Part shown: positions 1-64,000 of the stretch, piece after piece
Position numbering within the stretch: position 1 is the stretch's first letter
How the letters are laid out: every line of letters starts with the position of its first letter
Assembly: GCA_015501585.1 (NCBI GenBank)
Contig: JADNRY010000304.1
Span: 1 to 64,000 of the forward strand
Direction of reading: 5' to 3'
Origin: Rhodocollybia butyracea
Lineage: Eukaryota > Basidiomycota > Agaricomycetes > Agaricales > Omphalotaceae
DNA length: 64,000 nt
Notes under the pieces: model-generated
Databases searched by the model: none
Seen by the model: only the letters and a program-made list of their open reading frames with translations
Told to the model about the DNA's origin: nothing
Translations under genes and position numbers: made by a program

Positions 1-465
1 GCGTTGCAGATAGCGTTGGAGGCGGCGCCAGCATCAAGAGCAAAATCCGAGCATAGAGCTCTGTGACGTTCCAATATCATTCCATATGTATCCACTTCAT
101 CCTGTGACGAGCACGTCTTCTCGGGGTTGGAGCCACTGGGATGACATCCAAAAAACGAGGGAACCAAAGACGGCGTGAATGACAGCAATGAGGTTGATTG
201 AGAGGATTGTAAGTTTGGTCAGTATCACAAAAAGACTTTTTTTTAGCTGCAACTCACCGATCTTGGATTATATAGATCCTGCCCAACTACCGAATCGCGG
301 GTTACATAGTTCAAGCGCCCTCTTTCTCTGGGACAAACAACGAGATCTCTGAGCTGGCTGGGAGTGTTTAGGGTCATTGGCGATTGAGCTGGTCTTGACT
401 AACACATGAGCTATGTAGAGATCTGGCGTTACAACGATTGCTGTTGACATCTTAGAAGAGAGCAT
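1..465 (-). CDS. Unidentified gene, 5' part only, cut by the window edge
   Basis: Two minus-strand stretches look coding. The first starts near 450 with MSTAIVVTPDLYIAHVL. The second, about 190 down to 1, includes SSQDEVDTYGMILERHRALC and runs off the edge. A donor-like GTGAGT near 250 and an AG near 170 could join them. Support comes from a degraded second copy at 18366-20880, where MPTAIAATPDLYIAHVL and SSQDKLNTYGVSR are recognisable, so the protein level is conserved between copies. No domain is recognised, so no function is given. Start and splice sites are tentative. Confidence 0.35.
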
Positions 466-2625
466 CGAAAGCTCATGGATGGTTACGACGAGAGAACAGG
501 AGATGTTGATGAGCGAAGAAGGCTAAGCCGAACTATCATATGTAATAATCGAGTAGCGCCGGCAAGCGGCAAGGCCCGCTACCTCCAATCGCAGTCTGCA
601 AATTCTTGAAGTGTGATTTATTGTATTTGTATAAGAATAGCAGAAGAAGTATAGTAACTGACTAGAGACACCAGTAATAGGCAATAATTACAACATAGCG
701 AAGAACGGTACCTAGATGGGTACAATTCGCTCGAGCTTGGCTCGAGCCCAAGAATCTGCAAACTGAGATCCAAGAACTATGTCCACCCCTGGAGGACATT
801 CACACAGAGTAAAAGGTAGAGACGTCGTGAACACGTTGTAAGCCGTAGAGTAGGTAACGCGTAAGAACGTCGAAGGCGACGGAAAGGGCAAGCCGTTGCC
901 TCGAAATAGTGAATATGATATAAAAGAAACTAGGATTTTGACTATCCTGATAGACGTTGGGGTTGCGGAAAGAATGGCCACCTACATCGAACGAAAATAC
1001 CATTGTTGAAGCAAAGAAACAAATACAAAGTTGAACGATTAGTGGCTACCATCGGCTTGCAGGCAATCGAGAGACGCCGATGGGCCGAAACATCGAATTT
1101 AACTGAATATATTACTGACCAAGATTGTGTATAGATGAGCCAATGATGGTGTAGGAACGTAAGGCAGCCGAGCGGCGCCATGTGGCTACCTAGAGTAAGC
1201 ACAGATTTCGAAGATCCCTGCCAAAAATGATAAATTTGAGTCCTACCAAGACCCTCTACCTAAAGGTAGCGGGAATTCCCACCGGCTCTTGGGCCGGCCC
1301 GGTTACAAACTCTTACAGTGATCATCTCTTTCTGCTGTAAAAACATGCATCGAATAATACAATCGCCGACCATCCCAAAGACATATCTGTCCGGTCTACC
1401 TTGAAGAACCTTACACAATACAGAGCCTACAAATGCCTGCCCTGTGGCTCGCGAGTTACCTATAAGCAAGAAAGCTAAAACTTATGAATTATACGGATCC
1501 TTCTGGGCGATGGCTGTGCAGCACGAGTGATACGTCTGGTAGGTCTTGCCACCATCGCCTCAGGTCGCACAGGTCACATCTACTGTGGTCAGTGCCAAAT
1601 TTCTCCATTCTGAAATCCCTTGCTTCAAGAGATACAGCTCCTGACATGATAGAACCTGAACGTGCCACTAATACAGCTGGCAAGGTAACTTTCCGCCACG
1701 AGAGTACATAATATTCTCGAGTCGGGTACAATATAAGCCGAAGTGCTTACCTGCTCTGAATCCGAGATTGCTTCACAGCTTCTGGGCCACGACTCAGAAG
1801 ACTCGGCCTCCAAGTCTGATTTGGAACAGCGCACTGCAGGCCGAGTAACAGTAACAACCCAACAGGTAAAAATCAATAGCAAATGTGGGCCAATATCCCG
1901 CACTGACGCTAGCAGCTAACATTCATGAAGCACTCATCGACGATGAAAAAGCTCACACTGCCTTGCTCGAGTATCACAGGCGAAATATTACCAACAAGTA
2001 CACAATTTCCAAGCTCCTTCAAACTGAACATGGACTCAAACTCTCGTAAATATACATCCTATACATCTCATATGATTTTTAGTTAATACGCTAATGAATA
2101 ACTGTAGCGCTTCATCGTAACCCGCATAAAGCACATTGGAACACCCAGGCCAGTGGTGCGATGACGAAAAATATGTCAGACCTCAATAAGCGTTAATTCA
2201 TTCTCAATGAAATGCCAAAGATCCCAGTGGCAAACGCGGTCCATGGACAATCAAGGAAACATTAGTGCTTGAACAGTCTGTTCATTTGACAAGGTTTGTA
2301 CAGTACATCGGTGATCTCCTTACTTGAAGAACTAACAGTTTACAGGGAGTTTATTAGTGCAATCATGTGAGAGGAAGACCCAGATGGTTTCAGAGCGCGC
2401 AAACCTACAGCAAAGATTTAAGTGGACCCCATCGTGACATATCTATCTGTCCCAAATACCTTGCGCTACTGCGCCAGAGCGATGCTCTGTGGCTCGCAGG
2501 TACCGATGAACAAGAAATCTAGAGCTTATGTACACAGTACTACGAAGAGGTGGAATGAAAGATGTTGAAAAAGGCTTTTCATCTAGCATTGCCATTCAGG
2601 AAATCAGGAATGACTAGACAGAGAG
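466..2625. other. No recognisable gene
   Basis: Only short open frames on both strands, none with a recognisable motif. A short segment near 1268 (AATTCCCACCGGCTCTT) recurs near 20900, so part of this stretch belongs to the same dispersed duplication as the gene at the left edge. Confidence 0.5.
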
Positions 2626-2668
2626 TCACAGAGCGGCACATATATTTTTGCCGTGCGCCCCATATCGT

Positions 2669-3338
2669 AGGTATCCGGTAATCTCGGTCCCAGATGTATA
2701 GGGAACGGCCCGATAGTCACAGATGTAAACAAAAACCAAATAAGAAACAAACAACCGAACGTTCCCTATAACATCTGGCGCATTCTGATTGTGAGGGGTG
2801 GGCTCACAGCCACCGTGACATTTAACGCCCATTAGCGCCTCTCAAGCCAGTGCCTAAAGCTACAGTTTTTGACCATTTTAAGTTGTCGCCATTACCCTTT
2901 GTGTGCCATTTGCCACTTATAGACCCTTCCAATCAAAACTACTGTGGACGGTCATGGAAAAAGTTTAATCCTGCTTGCGTTTGAAGCTAACTTATCATCC
3001 CTCTTCTTGTTGAAGCTAAGGATAAGCAGGTCATCACCATTTTGCCTCTTAACATACCTGAAGAAGATTGGGCATGTTGTTCTGAGCTTCTTTGTGATTC
3101 ATATTACTGATTTATGCATTAATTCACATTAAGAGCTGCAGAAGAGCATCGGTCACTGCGAAATCACACCGTTACATATCTGGTCACGTCACTGAGCCCA
3201 CCCCTCACGGTCAAATTGCGCCAGATGTCTAGGGCAAAGGGCTGATGTTTGTTTCGTGTTTGGTTTTTTGTTTACATCTATGATTATCGGTGAAGCGGCC
3301 CGCGCGCTATACATCTGGGACCGAGATTAGGTATCCGG
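2669..3338. repeat. Inverted repeat pair, arms about 145-160 bp
   Basis: The left arm (about 2669-2820) and right arm (about 3182-3338) are reverse complements with scattered differences. Both carry GAGCCCACCCCTCAC, GCGCCAGATGT, GTTTACATCT and ACATCTGGGACCGAGATTA. About 360 bp separate them. No open frame spans the structure. It may be a decayed fold-back or MITE-like repeat, but target duplications were not identified. Confidence 0.6.
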
Positions 3339-3864
3339 CGCAGTGGGACTCGGAGCCGTGAGGCTCCCTCAGGAGATTGGGATATAAGTGCTCTATTGCT
3401 CTTAGTATTTGGCCTTTGGACCAGGCCTTATATACTACAGTACGGGTACTCTACGAGGTATCTACCGGGTCTGTAAGTATTAGTAAGTAGCTTGGTAAGT
3501 ACATCAGTAAGCTACATCGGAAGAGTATCAGTTCTGGATTGCCGTGACATCATCGGCGGCGGCGCAACTACGACACCCCATGCGTGGTGCGTGCTAGGCG
3601 CGTGCAGGTCTGTATGTGTTCACTCTGTAAGAGAAATAACAGTTATGCTTGTTGATATCAGCTCATCAACCTCTGTCTCTCCGTTGCTATCATCCCTTGC
3701 ATATCAATGCGGGGAGGTCTCCCTCAAGTGGCTGCTATGAAGTGCCCCCAAAATTTCCACTCGGATGGTCAAGGTATATACAGACTCAGGGTCAAGTAAT
3801 ACAAATGCAGCCTACAGATATTGACGGTAATCAAATCGGTCAAAGCATAATCGAATTGAACTAC

Positions 3865-5113
3865 TTAGGAGAATAGTCCACCTCTTCTTTCTTCTTCTGT
3901 GACATAGCTCGGCGGGGCACTGGATTCATGGGATATTCGTACCTCCCTGGCGTTCAAGTTTTCGATCAGGGGCGTAGGCGGCCTGCCCAGTGCCTTGAGC
4001 TGACGATGCTTGTAAATGTAATGATGGACAAGAGAGAAAGGATTAGTGGTGATATGTGCATAGGAGCTGGAAACGGTGTATGGTGTTAATGTAGTATTTG
4101 TCATGGTGAATTTTCGGGACTTCCATCGAAGGTAGTAGTGGTAGGTGAATAAACACGAGAGAACAAAAGCCATTCCAATGCAGGCACCAATAACGATGTA
4201 GTCTGTGGTTGATAGTGAATGTGGTGAGGCTGAGGTTTTCAAAGCTGGGGAGCTGGTAGAAGGTGTACTCTTGAGTGTACTCGTACTCAATAGCACTTAA
4301 GCTTGACAAGGAGTGAAAAAATATACATAGACCTTACCTTTGGATTGTTCCTGAAGCGGTGTTTCTACAGATCAGATACAATTAGTAGTGAGAAGTAAAT
4401 TAGCAAAATATAAATGCATACGTTGGAGATGATGATCTGGTTTCATCGGAGGTTGCGATAGAGGAAGAAATGTGTGGAGAAGCTGCTGTTATTTATAACA
4501 GGCCTCCGTCAGTCAGGGACTTTTCCTATTCAGCTCCATTAAACGAGCGCTTACGCGTTTGCCAAACCAGGAGCATTAGAGTAAGCCACAAGCGAATATA
4601 CCCTGCAACAAGACCAAGGCTATTTTTAATCGCGCTTTGTAAGAACGGTTGGAAAGAAATAGAAATACCCCGAGGACGGTGGCCCAATGGAAGTGGCATT
4701 TCCGGAAGAATTGAAGAACCCAAACCATTCCAGATAGCCGTTTTCCCCTTGCAATTCAATTGCGAAAGAATCATCTGGGGCGTCTCCCTTTGTATAGATC
4801 CACAAGATGTCATAGGACTGGTTAACGCCCACTGGGAAAGGGTTAGTGCCGAAGATGAATGATAGTGTAGATGCAAAAAAAACACGATGTATACAGGCTG
4901 GGTACAGCAGGTAAGTTTCATTCCAATCAATTAAAGAGGTTGACCTACACAATGAGTACAGACAGCATCGATTAAACCTGAGGTGACGCAAAAGCCTGGA
5001 AAACAAGAAGCGAAGGGGGACTGAGACAGAGCTGCTACTAGTGATAGTATATCAGTTAAAAGAGGAGGGCGGAGACTAAATGTTTCAAGCCACAGCATAA
5101 CTTTACAAACCAC
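3865..5113 (-). CDS. Single-pass membrane protein with secreted N-terminal domain (multi-exon)
   Basis: The last exon (about 4296 to 3865) gives a Ser/Thr-rich stretch, then one hydrophobic segment YIVIGACIGMAFVLSCLF followed by RWKSRK. That is a transmembrane helix with a positive inside flank and a cytoplasmic tail of about 80 residues. Upstream, around 4630-4870, a second coding block contains FGTNPFPVGVNQSYDILW and GYLEWFGFFNSSGNATSIG, a globular extracellular domain with N-glycosylation motifs. Such Ser/Thr-linked single-TM proteins are common in mushroom fungi, but their function is not established. Small introns such as GTATGC...CTGTAG and GTAAGG...GTCAAG lie near 4300-4440. The 5' exons are unclear; a hydrophobic start near 5113 is possible. 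No nonsense codon was seen in the two main blocks, so it may be a working host gene. Confidence 0.55.
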
Positions 5114-6218
5114 CTCAGCTGATAACGAAAATAACAGACTTCAATGATTCTGCGATTCCTGAGTTCCATTTAGCGGCCACGAGCTTGACGAGAAATCAGT
5201 GCTGTCCTCGTAACGGTCAGTATAATCATTCATGTTCGTTACAGTGATTTACTGACAGGAATGAACTATTTTTCAAGTGTCACTATGACAGCCTTCTATT
5301 AATATATCAAGTCAGTATAACTATAAAACTACTATACATATTGAGCGAAACAAACTATAGATATGCAGGTCACAGTACAGATAAAATAAAACACGGACGA
5401 GAAATCAGTCAACCAGTGATCAACTAAGTATCATCCGTATTCTTGCTGTCAACTTGCCGTATTCACAGAAATTTACTGACCGGAAGAATTTATGCATAGT
5501 GCTGTCCAAAACTTGAACACCTGGCTCCAGATATTACTCCGGTGCGAGTAATAGCACCATCTTCTCTCGGAATGGAGATGGGGGAGGTGAGAATCTGAAC
5601 GAACATCAAGTTGGAACACACTGATTTCAAGTGTCGCAAAACTTCAAGCAAACGGAACAGGCTGCGTATCAGTCCTGGGGACCATTATTAATTTACACGC
5701 TATCCGTTCGTATGATTTAGATGAATTCTCGGACTGAAGTCTTGACTGAAGTGAAGGTTCCCAGTCGAAATTCATATATCAAGGATTAAAAAAGTCAAAA
5801 CACGGACAAATTTTGCTACCATTATGGTAATGATTATTATGCTGAACACTGGGTGTCTCTAGGATTAAATAACGAGGCTCATCTTGTTCTTCACTTCAAG
5901 AGCTTCTCTGTTATTGACAATTAGTTGACAATGAACGATTTGTAAAAGCATTGATTGAATAGTAACCAAGGGTAGTACCTCTCTCGATGAACCGTCTAGT
6001 CTACCAGAAACGTCATGACACCACAGAGCCCGTGGCAGGAGATCTAGAATTATGTAAAGGTGAGCTGGAGACTGGAGTCGAAAAGGGCCTCACACCTTTC
6101 ATCAAGCATTGCCGCGTTGGGATCACCCGCAGCCACAAAGCATTGAGTAGTTTCTATCCCGACTATCACTACATACTTCATCCAAATGGCCATCTATACA
6201 TACATACATAGATAACAC
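5114..6218. other. AT-rich intergenic sequence, no gene seen
   Basis: No convincing coding block, terminal inverted repeat or long repeat. It separates the membrane-protein gene from the RBR ligase gene. Both are on the minus strand, so it probably holds the membrane-protein promoter and the RBR 3' end. Confidence 0.5.
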
Positions 6219-7290
6219 TTATCGACCACGACACATACCGTGACATTCCTTCCATTTAGAGCCACAGCCATAACAAAACTCACTTCGACAATTACACAAA
6301 ATATGGCGACATCCATTAACCCTTTCCACCACCACGCCGCATCCAGGACAACTTCTCCACATTTTCTTGCGGGAAAGCTTGCGAAACGTGATCTCTATCA
6401 ACTCCTTCTCAAGCGAGAGCTGAGAGGGACACTTTACTATCCCTACATGACGCTCCTTGCAGATAAGACAGACTCGCTCAGAGCACGAAGGACATTGGTG
6501 GAATTGAGAGACGGTGGAGCTTCTGGATGATGAACCAGCGATGCCCGGAGTCGAGACCCTATTTTTGACTCTATTCTTGAGTGAACTCCATGGCCGAAGG
6601 AATGCAAACCAGGGTGGATGGCCTCTGGCCACAGTAGTGTCTGAGACAGAAACTCTGTTCTTGAATGAGCTCCATGACCCGAGGAACGCGGCACAGCATG
6701 GATCAGGGCAGTATAAACGATCGCTGGGAGGGACTTCAAGTTCAGCAGCTTTTGCTCGCCAGTGTGCACCCAGAGCAGGATTAAGATCATCAAGTGCCTC
6801 CATCAAGCTTTGCCCTGTAGAAAGAGTGATGATCCTTCTGCAGCATCTTGGAGGAAGCATGTGTTGGATATCACAAGATATCAGTATCATTGTTATGATT
6901 GATCAAGCTCATAGTTATCTCACACTCATTATTGACACGTACTTACACGTACTTATTTCCTATCACCCCCATTACCAGTATATAAGCAGTAGCTAGATAT
7001 ACGCTACCTCATCCGATTGCCCCTCTCTCAGTGCTGTAGGGGGCAAACGGAATATATTGTGCTTTTCACTTTATTCTGCCGTTGTGCTATATATTATCCC
7101 GAGTGGTAATATCGTGTTCTATTTTATTATCCAACAGCATGCTCTTATCGATACATGTTTGGATGTACTGCTGTAAACACGAATTGCAGTAGTGATGGTC
7201 ACAGGCCCAGAGGTCGAAGAACGGAGTGTCAGTTTGCGATTCCATGCATACTGCGCATGTCACCGGAGCAGCAGATGATTGTCTATATGG
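6219..7290 (-). CDS. RING-IBR-RING (RBR) E3 ubiquitin ligase
   Basis: RBR ligases receive ubiquitin from an E2 on a catalytic cysteine in RING2 and pass it to a substrate. The RING1 block lies at about 7265-7090 and reads CAVCMESQTDTPFFDLWACD, then HHYCNSCLQQYI. After an intron the main block (6890-6219) starts with the typical MLPPRCC. It continues with an IBR (RLYCPDPCCAAF ... CPSCSERVCLICKERH) and ends with RING2: SCPGCGVVVERVNGCRH, then CNCRSEFCYGCG. The cysteine in GCRHILCNC is at the catalytic position. The IBR contains an internal near-duplication (WSSFKNRV / WSSLKNRV), which is unusual. The N-terminus upstream of RING1 was not resolved. No stop codon breaks the two blocks. Confidence 0.7.
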
Positions 7291-7618
7291 TTTTTTGAAC
7301 GTCTTTAGTAATTATGACCACCTTCGATAACGAGTCCGAGAGAACATACCCTACGCTTTTATTGAGACGCAACCCGTCCGTTATAACGCTCGTAGGGCGG
7401 GGGCTAGGTTCAGGAGGCCTTTGTGAAATAGTCAGGATCGACAGAAAAAGAAATTTTATCCAGACCTACAACAAATTTTCCTGTGGAGACGGAAGCAAGT
7501 CCAAATTCTTGGCACTCTAAATGATTGTCCTCAATAGGAGACAGTCTCACCAATTGTCTTGGGTTGGGCACTCTAAATGATTGTTTGCTCAAGACAATCA
7601 TTTTGACTGTCCTTAATA
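7291..7618. other. Repeat-rich spacer with a GGCACTCTAAATGATTGT motif
   Basis: From about 7515 the motif ACTCTAAATGATTGT recurs, and it continues on the far side of the hAT-like insertion (8920-9050, ACTCCAAATGATTG). The insertion therefore split a pre-existing repeat. No gene is seen. Confidence 0.5.
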
Positions 7619-7626
7619 GTAGGCAA

Positions 7627-8911
7627 TAGAGGTGGGCACGATTGCACACTCAAATGCATTCGCCATTCGTGGCGCGAATATGAAGCCTCAAAAGGCCATA
7701 TTCGCACTCGAATGACCCCCTGGAGGGCAAATGCACTCATGCGAGTGCACATTCAAATGCCCAAGGGTCCATATTTGTGGACATTCATGCGAATGTGGCG
7801 TGAATATGAGCATAATAACTATTATACAATAATTATAATACACTACTGTACATAATACTACTACAACTACTTATTAAATGCTCTTACACTAATGGTTAGC
7901 TTGACTTACTGGAGAGGGCAACAGGGGATCAAAAACAAATGTTGCGAGACTTTATAAAGTCTCGGAAAATCATGTGATTCATCAAACGGCAAACGCGTTG
8001 ATCACAATCGTGTTTGGCATTTGACGGGTCACGTGGCCCTTGCGGGACTTTATATAAAGTCGCGCAACTTCGTTTACATCCCCCATCTCTCCCAGGTAAG
8101 TCAGTTCACTACAAATAGTAGTGTATTTTTATGTACATTAGTGTAAGTACTGGTAGTAATGTAATTACTGCTTACATGCATTAAAATATGTACAAAAGGC
8201 TGCCGCGGGCCTTGTAAAAGGCCCTGCGCACACGCGTAACTCATAGATATTTTGTTTTATTAGTGCCGTTGCTATCATTAAGTAGTTATACTAGTTTATA
8301 ATACTTGTTGCAGCTTGTTGGTGGCTTTATAATGGGCCACCGCAAGTCGCATCAGGAAAAGCCGTTTTTGCCTAGGTGACCCCAGAGTGGCCTAAAGCAA
8401 ACTAGGTGACCTATGAATCCTATGGCATCCTAGGAATTTGGGCTCATCCCTTGCCAGTCAAGGCTCTTGAGGATTCCCTAGGGTATCCTAGGCAAACCCA
8501 GGGCAAGCCTAGGTTTGCCCAGGTTTGCCCAGGTGTTCCCCAGGAGCACCTGGGCAAACCTGGGCAAACCTAGGCTTGCCTAGGGAATCCTCAAGAACCT
8601 TGACTGGCAAGGGACGAGCCCAAATTCCTAGGATGCCATAGGATTCATAGGTCACCTAGTTTGCTTTAGGCCACTCTGGGGTCACCTAGGCAAAAACGGC
8701 TTTTCCTGATGCGATGTATTTATGTGAGAATATTCATGAATATAAGTGAATATAAGTGGCAAATATGGGCCCGCCTGTTGTCCATATTCACATTCGAATG
8801 ACGTATGCACCCGAATGCACATTTGTGGTAGCATAGGCATTCATATTTGAATGTAGAATGCAAATACATTCGAGTATATTCACACCCATGCCTCATTTGT
8901 GCCCATCTCTA
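7627..8911. mobile_element. Non-autonomous hAT-like element, 1285 bp
   Basis: The ends are imperfect inverted repeats, TAGAGGTGGGCAC at left and TAGAGATGGGCAC at right (read inward). The 8-bp sequence GTAGGCAA flanks both sides (7619-7626 and 8912-8919). An 8-bp duplication and YAGRG-type ends are typical of hAT transposons. No transposase is encoded. Inside are ATTCGAATG-type subterminal repeats, a smaller TIR unit at 7941-8068 (ends GTTGCG...CGCAAC, with the 18-bp palindrome GAGACTTTATAAAGTCTC) and a 366-bp palindrome at 8348-8713. Confidence 0.8.
8348..8713. repeat. Nested 366-bp near-perfect palindrome
   Basis: Arms of about 175 bp start with CGCATCAGGAAAAGCC and end with its reverse complement. 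They meet at a short centre near 8530 (AGGTGTTCC/GGAGCACCT). The arms are rich in CCTAGG and GCCCAGG. It could be a snap-back MITE that landed in the hAT-like element. No clear target duplication was found. Confidence 0.8.
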
Positions 8912-9050
8912 GTAGGCAATCCAAATGATTGTCTTAGATTAGGCACTCCAAATGATTGCTTACTCAAGACAACCAAAATGAGTGTTTGGCAAAAAAACAT
9001 CTAAATGGTTGTTTTTTCAAAAAATGATTGTCTCAGACAATCAAATTCAT

Positions 9051-9758
9051 TGTTTTTCCTTCCCGTAGTGCACCTAAAGTAACAGCAATCAATTACAATG
9101 CTCACGACAGAGTGAACGTAGTACTCACCTTTGGCGTGGATAGGAGCCAAGCCGGTTTCCTTGAACAGAGAGACGAGGTAGGCCTCAGTAGATGACGGAA
9201 GAGCCTCCAAAGGTTGGTCTATGAGGTATCTGTATTTGGCCTAGTGGTTCCGTAGTCGTTGTAGAGACAATAGCGGTTGACGTTGAGAGGTAGACAAGAA
9301 TGAGGTTCGCAAAAGTTCTTCCCGGTGTTGGAGCCTCAAATTTGTCGGTGTCGGAACCTGTGAACAAAGTCGGAGAGCAAAGAAGCGAGGGATGGAACGA
9401 AGAGCGAAGAAGCGCTGTAAGAGTAGGTTCAACGTATAGTGCAAAAGCTACGTTTAACTAGAGAACTTGTACAATCAAAAACACTTGTGATACCACCGTT
9501 CTTGGCATCGAGGAAGGGGTGAAAGTACGATCCGCTGAGGAACTGGTGACATGTCACTGTTTGGACGCTGTAGAGTGTATTATATTAGCTCAGGTAACTC
9601 AGTGTTACAGCAACTCACTGTGGTCAAAGCCTCAATGATAAATCGATAAAGTGAAAGATTTGTATTCTGTACAAAGTCGTAGTCTTCCTAATTGCTTCTC
9701 CTTCTCTCAGTTTCTAATACTAGTTTCTTTTCCTTGATCCAGATCTCTGGCTTGCGTA
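9051..9758. other. No recognisable gene
   Basis: Short open frames only. Nothing matches a family I know. Confidence 0.4.
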
Positions 9759-9891
9759 GATTCAGCAAGAGTAAGAGGTCTAGTACGGTGGTGCTAGTTT
9801 TCTGCAGGGAGGAGGAAGACGATCAAGATTCAGCAAGAGTAGGAGGTCTAGTACGGTGGTGCTAGTTTTCTGCAGGAGGAAGACGATCAAG
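9759..9891. repeat. Tandem duplication, two copies of about 65-68 bp
   Basis: The copy at 9759-9826 is repeated at 9827-9891. Both start GATTCAGCAAGAGTA and end GACGATCAAG. The second lacks GGA once in the GAGGAGG run and has one substitution. Confidence 0.85.
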
Positions 9892-9970
9892 GGAACTCGG
9901 CAATAATTATGACAAAGGCGCCCATGATTATGACGCAATTTGTCATAATCTAATCTAATCATAAATCAAC

Positions 9971-11103
9971 CCCAGTGAAAATCGACATGATTGAAATTGA
10001 TTGAAATTGAGTGAGATTGAGTGATATTGGTTCAGATTGGAAACTGTCAGCAAGTGACAGGTGTATTTACTTGTCACCGAGGAGAACCAATTTCCTTCGA
10101 AAAGTGAGACTTTGGCCGATTTTTTTTTGATTAAGATTGAATGGAATTGGTTTCCATTGTTTCACATTGTATCATATCGAAAGAAATTGGTCCTTATTAT
10201 TGCAGTTTTTTTTGGCTTTCAAATCTGTTAAAATCAATTCATGTTCATTATCATTGTGTTCAAAATGGTTCATATCTATGTACGTCAATTCTATATACAT
10301 ATACACCACACCAGGCCACACCATACTTGCAAGCAAACAAATCAGAGAAATTGCCACCTTTGAAGTGAGTTTGAGAAAAGACTTAGTTATCTCTTGAGTT
10401 ATCTGAAACTGAATAGAGCGTATTTGCAGTCGGTTTGGTGACCTTGGCGTTTCCTCGCTACGTCACACAGATTGCAACGACCGCAAGCTTGTCACGCCAT
10501 CTCATCGGCGTCTCCTCATTACATGTTGCCTTTTTAGCGGTTGCAGATACACTCTAATGAACAAGGTAGAACTCACCAAGTCTGCTTCAGGTGTGTTGGC
10601 TATCTGTGAAGCATGAAACCAGTCATTAGTAGGTTAATTGAATGAACAGCAAATGAAGAACACACCTGAATCGCTGTCTATGCGCCAGTTCTTGACCAGT
10701 TCAAAATGTATTAAAGATAATTTGGAATCTTCAGATGATTGAGCAAAGAGACAGAAGTAATTAGTAAGATATCTTCGGACAGAGTAAGGACAGCGCAATA
10801 GAGTCTGATAACAGAAGGGTGATTGTGGTGGTCTGTAAGAGAAATGCCTTTAGTGTTTTGACTTGCATAAAATATTTTTATGGCACGGTGTTCTCTTGAC
10901 ATGTCGACGGGGCAAATTTTCAATAGCTTAGATTGTTCAGAACAGCGTAGAACCAATGTGGTTCAAAACCAATAGATTCAGTATGTATTGATTTGGGTAA
11001 GGGATTGACAGCTACCAATTTCATCCAATGTCACTCAATCTTGTCTGATTTCACCCAATTTCCTCCAATCTCAACCATTTGAACCATGTCGATTTTCACT
11101 GGG
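9971..11103. mobile_element. TIR element of about 1.13 kb, non-autonomous
   Basis: The left end CCCAGTGAAAATCGACATG is matched by its reverse complement at the right end. Inside both ends are degenerate GATTGAAATTGAGTGAGATT-type subterminal repeats in mirrored order. The flanks share AATCAA (left just before 9970, right just after 11103), a possible short target duplication. No transposase was recognised. Confidence 0.6.
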
Positions 11104-11109
11104 AATCAA

Positions 11110-11540
11110 TGTTCAACTGTACCACCACCTTCTGTATCAAAAAAGGCGTTCTTCACACCACGAAGGCACTAATTAACTCGGACTCAGCAGATTGACCAGA
11201 ACGCCCAACGTACAATACCTGCAAGCTTTTGGCACCGCAAAGTTCATACAAAGCAAGATACACCTGTGGCCACCTGCACTTCTGCTGCTCATTCTCATTC
11301 TCTTGAGTTGCAGGCCACCACCATGCAGGAGCGCAAAAGCAATTGGAATGATTATCAAGAGTCTCATGGTGAATGTATGGATTGGAAACACAATTTCGGG
11401 AAAGGTACATTTTGTGTATACCCGTTTCTCGTCCATTAGACCCAGCTGAAAACGTAAGGCCGTGTAGGTCCTCCTTGGCCTCAATATCAAATCATTGACT
11501 CGTTGAATGTGCCTTTGGATCCGTCCTCGAGCACGACTAT
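11110..11540. other. No recognisable gene
   Basis: A minus-strand frame of about 100 codons with a hydrophobic stretch (LLIIIPIAFALLHGG) lies near 11490-11173. It has no family resemblance, and the plus strand is equally open there. It is not called as a gene. Confidence 0.35.
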
Positions 11541-11559
11541 TCTATAACTAGGGCTACAA

Positions 11560-12920
11560 TTTTGAGACGTATGTTACCCAAATGAAATCTTTCATGTTGA
11601 CTATGCTTACTGATGTTTTTTTGTATGGGCTGTAGTGGTCTCACACCTATTGGAGCGACTGTTTTTGGTGAACTGGTGTCTGCAAATATCGGACAGTGAG
11701 TAATACACAAAGTGGCAAGGGACGTTTGAGCAGCTGGTGCATATGGACATGTGCACAACAGACTGGTGATTTGACGCGTGCTATTGACCAGGGTACCAGG
11801 TACATGCCGTTGTGTTTTCAGCCCTTCTTGTCCCTAATCATCAATTTTTTTTACTGCATTAGAGGCATTACTTCCTCCTTCGAGCTATTCTGTTCTGAAT
11901 AGCACCGACGCCGCTGGAGATTTCCTATCTGATGAGCCAGTTTGACTGGGAATTTGCGGTGACGCATGCTTGCTGTGCTGTCTACGCTGGCGAACACAAT
12001 TCCAGCGTGATGTACCAGTGCAGAGCGAGTTCCTCTATATGCTTGTTGATCAATTTCGAGGTGGTGATGGGAATTTGCTGGAGTATGAGAGCTCGTCGGT
12101 GAACATCATTATGTCGTTGGCTTCTTTGAATGCCGGGCAGAGCGTTATCTTTTCAAGTACGTTGACAATGACAATGTCTATAATGGTACGTCATACAATG
12201 CTCACAGGCGGTACCCAGTCTCACACTATCCAACACTAGGTACAATGACAGTCAGAGACCTAGTCATGATGCATGACACATGAACATTTGAACGTTAACA
12301 ATGATCAACCAATTGACTTCCAACTCTCCCTCCCTCTCAACTTCCTACTACTGCGAAATCCAACAAAACCTCCTCGACGTGGAAGTCCTCCAACCTCGGT
12401 GAAAACCCGGCTATGGAAGATGCACCAGACGCCCAGCCGCCCAACCTCCCAGTCCAAGACACCCCCTTCGGGAACATCAATTTTGCATAAAACCCGAGCC
12501 GCCCGATCTTCAGCGACCTCAGCTTCACCATCCCAGCTGGCAAACGCACTGCTATCGTTGGGTCCTCGGGATGTAAAAAATCCATGCTCCTAACGCTCCT
12601 CTTTGGTTTCTATGATCCCTCCTCGGGGAAGATCTCTATCGGAGACCAAGACATCGCGGTGTAGCTCGCGAGCCTGCGGCATGCCATCAGGATTGTTCCA
12701 CAGGATACACCTCTGTTTCATGTGGGAATGTGCAGTATGCAAATTTGGAGAGGGGGAGAGCGATACGGTGGGGAAGGCGAATGTGCATGAGGTAATGTTG
12801 AGTTTGCCGGAGGGGTATCGTACAAAGGTTGGGGAGTGGGATTGGTGATTAGTGACGGGAGAAGCAGAGGTTGGCGGTGGCAAAGGATCCGCCCATATTG
12901 TTTTTTTGATGAGACGGTGA
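11560..12920 (+). pseudogene. Decayed ATM1/HMT1-type ABC transporter
   Basis: Pieces in several frames follow the order of a mitochondrial ATM1-type half-transporter. QQTGDLTRAIDQGTRYM (about 11757) matches the conserved QTG-LTRAIDRGT loop. YESSSVNIIMSLASLNAGQS (about 12085) matches the late transmembrane region. After a gap comes the nucleotide-binding domain (about 12490-12720): FSDLSFTIPAGKRTAIVGSS, a degenerate Walker A (GSSGCKKSM), LLFGFYDPSSGKISIGDQDI, then an in-frame TAG, then RHAIRIVPQDTPLFH. A later frame gives LPEGYRTKVGE. Frameshifts, the stop and the lost Walker A lysine context make function impossible. The working gene would export a sulphur-containing compound needed for cytosolic Fe-S assembly. 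Confidence 0.75.
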
Positions 12921-13009
12921 GTGTTTGGCGAATGTAATTCCTTAATAATGCTAACTCAATCAATTGTGGATATAGACTTCTGTGTTGAGCTGATGAAGAA
13001 TATTAATAA

Positions 13010-13472
13010 CACTAATTGGCTTGGTTCGTACTGGTATGTGAAAGGCGCTAGAAAACAACCTAACAAATACAAGACCGCGCCTAACCAGACTATCAATTTG
13101 TTTAAAGGGAGCGAGGCTGGGTTGTCAAAGATTCCCCAAAGAAAGTTAAGATATTGAATGTAAGATGATACACCAGCCAGTGTAGTGAAACAACTGAACT
13201 AGCGTAGTGCGACAAGGTCTAGTAAGTTCTATGAACTGAACTAGCGTAGACTATTGTCTAAGTTGTGCGCGTATGTCCGACCGAAAACCCAAATAACCAA
13301 ATAACCATGTGTGTGTGTGTGTCCAACGATAACCAAAACCAAAACCAATACAACGCAACTAGGACACTCCTGGGCAAACTCTGGCTCCAGCTAGCGTAAC
13401 GCCGTAACATCCCTGACCAAACGCTGGGTCAAGCTACGAAACTGTGAGTGAACTTAATCACTAGTAACTCAT
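13010..13472 (+). repeat. Dispersed repeat R1, copy 1
   Basis: This segment recurs at about 24005-24540 in the same orientation. Both copies start in TACTGGTATGTGAAAGGCGC, hold a short conserved frame (KGARKQPNKYKT, SKIPQRKLRY), a TG microsatellite and a tail ending AACTTAATCACTAG. The matching frame suggests the 3' end of an unidentified mobile-element gene followed by its non-coding terminus. FB1 begins where this copy ends. Confidence 0.65.
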
Positions 13473-16400
13473 CACTTCAGGCAACCACATATTTGGTCTT
13501 ATTAGTCTACACTTTTGTTACATTGACCTTACTAAAAAGACCCAAAAACCTAGGCAAAACCCAGGCAGCTAGGTCATGACCTTGGGATTTAGGTCATGAC
13601 CTAAAAAATTGGTCATGACCTAGGTCAGGTTGGTCTTTTCCTGGGGTTGGTAGGTCATGGCCTGGGGTGAGATAGGATATGGCCTAGGTGGGGCAGGGCA
13701 TGGTCTAGGTGAGGGAGGGTATGGTCTACTAAGGAGGAGGAGGGTATAGTCTGGGAGGAGGAGGGTATGGTCTAGGAGGGGGAGATATAGTCTAAGAGGT
13801 GTAGGGTGAGAGTGGAGGATGGTGAGATAGAGAATATAAACAAGAATGAAATATCATAGAATAATGACTTGAAATTTTTAGAAACATATTGGGATTTTTT
13901 ACATATCTGTAGATTATGACAAGATTAAGCTAAGTCACAGTGCCCTGTTCTGGGAGGTCAGGGAAGCATGGGACTTACCTGACCTAGCTGATTTAAGTCA
14001 TGACCTACTTTTTAGGTCATGACCTACCTGGTCTAGGTCATGACCTGGGTGAACTAGGTCATGACCTACCTGACCTAGGTCATGACCTACCTAGCCTAGG
14101 TCATGACCTACCTGACCTAGGTCATGACCTACCTAGCCTAGGTCATGACCTACCTGACCTAGGTCATGACCTACCTAGCCTAGGTCATGACCTACCTGAC
14201 CTAGGTCATGACCTGCCTAGCCTAGGCCATGACCTACCTGGCCTAGGTCATGACCCAGGCCAATTTAAAAATTACTAAATTAGGAAATTTTTCAATTTTT
14301 GCAGTGGATGAGATCAAAGCTGTTTTTATTACCAAATAAGGCAATTTTCAAACACCTTAACCGGTTTTATGTTTTTTTAATAGAGTTAAATACATTTGGA
14401 AATTTTTATAAATTACTATATTAGGCAATTTCAAAACTTTTGCAGTGGATGAGGCCAAAGCTGTTTCCATTGCCTAATTGAGAAGTGACAAATTTGCAGT
14501 GGATGAGGTCAAAGCTGATTTCATTACTTGTTTGAAAAATGACAAATCTTTTGCAGTGGATGAGGTCAAAGCTGTTTTCATTACCTAATTAAGAAATGAC
14601 AAAACTGAACACACAAACTATGTACACTCTTTCCCTAAGGACAATACCTTGTGGTAAACATCCAGACCTTTTGTTTATACACAGAATAGGTTGCTCACCT
14701 AAAATGAAGCCAATCCTGTGGTGGGAAGGGCTGGATTGCAAAATATTTTTTGGATAACCTTTGGTTGTAGTGGATGAGGGCAAAGCTGTATGCCCATAAA
14801 AGGAAATCAATGAAAAGTGTTGAGTCTAAAGATTGCTTGATATAACATGCAGATTGGCATGGATAAGGGTGATCCTTTTCATCCCCTGATACCCTGATAT
14901 GTTGTCTACTCTTTCTGAGTCTCAGATATATTTAGATGGCCCCTGGGAGATCAGTCTTTATTGATCTTTGAACTTTCTCATCAAAAACCCTCATTTTTTC
15001 GAAATCAGAGGATAAGTATCAGAGCATCCAGGGCAGGGTGGGCCACAGGCTTCTAGGACATTGTACCCTGGTATGATAGGTACATTCAGACGACTCAGGA
15101 GTAGCTTATACTATGCTGGGGGAGTGGGTAATAAGTGATATGTGTCTAATTAGGCATAAATTTCGCTTTTTTGCCTGTTAAATCATTAATAGTGGGAGCT
15201 GTAGGCAAGAGTAGACTGTCTAGCTTGGCATATAGCATGTTAGGAGCACATAGATTGATATAAGAACCTTTCCTCGACAACCCCTTCCCTTATCTTGATG
15301 TACCAGTAGTCCTGGGTTCTTAAGTGTCTGATACTTGTGTCAAACTTATCATCACAACTTGAACCTCAGATAGTTAGAATATTTTGCTATAGAAATGCTA
15401 TATCAGGTCCTGGTACACTATTCGTCAAGTTTCTCTGCAATCCCTTGCCTACAGCTGCCTCTATTAATGATTTGATGGTCAAAAAAGCGAATTTATGCAT
15501 ACATATACAGAGATCAATTATTACCCACTCTCCCAGGACAGTATAAGCTACTCCTGAGTCGTCTGAATGTACCTATCATACCAGGGTACAATGTCCTAGA
15601 AGCCTGTGGCCCACCCTGCCCTGGATGCTCTGATACTTATCCTCTGATTTCGAAAAAATGAGGGTTTTTGATGAGAAAGTTCAAAGATCAATAAAGACTG
15701 ATCTCCCAGGGGCCATCTAAATATATCTGAGACTCAGAAAGAGTAGACAACATATCAGGGTATCAGGGGATGAAAAGGATCACCCTTATCCATGCCAATC
15801 TGCATGTTATATCAAGCAATCTTTAGACTCAACACTTTTCATTGATTTCCTTTTATGGGCATACAGCTTTGCCCTCATCCACTACAACCAAAGGTTATCC
15901 AAAAAATATTTTGCAATCCAGCCCCTTCCCACCACAGGATTGGCTTCATTTTAGGTGAGCAACCTATTCTGTGTATAAACAAAAGGTCTGGATGTTTACC
16001 ACAAGGTATTGTCCTTAGGGAAAGAGTGTACATAGTTTGTGTGTTCAGTTTTGTCATTTCTTAATTAGGTAATGAAAACAGCTTTGACCTCATCCACTGC
16101 AAAAGATTTGTCATTTTTCAAACAAGTAATGAAATCAGCTTTGACCTCATCCACTGCAAATTTGTCACTTCTCAATTAGGCAATGGAAACAGCTTTGGCC
16201 TCATCCACTGCAAAAGTTTTGAAATTGCCTAATATAGTAATTTATAAAAATTTCCAAATGTATTTAACTCTATTAAAAAAACATAAAACCGGTTAAGGTG
16301 TTTGAAAATTGCCTTATTTGGTAATAAAAACAGCTTTGATCTCATCCACTGCAAAAATTGAAAAATTTCCTAATTTAGTAATTTTTAAATTGGCCTGGGT

Positions 16401-17055
16401 CATGACCTAGGCCAGGTAGGTCATGGCCTAGGCTAGGCAGGTCATGACCTAGGTCAGGTAGGTCATGACCTAGGCTAGGTAGGTCATGACCTAGGTCAGG
16501 TAGGTCATGACCTAGTTCACCCAGGTCATGACCTAGACCAGGTAGGTCATGACCTAAATCAGCTAGGTCAGGTAAGTCCCATGCTTCCCTGACCTCCCAG
16601 AACAGGGCACTGTGACTTAGCTTAATCTTGTCATAATCTACAGATATGTAAAAAATCCCAATATGTTTCTAAAAATTTCAAGTCATTATTCTATGATATT
16701 TCATTCTTGTTTATATTCTCTATCTCACCATCCTCCACTCTCACCCTACACCTCTTAGACTATATCTCCCCCTCCTAGACCATACCCTCCTCCTCCTAAA
16801 CCATACCCTCCCTCACCTAGACCATGCCCTCCCTCACCTAGACCATGCCCTGCCCCACCTAGACCATGCCCTGCCCCACCTAGGCCATATCCTATCTCAC
16901 CCCAGGCCATGACCTACCAACCCCAGGAAAAGACCAACCTGACCTAGGTCATGACCTAGCTGCCCGGGTTTTGCCTAGGTTTTTGAGTCTTTTTAGTAAG
17001 GTCAATGTAACAAAAGTGTAGACTAATAAGACCAAATATGTGGGTGACTGAACTG
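13473..17055. mobile_element. FB1: giant fold-back element, 3.6 kb
   Basis: Almost the whole element is an inverted repeat with arms of about 1.6-1.7 kb around a spacer near 15210-15450. The tips are CACTTCAGGCAACCAC at left and CAGTTCAGTCACCCAC at right (read inward), followed by the shared TTTTGTTACATTGACC. Next come 21-bp tandem repeats carrying AGGTCATGACCT (14014-14260 and 16395-16560), then repeats of GTGGATGAGGTCAAAGCTGT. The arms then run into the leader of the plus-strand gypsy gag (14930: TTTAGATGGCCCCTGGGAGA). No protein is encoded. No convincing target duplication flanks this copy. Confidence 0.8.
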
Positions 17056-18365
17056 TGTGAGTACTGTACTGCAAGCAAATGCAGAATAGTCAAGTTATGT
17101 CCCCATTCATCTTTTCTTACTTACTCTCAAGTAGGACCCGACTGGATGATCCCACCGGTCCTTGCTAGGATCAATATCTCTTACTTGACCATACCTGGAG
17201 ACAGCAGTGAAAACAGTGAGCATCAGTCTTCAAAAAAAGAAACAGAGGAAACACCACCAAGTAAACAAGATCCCAGATATTTCCCTCACCTATCCGCCAA
17301 TCATAACTGTTGTAGGTATTCGGCACCGGTGTCACTATTCAGCGCTTCAGCTCAAAGATCTCACGAGAATCAGAAAGCTCTGTGGTGAACGCTCCTATGT
17401 CCCCCGCGTAATATCTAATGTTTTGAAAAGCTTGAGGGCTTTATCCGCCTTGGTGAGTAATTGTGATATGTACAGTTATGCTGTATCAATCATAATTCAG
17501 CCAATGAATACACTACTGGTCTTCAATATTTGTTAACTCAGTGATTCCGGTATGAATGTGCTTCCGAGACGCTTATAGCAACCATCTAAGCTGGGCTATT
17601 CTCAAGCAATGTCATTCATCCGACAATCTCACTAGATGGTGTTAAAACTTTATAGCTTTCAGCTGAGGGTAAATCTGAAGAGTACTGAACCACATCATAA
17701 TGGGTTTTTATTTTCTTTATCAAGCAACACGGAATTGGTCACAAAGCGGAGGAAATATCATAGCTTACCCCAGGTGCCAGAAGACAAGGACCAAGGTGGT
17801 CACCCTTGTAGGGGTCGAGTTTGTTACGAGCGGTGTCGGTGCACCAGCAAGCAACCCTGTTGTCAGCGTTCTTGTGTGGGGGGAGAAGGGGTTGATCGTC
17901 ATCACTGCGAAGGGAGTTTTGCAAACTTGGGGCGGAGTTCTGGTTGAGAGAAGAAAGGAAGGGTTTCCGCCTTCCAGTATTATAAAACTTGTGATTACTC
18001 TGGCTGGCTCATCTGGCTCTAATCACTTGTTATTATACTTAATTACAGGCAGTGTAAAATCACTCCTACTTCTCTGGTTAAGACAGTCATTACATAGATC
18101 TTGAGGTACATGATACATGGTAGAAGTAAAAATATCATCTAAACAAACAAAGGTTTGTGTTTTTGAGCAAGTCGTAAAAAAAATAGTAGTCCAATATGTC
18201 TGCACACTGGTGGAAGGTTTTCTTGTTGTGGCCTTTGGATTCAACAACGCTCATACATGCATAGCGAGCTATACAAGGTCCCATTCTCTGAAGAACGGCC
18301 CAGATTTTACCACTCACTTCCAAATTGATCTTTTTCTGTATCTCTCAACTTTGTAATGATACACG
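17056..18365. other. No recognisable gene
   Basis: Several short open frames on the plus strand (17207-17536, 17700-18104) have no family signature and overlap each other. Nothing else stands out. Confidence 0.4.
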
Positions 18366-18799
18366 TTGTGTATTTTTATGGACTTAACAGGGATCAGGAG
18401 CCAGCTCTGCAACTTTACAGCATCATTCTTGACACTCCATATGTATTCAATTTATCCTGCGATGACATCCAAGAAACAACGTGGTTGGTCCAAAGAATGT
18501 AGGTTGGTATGGACAGACATATGTCCCTCCGTGACTGGGTGTGAATCGAGAGCGGGGGACGACGCGGGGGCTGCGGTGGTTGGATGCTGGGCATTGGTAT
18601 GTACCCGCAGCAGCATTCGGTGGAATTGGTGAAAAGGGGACAAATTCAGTGAAAACAGCAAGATTGATGAAAATGGGGGATAGAGCTGGGCACAGGGGAG
18701 GAGCTCATTGACTGGACCCTCAATGGATCACGTAAGGAATGCGGGGAGATGCAGTCTCATTCGTAGTCCTGTGTAAGGTATTGAACAACCTAGCACATC

Positions 18800-19215
18800 T
18801 CCTGGTCATATTAAAATCATAACTATTATTACTTGGCACTCAAAATGACTCGGAATGACTAGACCTGCTGATCATGTGACTATGACTTGCTGGAACATGC
18901 GGGTATATTCAAATGAGTTACATTGAGTCATTGAGGCTGTACTTATTTAGAATGGCTTACTCATGCAAACCATGGTTTGCCTTGAGGCTAACACATGTAC
19001 TATATATTTAATTACTTAATGATTTCCCATGTAAAAGACTATAAAAAGGGGGGAATTACCCATACACCCTTTTTCTTTAGTCTCTATATTTTGTAACCCA
19101 GTACCTACAAGAATTACACTTGTTATCTCGATTCTTTGTGTGAACCACACCTGAGGAATTATCCACTGAGTGAATACAGCAAGACTCACTTTAATATCAT
19201 ATATATTGAAGGTAC
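18800..19215 (+). repeat. Possible solo LTR
   Basis: The layout resembles an LTR: a TATAAAAAGG box at about 19040, a T-rich stretch, then CTTGTTATCTCG and TTTGTGTGAACCACACC. The latter resembles CACTTGTGTGAATCACC in the gypsy LTR at 40836. Terminal TG...CA ends and a target duplication could not be fixed. Confidence 0.3.
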
Positions 19216-20355
19216 GTATTCCCGACACTTATTGTCACCAACACCCGTATAGTGCATACCAACTCTATACAAAGATACCCCCAAAACACCGTAACGTTTA
19301 AGTTCTTGTAAGCATTGTCTACCAAGCAGCCCCCGAATCTGTTAGATCGGAAGTATTAATTAAATACAACTGGTTAACAAGCCTCTTTGTTCGAGACTTG
19401 ACATCCTGCCCCATCTCCTTATTGAAGTCTGCATCTCTAGCCCCATCTCTATCACTATCCAAGTTGGCAGCAGCATCCCCACCCCTCCACATCCTCGCGC
19501 AGATCCCATGTCCCCTCAATAGTGCGCGCATGTCCTGCTCAACCTGGCAGTCTCCAAGCGGTGGAAACACTACCATTCCTCCACCCCACCACTACCTTCT
19601 TTGCCTTTGTCTTCCCTCCAAGTTGGATCCGGCCATCCATTTACAGCCCTCACTACTCCTGCTACATACGGCGAGAGATATGGGTATGCCTGACGAGGAT
19701 CTTCCCTTCCATGAAGCGATGAACCTGGGTTTATGATGGACGTGGCTAGCGTGCGTGCGTTGGATGCTCGGCGTTGGTATGGACGGATGTACGTCCCTCT
19801 GCGGCTGTGGATCGAGATAGGGGCATGACACAGGGGCTAGAGCTGTCTGTCGATGATGATCCTGATGCAGGCACTTGGGGTGACCACTGTTTATTAGGAG
19901 GAGGCGCAACCGATGGCACGGTGATGATTTCCTCGGTTTTGAATGTCCAAGTATCAACAATGCATCAACATGGAGGAGGGGGAAAAAAGTATGCTATACA
20001 ATCAAACAATGGATATCCTGGATAGATTAGAATAAGATTTTAAGCACCAGAATCTGCAAAACGACACATACCTCTGTGAATGTCATAATCTCCTTCCGAC
20101 ACCTGTGGCTTCCCCGCTTCCAAACTTGACATTCCTAGCGCTCGTTGGACCTGCCGAGATCAAGGGAAATAAGGCAGATAGATAGATGCCTTGCGCCGTT
20201 CTTCAAATTTCCACTCGATAACTCTGTTCCGACGATGCCTCAGGCCTCATGGAATGGTGGTGTAGAGAGAGATGTAGCTCAGCATCTTGCCCGCCAGCGG
20301 CAAATAGCGTTGCGTTTCCGCCTAATACTGGGAGAGATGTGATGTTGGCGGCAGA

Positions 20356-20612
20356 AAATGGAAGATTAAACAAACAAGGTTTCTAGCAAACTTATTAGAT
20401 ATGAAGTAACTTTGCTGGTAAATACATGAGACTCACCGATCTCGGATTGTATAGATCCTGTTCGATGTTCGACTACTGAGTCGCGTGTTACATAGTTTAC
20501 CAGCCCTCTTTCTCTTGGACAAATAATGAGATTATGTATTTGCCAGCAAAGTTACTTTGTATCTAACAAGTTTGCTAGAAACCTCATTCTTTGTTCAATC
20601 TTCCATTTCTTA
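20356..20612. repeat. Inverted repeat, arms about 75-85 bp
   Basis: AATGGAAGATTAAACAAACA, TTTCTAGCAAACTT and AAGTAACTTTGCTGG on the left (20356-20431) recur as reverse complements on the right (20524-20612). About 95 bp lie between, and these belong to the duplicated gene copy. Part of a small element has apparently landed around, or been copied to, both sides of an exon fragment. Confidence 0.6.
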
Positions 20613-20889
20613 AATTGACTTAAGCCTTCAAGATTTCAAATTTTCTATTTAAGGCCTTATGGTAGAACACTGAATGAGATCCCTGAGCTGCGGAGCATGT
20701 TCAGGGTTATTAGCAGCCATGGACAAGCCTATGAGCTTGCTGTTGGCTTACACATGAGCTATGTAGAGATCCGGCGTCGCAGCAATGGCTGTCGGCATCC
20801 TTGAAGAGAGTATGGAAAGCTCTCTTGTCATTGTGGATGGTTACAACAAGAGAAGAGGCAATGAATGTGGAAGGCTAAATCCGAACCGT

Positions 20890-22509
20890 CATATAAGTGT
20901 AATTCCCACCGGCTCTTCCGGCATTCTAATGTGTGGCGCAGCACTCAGTTACCGTTCCGGGTACTCCAGGCACGAAGCTGCCTCTTGTACTTACTACTGG
21001 TGATCACCCCTTTCTCCCTGTAGAATCACCATTTGTCTTGTAATCAATGATGTTCTGGAATCGCTGAGAGCGCAAAGCACTCTAGGGACCTATCCCTCCG
21101 GCTTACCAAGAGATACCAAGAACTCTGCGCCACTGTAGGAGCTACAGATTAGGGCTTACCACCGTACCATATACAGTTACAGCCGTGTGTTTCACGGACC
21201 ATTTTAGCAACAGAATACCGTGTACTGTACTGTACCATATCCAGATTTTCCGAAAGCCTTACAGTACAGTTACCGTCTATTACGGCTGTTAATGGTCACT
21301 ACAGTCGTGATCATCACTAGAACTTGAATTGTACTGTATGAAGCCAAAAAAATGCTAATTTAATCATGGAGTGGTAAACAAGTGGATTTCTACACTCATC
21401 TTGAACTGGCACTTCTGCAATGGCAGCACACGCAACTTCAAATGAGCCTTTAAACCCGTGGGAGTCTCGCTTTAAACTATTAGCCCATCTCAGAGAGCTT
21501 GCATCCCACTCCCTAGCACATCATGCCCTCCATCCCATCAGCTTGGCCGGCCAGACAGTGCATATGGTATAGCATACTGGGCCTACTAGTGTGTAGTCTT
21601 AAACTGCTTAGCTTGAGGGAACAGGTCATAGCAGGATGAGCAAGCACAGTTTTGAGTTGACACCATGGGCCGGCATGTTTTTCCAGTTCTGGAAAAAGTC
21701 TGGGAAAGGCTAAAGGAAATGTTGCCTTTTACGACAATTTTCATGGCTGAAAAAACACAATTATCATGGCTGAGAAAAGTTCCTGGAAAATAAAGATTTC
21801 GCAGAAAGTTTCCCATTTGAGATTATCCCAGTAGTGAATCGCATTTCCCACCCAGGAAAGATCTCCTTTGATGGTAACATTGTGGCCCGGGAAATCATGA
21901 GAAAATAGTTCCCTTTGTCGAAAACTTTCCCTTTGAGGTAATCTATATTATTTCGGCCATGAAAAACTTTGTAATATATACCCTTTCACACTTGATATTG
22001 ATCAACTTTCTCGCCCATAAAAGAAATCGGGCGATGAGTGGGCGCTCAGTGGGCGCTCAGTGGGTTCTCAGTGGGATTGGGAGATGTTTGGGTTTGCAGT
22101 GGACTGTTCAATGAAGAGTGGGAGATGTTGCGGGAGATGTTTGGACCTCTCAGTAGAATTCCTTTTGATTTGTCCCCTCCATCTATTTGAATGAGAGGCA
22201 AGGGAGCAGCAGCAGCAGCAGTACCACTACCTAGCCAGAATTTTCATATGCAGTTCAAGGAGATCCCAGCTCTTCCAGATAAACATATCGGCGGCTGAGC
22301 CAGGATACAAGTGAAGAAGGAAAAGAAAGCTTCACAGAGTTGGGGCGCTCAATCTACAGAATGCTAACTTGCTCTTACCAAAGAAGTGCATACCAAAGAA
22401 ATACATATAGTTAAAATTCAAGTTAAAGGAATACCAACGTTCATTCAATTTTACAAAGTAGCTCATCTACAGTTGAATAAAGTTCCAATTGTCGAGAAAC
22501 GGCAGTAGC
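20890..22509. other. No gene; CCGTA-rich dyads and a short tandem repeat
   Basis: 21150-21330 is rich in ACCGTA, TACAGTTA and TACGGCTGT dyads like those at 41742-41890, so both may be remnants of one small element family. At about 22040-22070 GTGGGCGCTCA is repeated in tandem. No coding signal is recognised. Confidence 0.4.
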
Positions 22510-23640
22510 TTAGTCCATCATCATCTGGCAATAATGGGGGGGGTCAGCTTTCTCTAATTTTTCCTCCATCAAACAATTGTTCTCCACCCAACGGAATATT
22601 GCTCCCGCGGTGTATTGAGTGAACAATGTTTGAGCCTCACCATCTGCAACCGGGGTGTTGGAATGGGTGATAACAGCTGAGGGGATCAGGATAGTGGATG
22701 TGTGAGGGAAATCGATTACAAGCTTGAGCTCCCAGAGAATAAGTTGGGCACTGCGTGCAGGGTCAAATTTGCCTAGAGCTGTGATTGCGCACCAACCCAA
22801 GGGCCAATTCTGAAAATCGCGGTGCTTGAACATCCATATGTTCCCACTAAAGTTGAATGCAGCGGCACCAAAAACTCCGCCTGGAAAGTTGTTTCCGAAG
22901 CCCAGGCATCTTATCCCACATAGTGTTTGTTGTCTGTTCATACACCTCATAGACCCTCGGAGCCCAAAGAGAAAATGCCGCTATTGAATATCAACTCATG
23001 AGGGATTGAAAATTAAAAAAACCTTACTGTTCTGATACATTGCCATCCTGCGGACAGACTTGCTGCCCACAAGACACTCCAAAATGTCTTTCATATTCTT
23101 TGGATCAAGCTGGACGGGATGGGGGTTACCCATACCCATATTGATGACGCAGTTGAATGCTGGGAACCAGCCCCTTCAGATGAAGTTGCTCCCAGGCCAG
23201 CCCCTTCACCCTCTCACATCATCTCCTCAAACACATTGTTGAGTTTGGCTGTGTATCCTGAACCCGGTTGACCTGCAAGAACTCCGATAATGCAACCAAC
23301 ACTGTCAATGAGGGGGAAAGGGGTCCTAGAGGTACCCAATGTTAGAAGTTTAAGATAAAGCATTGCATTTGAACTTACGCACCATCCCATTTGATATGTC
23401 AAAAGCCGAGGGAAAGAAGATCAGCCAGAGTGTATGGCCTATGGATATCCGGAGTAGAGCCTCATTGCTTCTTTGTACCTCGCTTTCCAGTATGGGCCCC
23501 CTGCTCTGCGTCAAAATTTGACACACTAAGCTCTACTTTGATGGAAGTTCCGGGAGAGAGAACCTCCGCAAGGGTTCGCTTGAAGGGCGTGGAATCTGGA
23601 GCTTCCTCCTCCACCTTCCATTTTTGAGTTTCTTGGCATT
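22510..23640 (-). pseudogene. Decayed TET/JBP-like 2OG-Fe(II) dioxygenase
   Basis: Blocks on the minus strand follow the order of a family common in mushroom-fungus genomes. They are RPYTLADLL (about 23425), PFPLIDSVGCIIGVLAGQPG (about 23330-23270), RGWFPAFNCVINMGMGNPHP (about 23180-23110), then a 146-codon block at 22950-22510. That block has KHRDFQNWPLGWCAITALG (HxD at residues 43-45), LILWELKLVIDFP, ILIPSAVITHSN (second iron histidine, residue 96) and FTQYTAGAIFRWV. Where relatives have GE-R it reads GEAQ, so the 2-oxoglutarate arginine may be lost. In-frame TGA codons at 23462 and 23176 break the gene. Enzymes of this type oxidise methylcytosine; assignment to TET/JBP is from remembered family pattern, not a search. 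Confidence 0.55.
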
Positions 23641-24004
23641 TGGAATTTCATTGGGACTGAGCGTGGGGGACGGGTGTTGAGGTGGAAAGGGATGGAGGGG
23701 ATGTTAGGCGCATGAGGGGTTGGAGGAATGCAGTGAATTTGGAAATTGGCAAAGCTGGCAGTGATTCTACAGGGAGGGGTGTGGTATGAGTAGTTGCAGG
23801 CTCTGCAAAGGGGAGCTCCACTTGAGACCTAGTATCGGCTCGAGCTTTCTTATTAGCTGACCAACAGCAAGTTTATTGCACCGCCTGATATTGTTCCTTG
23901 CCATTTGACAGCGCGGGCCCTTGTCAATTCCCAGATCCTGGTTGATGGTAGTCTGAGGGGCATCAGCAATGGAAGAGTTTATCAGTGTCAAGATATCAAA
24001 CCCC

Positions 24005-24540
24005 GTTGATTGGCCTGATTTGTACTGGTATGTGAAAGGCGCTAGAAAACAACCTAACAAATACAAGACTGTGCCTAACCAGACTATCAATTTATTTAAA
24101 GGGAGCGAGTCTGGGTTGTCAAAGATTCCCCAAAGAAAGTTAAGATATCAAATGTAAGATTATACACCAGCCAGTGTGGTGAAACAACTGAACTAGCGTA
24201 GTGCGACAAGGTCTAGTAAGTTCTATGAACTGACCTAGCGTAGACTATTGTCTAAGTTGTGTGCGTATGTCTGATCAAAAACCCAAATAACCAATTAACT
24301 GTGTGTGTGTGTGTGTGTGTGTGTCCAACGATAACCCAAACCCAAACCAATACAACGCAACTAGGACACTCCTGGCTCCTGGGCAAACTCTGGCTCCAGC
24401 TAGCACAATAGAAATGAGGTTGTGAAACACTCCTGGGAAAACTCTGGCTCCAGCCTCTAGTGTAACGCCGTAACGTCCCTGACCAAACTCTGGGTCAAGC
24501 TACGAAACTGTGAGTGAACTTAATCACTAGGAACTTGTAC
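24005..24540 (+). repeat. Dispersed repeat R1, copy 2
   Basis: Second copy of the repeat at 13010-13472, with the same conserved frame (KGARKQPNKYKT ... SKIPQRKLRY), a longer TG microsatellite (24300-24324) and an extra duplicated CTCCTGGGCAAACTCTGGCT segment. The tail again ends AACTTAATCACTAG, after which the two loci diverge. Confidence 0.65.
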
Positions 24541-26590
24541 CACAATCTTAGTGGCTCATTAAGAGCTAGCTAAGGAACCCTCACTCTGGAGCCGAATGAT
24601 TCCTTACTAGAAGCCGTCCCCTCTAAGGAAGCAACTAGATTCATGCAAAAGATCTAACTCAATCTTAAGCGCGCGCAAAAGCTGTTACGAAGCTTCTATT
24701 ACACCAATCCAAACTTTATAAGATATAATATAATATTAACTTCGAAGAGAAAGCTAGACTCCATATGCACCCTAAACAAACACCCAGTTACGGTGTTTGA
24801 TTGACTCGGTACTTCTAAACCAGGGGGAATTAAGAGGACTAGCAGACTCCGGCGGTGAAGAGACCTTTGACTTCATCACAACAGGTGGTTATGAGAGGTA
24901 GCAAGATAACTTGATTTATGAGATAAATACATTGTGCTTATATACTGGGTCTTTACTAGTTTAATACAAAAATAGATGAAACAGAGTTGGAGAGAAACAG
25001 AGTGAGATAGAAATTCGAGATAGAGAGGAATTTAGCTAAGAAAGAAAACTCTAGCCCGGACATATTGTACATTTATCCAGAAAACCGTCCCGATTTGGGT
25101 ATCAAAGTAAAAGAAATTAAAATGGGTTAACATATTCTGGTCCTTGCGGAATCTTGTACCGCAAATAACTGTTCCTTCCATGGATGTTTCATGGCTCCAC
25201 ACAGGTACATGTCTGCATGATTATCCTCAAAGTTGTCTGGTAGGTCTTGACCAAGACCAGCTCAATCCCCTAAGATAATAAATCTCCCAGCGATAGTTCA
25301 CTTTGCTAGCTTTGAGTAGATACCAAGAATCCCAGAGATATGTGTGCTAGCACAATGCTCAGAGCTCGTGGATCGTCAGAGCTGTCAGCTTGGCGATAGC
25401 CTATCCACGTAAGATCATCAGGTTTATTGCAGTAGGACTTTCCTAGTCAATATTCGGCCGATAATCAAATATCAAATTCGCCTAGCTTAATATCTAGCAG
25501 TTGTGCCGCATCGCAACCCGACTAGTCATCGTAACATGTTAAGATTTTCCTTCCAGTCCGTAAGGCAATCGTAGATCTTATCCTCCGGCATCTGTCTTTC
25601 CGCTAGCGCAGTACAAGGATTGCATTCCCCTTCTGATGCCTTCCCTGGGTAACGCCGCCGCCAGTACTCATCCCACTTTGAGACATCCAAGTATGCGGAT
25701 TTGTGTATGCATTGGGGTGGGTAGAACTAGACTGACAATCTAGTGTTGATGTCTCTGGGCACCTTGAGTATCCTCGCTAACTTAGTATCAGACTACGCTT
25801 GTGGATGTATCGTCACGACTAACTGAGTATTATTGGTGAGATACTAAGCGTTAGCTACAGTTATCACGTTTGGGCTCTGTATAACCCTCTTATTGTATGT
25901 GTAGCGCATATACATTGTCAATATATATATCTACAAGCCTAAGCACAAAATCTGCATATTAGCACTCACATTTCCGACCCCTTTATCGGCCATACCTTCG
26001 GCCCGATATATCGGCGGACTCTTTGGGTACTCATTACTTTCCCACGGCGGTCCGCAGTGCGCCGACGTTCATCTCTTTTGTCTTTTCTACTCTATTGCTT
26101 ATTGTTTTATCATTTGTATTGATTCCACCTCGTTCCGGCCTTGGCACTACCTTGGTCCGACTTTATTGTCTTTATTTAACAATTAGGTCACTTGTATATA
26201 AGCTAGGTACTTTGTACTATCGTTCCTCAGCCAAAAATCAAGCTATACTAGTTATTGCACACTTTTCCGAGCTTTCCTTAAGTCTTTCTTTGTTCCTTAT
26301 TCTCGCTGTTCTGTCCGATACCGGCCGACTCGGCTCGGTCCTTACCTCGGACATACCTCGGACTATTCTCACGCCTATTCCTCGGTCCGATCTCGGCGAT
26401 TCCTCGCACTTTACTTCCTCTCCTTCTGGGACAACCTTGGTGGTGTATTGGGGGTGTTGCTAATAGCTTCACTGAAGTCCCACCGTTTCCTTGGCCTTGT
26501 AGTCTATTCCGGATATCATTCCCACGATCCTGATCTTGCCTTTCGGCCCTATGTCCGCTCCACTTCCATTCCGGCCTAGGTTGCATGACC
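24541..26590. other. No recognisable gene
   Basis: A plus-strand frame of 146 codons at 26023-26463 is hydrophobic and leucine/serine-rich, but it is mirrored by an open minus-strand frame and has no family resemblance. The stretch 25980-26450 is rich in CTCGGTCCG and CCTCGGAC repeats. Old LTR or transposon sequence is likely but could not be delimited. Confidence 0.35.
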
Positions 26591-27752
26591 TTGTCAGCCC
26601 AGTCATTTTCTTGAGTGATGAAACACTTTTTGAAAACCTGCGGATGGTTCCAGCAGTGAACATTGGTAGTGATTGGTATCTGAGATATGATCAGAATTGA
26701 CTTTCAAAGTGAATATATCTTTTACCTGTGGTCAAGTTCATCTTTTACCCTTGATTTTTGATATGCTTCGAGAATTCGGAGCAGATGGATGAAGACATGT
26801 TGCCTTTCACCAAGTTCATACTCATGGAGAATGTCCGTTGCTTCAAGTTGGAATTGCTGGAAGCCATACTCAAAGAAGGCTTTTGAAAATGCATTCTGGG
26901 GTAATGTGAGCAGTGAGTGCAATGGAAAAAATTATGTATTTACCCACTTTAGGCAACCACTTTTTAGGTCTTGTTAGCTTACACTTTTTAGGTCTTGTTA
27001 GCTTACACTTTTGTTACATTGACCTGACTAAAAAGACCCAGAATCCTGGGCCTATCCTTCGGCCTCAGGTCATGACCTTGGGTTAGGTCATGACCTAGCT
27101 CAGGTTGGTCCTGACCCAGGAGCCCTAGGTCTTGACCTAGGGTTGAATAGGGTATGCTTTGGGATGGGTAGGGGATGGGTAGAGGAGTGTAGAGGAGTGT
27201 CTGGGAGGGGTAAGGGAGTGTCTGGAAGAGGTAGAAAAGTGTGTGTGAGTGTAGGAGGGGGGAGACCAAAGAACAGGATCACCAGGAAAAGGGAGAACAG
27301 GTGCTAGGGATGATAAGGGAGGCTGTGTTAATGGATACCTGGGGAGAGGGACAGTGGAATGATTGAGATGCTGTGGGAGAGATCAGAACAATTGATAGAG
27401 GGATTGGGGAATTGTTTCTGAGGGTGGTCACAACATGGTGGGGGTCTTACAGGCCAGTGTTAGGTATGTGGAGTAGGCAGAGCAGGAGGGGTAGAACCAC
27501 TTGCTCTGGGCAACTTGGTGTTGACCTGGGTTAGGTAATTTTATTTCAATAGGGTTTATTTCCTAATTAGGCAATTTCAAAACTTTTGCAGTGGATGAGG
27601 TCAAAGCTGTTTCCATTGCCTAATTGAGAAGTGACAAATCTTTTGCAGTGGATGAGGCCAAAGCTGTTTTCATTACTTAATTGACAAATCACAAATCCCT
27701 TGCAGTGGATGAGGTCAAAGCTGTTTTCACTACTTAATTGGGAAATTGTCAA

Positions 27753-28429
27753 TAGAGATGTCCACGAGTCCAAGTCTTCACAAGTACTCGCAGGTAAGAT
27801 CCGTGGGAAAACCCGCAAGTATGTGACTCGCGGATCCCAGGATCCGTTTCCCACGGGTCAGGCGCGGGTCACAAGTCAGACATTTGCAATTTTCGGTTGA
27901 CTTGCAAGTACTTGTGTGACTTGTGCAAGCAATATGAACTCATATATTTGTTGTTGGTGATCAAAACTTACAGTAATTAATAGTATCATATTTATTATAG
28001 TACTTATCAAGTACTGCCACACATGTTTGAGGTTGTAGACAGCTCACAGCGACTGAGCGCTTATTTTAGCGCCCAATCGCTGTAGGCTGTCTACAATCCA
28101 AAGCCTAACTGTCAGTACATTTTTACTTCATACCATAGTATGAAATTAGTGTAACAAGTAAAGTACAGGTTTTTAATAGCATTATACACTGTACGATCAC
28201 TGTATGCAAGTAAATAATGGTAAATACTTGTGAATATAGCTGTAACTACTTGATTAGTGTGCGGATCCACAAGTACTTGTGAGACCCGCAAGTACTTGCA
28301 GATAATACTTGCAAGTCAGTGACTCGTTTCCCACGAGTCAGCCGCGGGTCACGAGTCAGGCATTTTAGGCCACAAGTACTTGCGCTCCGGATCCAAGTAT
28401 ACTTGGATCCGGACTCGTGGACATCTCTA
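27753..28429. mobile_element. Non-autonomous hAT-like element, 677 bp
   Basis: Inverted ends TAGAGATGTCCACGAGTCC lie at both sides, flanked by the 8-bp duplication ATTGTCAA (27745-27752 and 28430-28437). Subterminal regions carry repeated ACAAGTACTTG and TTTCCCACGRGTCAG. No transposase. It is nested in FB2, which is nested in a Plavaka intron. A 64-bp hairpin at 28033-28096 lies inside. Confidence 0.85.
28033..28096. repeat. 64-bp hairpin
   Basis: TTGTAGACAGC and GCTGTCTACAA form the base. Inner segments CAGCGA...GAGCGCT and AGCGC...TCGCTG extend the stem around TATTTT. It could be a very short snap-back repeat or a structured RNA. Confidence 0.6.
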
Positions 28430-30667
28430 ATTGTCAAACTTAACACAAAAACTGTTTACACTCTTTCCCTGAGGACAACTGCTTGTAGTAGACATCCAGA
28501 TCCTCTCTCTATATATAGAACAGGTTGCTCACCACAAATGAAGGTAGTCCTGTGGTGCGAAGGGGCTGGATTGATTCTGGGTCTTTTTAGTAGTCAGGTC
28601 AATGTAACAAAAGTGTAAGCTAATTAGACTAAAAAAAGTGGGTGACTGAACTGTATTTACCTCAGTAGCAGTAAGCAACACAAAATCAAGCAAATCCTTG
28701 ACATCTTTGCTTGTGATTGATTTCCCTTTATCAAATATCAACAGTCAAGCCTTTTTCACCTGTTTTTGAAGAGAGATACTATCGACTCGCTTGTTTGTCT
28801 GGCGACACTCCATATCTTCAGCTGTACCCATCTCAAAGACCCTACTGGTAATCAGACACCGGGCACATAGACATTTCCCTTTTGTCTTAACACACTGCAT
28901 CAAACACCTGTTCCAATTAATGTAAAGAAATTGGCACAATTGTTGAGACACACCTTTCAGGGTAATCCTTTGCCTAGATATGCCAGCGGAGCATGAACCG
29001 ATGAGAAACACTATCAATACACTCAGAGACCCTCCCTTCTTTGTATGCTTTCTGAACATCCTCATTGCTGACAATCAACTCACAAACAGCCTGAAACAAT
29101 TCACGTCAAAGATGTGTAATGACATCTGAAGTAGGTGGAACACCAAAGTGCTCCATGTATGTCACTTTGACCTCTTCAGGAAGCTAAAAAAAGATTGTAT
29201 CAGTCCTAAATACAAATTAAGTCTGAAAAACAAACCTCAGGAATATACACAAGATGATGTGCAGAAAAGCTGCTGGGAGAAGTACAGATATGCATTGAGA
29301 GGTTTCCGAATGACATGTAGATTGGCCAGAGATGAGCTGTGCTATGCTGAGCAAGATGGGTCAAGTCTGACCAGAGCATAACCGAGAGCAGAACAACCTC
29401 AAGACCATCAGGTGATGGTTGTGGAAGTGACTGAAAGATTTCTGTCTCCTGTGAGAGTGCACAATTTGATGTATAAGCCTCGCTATACACATGTTCGACT
29501 GGATCACCATCCCCAGGGTCAAACATGAGCTTATAGGGCTGGAGGTTATGGGAGTAGAACAACTCAGCGGCAACTTCAGAATCAATAATATCCCTGATAT
29601 TATGATACCAGATGTTCTTTACTTCAAACACTGGTGCATCATGCTCATGGTTTTTGAAGCCTGCACAAGGAAGCTTTAGGTGAACACTACCTTGCTTCCA
29701 ACCAAATTGAATGACAGGAGGTGGACCACCTCCAATAATGGCTTTCAAGGATGAAGCAGTAACTCCTTGAGTATATGCATCTAGGCATTTGTTCTCACAG
29801 CGAGCATCAAAGCTTGCAAACTCATCCTGATTAAACCGAGGATCCCTGATAGCATCATGGACAAGTGAGTTGATACAAGCCTCAGAAAGTGATTTTGAAG
29901 CCAATGACCAGTGCATGATTTTGAGAGTGCTGAAGTTGGTGAATGGTCCATACAAGGGAGTAGAAGAATCAACCTGGACACCAAGTCCACGTATCGGATT
30001 GTGGTTGGGTTCAATGGACTTACTGGTGAACAACGCTGAATCAACAACATCGTGAAGAGAGAGTTTAGTATTGGGATCAAGTGAGGGTTTAGTTTTGAAT
30101 ACACAGAATAAACTGAAATCGTTGGTGTCAGTTACAATCGATTCTCAGTCTCAAACAGTAGGTATTTCTGGCTCTGGAGAGGCTGTGATATGGGCAAGCA
30201 TGTGTTGGGCTGATGGAATGAATTGTAACTCCTCTTCATGACTTGTAGGGAGAAAGTCTTGGTACCGAGGCACCAGTCTTCTTGTGCGTCTTCCTTCAAC
30301 AATGTTTCTCTTGTCTACTTCCATCCTAGGCCATCTGCAATGTTCCGGACCTGGGGTAGCCTCAACAATAGTTGCAGAAGGACTTCCAGGATCTTCCAAC
30401 AGCATGATAGGCGCAAACAGGTCTTCCAACAGCACTGGCACATCAAGTGTAATGTCTACATCAGCAAAAGAGGTTTTGTCAACCGGGTCTTTAGTCCCAT
30501 CCACTTCAGATGCTGCTACAGGAGAGATAGGATGTGAGATCGTCGGTGGAGAGTGTACATTTGATGTACCAGGCTGATTAAGTGAGAAAACAGATGAGGT
30601 TGAGGTCTGAAGTAAGTAGCCTTGCTCATTTACAAAACTACACAGGAACATCTAGTAGGTATACCTG

Positions 30668-32061
30668 CAGTTCAGTCACCCAACTTATTGGTCTTCTTGG
30701 TCTACACTTTTGTTACATTGACCTTACTAAAAAGACCCAAAATCCTGGGCATATCCTTGGGAATCAGGTCATGCCCTTTTTTTCAGGTCATGACCTAGAA
30801 ATTAGGTCATGTCCTAGGTCTGGGAGGTCATGACCTAGGGATGTTAGGTCATGACCTGGGGTGGTATAGGGTATGCCCTGGGAGGGATAGGGGACCTTGT
30901 GGGAGAGGTGGGGGACCTTGAGGGAGAGGTGGGAGACCTCATGGGAGGGATGGGGGACATTGCCAGATGGGATATCTGGAAGGCATGGGTAGGTGCTGGG
31001 GGTGCTGGGGGATAGTGGGGGATGCTGTAGAATAGGAGTTGGCTGGAGAGGGGAATGGGATGAGATGAGAGAGGTGTCTGCTGGCAGATGAGATGGTCAT
31101 ATACTGGAGCACTGAGTTCCAAGAGGTTACCAACTTGGGTTGACATGACAAACCTAAAGTCAAGAAAGTGAATGTGGAACATGGAGGGAGTCATGTTCTA
31201 TGTTGGATAGGTGATTGTTGCAGGTAAGGAGGTCATGTTCTAGATTAAGGAGGTCATGTCCTAGGTTGGGGAAGACATGTTCTAGGTTAAAGAGGTCATG
31301 ACCTAGGTCAAGAAGGTGATGACCTTCTTCAAGGAGGTCATATCCTAGATTGAGAAGGTCATGACCTAGATTTTGTTTTATTACTAGAATAGGAAATTCT
31401 ATACATTAATATATTAGGAAATTTTCGAAATCTCACAGTGGATGAGGTCAAAGCTGTTTTTATTACCAAATTAGGCAAATTTCAAACACTTTATGTTTTC
31501 TCATAGAGTTAGACACATTTAGCATTTTTAATAAATTACTCTATTAGGCAATTTTATTTTAATAGAGTTTTATTTCTTAATTAGGCAATTCCAAACTTTT
31601 GCAGTGGATGAGGTCAAAGCTGTTTTCATTGCCTAATTGGGGAGTGACAAATCTTTTGCAGTGGATGAGGTCAAAGCTGTTTTCACTACCTAATTGGGAA
31701 ATGGCCAAACTCACCACAAAAACTGTCTGGACTCTATCCATGAGGACAATAACTTGTAGTAGGCATCCAGACCCCTTCTCCATACATAGAATAGGTGGCT
31801 TACCTCAAATGAAGGCAATCAATCCTGTGGTGGGAAGGGGTTGGATTGCAAATTATTTTTTTGGATGACCTTTGATTTTAGTGGATGAGGACAAAGCTGT
31901 ATGTCCATAAAAGGAAATTAATAAAAAGAGGTGAGTCTAAAGATTGCTTGATATAACATGCAGATTGACATGGATAAGGGTGATCCTTTTCATCCCCTGA
32001 TACCCTGATATGTTCTCTACCTTTTCTGGGTCTCTGATATTTAGATGTCCCATGGAAGATC
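30668..32061 (+). mobile_element. FB3: single fold-back arm fused to the gypsy gag start
   Basis: It begins with the family tip CAGTTCAGTCACCC and TTTTGTTACATTGACC. AGGTCATGACCT-type repeats follow, then the GTGGATGAGGTCAAAGCTGT modules and a leader shared with FB1, FB2 and FB5. Similarity continues across the gag ATG through GATCAG at 32061 and then stops. No opposite arm or matching tip was found downstream, so the element is either chimeric or interrupted by the gypsy sequence. Confidence 0.7.
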
Positions 32062-34735
32062 AGACCATACTGCTTTAAGTGCTGTTAGGAGTTTAAATCA
32101 GTCACAAGGACATGAACAATCACCTGTTCAATTGCAAGTTTTGCAACCAGTTTTAACTGTCAGGAACATCGCATCACCAAGTGGATCTTCCAAAAGCTCA
32201 GTAAAAAGTTCAGCAAAACAAGACTCACATAAGTCAAGCAATAGTGTACCAATTTTGAACCAGCTTCAAAATGAACAGACACAGTTTGACAGACTTAGTC
32301 AACAATGTCAAAGGTTCCTAGAGTCATTAGGCTATAGAAGCAGTAGTGCTCAGCCTTGGCAATGGGTTCAGCAGTTGGAAAGACTAGGTCAGAGAGAGCT
32401 TGCACAACTAAGTCCAAGTCTGTATCAGCGGATATCAGAAAAAAGGAATAGTCAAATGTTAACATACCTATATGATGAGACACAAAGGAATGAAGTTCAA
32501 GTTCTATTGAGGGCAAGAAGTAGCACTAGTGCAGAATTAGCATCTTCTGTTCATATGAGCCAGACGGCCAGAGTACAGGAAAATGCACCAAGTGTTCACA
32601 CACCAGTGCAAACTCCACCAAAAGCAGAAGTTCCGCCAAGTGCACAAGCCTCCACTCAGAGAAATCAATTAATTGAGAACACAAGAAACGTGGAAGAAAC
32701 TCATGTTCCACCTACAGAGAGGAACTCTAGGCAAAATGAAAGCTCTAATGAGACTGACAGAATACTTGCCTGGACAAGAAGGGTTCAACCACCAAGTCCT
32801 CAAAATGTTAATATACCAATTATTCAACCCATGACACACATGCCATTAGAAACTAATCCTGTTGAAAAAATGGAGCAAGTAGTAAGAAATGAAAATCAAC
32901 ATGATCACTCTAGAACTCAACTTCAACGAGATGAACCACCTCATGCCAGTGGTAGTCACACACTATTTGATCAAGGGAAAAGAAATACAAGACTTAGAAG
33001 CAGAAAGCAGAATTTTGCAATACCTACAAAATATGAACCTGCTCAAGCCTCAACAAGTCAGGTATTTCCTGAGACACAAGTCATTAAAAATAGATTTGAC
33101 TCCCCTCACATTCCCATGCCGATCCAATCTCCTGTGCACCTGGTAGAACCAACACCATTGCTTGCAGAACATCATAGCCAGGTTCCACAGACTCATAAGA
33201 CTGTTGTACCTAGGCCTTTAGGTCTGAATTGGGGTGATGAAGCAAATGAATTTTTGCCAATCAATGGTTATCCATTCATCCCAAATAAAGGCAAGACACC
33301 TGTCAGAGCATCAGGAGGAGCGCCACCATCACCCCCACCACCAGATGATCCTGGAAATCATAGTGAAGGGAATGACCCAAGCAGAAGTAATGATGAGAAC
33401 AATAGAAACAGTTCCCACAGGAATGGCGGATCCAATGGATCTCCTCCACCACCAAATGATGGCGGACCTCCAAAAATGCCTTGTGGAAAATCTAATTGTT
33501 GCTGTTGCAAAGATGGAAGAGATGGAAGGGACGGCAGGGATGGACGTGATGGCAGAGATACCAATGAGCGTGATCCAGAAAGAGAGGAGCAGAAAAGAAG
33601 GAATGAAGAAACCACTAGAGCTCTGGCAAGAGAGTCAAAGCTTGACATCAACAAACCAACTCCATTTGATGGATCTAACAGAGCTGCTTGGAGAGCATTT
33701 TTAAATTCAGTACTGATAATGTTCAATGCAAAGCCAATGACTTACTCTACAGATAATTCTAAAATTACATTTGCCGCATCATACCTTACAGGAGCTGCAG
33801 CAAAGTACTACAATAATCTAGTAGAACAACAGGCCAATGGAGAGAATGAATCCTTCATTCCAGCATTGAATATCTGGTCTGAGTTTGTTAAGTTGTTTGG
33901 ACGCATGTTTGGTCTCCATGATGAGAAAATGCATGCTCAGTCACAACTAGACAAATGTCTACAAGTCCCCAGGGAGTCATTTGCAGACTTTTTAGTCAAG
34001 TTTGAAGATATTGCTAACCGCACTACTTACAATGACCCTGCTAAGAGATGGAGACTTCTGAATCAGATCCGACCAGATCTGCGCAACCGCCTAACAATGG
34101 TTGGCAATTTACCAGAAACATATCAGGATGTTGTCGATAGACTACTAGATATTGATGGCGCACGAGAAGCATTCAATGACTCTGGACTTGGAAACAATTT
34201 CAGTAGTGGAAACAATCGAAATGCAACCATCAATAACCAACCTATTGACCGCAACCAGACTGGAAATGGTTACAGCACATCTGCAAATGCAATTTTTAAC
34301 CAGAATAATCCACCAAATAATCGCCCAATACAAGCGCAACCACAGGGAGCCACCACATTTACTAACACGCTGACTCAAAGACTACCTACTAGAATGAATC
34401 CAAATAATTCTAGAAATAATAATATCAATGAGGCACCAGCTGTAGTAAGAATGGCATGGGTCACTCAAGAAGAATATGACCAAAGATGCGCAAAAGGGGC
34501 TTGCACTTACTGTGGTGAAATGGGTCATTTTGCGAGAGACTGCCCACAACGGCGCAATAATGCATCAGGTCGAGCCACATTTATGGACACTTCCAGTGAC
34601 ATACCCAGCAATATTACACTTGAAGTTGAAGATGAAATCTTGGATATTGACAGCACACTCTTGGAAGGAGGCGCTGAAGGGGAGGAATATGAAGACCTCC
34701 ACCAGGGAAACGTCCTGATGACTCAGGAAGAATAG
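32045..34735 (+). CDS. gag: Ty3/gypsy Gag polyprotein
   Basis: An 896-residue open frame forms the virus-like particle of a fungal Ty3/gypsy retrotransposon. Residues 1-500 are Gln/Ser/Pro-rich and low in complexity. A repeated GRDGRDGRD patch lies near residues 495-510. The capsid-like Gag domain is about residues 530-700 (TPFDGSNRAAWRAFLNSVLI ... LNQIRPDLRNRLTMVGNLP). A CCHC zinc knuckle CTYCGEMGHFARDC lies near residue 820. The frame has almost no CpG and codes Arg as AGA/AGG. The first seven codons lie in the FB3-shared sequence, so the start is either captured or the arms derive from this gene. It ends in the -1 overlap with pol. Confidence 0.9.
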   Translation: MSHGRSDHTALSAVRSLNQSQGHEQSPVQLQVLQPVLTVRNIASPSGSSKSSVKSSAKQDSHKSSNSVPILNQLQNEQTQFDRLSQQCQRFLESLGYRSSSAQPWQWVQQLERLGQRELAQLSPSLYQRISEKRNSQMLTYLYDETQRNEVQVLLRARSSTSAELASSVHMSQTARVQENAPSVHTPVQTPPKAEVPPSAQASTQRNQLIENTRNVEETHVPPTERNSRQNESSNETDRILAWTRRVQPPSPQNVNIPIIQPMTHMPLETNPVEKMEQVVRNENQHDHSRTQLQRDEPPHASGSHTLFDQGKRNTRLRSRKQNFAIPTKYEPAQASTSQVFPETQVIKNRFDSPHIPMPIQSPVHLVEPTPLLAEHHSQVPQTHKTVVPRPLGLNWGDEANEFLPINGYPFIPNKGKTPVRASGGAPPSPPPPDDPGNHSEGNDPSRSNDENNRNSSHRNGGSNGSPPPPNDGGPPKMPCGKSNCCCCKDGRDGRDGRDGRDGRDTNERDPEREEQKRRNEETTRALARESKLDINKPTPFDGSNRAAWRAFLNSVLIMFNAKPMTYSTDNSKITFAASYLTGAAAKYYNNLVEQQANGENESFIPALNIWSEFVKLFGRMFGLHDEKMHAQSQLDKCLQVPRESFADFLVKFEDIANRTTYNDPAKRWRLLNQIRPDLRNRLTMVGNLPETYQDVVDRLLDIDGAREAFNDSGLGNNFSSGNNRNATINNQPIDRNQTGNGYSTSANAIFNQNNPPNNRPIQAQPQGATTFTNTLTQRLPTRMNPNNSRNNNINEAPAVVRMAWVTQEEYDQRCAKGACTYCGEMGHFARDCPQRRNNASGRATFMDTSSDIPSNITLEVEDEILDIDSTLLEGGAEGEEYEDLHQGNVLMTQEE

Positions 34736-36966
34736 GGGAAGCCTGGAGTCAAAATAATGATACCCCAATAAATCTGCTTGCAGTACAAGTAGACACACTA
34801 CCAGCAATTATTTCTTCAATTTCTCTTCATTCATTTGTTATTAACACTAAATTATTCTCGGAAGACTCACAGATGTACCATGCACTTGTTGATTCTGGTG
34901 CTTCAAGGTCATTTATTGATGAATCTTTAGCAAAGAAATTTCCTCACCATATTCACAAACTTCCATTTTCAATCCCCTTAAAGTTATTTGATGGAGAATA
35001 TTCATCAGCAGGAAACATCACTTCAGAATTCACTGTAAAATTATTATATGAGGATGGATCCAAACATGATCTCACCTTGCTTGTTACTCACCTACATCCA
35101 GATGCACCATTAGTTCTAGGATTCCCGTGGCTACAGAAGTATAATCCACAAATTGACTGGGCAAACTTAATGTTCTCATTCAATGGAGGAGTTAAACTTG
35201 CAGCAGCAAAAGTCACTGACATTGAAATTCCAAGGCTATCATACAGGACACACCTTAAACCAACAATTGAGGAAGTTACTGAGCCAGTAGAGAATGTTCA
35301 ACCAGGACTGGGCCTAGATGACCCACTATTGCTTCATGTGGATGAACTAGAAGATTACTTTGTACAAAAGACATTTGGACATATTCAAACAGAACACATT
35401 AGAACCAGTTCTCAAAAATCAACTGAAACTCACCTCAAAAATCAAAAACACAAACAACAAGAGAAACCTATAATACCAGAACCAAACCCAGATTCACCAT
35501 CAAAACATCCATTTACCGACAAGAAACCACCGTTGGTTAGTCTTATAGGGGCACCAGCCTTTGCAAGATTAATAAAAGATGGATGTCCAACATTTACTCT
35601 CAACATCTCACCCACACATGAGATAGTTGACATCCGAGGAGCAGCTATGCCAAGCAAACCTGTGGCTAAAGAGCAAGGTCAAACAGAAGTACAACCTAAC
35701 TCAAAAATTTTATCAGAGCAGGAAATGTTGAACAAAGTTGTCCCAAAAGAATATCATCAGTGGGCTAAAGTTTTCTCAGCTGGAGAAGCAAAAGCCTTAC
35801 CACCCCACCGCCCTTATGACCTCAAAATTGAGACTGAAGAGGGTAGACCTTTGCCACCAGCATCAAAAATATATAATCTGTCTGAGACAGAATTAAAGGC
35901 CTTGAAGGACTACATTGATGATATGTTAAGCAAAGGCTTTATTAGAGCATCAAGCTCACCAGTGGGAGCAGCAGTACTATTTGCAAAAAAGAAAGATGGA
36001 TCACTCAGAATGTGTATTGACTACCGGGCACTGAACCGCATTACACTAAAGAACAAGTATCCACTACCCTTGATTGGAAATTTGATTGATAGATTAAGAA
36101 AGGCCAAGAAATTCACAAAACTGGACTTACGCGCTGGATACAATAATGTCCGGATTGCAGAAGGACATGAGTGGAAAACTGCTTTCAGAAGCAGATATGG
36201 GTCTTTTGAGATGTTAGTCATGCCTTTTGGTCTAACCAATTCACCATCAACATTTCAACACTTCATGAATGACATCTTCCATGACATGGTTGATATTTTT
36301 GTAGTGATTTACTTGGATGACATCTTGATCTTCTCAGAAAATGATGAAGACCATGAGAGACATGTGAAGATGGTCTTACAGAGACTTGAGGACAACCACC
36401 TATTTGCTAAGCCTGAGAAGTGTGATTTTCATACTACATCAGTGGAGTACTTAGGACTAATAGTCTCACCTGAGGGCATCTCCATGGATCCAAAGAAAGT
36501 TGAAGTGATTAAAAATTGGCCACCCCCAACTACTGTAAAGGAACTCCAATCATTTCTGGGATTTGCAAATTTTTACAGACGGTTCATTGACAACTATTCT
36601 GGTATAGTGAAGTCATTGACAAAACTCTTGGGTAAAAATGTACCATGGAACTGGTCAGAAGATTGCACTGCTTCCTTTGAACTATTAAAGCAAGCATTCC
36701 AAGAAGCTCCAGTCTTACAACACTTTGACCCTGAATATTTGAGTATTGTTGAGTCAGATGCATCAGACTATGCCATTGCATCAATAATCTCACAGTATAA
36801 TCCATTCACTAGTGAGCTCCACCCAATAGCCTTCTTTGCAAGAACTATGACAAAGGCAGAGCTTAACTATGATATATATGACAAGGAGCTCTTGGCCATA
36901 GTTGAATCATTTAAACAATGGAGAGCATACCTTGAAGGTTCACGGGAAGGATACATACTGGCTTGA
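34693..36966 (+). CDS. pol: Ty3/gypsy Pol: protease, reverse transcriptase, partial RNase H
   Basis: Read from a -1 shift out of gag (a first internal ATG is at 34873). Protease: ALVDSGASRSFID, then VLGFPWL. Reverse transcriptase: DGSLRMCIDYRALN, LDLRAGYNNVRI, MPFGLTNSPSTFQ and the catalytic YLDD in VVIYLDDILIFS, followed by YLGLIVSPEGI and FLGFANFYRRFI. RNase H starts with VESDASDYAIASI (first Asp) and YDKELLAIVESF (Glu) but ends at LEGSREGYILA-stop. The second half, with the TDH and final Asp motifs, is missing and the frame changes into the integrase frame. The element is therefore probably not autonomous. Confidence 0.85.
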   Translation, partial: RPPPGKRPDDSGRIGEAWSQNNDTPINLLAVQVDTLPAIISSISLHSFVINTKLFSEDSQMYHALVDSGASRSFIDESLAKKFPHHIHKLPFSIPLKLFDGEYSSAGNITSEFTVKLLYEDGSKHDLTLLVTHLHPDAPLVLGFPWLQKYNPQIDWANLMFSFNGGVKLAAAKVTDIEIPRLSYRTHLKPTIEEVTEPVENVQPGLGLDDPLLLHVDELEDYFVQKTFGHIQTEHIRTSSQKSTETHLKNQKHKQQEKPIIPEPNPDSPSKHPFTDKKPPLVSLIGAPAFARLIKDGCPTFTLNISPTHEIVDIRGAAMPSKPVAKEQGQTEVQPNSKILSEQEMLNKVVPKEYHQWAKVFSAGEAKALPPHRPYDLKIETEEGRPLPPASKIYNLSETELKALKDYIDDMLSKGFIRASSSPVGAAVLFAKKKDGSLRMCIDYRALNRITLKNKYPLPLIGNLIDRLRKAKKFTKLDLRAGYNNVRIAEGHEWKTAFRSRYGSFEMLVMPFGLTNSPSTFQHFMNDIFHDMVDIFVVIYLDDILIFSENDEDHERHVKMVLQRLEDNHLFAKPEKCDFHTTSVEYLGLIVSPEGISMDPKKVEVIKNWPPPTTVKELQSFLGFANFYRRFIDNYSGIVKSLTKLLGKNVPWNWSEDCTASFELLKQAFQEAPVLQHFDPEYLSIVESDASDYAIASIISQYNPFTSELHPIAFFARTMTKAELNYDIYDKELLAIVESFKQWRAYLEGSREGYILA
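34705..34727 (+). promoter_or_regulatory. Probable -1 ribosomal frameshift signal between gag and pol
   Basis: GGGAAAC at 34705-34711 is read G GGA AAC in the gag frame, the classical X XXY YYZ pattern. The pol frame is -1 and opens right after a TGA at 34690-34692, so the overlap is only about 43 bp and contains the heptamer. CCTGA (34714-34718) can pair with TCAGG (34723-34727) just downstream. The loop TGAC could pair with GTCA at 34748 as a pseudoknot. The 2-nt spacer is shorter than usual. Confidence 0.7.
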
Positions 36967-38407
36967 ACATGAAAAAATAGCCAAGTCCAAGGAGCCAGGA
37001 CCCTTCAAAGTTGAAAGTCAGCTCTTACTCCGTGATGGTCTAATATATGTTCCCAATGATGGAGACTTACATCTTGAAACCTTGAGAATGTATCATGATC
37101 ACAAGCTCAGAGGTCACCCCGGAATTCAAAAAACAATGAAGCTAATCAGGGAGATGTATTACTGGCCTGGTATGAAGAAAACCGTGAGAAACTATGTACG
37201 GACCTGCCATGACTGCCTGCGCGCAAAAGGGAGCAGAAGAAAACCATTTGGGGGACTCAAACCCTTACCTATAGGTAATAGACCATGGTCATCAATTTCC
37301 GTTGATCATATAGTTGAACTACCAGAGTCAAATGGATTCAATGCTATCATGGTAGTAGTATGCAGACTCACTAAACAAGCAGTTTTGGTACCATGTCACA
37401 CTACAGACACAGCAACTGACTTAGCAAAGTTGTTTATTAAGAATGTATTTTCAAAACATGGCTTACCCACAGACATAATTTCAGATAGAGGAACCACCTT
37501 TGTATCCACTTTCTGGAGGACTATATGTCAAGCCTTAGATGTGAAGTTGAACTTTTCAACAGCCTACCCTCCCCAAACTGATGGACAGACTGAGAGAGTC
37601 AACCAAACACTAGAACAATATTTAAGATTGTTTGTCAACTATGAACAAAACGACTGGGAAGAATGGTTACCTATTGCAGAATTTGCCTACAACAACACAC
37701 CTTCAGAAGCAACAGGAGTATCACCCTTCTTTGCAAATAAGGGATTTCATCCAAAACTCACTGTTTCACTGAAATCACTCCCAAATCACCATGCCCAACT
37801 AGTTGCAAAAGATCTTCACAAACTTCACCAATTTCTAAGACATGAATTAATGACCACCAATGAGATATCAACAAAATATGCAAACAGAAAAAGAGAAGAC
37901 ACACCTGATTGGAAAGAAGGAATGATGGTTTGGTTAAACATGAAAAATATAAAAACCAAGAGACCTATGAAGAAGCTGGACCATAAGAGAATGGGACCAT
38001 TTGAAATTCTGAAGAAAGTCTCAACCCATGCATACAAACTAAAGCTGCCTGTAAACTTTGGTAACATTCACAATGTGTTCCATGTAGACTTACTAACCCT
38101 ACATGAATCTGAGTCTGATCAATTCCCAAACCGCAACCCACCTCCACCTCCACCTATTGAGATTGAGGGTGAAAAAGAGTATGAAGTAGAACAAGTACTT
38201 AACTCACGGAGAAACAGACAAAGGTTTGAGTACTACATCAGATGGGAAGGACACCTGCCTGAGGAAGACACCTGGGAACCATTAGTCAATGTGCTAAATG
38301 CCAAGGAAGCACTAAACATGTATCACACACTTTACCCAACAAAACCGAAGCCAACAGACAGGGAGCTTGAGCATGCTGAAGGACTCAGGGAGAGGGACAA
38401 TGGGTAA
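36902..38407 (+). CDS. Ty3/gypsy integrase with C-terminal chromodomain
   Basis: Recognisable pol sequence resumes at about 36960 after the RNase H deletion. The zinc-binding part has HDHKLRGHPG and CHDCLRAK. The catalytic core has Asp in SVDHIVELP, Asp in IISDRGTTF and Glu in TDGQTERVNQ, with 35 residues between the last two. The GPY/F module reads KRMGPFEILKKVSTHAYKL with FHVDLL. The chromodomain is about residues 427-475 (YEVEQVLNSRRN ... YYIRWEGHLPEEDTWEP), which marks a chromovirus. Chromodomains direct integration to marked chromatin. The whole integrase is uninterrupted, but upstream pol is not in frame with it. Confidence 0.85.
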   Translation: MNHLNNGEHTLKVHGKDTYWLEHEKIAKSKEPGPFKVESQLLLRDGLIYVPNDGDLHLETLRMYHDHKLRGHPGIQKTMKLIREMYYWPGMKKTVRNYVRTCHDCLRAKGSRRKPFGGLKPLPIGNRPWSSISVDHIVELPESNGFNAIMVVVCRLTKQAVLVPCHTTDTATDLAKLFIKNVFSKHGLPTDIISDRGTTFVSTFWRTICQALDVKLNFSTAYPPQTDGQTERVNQTLEQYLRLFVNYEQNDWEEWLPIAEFAYNNTPSEATGVSPFFANKGFHPKLTVSLKSLPNHHAQLVAKDLHKLHQFLRHELMTTNEISTKYANRKREDTPDWKEGMMVWLNMKNIKTKRPMKKLDHKRMGPFEILKKVSTHAYKLKLPVNFGNIHNVFHVDLLTLHESESDQFPNRNPPPPPPIEIEGEKEYEVEQVLNSRRNRQRFEYYIRWEGHLPEEDTWEPLVNVLNAKEALNMYHTLYPTKPKPTDRELEHAEGLRERDNG

Positions 38408-38614
38408 TCAAGATCAATACATTCAAAGAATAAATAACTACATCCTACCGTGGCAACCCCTAAGAAAAGAAAATAAATTAAAACCAAGGAACAAGAGCTA
38501 CTTAGGCAAGAGGAAAGAACAGAAAGTAATATACAAAAGAATAACTTAAAGAGGACAGTAAAGGGGGGATAAGCCATGGAAAATATTACAAAAAAAGCGC
38601 AATAAAATAAAATA

Positions 38615-39558
38615 TCAGTCCAGGTCTGCTAGGCAGATCATTGTAGGGGAATGAACAGATACCACCAACGAATCAGTGGAAGATAGTGGGGAAGGGAGAT
38701 CATGAATGCGTGGAAAGTCAGGAGAAATTTCCCAGCTATTTGAGAAAGTGACTGCAGAGAACTGTGTAGCAAAGCCTACTGGATCAGATACCTCTTCTTT
38801 AAAATGCTGGAGAGCACCGTAAATCTCATCTGAGGTATATCCAAGCTGGTCCTGGATGGTGCTAACCATAGCAAGAGCCGCCGAAATCCTCCTAGCCCAT
38901 GTATTATCCCCTTCAGAGTTAGCTTTGTCATGTAACTCTTCAAGAAAGAGAAATAGGGAGTAGGAATCATCAATGGTAGCCTCCAGAAAAGGTTGAACAT
39001 CTGCTTGAGCAAAGCAAGCTAAACCATTGGCAAGACACTAGAGTTGAGCCAAGATACATTCAGGACATAGTAAAGAATATTATAAGCAAGAACTACTTAC
39101 TTGGCGATCCCTGATCAGCTTTGCCTGTGTGTCAAGGAAATCTGGATATCCGCTCAATTCCCGGTCATTCCAAAGATCAGAAACTTCAGTAACCAACTTC
39201 TCGTTGGTCTGTTCAAGATGTTGAGAGTACAATTGCCATGCTCTGGCACTGTCATGATGTTCACGGCCATTCTGTATCAACTCTGTGATAGTTCTACCAA
39301 TGAACTGAGTCAGAGAGATTATTTAACAGGAAGCAATACAACATACCGGTCTCGTCGAGTCAACTCATCCTTGATCCACCCCAGGAGACCATTGAGGTCA
39401 GTTGCAGCTTCAGGTGTTGAAAATTGGGCAAAGAGACGAGAAGCGGCAGGATGCAGATACAATTGTGTAAACATTACCAGCGAGTTTGCGGTGTCATCAA
39501 TAGGAGAAGGAAATCCAGTAGTAGACAGACTGGAAGGGTTGTTATGTGTGGAAGACAT
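38615..39558 (-). CDS. Spliced antisense gene inside the gypsy element
   Basis: Three exons on the strand opposite gag-pol: 39558-39347, 39293-39101 and 39037-38615 (stop included). Intron 1 (39346-39294, 53 nt) has GTATGT...GGTAG and intron 2 (39100-39038, 63 nt) has GTAAGT...CTCTAG. Phases agree, giving 828 nt and 275 residues starting MSSTHNNPSSLSTTGFPSPI. The product is acidic and predicted helical, with LFAQFSTPEAATDLNGLLGW, ELSGYPDFLDTQAKLIRDRQ and FLFLEELHDKANSEGDNTWA. No domain is recognised. It lies between the integrase stop and the polypurine tract, so it is carried by the element. A captured host gene is the main alternative. Confidence 0.6.
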
Positions 39559-40330
39559 GTTGTTTGAGTTGGAGAAAGAAAGACAAATTGATACAGCTTA
39601 AATAGCAGGGAGTTTTCACACAAACCCAGGACAAGACACAACTTCAATCGATGGGTTTCGAGCCAACATGGGTTGAAACGGCGAGTCATTGACTCATGCT
39701 CACTGATTTTTCCGAAAATACAAACACAAAGTCCTGGAAACCGGAATAAACATGAGATTTAACTGCCCATTTAAGTTAGAATGCTCACTAATACACTCAG
39801 AAATAAACCCAAAACTCCACAGAGATGATTAGTTTTGAGTCTGCATGAGATTCAACTTCCATTTTAATATTTATTGCTCAGTAATCAGCTCGGAAATGAA
39901 CCCGAAACACCAGATGTGGAAATCTCAAAGACACTCCAAACTCGAAACCAATTAATGACACCACAAAATGAAATCTGTGATTAGCTGTGATGCACTCGAA
40001 ACCTTACTCGACCAATGGCATCAAACACTCCCATGTATCCCAGGAAACGCCAACACATCACAATCATGATGCCAATGCAACATGTGATTTGCCAAAGTTG
40101 GCTTTGACAGTATTCGAGCGGGACAAGCGCAAAATCACACAAACCCGGCAATGCCGCCGCTAGCACTGAAATGATGGGCCGCCACACCTGTTCCAATTGA
40201 CGTGAAATATTCATGTAAACTCGAAACATGAATAACAAGCTCAAAACTCAACCAATTACATCCAAATAAAATGCCACAGTGACAGAATATTTGCCCAAAT
40301 CCATAAATGGCCTCAGAGGGTTTCGGCCTT

Positions 40331-40343
40331 AAGCGGGGGGTAC
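40331..40343 (+). promoter_or_regulatory. Polypurine tract of the gypsy element
   Basis: AAGCGGGGGG directly precedes the 3' LTR (TAC lies between). It would prime plus-strand DNA synthesis. Confidence 0.75.
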
Positions 40344-40528
40344 TGTTATGACCCGATTCTACACTATAGGCATATACACACTCTTTTTTCATTTATTAAC
40401 AACCACTACTATCATTAATATTTTACCACTTAACACTATCACATACATTCATTACTTATCTTCTCAACACAACTTCGGATAATGCTGCACATTACCATGG
40501 AAGCTGCAAAGACCCTTCCACACAGTAT

Positions 40529-40717
40529 TGACTCATTATTAGTCAACTCCGGTTCCACTAAATGACTCAATATCAGTCATCCATGACTCTACTGAATGAC
40601 TCAACATCAGTCATCCGCAGTTCCGCTTAAATGACTCAGTAACAGTCATTACACACCATTCCACAGTCATGCTGACTGATCCGCAGCATTTCCGCAGTTA
40701 TGACTCAAATCTAGTCA
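40529..40717 (+). promoter_or_regulatory. 34-bp repeat array with TGACTCA half-palindromes in U3
   Basis: TGACTCA occurs at 40529, 40563, 40597, 40632 and 40701. Each is followed exactly 12 bp later (start to start) by AGTCA. Steps are 34, 34, 35 and 69 bp; a degenerate unit at about 40665 fills the double step. TGACTCA is the Gcn4/AP-1 type bZIP site, so these are candidate enhancer elements upstream of the TATA box. Confidence 0.7.
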
Positions 40718-40753
40718 TTCTGCAGCATTTCCTAACTAGTACATATTAAACAG

Positions 40754-40760
40754 TATATAA
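40754..40760 (+). promoter_or_regulatory. TATA box of the LTR promoter
   Basis: TATATAAGG lies about 40 bp downstream of the last TGACTCA unit. Transcription would start roughly 25-40 bp further on, before the stem-loop array. Confidence 0.55.
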
Positions 40761-40860
40761 GGAAGCCAGATTTACCAATGTACAGTAGACGTATTATTTT
40801 CTTAAATCCAAACCCCCACTTGTTTGCTGTTATCACTTGTGTGAATCACCAGACCAACTC

Positions 40861-41174
40861 ATTGTATCTTGTTGAGCTATCTCCAAGCTACAATACACAT
40901 TTATACATCTTGTTGAGCTAACTCCAAGTTGTATCCACTAACATTCACCTGTTGAGCTATCTCCTAGTGAATACTTCTTTAATTGCCACTTGTTGAGCTA
41001 TCTCCAAGTTGCAACTTCCTATTACTTGTTGAGCTATCTCCGAGTATTAGACACCACACTCACTACTACTTGTTGAGCCATCTCCGAGTATTAGTTCTGA
41101 TTCATATTACTGCTTGTCGAGCCATCTCCGAGGGTAATCTTATTATTATTTGTCGAGCTATCTCCAAATAATAA
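40861..41174 (+). repeat. Array of eight stem-loops with one conserved apex and variable stems
   Basis: Eight units, each an 8-11 bp stem around a 12-nt apex TYGAGCYAWCTC (usually TTGAGCTATCTC). Unit spans: 40861-40894, 40903-40934, 40943-40972, 40983-41014, 41019-41050, 41062-41095, 41106-41138, 41143-41174. Flanks differ between units but pair with their partner, for example ATTGTATCTTG/CAAGCTACAAT, TTGCCACTTG/CAAGTTGCAA and TTATTATTTG/CAAATAATAA (perfect). GAG and CTC inside the apex can add three pairs around a CTAT, CTAA or CCAT loop, with a TT bulge below. It lies downstream of the TATA box, so it should be transcribed. Confidence 0.85.
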
Positions 41175-41368
41175 CTTCTGTGAGTTTTGTATTACAAACT
41201 AGTTACTAACTTTACTTGAGCCTAGTTGTTTGAGTATATATTTTTTGCCTAGCGGTTTCATCAAACGGAAAGGCTTGCTCTATAATCTCCATTAATTTCT
41301 CTTATCATTGTTACCACCGAGTTACGTACTGTGAAGGTTTGGACGAGACTATTGATCGAGTCATAACA

Positions 41369-41742
41369 CATGCTCCCAGCCAGAAATTCTTTTATACCTC
41401 AGGCTCCGATCACTCTGCGGAGGAAATTGCTACCACATTGATGGATGCGGACCCACCATCGGCATATGATCCGCCCAATGCTCCTGGCCCCTTAAAGTCT
41501 CAACTTGATCTGCTTGATGCTAAGGGTTGGCTGAGTGGCATGTTCTCTTCCAAACCAAAGTTTGATAGCTCCCAGCCTGTTGAGCTCTCTGGTATCAATA
41601 CAAAGGTTGTGACAGAATTAGCAGGTCCTGCGTGGTCAGATAATTCATGTTGGTTAGACTCATCCATGGAGGCAATCTACTGTGCTTTGGTATATCATAA
41701 TGGATTCAAAGATTTTGAGACCATTGTGTCTGAAGTAGGGAT
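41369..41742 (+). pseudogene. Fragment of a USP-like (C19) peptidase protein
   Basis: The frame runs out of the LTR end and encodes about 125 residues, including GPAWSDNSCWLDSSMEAIYC. NSCWLDSS resembles the cysteine box of ubiquitin-specific proteases and of related proteins frequent in mushroom-fungus genomes. The histidine box is absent because unrelated CCGTAA-rich sequence interrupts at 41742. The upstream part is cut by the gypsy LTR. Confidence 0.4.
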
Positions 41743-41900
41743 CCGCACCGTAACCGTATACGGTTACGGCCGTAAAATTTACGGTAGCTTATGGTATATG
41801 GTAGGACCGTAACCGTAACCGTAAAGAGATCCAAAAAGGCTCTTACGGTATGGTTACGGGTATGATACGGTAAATTTACGGTATATGGCCGTAAAAATAT
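41742..41900. repeat. CCGTAACCGTA-rich dyad cluster
   Basis: Direct and inverted copies of CCGTAACCGTA, TTTACGGTA and GGTTACGG are packed into about 160 bp, including ACCGTATACGGT. The sequence breaks the USP-like frame. A related cluster lies at 21150-21330. It is probably an end of a small DNA transposon. Confidence 0.5.
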
Positions 41901-43265
41901 TTCTCAGACCTAAAACTCATCTTCTGCACGTTTGTATTAGCTTTAAGTGTATGTTCGAGGTGCCTATGTATATTCTTGTATAGCATCAGCACATAAATGG
42001 TCTCTGGCTTCAAACAGAGGACCATCTCACATCAGCAAATTGGGAAAATTATGGGACACATGAGCGGCATGACAGTATGGCAGCCATACTAATTTTCAGC
42101 GCTTATTAAAAATTCTCCCTACATACTGATTGTATGGAATTCATCCGAAGTATGGCTTACATGGGAGTATGTAATTACCTTCAGTCCATTTGTACAATGA
42201 ACCACTAAGTTGCTAGCAATCATATAAGGCTTATACATGATTTATCATGTAGAGCGAGAAATAGCTTCAACATATAGGACTTCACCTTAACACTAAATTT
42301 ATGTGCAAGCAGATGCTAGACAGTAGTATCTACATGAGTGCCATACAAGGTGATCGTGCCATACAAGCACTGATCTTCACGGTACTAGGTATAGATAGCA
42401 AAAGTATGCCTAAGCAAGTACTTTGGAATATTTCCACAGCGGTCTCTGAGAGACAACACGTGAAGTTAGGTTGAAGTCCGACAGCTGTATAGAGCCCCGT
42501 GATCATTCTCACAATCCATGACATGAATAGCGGCACCATTTTTTATTTGCTCTTACCTCCCACTTTCACCTGCACTTCTCCCTCTGGTTTTCTTTCGACT
42601 CTCTTAGCCAGCTTACTACTGATAGCAACTGTGCTTCTTTTTTCTTTCAACGCGACTTCTCAGTTGCAACCTGATCATCATCACAGTCGGCTGCAGCAAG
42701 TTTGATCCATGAGGTAGCAAGACTTGTGAAACGGAGACTTTTTTTTTTTAAAGTGAGGATGAGTTTTTTCACAAGTAACTATGTGCTCATGGCATTCTCG
42801 TTTGTTCTGTTTACAGTTTCCTCCTATATGTTCACTGCTGCTCTCATTTATACCTTGTTCCATGTCCAGACTTCCGATGTTTGGCTCAAAATGTACGTTG
42901 CAACTGTCCTCCTTCTCTGTTCTTTTTTCTTATTATGTTCTTTGCAGACTACTAACTCGCAACCAAAGCCTGTCGTTACCTGCTCCCTTCCCATCGTAAG
43001 TCACAACCCGTCACTCATCTGAACTACTGGGCCAAATTTTGGGCTTGGTGATGTCTAATTAGAGTACATCGTTATTGCAGCTTATATACTGTATTACTGG
43101 TCATTACTGTTTCGTTGATGTTTCGTTGATGGCAGCTACAGTCTCGGCCAGTGTTCACTGAAGTTTTAGTGACCTTTACTACATTCTCTGTATGTTTATT
43201 TTATGGTAGTGTATGTTCGTACAAATTGTGAATGAAGCTCTTTTGCTCTACATCATCTGATGTGA
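41901..43265. other. No recognisable gene
   Basis: Short leucine/serine-rich plus-strand frames (42499-43022) lack family features. No terminal repeats could be matched. Confidence 0.4.
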
Positions 43266-43871
43266 TTATATTGTATATGAGAATGTCAATAATTGGTATG
43301 AAAGGTACGTGAGTGAATGTAATATTTGGTATGGATGTATGGGAGCTATTGGTATGTATGTATGGGTAGTAGTGTATGGCATGTATGGCAGAATATGTAT
43401 GGGAGGTATGGCGTTTATGCACCCTCTGTTTTGCCATACATGAATGGAAAGTGTATGGAATGTATGACACCATACCACCATACACTTCCCACCTTGCTGA
43501 TGTGTGCCATGCGTGCGAAGCATCTTTCGCTGCCAGCCTGTCTGTATCTTGAGTGAGAATGTTCCATGAGCTAAACCAAAGTTCAGAGGAGGTGGGTCGC
43601 TCTGCGCTTTGAACTCAAGAAGCTGATACTTTTTCTGGAGTTGATTTGCCCAGCCACGAATTGACTTTCTGTCATCTTTATCAAGTTGTATGGTTTCCAC
43701 ATCAATTCCTTTCTTAATCCGATTGATATCCCAAAGACAAATGAAGGAATTGCGAGAGAGCGGGGTGTTGAGGTCTTCAGTATCAGAGGTGTCATCAGAA
43801 TGGCCAGCTTCATGTACAATCTTGAGCTGAATCACAAGGTCAGTTAGTAGACTTGTACTTGTCATGAGCAA
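43266..43871 (-). CDS. Unidentified open frame, possibly a gene fragment
   Basis: 201 codons. The first 120 residues look protein-like (SFICLWDINRIKKGIDVETI, SIRGWANQLQKKYQLLEFKA). The C-terminal part is translated TATGG-rich low-complexity repeat (43310-43480) and is probably not protein. No domain recognised; could be one exon of a decayed gene. Confidence 0.25.
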   Translation of the reverse strand: MLMTSTSLLTDLVIQLKIVHEAGHSDDTSDTEDLNTPLSRNSFICLWDINRIKKGIDVETIQLDKDDRKSIRGWANQLQKKYQLLEFKAQSDPPPLNFGLAHGTFSLKIQTGWQRKMLRTHGTHQQGGKCMVVWCHTFHTLSIHVWQNRGCINAIPPIHILPYMPYTTTHTYIPIAPIHPYQILHSLTYLSYQLLTFSYTI

Positions 43872-43929
43872 AAGTGTCCGTAATTTGCTCTTATGTACAG
43901 ATGTATTTTGTTTTGCAACTTTCCCATGC

Positions 43930-44250
43930 TCAGCATCAGGAAAAGTCTAAAATACTTAAGTTGACTTAAGTTGACTTGAGTACTTATCCCAACTTCAGGT
44001 TGACTTGAGGTAACTCGAGTACATTTGCCAACTTCAGGTTGGCTTGAGTAACCTAAGCTGACTTAAGTATAAGGCCAATTTAACCCCCAACTTCAGGTTG
44101 GCTTGAGTTAACTTAAGCATATATGCCAACTTCAGGTTGGCTTGAGTTGACCTAAGTTGACTTAAGTATAAAGCCTACTCAAGCCCCAACTTTGAGTTGA
44201 CTCAAGTAGCCTAAGTTGACCTGAGTATATATGTCAACCTCAGGTTTGAT
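43930..44250. repeat. Degenerate tandem repeat of TTGACTTGAGT / CAACTTCAGGTTGG
   Basis: CAACTTCAGGTTGGCTTGAG or close variants recur about every 55-75 bp, alternating with CCTAAGTTGACTTAAGTATA. Related motifs reappear at 46120-46180. No coding potential. Confidence 0.65.
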
Positions 44251-44573
44251 AGCTGCTCCTTTCAAAAGTAACACTCAACATAGACCCTTTGCACAGCTAA
44301 CCCTTAAACCAAACTTGAATACTGAATGTGAGTAAGTCACCAAGATTAATGAAAGGAAATAGTGGTAATAACAGGACCCCTGAGGTGGGAAGCACAGAAC
44401 CAGATTTGGGCAATTTTGAGTCAATTTTGACCTCATCTTAGGTCCAAGTTTGATCAAAAATGGCTGCCTTTGATGCAGACTCAGAGCAATAATTGCTTTA
44501 TGTGTGTACAATGTGTGTACCCATGTAAAATGTACAAGCTTAGCATTATAAAGGGTTGTGCATGCATACAGAG

Positions 44574-45170
44574 CTTGTACAACTGTTGTGCACATGTACA
44601 ATACTTGTACAAGCTTTGTATGCATGTAGAACGCTTGTATGAGCTCTGTACTCGTGCACGACGCTTGGACAAGCTTAGTACATGTGATACAACCTCTGTG
44701 CACATGTACAACGCTGGTACAAGTGTTATGTGGGTGCATGATGCTTGTACAAGCGTCGTACGTGTGCATGACACTTGTCCAACAGTTATGCACGTGCATA
44801 ATGCTTGTACAGGCTCCGCACGCGTGCGCAACGCTTGTACAAGCTTTGTACGGGTGTACGACGTTTGTGCAGTCTCTGCACGCCTGCACAATGCTTGTAC
44901 AAGCGTCGTACACGGGTGCAGAGCCGGTACAAGCATTGTGCACATGTACAAAGCTTGTACAAGTGTCGTGCACGCGTGCAGAGCCGGTACAAGCATTGTG
45001 CACATGTACAGGGCTTGTACAGGCTCTGCATGCGTGCACAATGCTTGTACCGGCTCTGCACACGTGCACAACACTTGTACAAGCTTTGTACGCGTGTACG
45101 ACGCTTGTACAAGCATTGTACACGCCTACAATCCTTGTACAATCTTTATAGAATAATATTATATATTTAC
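44574..45170. repeat. 30-bp palindromic minisatellite, 19 units
   Basis: CTTGTAC recurs at 44574, 44604, 44634, 44664 and then every 30 bp from 44714 to 45134. One 20-bp partial unit breaks the phase. Each unit has two dyads: CTTGTACAAG and a variable 10-12 bp palindrome such as GTGCACATGTAC, TACGCGTGTA or TGCACGTGCA. Because 30 is divisible by 3 and the units avoid stops, long frames stay open on both strands (up to 312 codons, minus). I read them as non-coding. Confidence 0.85.
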
Positions 45171-45188
45171 AAGACTTGTACAAGTTGC

Positions 45189-45308
45189 GGCGCCAAAAAG
45201 ATTCGTCGCACACTCAAAAAGGAAGTATTTTCCTAGGCGTTTGCGAAATTTCGCAAACAGCGATCAAAATACTTCCTTTTTGAGCGTGCGACAAATCTTT
45301 TTGGCGCC
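45189..45308. repeat. 120-bp snap-back repeat
   Basis: GGCGCCAAAAAGATTCGTCG at the left is mirrored by the reverse complement at the right. Arms of about 43 bp have three or four differences. The centre holds the perfect 20-bp palindrome GTTTGCGAAATTTCGCAAAC (45239-45258). It starts 15-20 bp after the last minisatellite trace. No flanking duplication was found. Confidence 0.8.
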
Positions 45309-45309
45309 T

Positions 45310-46912
45310 AACGCTGCCAGTTAGCGTTTCTTTCTGAACTCTTTCTGTAATTTACGCCCTTAAACTAAAGCAGTCCTAAACACTATTAAGTTACAAAATT
45401 TAAGGCCAGTAGGATATACTATTTGTGCTTGCTATTAGTCACCATCATTTGCTGGCCCATATGCCCAGATGACACGTCATGTTGGACTTGACGTGTCATT
45501 TCCTAGGCAACACTTTTGCCCTCACTCTTCCATTATCTCTTTCTGCGCTTTATCTTTTCTTTCTTTGCACTATTTCATGCTATCTCACAGTAAGTTCTTG
45601 TCAAGCCTATCTTATTCGCTCACTAATACAAGCCTGGTTTAGTGAGTTTCTGTTGTCAAACCTGGTATGCTCTTGAGGCTGTTTGTGTTCAGTTCCTATT
45701 TTCATTTGCGCTTTTTTCCCTTAGGCCTTTTTAAGTTTCGTTGCATAAGCTTGCTTCAGGTGAGATTTTTTTCATTTGCTCAGTCATATATCTGATGTTT
45801 TCTGTTACATCTAGTTGCCGCTCACATTGCCCTGGCCTTTACATTTACCCGTCACTCTCATTTGTTGCCGCTTGCCCATTATTGCCTCCATTTATATACT
45901 TCACATTCCTGACCTCGTGCACTCTGTTCCTACTTGCACGCTTCTACCACATATGCATACCTCAGTCCATAACCTTTTATCGCCTTTGACTACTGTAGTA
46001 GCACTGTATTTTTATAGAGATGGGTCAAATAAATGATGCTTCAGACATCTCTTCTATTCAATGTACCAATAAGCAGTCCAAATGCAAGGGAAAGCTGAGA
46101 AGGCAGCTTTAGCCTTGTTTGAGAGCGACTTGAGCTGACTTGAGTAAATTAAGTGGGTCTGGTTGCGACTTAAGTGGCCCTGGTTACCGCTCCGGCCAAC
46201 CTGTCAAGTTTTCAATTCATGCCAAGTTGCGTCAAGTGAATCTCAGGTCAATCACGGCGACTTCAGACAGAGCGATAGCATGAACCTTTGATTGAGCCGT
46301 GGGAGTAACTTACCGGCCAGGAGCCGCTTAAGTTGGCTTCTACGCCGAAAGTGGCCTTTAGCCGCCGTAAGTTGAGGGGTACTTTTCCTGATGAGGGAGA
46401 CTCACCATGAATTATATAGCTTCTAGCTTGACTCTCCTATCAAAAAAAATATTATTTGAAACATGAAAATCAAAGAAATAGGGCAAAATGTATCATAAAG
46501 TGGTTATTTAAAGGGCTAGATGATCATGATCATGTTGCACTTTTCCCACATCTATTTTCTTCTCTCCATGTTATCTTTTCCAAATCAGTCTGGCATATCT
46601 TGATGAAGCATCTCCATGACCAAAAAGGCCATTGTTCCTTGATTGTTCCCTTATAACAAGCTATATGAGTCAACTTTCAATATTTTTGGGGACATTGATT
46701 ATTACAAGATTTATGAACTGGTAAGGGAAGTTCCCAATGCTATAAGGGTAATACATGCTACTAATACCTGTCTGTATTGATTTGTGGTCTGAAAGCCCTG
46801 CCCTGGACCTGTATCACATGATTTCTTAAAAAATTATGGACACTTTTGCTTATACCAAGTAGACGAAAGATTAACAATCCGGATGTACAACATTTTCAGG
46901 AGACATACTGCT
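45310..46912. other. No recognisable gene
   Basis: Hydrophobic plus-strand frames at 45479-46036 are T/C-rich and have no family features. Traces of the TTGACTTGAGT repeat lie near 46120-46330. Confidence 0.4.
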
Positions 46913-47400
46913 TCATAATAAGCCAGCAATTAACTCACGGGTCACTTTCGAGATCCTCATAAAGTGTAGATTTGAGTTGCCAGTGGGATGGTTATGTTGT
47001 TCTTTGTATGATCCACATATCTTCTCTGTATCAAGGTAGGTCTTGATAATAAGAGTACATTTACAGCCAGTCCATTTGGGTTCCACCATCCGTCTCCAGT
47101 GAGGATTCTTCTTCATATAGTTGGTTGCTCCAGACCCATGACATTAACAGACAAAATATACCGTTTTGTTGTATGGCATCCCCATCCCATGTTGACCAAT
47201 TCTTCAAGAACTCTATTGTATGCTGTTGTTCTTCTGATAGCTGCCACTCTCAGCCATATTCGCCCATTTGAAGGTCCACTTAGATGACAGACAGTCGTAC
47301 TCATACAAACCAGGGATAGCAATGATAGCGACAGGGACATCAGGAGGATGTTGAGATGGAACAGTTTCTGAACTTGTGTTTGTTGTTGATTCAACTGGAG
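46913..47400 (-). pseudogene. MULE-type transposase remnant (FAR1/FLYWCH-like N-terminus)
   Basis: The minus-strand block WTGCKCTLIIKTYLDTEKIC, GSYKEQHNHPTG, LHFMRISKVTRELIAGLL has the C-x-C ... H-x-H layout and the following helix seen at the N-terminus of fungal Mutator-like transposases. Upstream, in another frame (47394-47113), RTTAYNRVLEELVNMG may be an earlier exon. The catalytic domain was not found, so only a fragment remains. Confidence 0.45.
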
Positions 47401-48560
47401 AGACTGTTGAAACTAGATTACCGCTTATGAGTCATATCTAATCAGTAATGTGAGTCAACTAGACGCACTTGCTATACGATCGATGAACTGTTGATATATC
47501 CTATGTTGAAACTCACCCTCAAACACTAGACGCAGCCTCTACGCAGGTTTGTATAGATGTAGTCAATTATGCCATTTGCTATTAGTCTTATGATACATAG
47601 CATACATTGTTATAGGGTTTATTATATTCTGTAGTATAAATGCTGTAGATATTTTCCGGTAACAATAACCAAGAATCCTACTATTTGTCTGGACACTTGT
47701 TCTGCTCTCAACAAGCACTCTTATATCTCCTGTAACCTCCACACACTCTAAGGTGAGTATGCTGTCGACCTTGTGTTGACTGCCTGCTGTTTCTACAGAG
47801 ACTTGAAGCGGTTTTGGTGGCAGTAACAATGGAATATTGCTCTGTGGTAATGGCGAGGTAGTTTCTTTGTCATTAAAATCAAGCCCCCGAGGGAAAAGAT
47901 ATGTTTTTCATCAAAAAAATATTCATAAAACATAAGAATTTAGTTGATTACTCTGCAACGTGATAAGGTATCGCCTCCAGAATTTTTAAGAAAATGTATC
48001 ATACATATACATTGCTTATGAGATACTTACTTTTGCCAGATACACGCAGCAAAAAAAAATTTACAGTTGGTGTATCAAGGACTCCATAAACACGGAGAAC
48101 ACCATAAATACAGATGTATCGCGCGACGGTATGAGTAAATAGACGCCCAAACACGGCCACCAAACTGTGGGAAATATTATCTAAATGCTTAAATGCTCAT
48201 ATCACATTTCTACTCAAGGTCAGAAGTGGGTGAAAGAGAACAGTCAGTGCTTAACTCAAGTGGAAATATGCTTATTAACGAGACCAAAGTCAAATCAGAT
48301 GACAAAGTCTAAAACGCTAAAGTGTAATGAACCAATTGCAAAACTATCCCCAGACATGCAGAAAGGATTTGGCGGAATACTGTAGCCATGCAGAAGCTTC
48401 AATATGGAAAGCTCAAAGATGGGTCGACGTGTGAGGGAAGCCGTTATGGGAGCATCAGGATGTTTGGAGAGATCATACTATTATTGGTTATAATTTGACA
48501 TGTCACATGATGAGGCCAGGAATGAGCTCAATCAAAAGCTCAAGTGCCCCAAGACCCTCA
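47401..48560. other. No recognisable gene
   Basis: Short frames only. It forms the left flank of FB4 and may belong to the older gypsy copy into which FB4 inserted. Confidence 0.35.
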
Positions 48561-48567
48561 ACTCTGA

Positions 48568-50182
48568 CACTTCAGGCAACCACTTTTTTAGTCTTATTAG
48601 TCTACACTTTTGTTACATTGACCTGACTAAAAAGACTCAAAATCCCTGGCAAATCCAAGGTGCCTTGGTCATGTCCAGGGAAGTGGGTCATGTCCAAGCA
48701 AGTAGGCCATGACCTGGTCACCTGGGTCAAGTTGGTCATGACCGGGGGTAGGATAGGGTACCTTGTGGGAGAGGAGGGAGACCTGTTGGGAGGGGTGTGG
48801 AACTTCCAGGGTAGGGGTAGGGGGTGCAGTGGGGGTGACAGAGGGGGAGTAGAGGGTAGGGAGGGAGGAGTAGGGGATGCTTGGAAAGCAGTATAATATG
48901 CTTTGGGAGAGATGTCAGTTTACATGTGAAGTGTGTGCAACTTTGGGGAGTGTTTCGGTGGGCTAATCACAAGTACATGGGGCAGTGGGAAGAGAAGGGA
49001 AGCTGCTGGCTCATGCTGAGTTGGATCTGGCCAAGGACAGCTTGGACATGACCTGGGGCAACTTGGACATGACCAAGGTTAGATTGGAAATGACCAAGGT
49101 CAACTTGGACATGACCAAGGTGAGGTTGGACATGTTCAAGGTCAACTTGGACATGACCAAGATTAGGTTGTACATCATTTAAGGCATTTTAAAAATTACT
49201 ATATTAGGAAATTTTTAATTTTCTATAGTGGCTGAGGTCAAAGGTGTTTGTATTACCAAATTAGGCAATTATCAAACACTTATGTTTTTCTCATAGAGTT
49301 AAACACATTTGGTATTTTTGATAAATTACTATATGAGGCAATTTTATTTCATAATTGAGAAATCACAAACCTTTTGCAGTGGATGAGGTCAAAGCTGTGT
49401 TCACTACCTAATTAGGAAATGGCCAAACTCACCACAAAAATATAGTAAGTTATTAAAAATACCAAATGTGTCTAACTCTATGAGAAAAACATATGTGTTT
49501 GATAATTGCCTAATTTGGTAATGAAAACAGCTTTAACCTCAGCCATTATAGAAATTTAAAAATTTCCTAATATAGTAATTTTTAAAATGCCTTAAATGAT
49601 GTACAACCTAATCTTGGTCATGTCCAATCTAACCTTGGTCATGTCCAACCTCACCTTGGTCATGTCCAAGCTGTCCTTGGCCAGATCCAACTCAGCATGA
49701 GCCAGCAGCTTCCCTTCTCTTCCCACTGCCCCATGTACCTGTGATTAGCCCACCGAAACACTCCCCAAAGTTGCACACACTTCACATGTAAACTGACATC
49801 TCTCCTGCACCATCTTATTCCACTCTGGAGGCTGACATCTCTCCCAAAGCATATTATACTGCTTTCCAAGCATCCCCTACTCCTCCCTCCCTACCCTCTA
49901 CTCCCCCTCTGTCACCCCCACTGCACCCCCTACCCCTACCCTGGAAGTTCCATACCCCTCCCAAGAGGTCTCCCTCCTCTCCCACAAGGTACCTTATCCT
50001 ACCCCCGGTCATGACCAACTTGACCCAGGTGACCAGGTCATGGCCTACTTGCTTGGACATGACCCACTTCCCTGGACATGACCAAGGCACCTTGGATTTG
50101 CCAGGGATTTTGAGTCTTTTTAGTCAGGTCAATGTAACAAAAGTGTAGACTAATAAGACTAATAAGTTGGGTGACTGAACTG
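48568..50182. mobile_element. FB4: fold-back element, 1.6 kb
   Basis: The left tip CACTTCAGGCAACCAC and right tip CAGTTCAGTCACCCAA (read inward) are flanked by ACTCTGA (48561-48567 and 50183-50189). The arms hold the GGTCATGACC region, a C-rich stretch and 21-bp repeats of TTGGACATGACCAAGGT (49050-49170), then the GTGGATGAGGTCAAAGCTGT modules. They turn around near 49440, so this copy is shorter than FB1 or FB5 and stops before the gag leader. Confidence 0.85.
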
Positions 50183-50242
50183 ACTCTGAAGAGGTAGTGG
50201 GAATAGCTCACAGGACATGTACTAACCTGCCATGTGCTCAGC

Positions 50243-50498
50243 TATAATGCCCTTAGGCGAGAGTCTTACGTTCACACAAAAGAGCATGACAAAGGCTATG
50301 CAATTGTGTACTTGTAGCGTAGAAGAACTACAGTAGTTTATGTAATTCAACTAGTTATAGTAATTGAAATGAATAGAATAGAAATGATATCTTATCATGT
50401 GATAAGGTAAGATAAGAGTGGCGATGCAACAAAAGTTAAGGCTGCACCATAAGGTGCAGCCGCAAGGATATCAGGCAGGATGAGGAGGAGGCGTTACA
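50243..50498 (-). repeat. Older LTR of the minus-strand gypsy family
   Basis: On the minus strand the purine tract GGGGAGGG (about 50499-50506) is followed by TGTAACGCC, the same arrangement as at 51180. The end near 50243 (TTATA) is degenerate. Length about 256 bp; strongly diverged from the LTR at 50978-51180. Confidence 0.5.
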
Positions 50499-50581
50499 CC
50501 CTCCCCTACTAGATTAGTACCTAGGTACTAATTGAACAATATGATGGGATAGATCCCCAGTAAGACATATTACTGGGGGGA

Positions 50582-50940
50582 CTATCCATCAGATTCATCC
50601 ATCTGGGGAGGCATATCTCCAGATGATGAATGGGGTCCTGCGGGAGCAGGTCCTGATGAAGAAGGAGCTGGAGTGGTGGCTCCAGCAGTGATGGTAGTTG
50701 GCATCAACAACGTTGATGCACTAGATGAAGCCTGTGGCAAGGGCACAGGTGGCGGGTTGAACACTTGCGGTGCCATAGGCACCACCATTGGAGTAAGCTG
50801 AACATCAGTGATGGCCAGTGGGCGATTGTCAGTTGTACCCATAAGGGTATGATAGTGATTGTCAATCCCGGCAGGGAGATAAAGCTGAGGGGGCATATCC
50901 CCCCAGAGTGCAGTGGCGGCGCTTAATAATGCATCATGGT
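50582..50940 (-). pseudogene. C-terminal fragment of an ORF3 homologue (older copy)
   Basis: The minus-strand frame encodes MPPQLYLPAGIDNHYH and a Pro/Ser/Thr-rich tail ending PPQMDESDG. It parallels the end of the complete ORF3 (LPLGYNKDYWVPG ... QQMDEM), and both are followed by a polypurine tract and an LTR. This is the remainder of an older element into which the newer copy inserted. Confidence 0.5.
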
Positions 50941-50977
50941 GTTCAAATTACCAATAGTTTCCTTGTTTATTCCTCAG

Positions 50978-51180
50978 TGTAAGGCCTCTACGAGGCATTG
51001 CTTAATTCACACAAGTGAACACAACACTGAGCTTTATAGCATGTAGTGTACCAGTATAAAAGAAGACTTACTTATGTAAGTCATACGGTATGCAGTATAT
51101 AGAAAAGTGAATATATTGAATATAAAAGAAATTGAATGGTGACGCAGCACCTTAAGACCAGTAACGGCATAGCCGTTACA
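50978..51180 (-). repeat. 3' LTR of the minus-strand gypsy element, 203 bp
   Basis: Read on the minus strand it starts TGTAACGGC directly after the polypurine tract GCGGGGGAGGG (51181-51191) and ends GGCCTTACA. The next bases belong to the older element. The matching 5' LTR would lie beyond the right window edge. Confidence 0.65.
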
Positions 51181-51974
51181 CCCTCCCCCGCAAGACAAGC
51201 TTCGCAGAAGCAAGGCAATGGTATAGATGGATGGGAGACTCCAGCGTTGGCATAATGCAGGGCGCCTCAAAGGTTGGCATAACCCTCAAGACTCACATCT
51301 CATCCATTTGCTGAACGGCTTCAGCGGACATAGGTGCTGCTTTGGTGGAAGGAGCGATGGATGTAGCGGGCACTGCAGCAGATGATGCAGCACTGGCTGA
51401 ATTGTTTGCCACAACAGGGGTGTCGTTATGTGCAAACAAGGTTGTTGTTGCGGTTGTAGTTGGGGGAGTGACTGCCCCCGTGTTGCTTGAAGAAGCTGCA
51501 TTTGAAACAGCGTGGTTATGAATGTGTGGATTTATAACTTGTGCGGGGCCAGGAACAATTCCTACCCCAGGGACCCAGTAGTCTTTGTTGTACCCTAATG
51601 GTAGGCGTACATTGGAAGTGAAGCTAGCGCGTAATGTGTTAGCGGCAAATATTATGTCCGAGTTACTCGGTGCATATGAATATATCCAATTCGCAGCATA
51701 AAATGCTGCGTCCTCGATGTCTGTGACCGTCAGACCTTGTTCAGCAAAGAACCTTGCCACGGACAGCATGGTGGCGTTGAACGAGTCGTCAAACGCGACT
51801 GGAGGGACAGGTGTCCCAGTAGCAATAGTAATTTGGCCACTAGTGACCAAATTGTTATAATAGTTTGGCCGAAGTATAACTTCAGCCGCAAACAAATAAT
51901 ATTGCACAGCGACATGAGGTGGCGTATTAGCAGGCATGGTTGGCCTGCGAGAGGTTATCAATATGCGTCCTTGA

Positions 51975-54900
51975 CAGTTCAGTCACCCAACTTATTAGTC
52001 TTATTAGTCTACACTTTTGTTACATTGACCTGACTAAAAAGACTCAAAGTCCCTGGCAAATCCAAGGTGCCTTGGTCATGGCCAGGGACTCAGTGGGTCA
52101 TGTCCAGGGAAGTGGGTCATGTCCAAGCAAGTAGGCCATGACCTGGTCACCTGGGTCAAGTTGGTCATGACAAGGGGTAGGATAGGGTATGCCCTGGCAG
52201 GGATAGTGTACCTTGTGGGAGAGGAGGGAGACCTCTTGGGAGGGGTGTGGAACTTCCAGGGTAGGAGTAGGGGGTGCAGTGGGGGTGACAGAGGGGGAGT
52301 AGAGGGTGCTGAGGGAGGAGTAGGGGATGCTTGGAAAGCAGTATAAAATGCTTTGGGAGAGATGTCAGCCTCCAAAGTGGAATAAGATGGTGCAGGAGAG
52401 ATGTCAGTTTACATGTGAAGTGTGTGCAACCTTGGGGAGTGTTTTGGCGGGCTAATTGCAGGTACATGGGGCAGTGGGAAGAGAAGGGAAGCTGCTGGCT
52501 CATGCTGAGTTGGATCTGGCCAAGGACAGCTTGGACATGACCTGGGGCAACTTGGACATGACCAAGGTTAGATTGAACATGACCAAGGTCAATTTGGACA
52601 TGACCAAGATCAGGTTGGACATGGCCAAGGGCAACTTGGACATGTCCAAGATTAAGTTGTACATCATTTAAGGCATTTTAAAAATTACTATATTAGGAAA
52701 TTTTTAAATTTCTATGGTGGCTGAGGTCAAAGCTGTTTTTATTACCAAATTAGGCAATTATCAAACACTTATGTTTTTCTCATAGAGTTAGACACATTTG
52801 GTATTTATAATAAATTACTATATTAGGCAATTTTATTTCAATAGAGTTTTATTTCTTAATTAGGCAATTTCAAAAGTTTGCAGTGGATGAGGTCAAAGCT
52901 GTTTTCATTGCCTAATTAAGAAGTGACAAATCTTTTACAGTGGATGAGGCCAAAGCTGTTTTTATTAATTAATTGAGAAATCACAAACTTTTTGCAGTGG
53001 ATGAGGTCAAAGCTGTTTTCACTACCTAATTGGGAAATCGCCAAACTCACCACAAAAACTGTCTGGACTCTATCCATGAGGACAAGAACTTGTAGTAGGC
53101 ATCCAGACCCCTTCTCCATACATAGAACAGGTGGCTTACCCCAAATGAAGGCAATCCTCTGGTGGGAAGGGGTTGGATTGCATTTTTATTTAGATGTCCC
53201 ATGGGAGATCAGTTCTTATTGATCTTTCAGATTTCCCATCAAAAACCCCCATTTTTTCGAAATTAAAGGATAAGTATCAGAGTATCCAGGGCAGTGGGGG
53301 CCACAGGCTTCTATGGCATTGTACCCTGGTATAATAGGTACATTTCTACTACTCAGGAGTACTTCACACTGTCCTGAGAGAGTGGGTAATAACTGTTCTC
53401 TGTATATGTGTGCATAAATTTCGCTTTTTTGCCTATTAAATCATTAATACAGCCAGCTGTAGGGCAGAGATATCTGTCTAGCTTAGCATATAGCATGCTA
53501 GTATAATATAAATTGATGCCAGAGCCTTTTCTTGACCTACCCTTGTCTTACCTTGATGTACCAGTAGTCCTGGGTTCTTAAGTGTCTGATACTTGTGTCA
53601 AACTTATCATCATATCTTGAACATCATATAGTAGGAATATTTTGTCATAGATATGCTATATCATGTCCTGGAACACTGCTCCTCAATTTTGTACCCAATC
53701 TCTCACCCACAGCTTCCCCTATTAATGATTTGATGGTCAAAAAAGCAAAATTTATGTATAGATATACAGATATCAATTATTCCCTATTCTCCGAGGGTAC
53801 TATAGGTCAATCCTGAGTCGTAGAAGTGTATCTACCATACCAGGGTACAATGCCATAGAAGCCTGTGGCCCCCACTGCCCTGGATACTCTGATACTTATC
53901 CTTTAATTTCGAAAAAATGGGGGTTTTTGATGGGAAATCTGAAAGATCAATAAGAACTGATCTCCCATGGGACATCTAAATAAAAATGCAATCCAACCCC
54001 TTCCCACCAGAGGATTGCCTTCATTTGGGGTAAGCCACCTGTTCTATGTATGGAGAAGGGGTCTGGATGCCTACTACAAGTTCTTGTCCTCATGGATAGA
54101 GTCCAGACAGTTTTTGTGGTGAGTTTGGCGATTTCCCAATTAGGTAGTGAAAACAGCTTTGACCTCATCCACTGCAAAAAGTTTGTGATTTCTCAATTAA
54201 TTAATAAAAACAGCTTTGGCCTCATCCACTGTAAAAGATTTGTCACTTCTTAATTAGGCAATGAAAACAGCTTTGACCTCATCCACTGCAAACTTTTGAA
54301 ATTGCCTAATTAAGAAATAAAACTCTATTGAAATAAAATTGCCTAATATAGTAATTTATTATAAATACCAAATGTGTCTAACTCTATGAGAAAAACATAA
54401 GTGTTTGATAATTGCCTAATTTGGTAATAAAAACAGCTTTGACCTCAGCCACCATAGAAATTTAAAAATTTCCTAATATAGTAATTTTTAAAATGCCTTA
54501 AATGATGTACAACTTAATCTTGGACATGTCCAAGTTGCCCTTGGCCATGTCCAACCTGATCTTGGTCATGTCCAAATTGACCTTGGTCATGTTCAATCTA
54601 ACCTTGGTCATGTCCAAGTTGCCCCAGGTCATGTCCAAGCTGTCCTTGGCCAGATCCAACTCAGCATGAGCCAGCAGCTTCCCTTCTCTTCCCACTGCCC
54701 CATGTACCTGCAATTAGCCCGCCAAAACACTCCCCAAGGTTGCACACACTTCACATGTAAACTGACATCTCTCCTGCACCATCTTATTCCACTTTGGAGG
54801 CTGACATCTCTCCCAAAGCATTTTATACTGCTTTCCAAGCATCCCCTACTCCTCCCTCAGCACCCTCTACTCCCCCTCTGTCACCCCCACTGCACCCCCT

Positions 54901-55670
54901 ACTCCTACCCTGGAAGTTCCACACCCCTCCCAAGAGGTCTCCCTCCTCTCCCACAAGGTACACTATCCCTGCCAGGGCATACCCTATCCTACCCCTGGTC
55001 TGTCAAGAAGTGAACCATTTATATAGTCTGGGAAGCATATCACGTCAGACCTGATATTGTGGCCTTTTGGTCCAGTTGGAGCGCATGGCTGTCTTTCCAG
55101 AGTCATGTGACTTTACAGAATATCAGGTCTGCCCGGTCACCAGTTCAATCCTGCGAGAGGTCAAGCAGGCTCTTGCCCATGTGGCTGAGGGATCAGTGAT
55201 GGTCCCGGGGCCAGCTATATAAATGGTTTATGTCATCAACCCAGTAGTATGGGTACCAATGAGGGCTTGATGGTTGGCTTTGGGGGTTGCATATCATATG
55301 GCTGGGCGGATTAAATGATAACTGAGTACATTTAATTGACTGACGGGTGTGTAGCTGCATGTCAAGCATCTCGAGGGCTTGATGCACTGAAGGGGGATGT
55401 ACTGTCAAGAAGTGAACCATTTATATAGTCTGGGAAGCATATCACGTCAGACCTGATATTGTGGCCTTTTGCTCCAGTTGGAGCGCATGGCTGTCTTTCC
55501 AGAGTCATGTGACTTTACATGGTCATGACCAACTTGACCCAGGCCATGACCACACCATCCTGGACATGACCAAGGCACCTTGGATTTGCCAGGGACTTTG
55601 AGTCTTTTTAGTCAGGTCAATGTAACAAAAGTGTAGACTAATAAGACTAAAAAAGTGGTTGCCTGAAGTG
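51975..55670. mobile_element. FB5: giant near-perfect fold-back element, 3.7 kb including a TRIM
   Basis: The left tip CAGTTCAGTCACCCAA and right tip CACTTCAGGCAACCAC (read inward) are flanked by TCCTTGA (51968-51974 and 55671-55677). The arms are about 1.5 kb, and long stretches translate identically from both sides. Internal order matches FB1: tip, GGTCATGACC region, 21-bp TTGGACATGACCAAGGT repeats, GTGGATGAGGTCAAAGCTGT modules, then the gypsy leader up to TTTAGATGTCCCATGGGAGA (53189) and beyond into the centre at 53400-53720. The right arm carries the TRIM at 55001-55519. Confidence 0.9.
55001..55519 (+). mobile_element. Complete TRIM retrotransposon, 519 bp
   Basis: Two direct LTRs of 117 bp, 55001-55117 and 55403-55519, both start TGTCAAGAAG and end TGACTTTACA. 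I see one difference (GGTCC/GCTCC). The 5-bp duplication TGGTC flanks the element (54996-55000 and 55520-55524). A polypurine tract GAAGGGGGA precedes the second LTR. The 285-bp interior encodes nothing. After the first LTR, CCAGTTCAATCC resembles a tRNA T-arm/B-box. The element interrupts the right arm of FB5 at the position equivalent to about 52170 in the left arm. Confidence 0.9.
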
Positions 55671-57396
55671 TCCTTGAAGAGTATGCATACTGATAGCTCT
55701 ATCAGAATGGCGCCAGTATACACCGGCTAAAGGAGTTTTAGCCCCAGAGGGGCTAGCAAGGTAAGCAGCCCATTCCTCAGGTGAGGACAGCCACGTTGGA
55801 TTGCGCACACTAGGTGCATTGATATTGGCAGTAGTGTCGTAGGAGCCTTCTACCACTGTCTGCATGGGGGCTGGGGCTTTGCCCTTGCCTTTGTTTTTAG
55901 TCTTGCGTGGTTTCATGCTTGGATTGGCCGTATCGTTGTCGATACGAGCATTGTCTCGCTCGAGGGCTTCTCGAGCTTCGCATTCCATGGCTGCTTCATG
56001 CACAAAATCGGCGATGAACCAATTTGCAGCAAGACAGCATTGCCATTTTGATCGATCCGATGGATCGATCTTGTTCACTTCTCGCATTATACTTGTGGTA
56101 AGATGATGAATCCTCCAGAGCCTACTGCGGGGTATGCTGCATCTCTGGGCTAGGACAGGATCACAAAGGTACCTTAGGTACCAGATTACCTCCAACTGAT
56201 TAGTTGGATTAAGTGCCTTTGTTGACTTGTCCATTTGGACAGATCACGCATTGGACACAGATATAGGGATAGGTAAATGACGATTGTTGTTTGCCTCAGC
56301 ATTGTTGGCATCAATGCCATATCTAACCCAACGGTCAGACGCGAAGTAACCACTGTCCTCCCTCCTATGAGGGAGAACTGGTAGTTCTGCAACAGGTCCA
56401 GGCACCTCATGTGCTAGGACGGCAGATGTATCAACTGCAACTGGTGCAGTCATGGGATCCTGGTCCATAGGTCCAGAATCATTGCCAGTGGGTTCATCTG
56501 CTGGGTACTTGCTCTCTTCTGAGGATGATCGTTTGACACAACGACAATTGCTGGACTGGCTTGTGTCTCTGTAATGAGGAGAGCCTCGACCGCGTCTAGA
56601 ACTCTCTTCTTCTCGTCGGAGATCATTGACCTCATCTCTTATTCTATTGTACTCTACTTGTAGAGCATGATGATCTTGTAACAGATTGTCATAGTCGAGT
56701 TTATCGACATCTCGTTTTGCAGCGCCTAGTCTCAAAGCTAGGTTAACCGCTGATTCAGCATCTTCTTGCTGCAGAGCAGCAGGTGGGTTGATACTGTCCG
56801 CGTGATGACATGCCAGATCTTTGCTAGCCGCCATCCAACATCGGTCGGCGTTACCCATGGCTTGTAGGCCATGGTCGATGAAAGCCCTACATACAGGGCA
56901 TGCGGGGCTAACCCCGTCCGATCCATGTACTACGCAATGTAGGTTTGGATGGAATGTCCAGCCTACTTGTGATACTTGACTGGCATAGCCAGTTGTAAGT
57001 GTAGGTTGTGCCATAGGCACACCATGATGCACGGTATTACCCGTCGCATTGAATGCGGGCCCTTGCTGTGTTTGCAGCTGGGCAGGGAATGCGGAGTGGC
57101 GTGGTTCCGGTGGGTGCATGATGGCATTGTTTTCGTCGCTTTGGGACGCGTCCTGACTGGTTATAGCTCGTTTTATGGGCATTTTGTCTTTGGCGTTGCC
57201 AGAAGACATGGTGGTCGAGAATGAAGGAAAAGTTGGAAAACATTCCTACTTTTATTAACCGGCCGCAAGGCAAGGCAATCGGCTACAGTCATATTATGAC
57301 ACAGCCACTCATACATTGCAATGTATCCAATTTGGAAGTAATACTTCCTTGGAATTTAGGTGCTAGTTTGCACAGTAACTATGCAATTAGGCGCTG

Positions 57397-58745
57397 TTAA
57401 GTCTGTGTTTGCGGTAGATGACGCCAGTCATCTACTGCTTGTAGTTCTAGATATCTGTCTAGAGCTGTTAGATCCTTACAATTATTGTAAGTTTCGGTGG
57501 TAATATCGCCTAAGTTCCATTTGACTTGGAACATGAGTTTTTGACCATCCCAATGATGGTTGATTATCTCATCAATGAGCCATTCCACAGTGGACGGTTC
57601 TCCGAAATCATATGGTTCCGCAACGGAACACATAGGAAAGAGTGTGTCATCATTCGGATGATGCTTTTGCAATAGACTTGCGTGGAAGTTATTATGAATT
57701 CCACACTTAGCCAACTCCGTTGGCAGACCTACTCGATAATTCGAGGAGTCTTCATGTACCTCAACGATGGGGTACGGTCCAATGAACTTGGGAAGTAGCT
57801 TAGAGGCCCTCCCCCTCGGCAAGTTCAAATTTTTAGTTGAAAGATACACTAAATCATTTAGTTGAATCTCCGGCTCTTGTTGTCTACGCTGATTAGCATG
57901 ATAGACTTGATATACGCACAATTCTATAATCGCATTGTGAGCATCTTGCAGGTGCTGTAATGCACAATCTGCAAATTCATGAACACCTGGTGGTGTTTGA
58001 GTACCGTAGACATTAGGAGCTTAGCTCCTAGTAAATGATGAACTTCACGCCACCAGCGTGAAGTAAGCTTCGGGTCTCTATCGGAGACTATAGACTTTGG
58101 TAATCCGTGAAGTCTTACAATCTCCTTGACGTAGATCCATGATAACTGCGTTGCAGTTATTGTTGTTTTTACGGGTATTACATGTACCCACAAAGTTAAT
58201 CAACAGATGACTACCCAAAGGTAGTCGTATCCTTGTGATTCAGGGAATGGACCAATGAAGTCCATTCCGATTGGTTCCCATGGTTTCATGGGTATCGGTA
58301 GTGTATGTAGGAGGCCGGTTGGCATCCCATTAGTAGTTTTGGCGCATTGACATTCAATGCATGCCTTACAAAATTCCTCAATGTTACCATTGACCCTTGG
58401 CCACCAGTACCATCGGCGGATGTAATTGGATGTTCGTTGACCTCCGAAGTGTCCTAATACTTGATGAGCTTGTTCGGTGATTATGCCTCTCAAGCTCTGT
58501 CCTTTAACGGTTTTACCGTTAGGAATGCAAAGAACTTTTTCTTTGCCTCGGTTTACAGTATAGATGAGGCTGTTCTCGACTGAGAATGGCTTATGGTGCT
58601 CAGTACTATTGAGCACTTTTGAGAATAATGGATCATTAGCGTAACAACACTTAATGTTCTTTATAAAATCATCCTTTTTGGCATGACTAGCAAGCGGTTC
58701 TTCACCTCTTGCACAAGAGTTGAAGATAGTAATATCTTCTTCCAT
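57397..58745 (-). pseudogene. Minus-strand gypsy integrase and chromodomain, defective
   Basis: Zinc-binding part: HQVLGHFGGQRTSNYIRRWY and CIECQCAK. Core: first Asp in GMDFIGPFPES, then TGA at 58200, then second Asp in IVSDRDPKLTSRWW. The segment with the catalytic Glu is missing: GAKLLMS is followed, in another frame, by GTQTPPGVHEFADCALQHLQ. The C-terminal part (57921-57397) has KLLPKFIGPYPIVEVH (GPY/F) and a chromodomain-like end (VEWLIDEIINHHWDGQKLMF). Loss of the Glu, a stop and a frameshift make it inactive. Confidence 0.8.
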
Positions 58746-58814
58746 AGTATTGGGAACAGGAACTGTTGGTTCCTTTTCCTTAACGGCAGATTGTAATTCT
58801 GCTGCTTCAGTGTC

Positions 58815-60529
58815 TCAAGATTCTACAGTCTCGGCTACAGGATTTACTTGCTTCTTCTTTTGAAGAATTCGAGCAGATCGACGAGTGTTCATGCTAGCGA
58901 GATGCTCGCTAACTAATTCTTCAATTCTTCCTTGTGGAAGATTGTCTAGATTTCGGTCAATGCAAATATCTGCATTGACATATTCATGTGCCTCATGATT
59001 TTCATTAGGCATGTTGGATTCATAGTTTGAATGCAATAATGTGTCTGCTACTTTGTTTGTTATACCTTTGATATAACGAATATCAAAGTCAAATCTGGAT
59101 AGATATTCCATCCAGCGTGCTTGACAACTTGAAAGCTTCCTTTGTGTAAGGAAGAATTCTAATGCTTTGTGGTCTGTGACCACATGTATACGATATCCAA
59201 GAACTTTATCTTCCCATTTGAGAAGAGCTTCGAGGATTGCAAGAGTCTCCAATTTGAAGACTCTATAATTATGTTGTGCAGCCGTTAATTTGCGAGACAT
59301 AAATCCCGCAGGTCTACACGTCTGCCAAGTAGGGCCTTGGCTGTACATACTTCCGACTCCTGATACGGAGGCATCACAGATGACCCATATTGGTTCATCT
59401 TTACTTGGATCGATTGGCTTCAGTATTGTAACCTTTGATGCTAAACATACTTTGTGTGTTGGCATCCAGATGAACGGAACATTGTTCCATACCATAATTG
59501 AAAGTGGTCCAGTGAACTGGGCTACTTCGGGCATGTACGGTGCGATGTACTGTACAAGTCCCAGAAAGCGCTGTACTTCATTGTACGTGCGCGGGGTTCA
59601 CCATTCGCACATCTTATCAGTATCCACATGGATACCTTTATCGTCGATGACATGCCCAAGGCAGTCTACAGACTCGGAATAAAGCTCACACTTTGCTGCC
59701 CTTAGAAACAAGTGATGTTTCCTGAGTCTTTCTAGTACGTCTCTGACGTGCTTTTCATGCTCTTTGAGTGTATTACTAAAGACAAATATATCGTCTAAAT
59801 AAGCATGGACATATCGTCCAATAGCATCACAAAAGATGTAGGTCACCAATCATTGAAAAGTGGCGGGAGCGTTACAGTCTCCCATCATCATGACATTGCT
59901 AACGAATGTCCCAAAGACGCATGCAAATGCAGTCTTCCATACATCTCCAGGCTCAGTTTGAGTCTGTTTGTATGCATTGCTGAGGTCAATTTTAGATCGA
60001 TACTTATGTTTGGCAACATCTGTACGGATGTTGTCTTGGTCTGGGAAAGGAGTTACATCCTTTACCGTGTTAGCATTACGCTGACAATAGTTGATAATGG
60101 TACAAAGAGTACCATTTGTCTTTGGAATGCAAAGCATCGGAGCTGCTTGTGGAACAGCTTGTTGAATCCACCAGTTAGCACCGGTGTATTTTTCAAGCTT
60201 ATCACTAAGCTGAGTCTTAAGATGATCTGGGCATCTTGGCATATAGTAGTTATACTTATGCTGTTTGTCAATGAGATTAATCCAATGATTAATTTCTCGA
60301 AATGGTGGAGTACCGGTGGTACTCCTCCTAGGATGTCCATATGCTTGTGTATAATACAAGCGCGGAGCAAAGGTATTTGCTCATCCGTATACGGACCTCG
60401 CTCTGGTAGAGCCGAGAAGTCTATAACATCTTCCTCTTGGATGGCGTATAATTTTTCATGCTCATTGTCTGCATGACCATGAGCGTAGAGTTCTTTGAAC
60501 TCTATGTCGTCAAGTGGGAATTTCCACAC
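58815..60529 (-). pseudogene. Minus-strand gypsy reverse transcriptase and RNase H, defective
   Basis: Upstream block: EINHWINLIDKQHKYNYYMP, PMLCIPKTNGTLCTIINYCQ, KIDLSNAYKQTQTEPGDVWK. After TGA at 59850 comes the catalytic YLDD (VHAYLDDIFVFSNTLKEHEK) and CLGHVIDDKGI. After TGA at 59598 comes RNase H: ICDASVSGVGSMY, LETLAILEALLKWED, VVTDHKALEFFL and YIKGITNKVADTL. The usual ADALSR reads ADTLLH. A frameshift lies near 60300. The order and content are those of Ty3/gypsy pol. Confidence 0.85.
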
Positions 60530-60595
60530 CTTGACTTGAACGGGTCTCCTTTGTCTTTGACAAGAGATGGATCAAGATTTACTTATCAATCCTTT

Positions 60596-61592
60596 TCAAT
60601 TAGTACTTGTTTGAACTTGATCTTTAGATCTTGCTCGTCTCAAGTTAGTATTTGGGATAGCTATGTATTCATAGCTAATCCCTGTATCGTGATTATCCTG
60701 ATTAGGATTATTGTTTGTTTCTTTGCCTGTTTGTTCAACCAGCATTGGTTGAGATATATTCTCTTCCATATTGCGCTGAGCTCTTAGCTCCGCTTGTTCC
60801 TCCATTTTGCGAGGAAAGTATTCTCTAAAGAATTCTTGTATGATTTCGACGTATTTATCAAAATCTTCTGCAGAGAACTCCTTTATTTTGGGCGAGGTTG
60901 TATTATCATCCTCATTGTAGCTTTCCAGTACAACTGGGAAGTTATGAGGGAAGCTCCTCGCGGAGCGTTGCATTTCAGACCAAAGATGTTCTTCATCTAC
61001 TATCGTCTCGATTTCCACTGTGGATTTTTTTTTACGCTCCGACTTCTTAGAAATTGTAGCTGCAGCTAATCATTCTTTGCTAGCTTGAGTCTCGTTTCTT
61101 CTGAATTTCTCATTGAGGACTTCATGTTTCATTGCTGTGCGGCAAGAAAACTCTACCGCGTCCTCCCCCACAGAAAGAGAAGGTGCTGCCTTCCCTTTAA
61201 TGCATATGGCATCTTTCTCAAAATCGAGTTTGATGCCATGCTTATGCATAAATTGTGTACCGAGGATAGCGTCTTATCTATTGACATTAATAATGTTGTA
61301 GTATACTTTATTGTCTATACCTCCATAGGAGGTATGTACATTTGCGCCAAAATTAAATTTGGCTTTACTTCCTACAGTTCCCAATTGTAGCAAATGTTGG
61401 TCCGCCAATTGGTGTACTTTGATGTTCGCTAATCAAACAAATGCGGGGCTTAAAGCCTCAATTGTGCAACCAGAGTTGAATAGCGTGAACGCTTTGACTC
61501 CTGCAATTTCAATGATTGCCGTCATAAGACAGCGATTTTGGATTGGACCTTGGTCAGGTCTGGTCATAAGTATACTAGACTTACAGATGCCT
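60596..61592 (-). pseudogene. Minus-strand gypsy protease region, defective
   Basis: A minus-strand frame at about 61570-61030 resembles a retropepsin. The catalytic triplet reads NSG in AFTLFNSGCTIEALSPAFV instead of DSG, followed by TGA at 61433. LQLGTVGSKAKFNFGANVHT and a TAA near 61273 follow. DAILGTQFMHKHGI is the second strand block. A linker frame (61018-60596) is acidic and helical and ends at TGA 60596, with another TGA at 60572. Confidence 0.65.
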
Positions 61593-63990
61593 TCACCTGT
61601 ATTGGTTCTCTAGGCATACTGCTGGTCCACAGTCCTCTAGAGGATTGTTTTCAATGTACGGGTCATGAATATGACCCAAGTACTCTTGGAAGTCGTTGGT
61701 GTCGTCATATAGTGGACCGACATATTCTTCTTCATACGTCTCAAGGAAGTATTCTCCTTCAGACTTGTCCTCATCTTCATCCTCGTCGGGTTGAAGTGCT
61801 GGAGGATATTCAAGATCCTCTTCGAGGTTTTCTTGTGGATTGACATCTTGACTAGCTGATTCCAGCTCGTCTTCCTGAATGGCGTACAATCGAGGTTGTC
61901 CATGCCTTTCGCACGTTGGGTCATTCGGGAAATGACCTGGCTTGCTGCAACGGAAGCATAGTTTCCTAGAAACTGCTTCTTCTTTAGATGGTGTCTTCGA
62001 CACTTGTCCTGTTCCACGGAAAGAGTTACCAAATTTAACTGGTCTCTTCCCTTTGCTAGTATATTTTACAAACTGTACCCTTTGTTGGGTTTTTGGTACT
62101 GCTGATGCAGTATATGTTCTAGCGGGAGGAGTACTTGCTCCTCATTCCGCAATAGTGTGCTTTGCGACATATTTCGAGCTCAGTGTGCTCGTTTTTTGCT
62201 TGCCTGACATGTAGTAATCGTGTAGTGCGCGATTATCTTCAATGCGAGTAACTGCTTTGACAATAGTCTTGAATTTCGCGTATTCCAGGATTATTCCCCT
62301 GTCTATAAGTATTTCAAGGATTGACATAGGCAATCCTTTAACGAAACACATTTTCATATCATATGAATGTGGTGGATGTTGCATTCTTGATGCCCATCAT
62401 ACTAATGTTGAGTGATAATCTCGTACTCCCTTAACAGGTGAGTAAGTGATTGACTCAAACTGCTGAGTAGCTTGATGAATTGTAGATGCTTGAACGCATC
62501 TATTGAATAAGCCAATAATGGCTTCTTCACTGGTCCACTTAATTGTGGTCCTGTGTGCACCAATGACTTCGTCATTGTACCAATCTAGTGCTTTTTCTTT
62601 TAGAAACATGCCTAAGATTTGCAATCTTGCGCTATCATAAGCTGGACTGCAATAGCGGTGTGCTACGAACCATCAAAGGTGTGACAATAGCCACCTTTCA
62701 AATACCTCTACATCGGGAGTACCTTTGTAGCTCTCTGGTGATGGTACTTTGATATTCTTTACTCCCTCCAATGGAGGAAGTGCAGTGCCTACATGTTCAT
62801 GTATCTGCTTTCTGTACACTTTGTGTACTTGGTGTTGCCACAGTTTGCGGCGATCATCGTCTGCAGTTTTCGCTCGAAGTTGTGATGCTACTTTTTGTTG
62901 CATCTTCTTCTTCTTGCTACTACTGAATTTCTCAGTAGGTTGGAGAATATCTCCAATCCACAATGTCCGCTACGCAATTATCCCATTTGTAGGCTATGCC
63001 TGTGTCTGGGTCAGCATCAACTTTAGTCAGTGCTTTCTCACCAGTTGTTACGACTGGGAATGCTGTCATTACAGGTGTATTTGTCTTGACATTGTTATTT
63101 TTTATGGCAGAGATTGACTCTTCTGCCTTAATAACCACATTGTGGTTATTCAGAATGGGTTCTCTTTTCGGGAGATCCTTTGGTTTGTTCCTTTTAAGAA
63201 CTTGCGTTGGTGTTTGGTTTAATCCAAACCGCTCTAATAGCTCTATGAGCGTATCGCTTTCGTTACCCGGACCTTCCGGGCTTTCTGCGATTGTCTGTTT
63301 TGCTGGTGGGATCACCGCGCTGAATGCTTCCGTTTTAATGGTAGCTTTGTCATCCACAAATGTGGACAATATATTTATGGGTGTTGACGGTGTCGCCAAC
63401 GCTCCGAATGCATTACGAATGTGATCCGTAAGTTGCGCCGCAGAGTCAGATATGATTTCTGGCTCTTCAAATATGAAGTCATTTAACTTTGGTGTTGTAG
63501 CCCTGGATTTGGGCGGTATCAGGAGTGACCTCGGTCCTCTTGGTGCTGGAGAAGTTCTCCCAGTGGGACTTTGTCTCACTTTAGGTGTATATCCTGTTCC
63601 TGCAATGAACGTAGGTGTCGGCATATCTGGTAGCAATGACAGACGTCTTTGACGTGAGTCTGTATAGCCTCGCTGTGTTAATAGCGATTTGCCTATTGTA
63701 GGAAATAATTCTCCTACTTGTCCAAATCCCACATAGTTTCTATGTGTTATGGATGATGGACCTATTGCCTGCGACACATTGAGCATAGAATCTTTCCATT
63801 TTCCTGTCGAGGCGTTTGAGAACAATGTATTCCTATAGATGTCTGGCACTACTGGCGGGCGTTTGTCTGGCAGTCTAGGTACTGGCATGGCAATCCCAGT
63901 ACGATCACTACTGTCTGTCAACTTTGTCGATGACTTGGACAAAGACTTCTCTTTGTCTTTTTCATTTAATTGTGCATTCAATTGATGCAT
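61593..63990 (-). pseudogene. Minus-strand gypsy Gag, defective, continuing past the window edge
   Basis: The first block (63990-62932) is Pro/Ser/Thr-rich and open to the edge. A one-base frame change near 62950 leads to IKVPSPESYKGTPDVEVFER and, after TGA 62673, LQILGMFLKEKALDWYNDEV, the capsid-like Gag core. TGA 62397 and TGA 62142 follow. The last block has a zinc knuckle CFRCSKPGHFPNDPTC (C-x2-C-x4-H-x6-C, spacing unusual) and an acidic tail. Confidence 0.75.
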
Positions 63991-64000
63991 TGCCGATGTG

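Follow-up and report, generated by a model that had tools for sequence, protein, structure and literature searches.

The long terminal repeat (LTR) of a gypsy retroelement in Rhodocollybia butyracea harbors a row of hairpins that present one and the same 12-nt apex on stems of differing sequence. Computation shows the modeled sense RNA to fold into eight or more such short, mutually insulated hairpins. What is new here is the element's resemblance to the Tf1-type self-priming chromoviruses, with the array borne in its leader. We tentatively favor a role of the array as a cis-acting RNA module for packaging by the element's own Gag, with protein binding as the prediction, while rating this reading at somewhat less than an even chance. 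All coordinates refer to the 64,000-nt stretch of contig JADNRY010000304.1 that was analyzed (the window).

Eight hairpins with a common apex

The array and its units are listed below; the array was delimited by fold, covariation, arm permutation and apex count, and each unit by fold and covariance model.

40861..41174, + strand: array of eight hairpins with a common apex
40862..40893, + strand: hairpin unit 1, apex 40872-40883
40903..40934, + strand: hairpin unit 2, apex 40913-40924, with A at apex position 9
40942..40973, + strand: hairpin unit 3, apex 40952-40963
40983..41014, + strand: hairpin unit 4, apex 40993-41004
41019..41050, + strand: hairpin unit 5, apex 41029-41040
41063..41094, + strand: hairpin unit 6, apex 41073-41084
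41106..41138, + strand: hairpin unit 7, apex 41117-41128, 5' arm with a single bulged base
41143..41174, + strand: hairpin unit 8, apex 41153-41164, perfect stem

A first-pass annotation of the DNA had described eight units with a common 12-nt apex, and the count bears this out: TYGAGCYAWCTC has eight exact matches in the array, all on the plus strand, and none elsewhere in the window, as compared to 0.05 expected (100 shuffles). Within the apex, a 5' bulge UY is followed by a three-pair GAG/CUC neck that closes a loop CYAW. Across 275 units, apex variation is confined to positions 2 (T/C), 7 (T/C) and 9 (T/A), bar five single deviants; searches allowing up to two mismatches and up to one mismatch returned the same five. 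The bulged GAG/CTC upper helix proposed in the first-pass annotation is one of two options. Comparison of units speaks for it, the distinguishing A-U pair of GAG/CUC forming in 29/29 distinct units versus 25/29 for a GA/UC alternative; single-sequence energies speak against it, since they prefer GA/UC within a 2x2 internal loop in seven of the eight units, by 0.2-1.1 kcal/mol. The individual hairpins have energies of -6 to -10 kcal/mol.

Hairpin arms covary between units

Folding of 40785-41368, a check that had been suggested at the outset, gave an MFE structure containing all eight hairpins, while the apical helix of unit 7 was open in the centroid; the stretch as a whole reached z -2.07 (3/100 shuffles do as well). 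Aligning the eight units, we find 88.5% of stem cells paired, compared with 76.7 ± 2.4% after shuffling of the 3' arms and 35-49% with slid partners. Two-sided changes occupy 13 cells versus 4.7 ± 2.0, a number reached by none of 500 shuffles, whereas the number of further pair types is ordinary (reached by 150/500). When arms were permuted exhaustively—scoring the outer six pairs and disallowing bulges—only 12 of the 40,320 arrangements were as good as the native one. The stems thus differ and still largely pair, as had been claimed, although seven of the eight contain a mismatch or bulge. This includes the second of the stems quoted as examples in the first-pass annotation; only unit 8 is perfect.

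A larger set points the same way. Among 29 distinct units, drawn from the best 150 of 198 unit-model matches in 18 loci, 91.0% of cells pair (80.5 ± 0.9% when shuffled) and 39 cells carry two-sided changes (11.6 ± 3.5 when shuffled), in an alignment that was fitted to the structure and contains related, hence non-independent, units. Pairs with a two-sided change (89/500 shuffles as high) and pair types (480/500) are ordinary in number here. G-U cells outnumber A-C cells by 59:13 in 57 distinct 36-mers from 275 units, a count in which unit 7 is out of register and the window's eight units are entered twice (from the window and from locus L009). An eight-unit array from another locus (L045), folded alone, reached z -2.76 (1/300 shuffles as well), and its reverse complement z -1.33 (20/200). 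The G-U excess and the better z of the sense strand point to a structure of the sense RNA. The claim of a selected RNA structure is therefore supported—by the arm permutation, the covariation between units and the G-U:A-C ratio—and is to be placed in the sense transcript, where we regard the modeled structure as well supported by computation. A further leader with its primer-binding site (PBS; locus L039) folded at z -3.13 (0/20 shuffles), with nine apical hairpins kept in the MFE structure and some lost in the centroid. Since the array-free leader of a second family, C507, also beats its shuffles (z -3.76), stability alone is no evidence for the array.

The array lies in the leader of an apparently self-priming chromovirus

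The window holds a single copy of the LTR, and no 5' LTR for this element copy.

32060..34735, + strand: gag of the array-bearing element, 5'-truncated (94% DNA identity to L039 from 32060; Pfam)
34693..38407, + strand: pol of the array-bearing element (DNA identity to L039; Pfam)
40331..40340, + strand: probable polypurine tract adjoining the LTR start (judged from sequence only)
40344..41368, + strand: 3' LTR, 1025 bp (sequence)
40754..40761, + strand: TATA box TATATAAG (sequence), its first base 33 nt before the inferred transcript start
40785..41368, + strand: 5' leader part of the LTR, ATG-free (0 ATG, simulation)
40787..40798, + strand: self-primer AGACGTATTATT, inferred RNA 5' end (exact reverse complement of AATAATACGTCT in 11/12 leaders)

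The LTR ends in a perfect 9-bp terminal inverted repeat, TGTTATGAC...GTCATAACA, and is assigned, from the gag and pol upstream, to the 3' end of a gypsy element with a chromodomain. The gag encodes a capsid domain and a CCHC zinc knuckle (Pfam PF03732, PF00098); pol encodes protease-like, RT, RNase H and integrase domains as well as a Tf2-1-like SH3 domain and a chromodomain, the protease-like matches falling below the Pfam cut-off and the last two domains (PF24626 and PF00385; window 36902-38404) above it. We consider the window copy truncated at 32060 because a relative with both LTRs (C481; L039 and L040) extends further 5' to its own LTR. Two intact copies have LTR starts ~10.5 kb apart. 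Among the 120 listed matches to the RT part of pol, those with a name include Termitomyces, Pleurotus, Leucocoprinus and Trametes, and also frogs and the alga Closterium. In U3, several ATGACT..AGTCAT palindrome-like repeats (TGACTCA), which we take to be bZIP-like half sites, lie upstream of the TATA box (window 40520-40715) and are possible DNA enhancers.

The first-pass annotation had placed the array downstream of a TATA box inside a gypsy LTR, and so it is found (TATA box 40754-40761; array 40861-41174). From 40785 to 41368 there is no ATG as compared to 8.9 expected (P 0.0005; first-order Markov, 2000 simulations), and all ten ATGs of the LTR lie at or before 40778; 27 of 30 distinct leaders are ATG-free. 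Directly behind the 5' LTR, the elements examined have a single T and next to it AATAATACGTCT, the reverse complement of AGACGTATTATT. To compare leaders, we searched with patterns that allowed two mismatches each at primer and PBS, which returned 16 leaders, 13 of them distinct; one (L080), a stretch without an ATG, was dropped. In 11 of the remaining 12, the primer-PBS complement is exact over 12 nt, and the twelfth has one mismatch. Predicted primer-PBS pairing probabilities range from 0.84 to 0.96, and the first ATG, the gag start, follows the PBS after 12 or 17 nt. Genome-wide, the 12-mer with GAG 400-430 nt behind it matched 146 + 219 times, a single start being able to match more than once, versus 0 + 1 for the reversed pattern; leader starts are among the listed places, as are PBS-LTR junctions on the opposite strand.

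Both the lack of ATGs in the leader and the self-primer at 40787-40798 speak for a transcription start upstream of the array. For the array to sit at either end of the genomic RNA, as the first-pass annotation proposed, the poly(A) site would have to lie beyond it. Judging by TATA spacing, primer and ATG absence, we infer the RNA 5' end to lie at the self-primer; the array would thus be part of the scanned leader, between self-primer and PBS. In tRNA-primed Ty3/gypsy elements, the PBS starts with TGG, the complement of the tRNA CCA end, directly after the 5' LTR. Here, TAATAATACGTCTC stands in that place in all 12 leaders, and the element probably primes its own DNA copying. Together with the SH3 domain and the chromodomain, this primer-PBS layout makes it look like a Tf1-type self-priming chromovirus.

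The array itself does not appear to take part in priming. Shuffling it 60 times within the L045 leader left primer-PBS pairing at 0.953, compared to 0.956 for the native sequence. The native array forms 8.8 pairs with the rest of the leader versus 32.7 ± 12.5 after shuffling (2/60 as low), and 86.5 pairs within itself versus 66.7 ± 6.5. These models portray the array as a module insulated from its surroundings rather than as a priming scaffold.

Array copies in the genome

Array data come from one 95.6-Mb genome, in which 30 distinct leaders serve as a sample of several hundred arrays. That estimate follows from the 1434 + 1187 adjacent apex pairs found genome-wide (reversed pattern, 0), at 7-10 pairs per array. 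The window LTR has at least 54 matches in its own genome (40 of 391 candidates scored). Leaders, of which 40 were found, measure 579-714 nt; the 30 distinct ones hold 8 units in eight cases, 9 in eighteen, 10 in three and 11 in one. Beyond these, one locus (L079) has 12 unit-model matches, and two short stretches, perhaps partial arrays (L077 and L078), have six each.

Stem variants among the 30 distinct leaders fall into 17 types, with 11 keeping the pair, two breaking it, one gaining a pair and three at unpaired places; double (compensatory) changes are absent, and the copies are very similar. Four of the 11 pair-keeping types start from G-U, where any transition keeps pairing, and the mutation spectrum outside the hairpins already favors pair-keeping transitions by 14 to 11. 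The first-pass annotation had named a lack of excess compensatory changes in related LTR copies as grounds for refutation; pairing is kept in 11 of the 13 variants at paired places, among copies too similar for such a test. The fraction of variable columns was 0.104 in the apex, 0.106 in stems, 0.105 in spacers, 0.108 after the array and 0.04 before it, that is, we saw no tighter constraint on apex or stems than on spacers among the 30 distinct leaders. Evidence for selection from this comparison of LTR copies is weak; the covariation seen is between units, not between copies.

Relatives with and without the array

Three non-autonomous elements—L041, with LTR starts 5.5 kb apart, and L042 and L045, at 4.6-4.7 kb—keep the array and show no match of >200 nt to pol. 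A U3 segment at roughly LTR positions 149-265 (149-370 in L041) does not align with the window LTR. The array-bearing LTR parts of these elements are 85-96% identical. Leader-holding LTR parts reach 88-96% identity, spacers included, between elements whose Gags are only 67% identical over residues 1-423 and 43-44% over about 391-603. Such near-identical leaders beside strongly diverged gags suggest leader exchange between elements, and the leader identity could stem from recent exchange through template switching just as well as from constraint.

The class formed by L042 and L045 (C136, C1038) encodes a Gag of 749 aa in which, by alignment, the capsid region is missing but the N-terminal part and a CX2CX4HX4C knuckle are retained. 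No stop interrupts the 749-codon frame in 7 of 60 scored candidates, including L042 itself. This Gag had no Pfam domain at E 0.001 and no match in the protein collection, and no homologue of the long Gag N-terminus was detected.

The second chromovirus family, C507 (L084, 38000-41500, reverse strand), carries AGATTTGCTATA in an ATG-free leader and its complement ~420 nt further on, 15 nt before the gag ATG, an 11-nt match expected by chance in an estimated ~1 in 20 such comparisons (~1 in 80 for 12 nt). Additional support comes from where the match lies and from the MFE structure of this leader, which closes with the primer-complement helix. Its LTR was not delimited, there being no repeat between the two flanks. 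The unit model found no hairpin unit in the C507 leader, which also lacks a tandem array. As C507 apparently self-primes without an array, self-priming seems not to need one, and packaging in such elements cannot generally need one either. Self-priming may be common to at least two families in this genome.

Candidate readers of the apex

A multivalent protein-binding platform best explains the array because a fixed apex on changing stems sits in the leader of an RNA that is both translated and packaged. In this view, the array would act in cis as an RNA module within the 5' leader of a Tf1-like chromovirus that apparently self-primes; a sequence-specific RNA-binding protein would recognize the repeated apex and gain avidity from its repetition. 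The likeliest reader would be the element's own Gag, through the zinc knuckle, the unusual N-terminal extension or both; the array would then mark the RNA for packaging into virus-like particles and help to switch it from translation to reverse transcription. In favor of Gag, pol-less relatives keep the array, one class with a capsid-less Gag that retains the knuckle. We rank Gag first among the readers, as a tentative choice, and a host protein second. A more specific version, which we hold to be rather doubtful, has the orphan N-terminal domain of Gag read a tandem multivalent packaging array, with capsid-less, pol-less derivatives hitch-hiking in the particles of the full element. By keeping the array and the RNA-reading parts of Gag, such derivatives would bring their own adaptor.

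That the apices instead recruit an RNA-binding protein of the host, or titrate it away, to serve translation, transport or silencing evasion, is possible though unlikely: the repeated apex on variable stems, the high copy number with many units per RNA, and the position in a scanned, ATG-free leader before gag would all suit such a platform or sponge, but we recognized no host motif, and no Rfam match came near the gathering score. We judge it improbable that the hairpins tune scanning, shunting or re-initiation without any dedicated binding protein. Leaders mostly free of ATGs, with the first ATG so close behind the PBS, are what this idea would predict; it leaves the fixed 12-nt apex on changing stems unexplained, and scanning ribosomes would mostly unwind hairpins of only -6 to -10 kcal/mol. 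Compaction, in which the array merely shortens the primer-PBS distance and prevents the leader from mispairing with both sites, draws on the self-contained folding of the array and its location between the two. We rejected it as quite implausible, given that predicted primer pairing was unchanged by array shuffling (60 shuffles, one leader), that C507 apparently primes across ~420 nt with no array, and that a fixed apex would again go unexplained.

The two remaining ideas seem to us highly improbable. Dimerization through kissing apices could use the self-complementary AGCU; this palindrome is broken in the two of eight apices that read AGCC and by the C found there in 56 of the 275 sampled units. 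A repeat acting at the DNA level—tandem transcription-factor sites, or a selfish minisatellite expansion that is palindromic by chance—would fit the varying unit number (8 to 11 in the 30 leaders, 12 in L079), and many LTR enhancers are indeed tandem repeats. However, the arms differ between units and yet pair, a G-U excess and a weaker antisense fold would not be expected of a DNA palindrome, and the array lies downstream of the inferred start.

Pairing of the apex with other parts of the element was discarded as well: of six sequences complementary to the whole apex or to portions of it (6 to 12 nt), none occurs in window 32060-41368. The apex complement resembles what we take to be a tRNA A box (30 tRNA-like loci; a 10-nt match in a Lys-like gene), a likeness set aside since the frequent C at apex position 2 misfits. 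Separately, a tRNA-Ser-like gene occurs in many near-identical copies, clustered on contig C494 and present on other contigs.

Comparison with known systems

As in Tf1/Tf2, Tj1 and the Tf1/sushi group, the PBS adjoins the 5' LTR and complements the inferred mRNA 5' end, and as in Tf1/sushi elements the integrase carries a chromodomain and a Tf2-1-like SH3 domain. Unlike in that group, the leader here measures 579-714 nt with eight or more hairpins in a 1-kb LTR, the element spans ~10.5 kb between LTR starts, and its long Gag N-terminus has no detected homologue. Bacterial CsrB-type RNAs expose repeated GGA hairpins. The sponge RNAs CsrB and RsmZ resemble the array in that their hairpins repeat an apex motif to bind protein multivalently; they differ in being bacterial small RNAs with a GGA motif, as opposed to a retroelement leader.

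For comparison of scale, Tj1 is described with 5,003 bp and 244-bp LTRs, in a report that proposes for it the self-priming layout named for Tf1, with the PBS next to the 5' LTR (PMC4600332). The multiple dispersed packaging signals of RNA viruses are presented as stem-loops with varied stems and one common apical recognition motif, which in MS2 consists of a loop motif together with a 5' bulge (PMC6281560). By analogy, the shared apex would be a candidate binding site with putative recognition, in a tight tandem array within one untranslated leader rather than dispersed over the genome. In the parts of the Ty1 and Ty3 literature consulted, a structured 5' end holds packaging, dimerization and priming signals in elements that are tRNA-primed, tandem equal-apex hairpins not being mentioned (PMC4974528); Gag binding sites and packaging sequences are called imprecisely defined even there (PMC4974528, PMC11381356), and Ty3 is proposed to dimerize via a palindrome in a hairpin apex (PMC11381356).

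Rfam 15 gave no match in the window at the gathering score, and nothing near it even at E 10; the best match in 40740-41368 scored 16.9 bits against a cut-off of 50. In viral contigs, the 20-base core occurred once, as an isolated single unit of 28.3 bits (L082), and neither the PBS-LTR junction pattern nor pol had a match. Across 257 billion prokaryote bases, the paired pattern appeared in 14 stretches, against a rough chance estimate of about 8, and none of these 14 loci had a unit by the covariance model at E 1. Titles and abstract beginnings of the open-access literature yielded no equal-apex array in an LTR leader.

With eight or more equal apices on different stems, the array is an unusually clean candidate binding site. 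The genome itself supplies the motif, its allowed variation (Y2, Y7, W9) and a sister family lacking the array. The array would also be a naturally occurring multivalent RNA tag of the kind that engineered hairpin arrays provide.

Other repeats are present in the window. Short ACCGTA and TTACGGTATGG repeats lie downstream of the LTR (41806-41884), and tandem units of ~30 bp around the palindrome CTTGTACAAG, open in several frames, occupy 44574-45147. The ranges 29209-30144 and 57400-59597 (reverse strand) contain pieces of a Plavaka transposase and a second gypsy pol.
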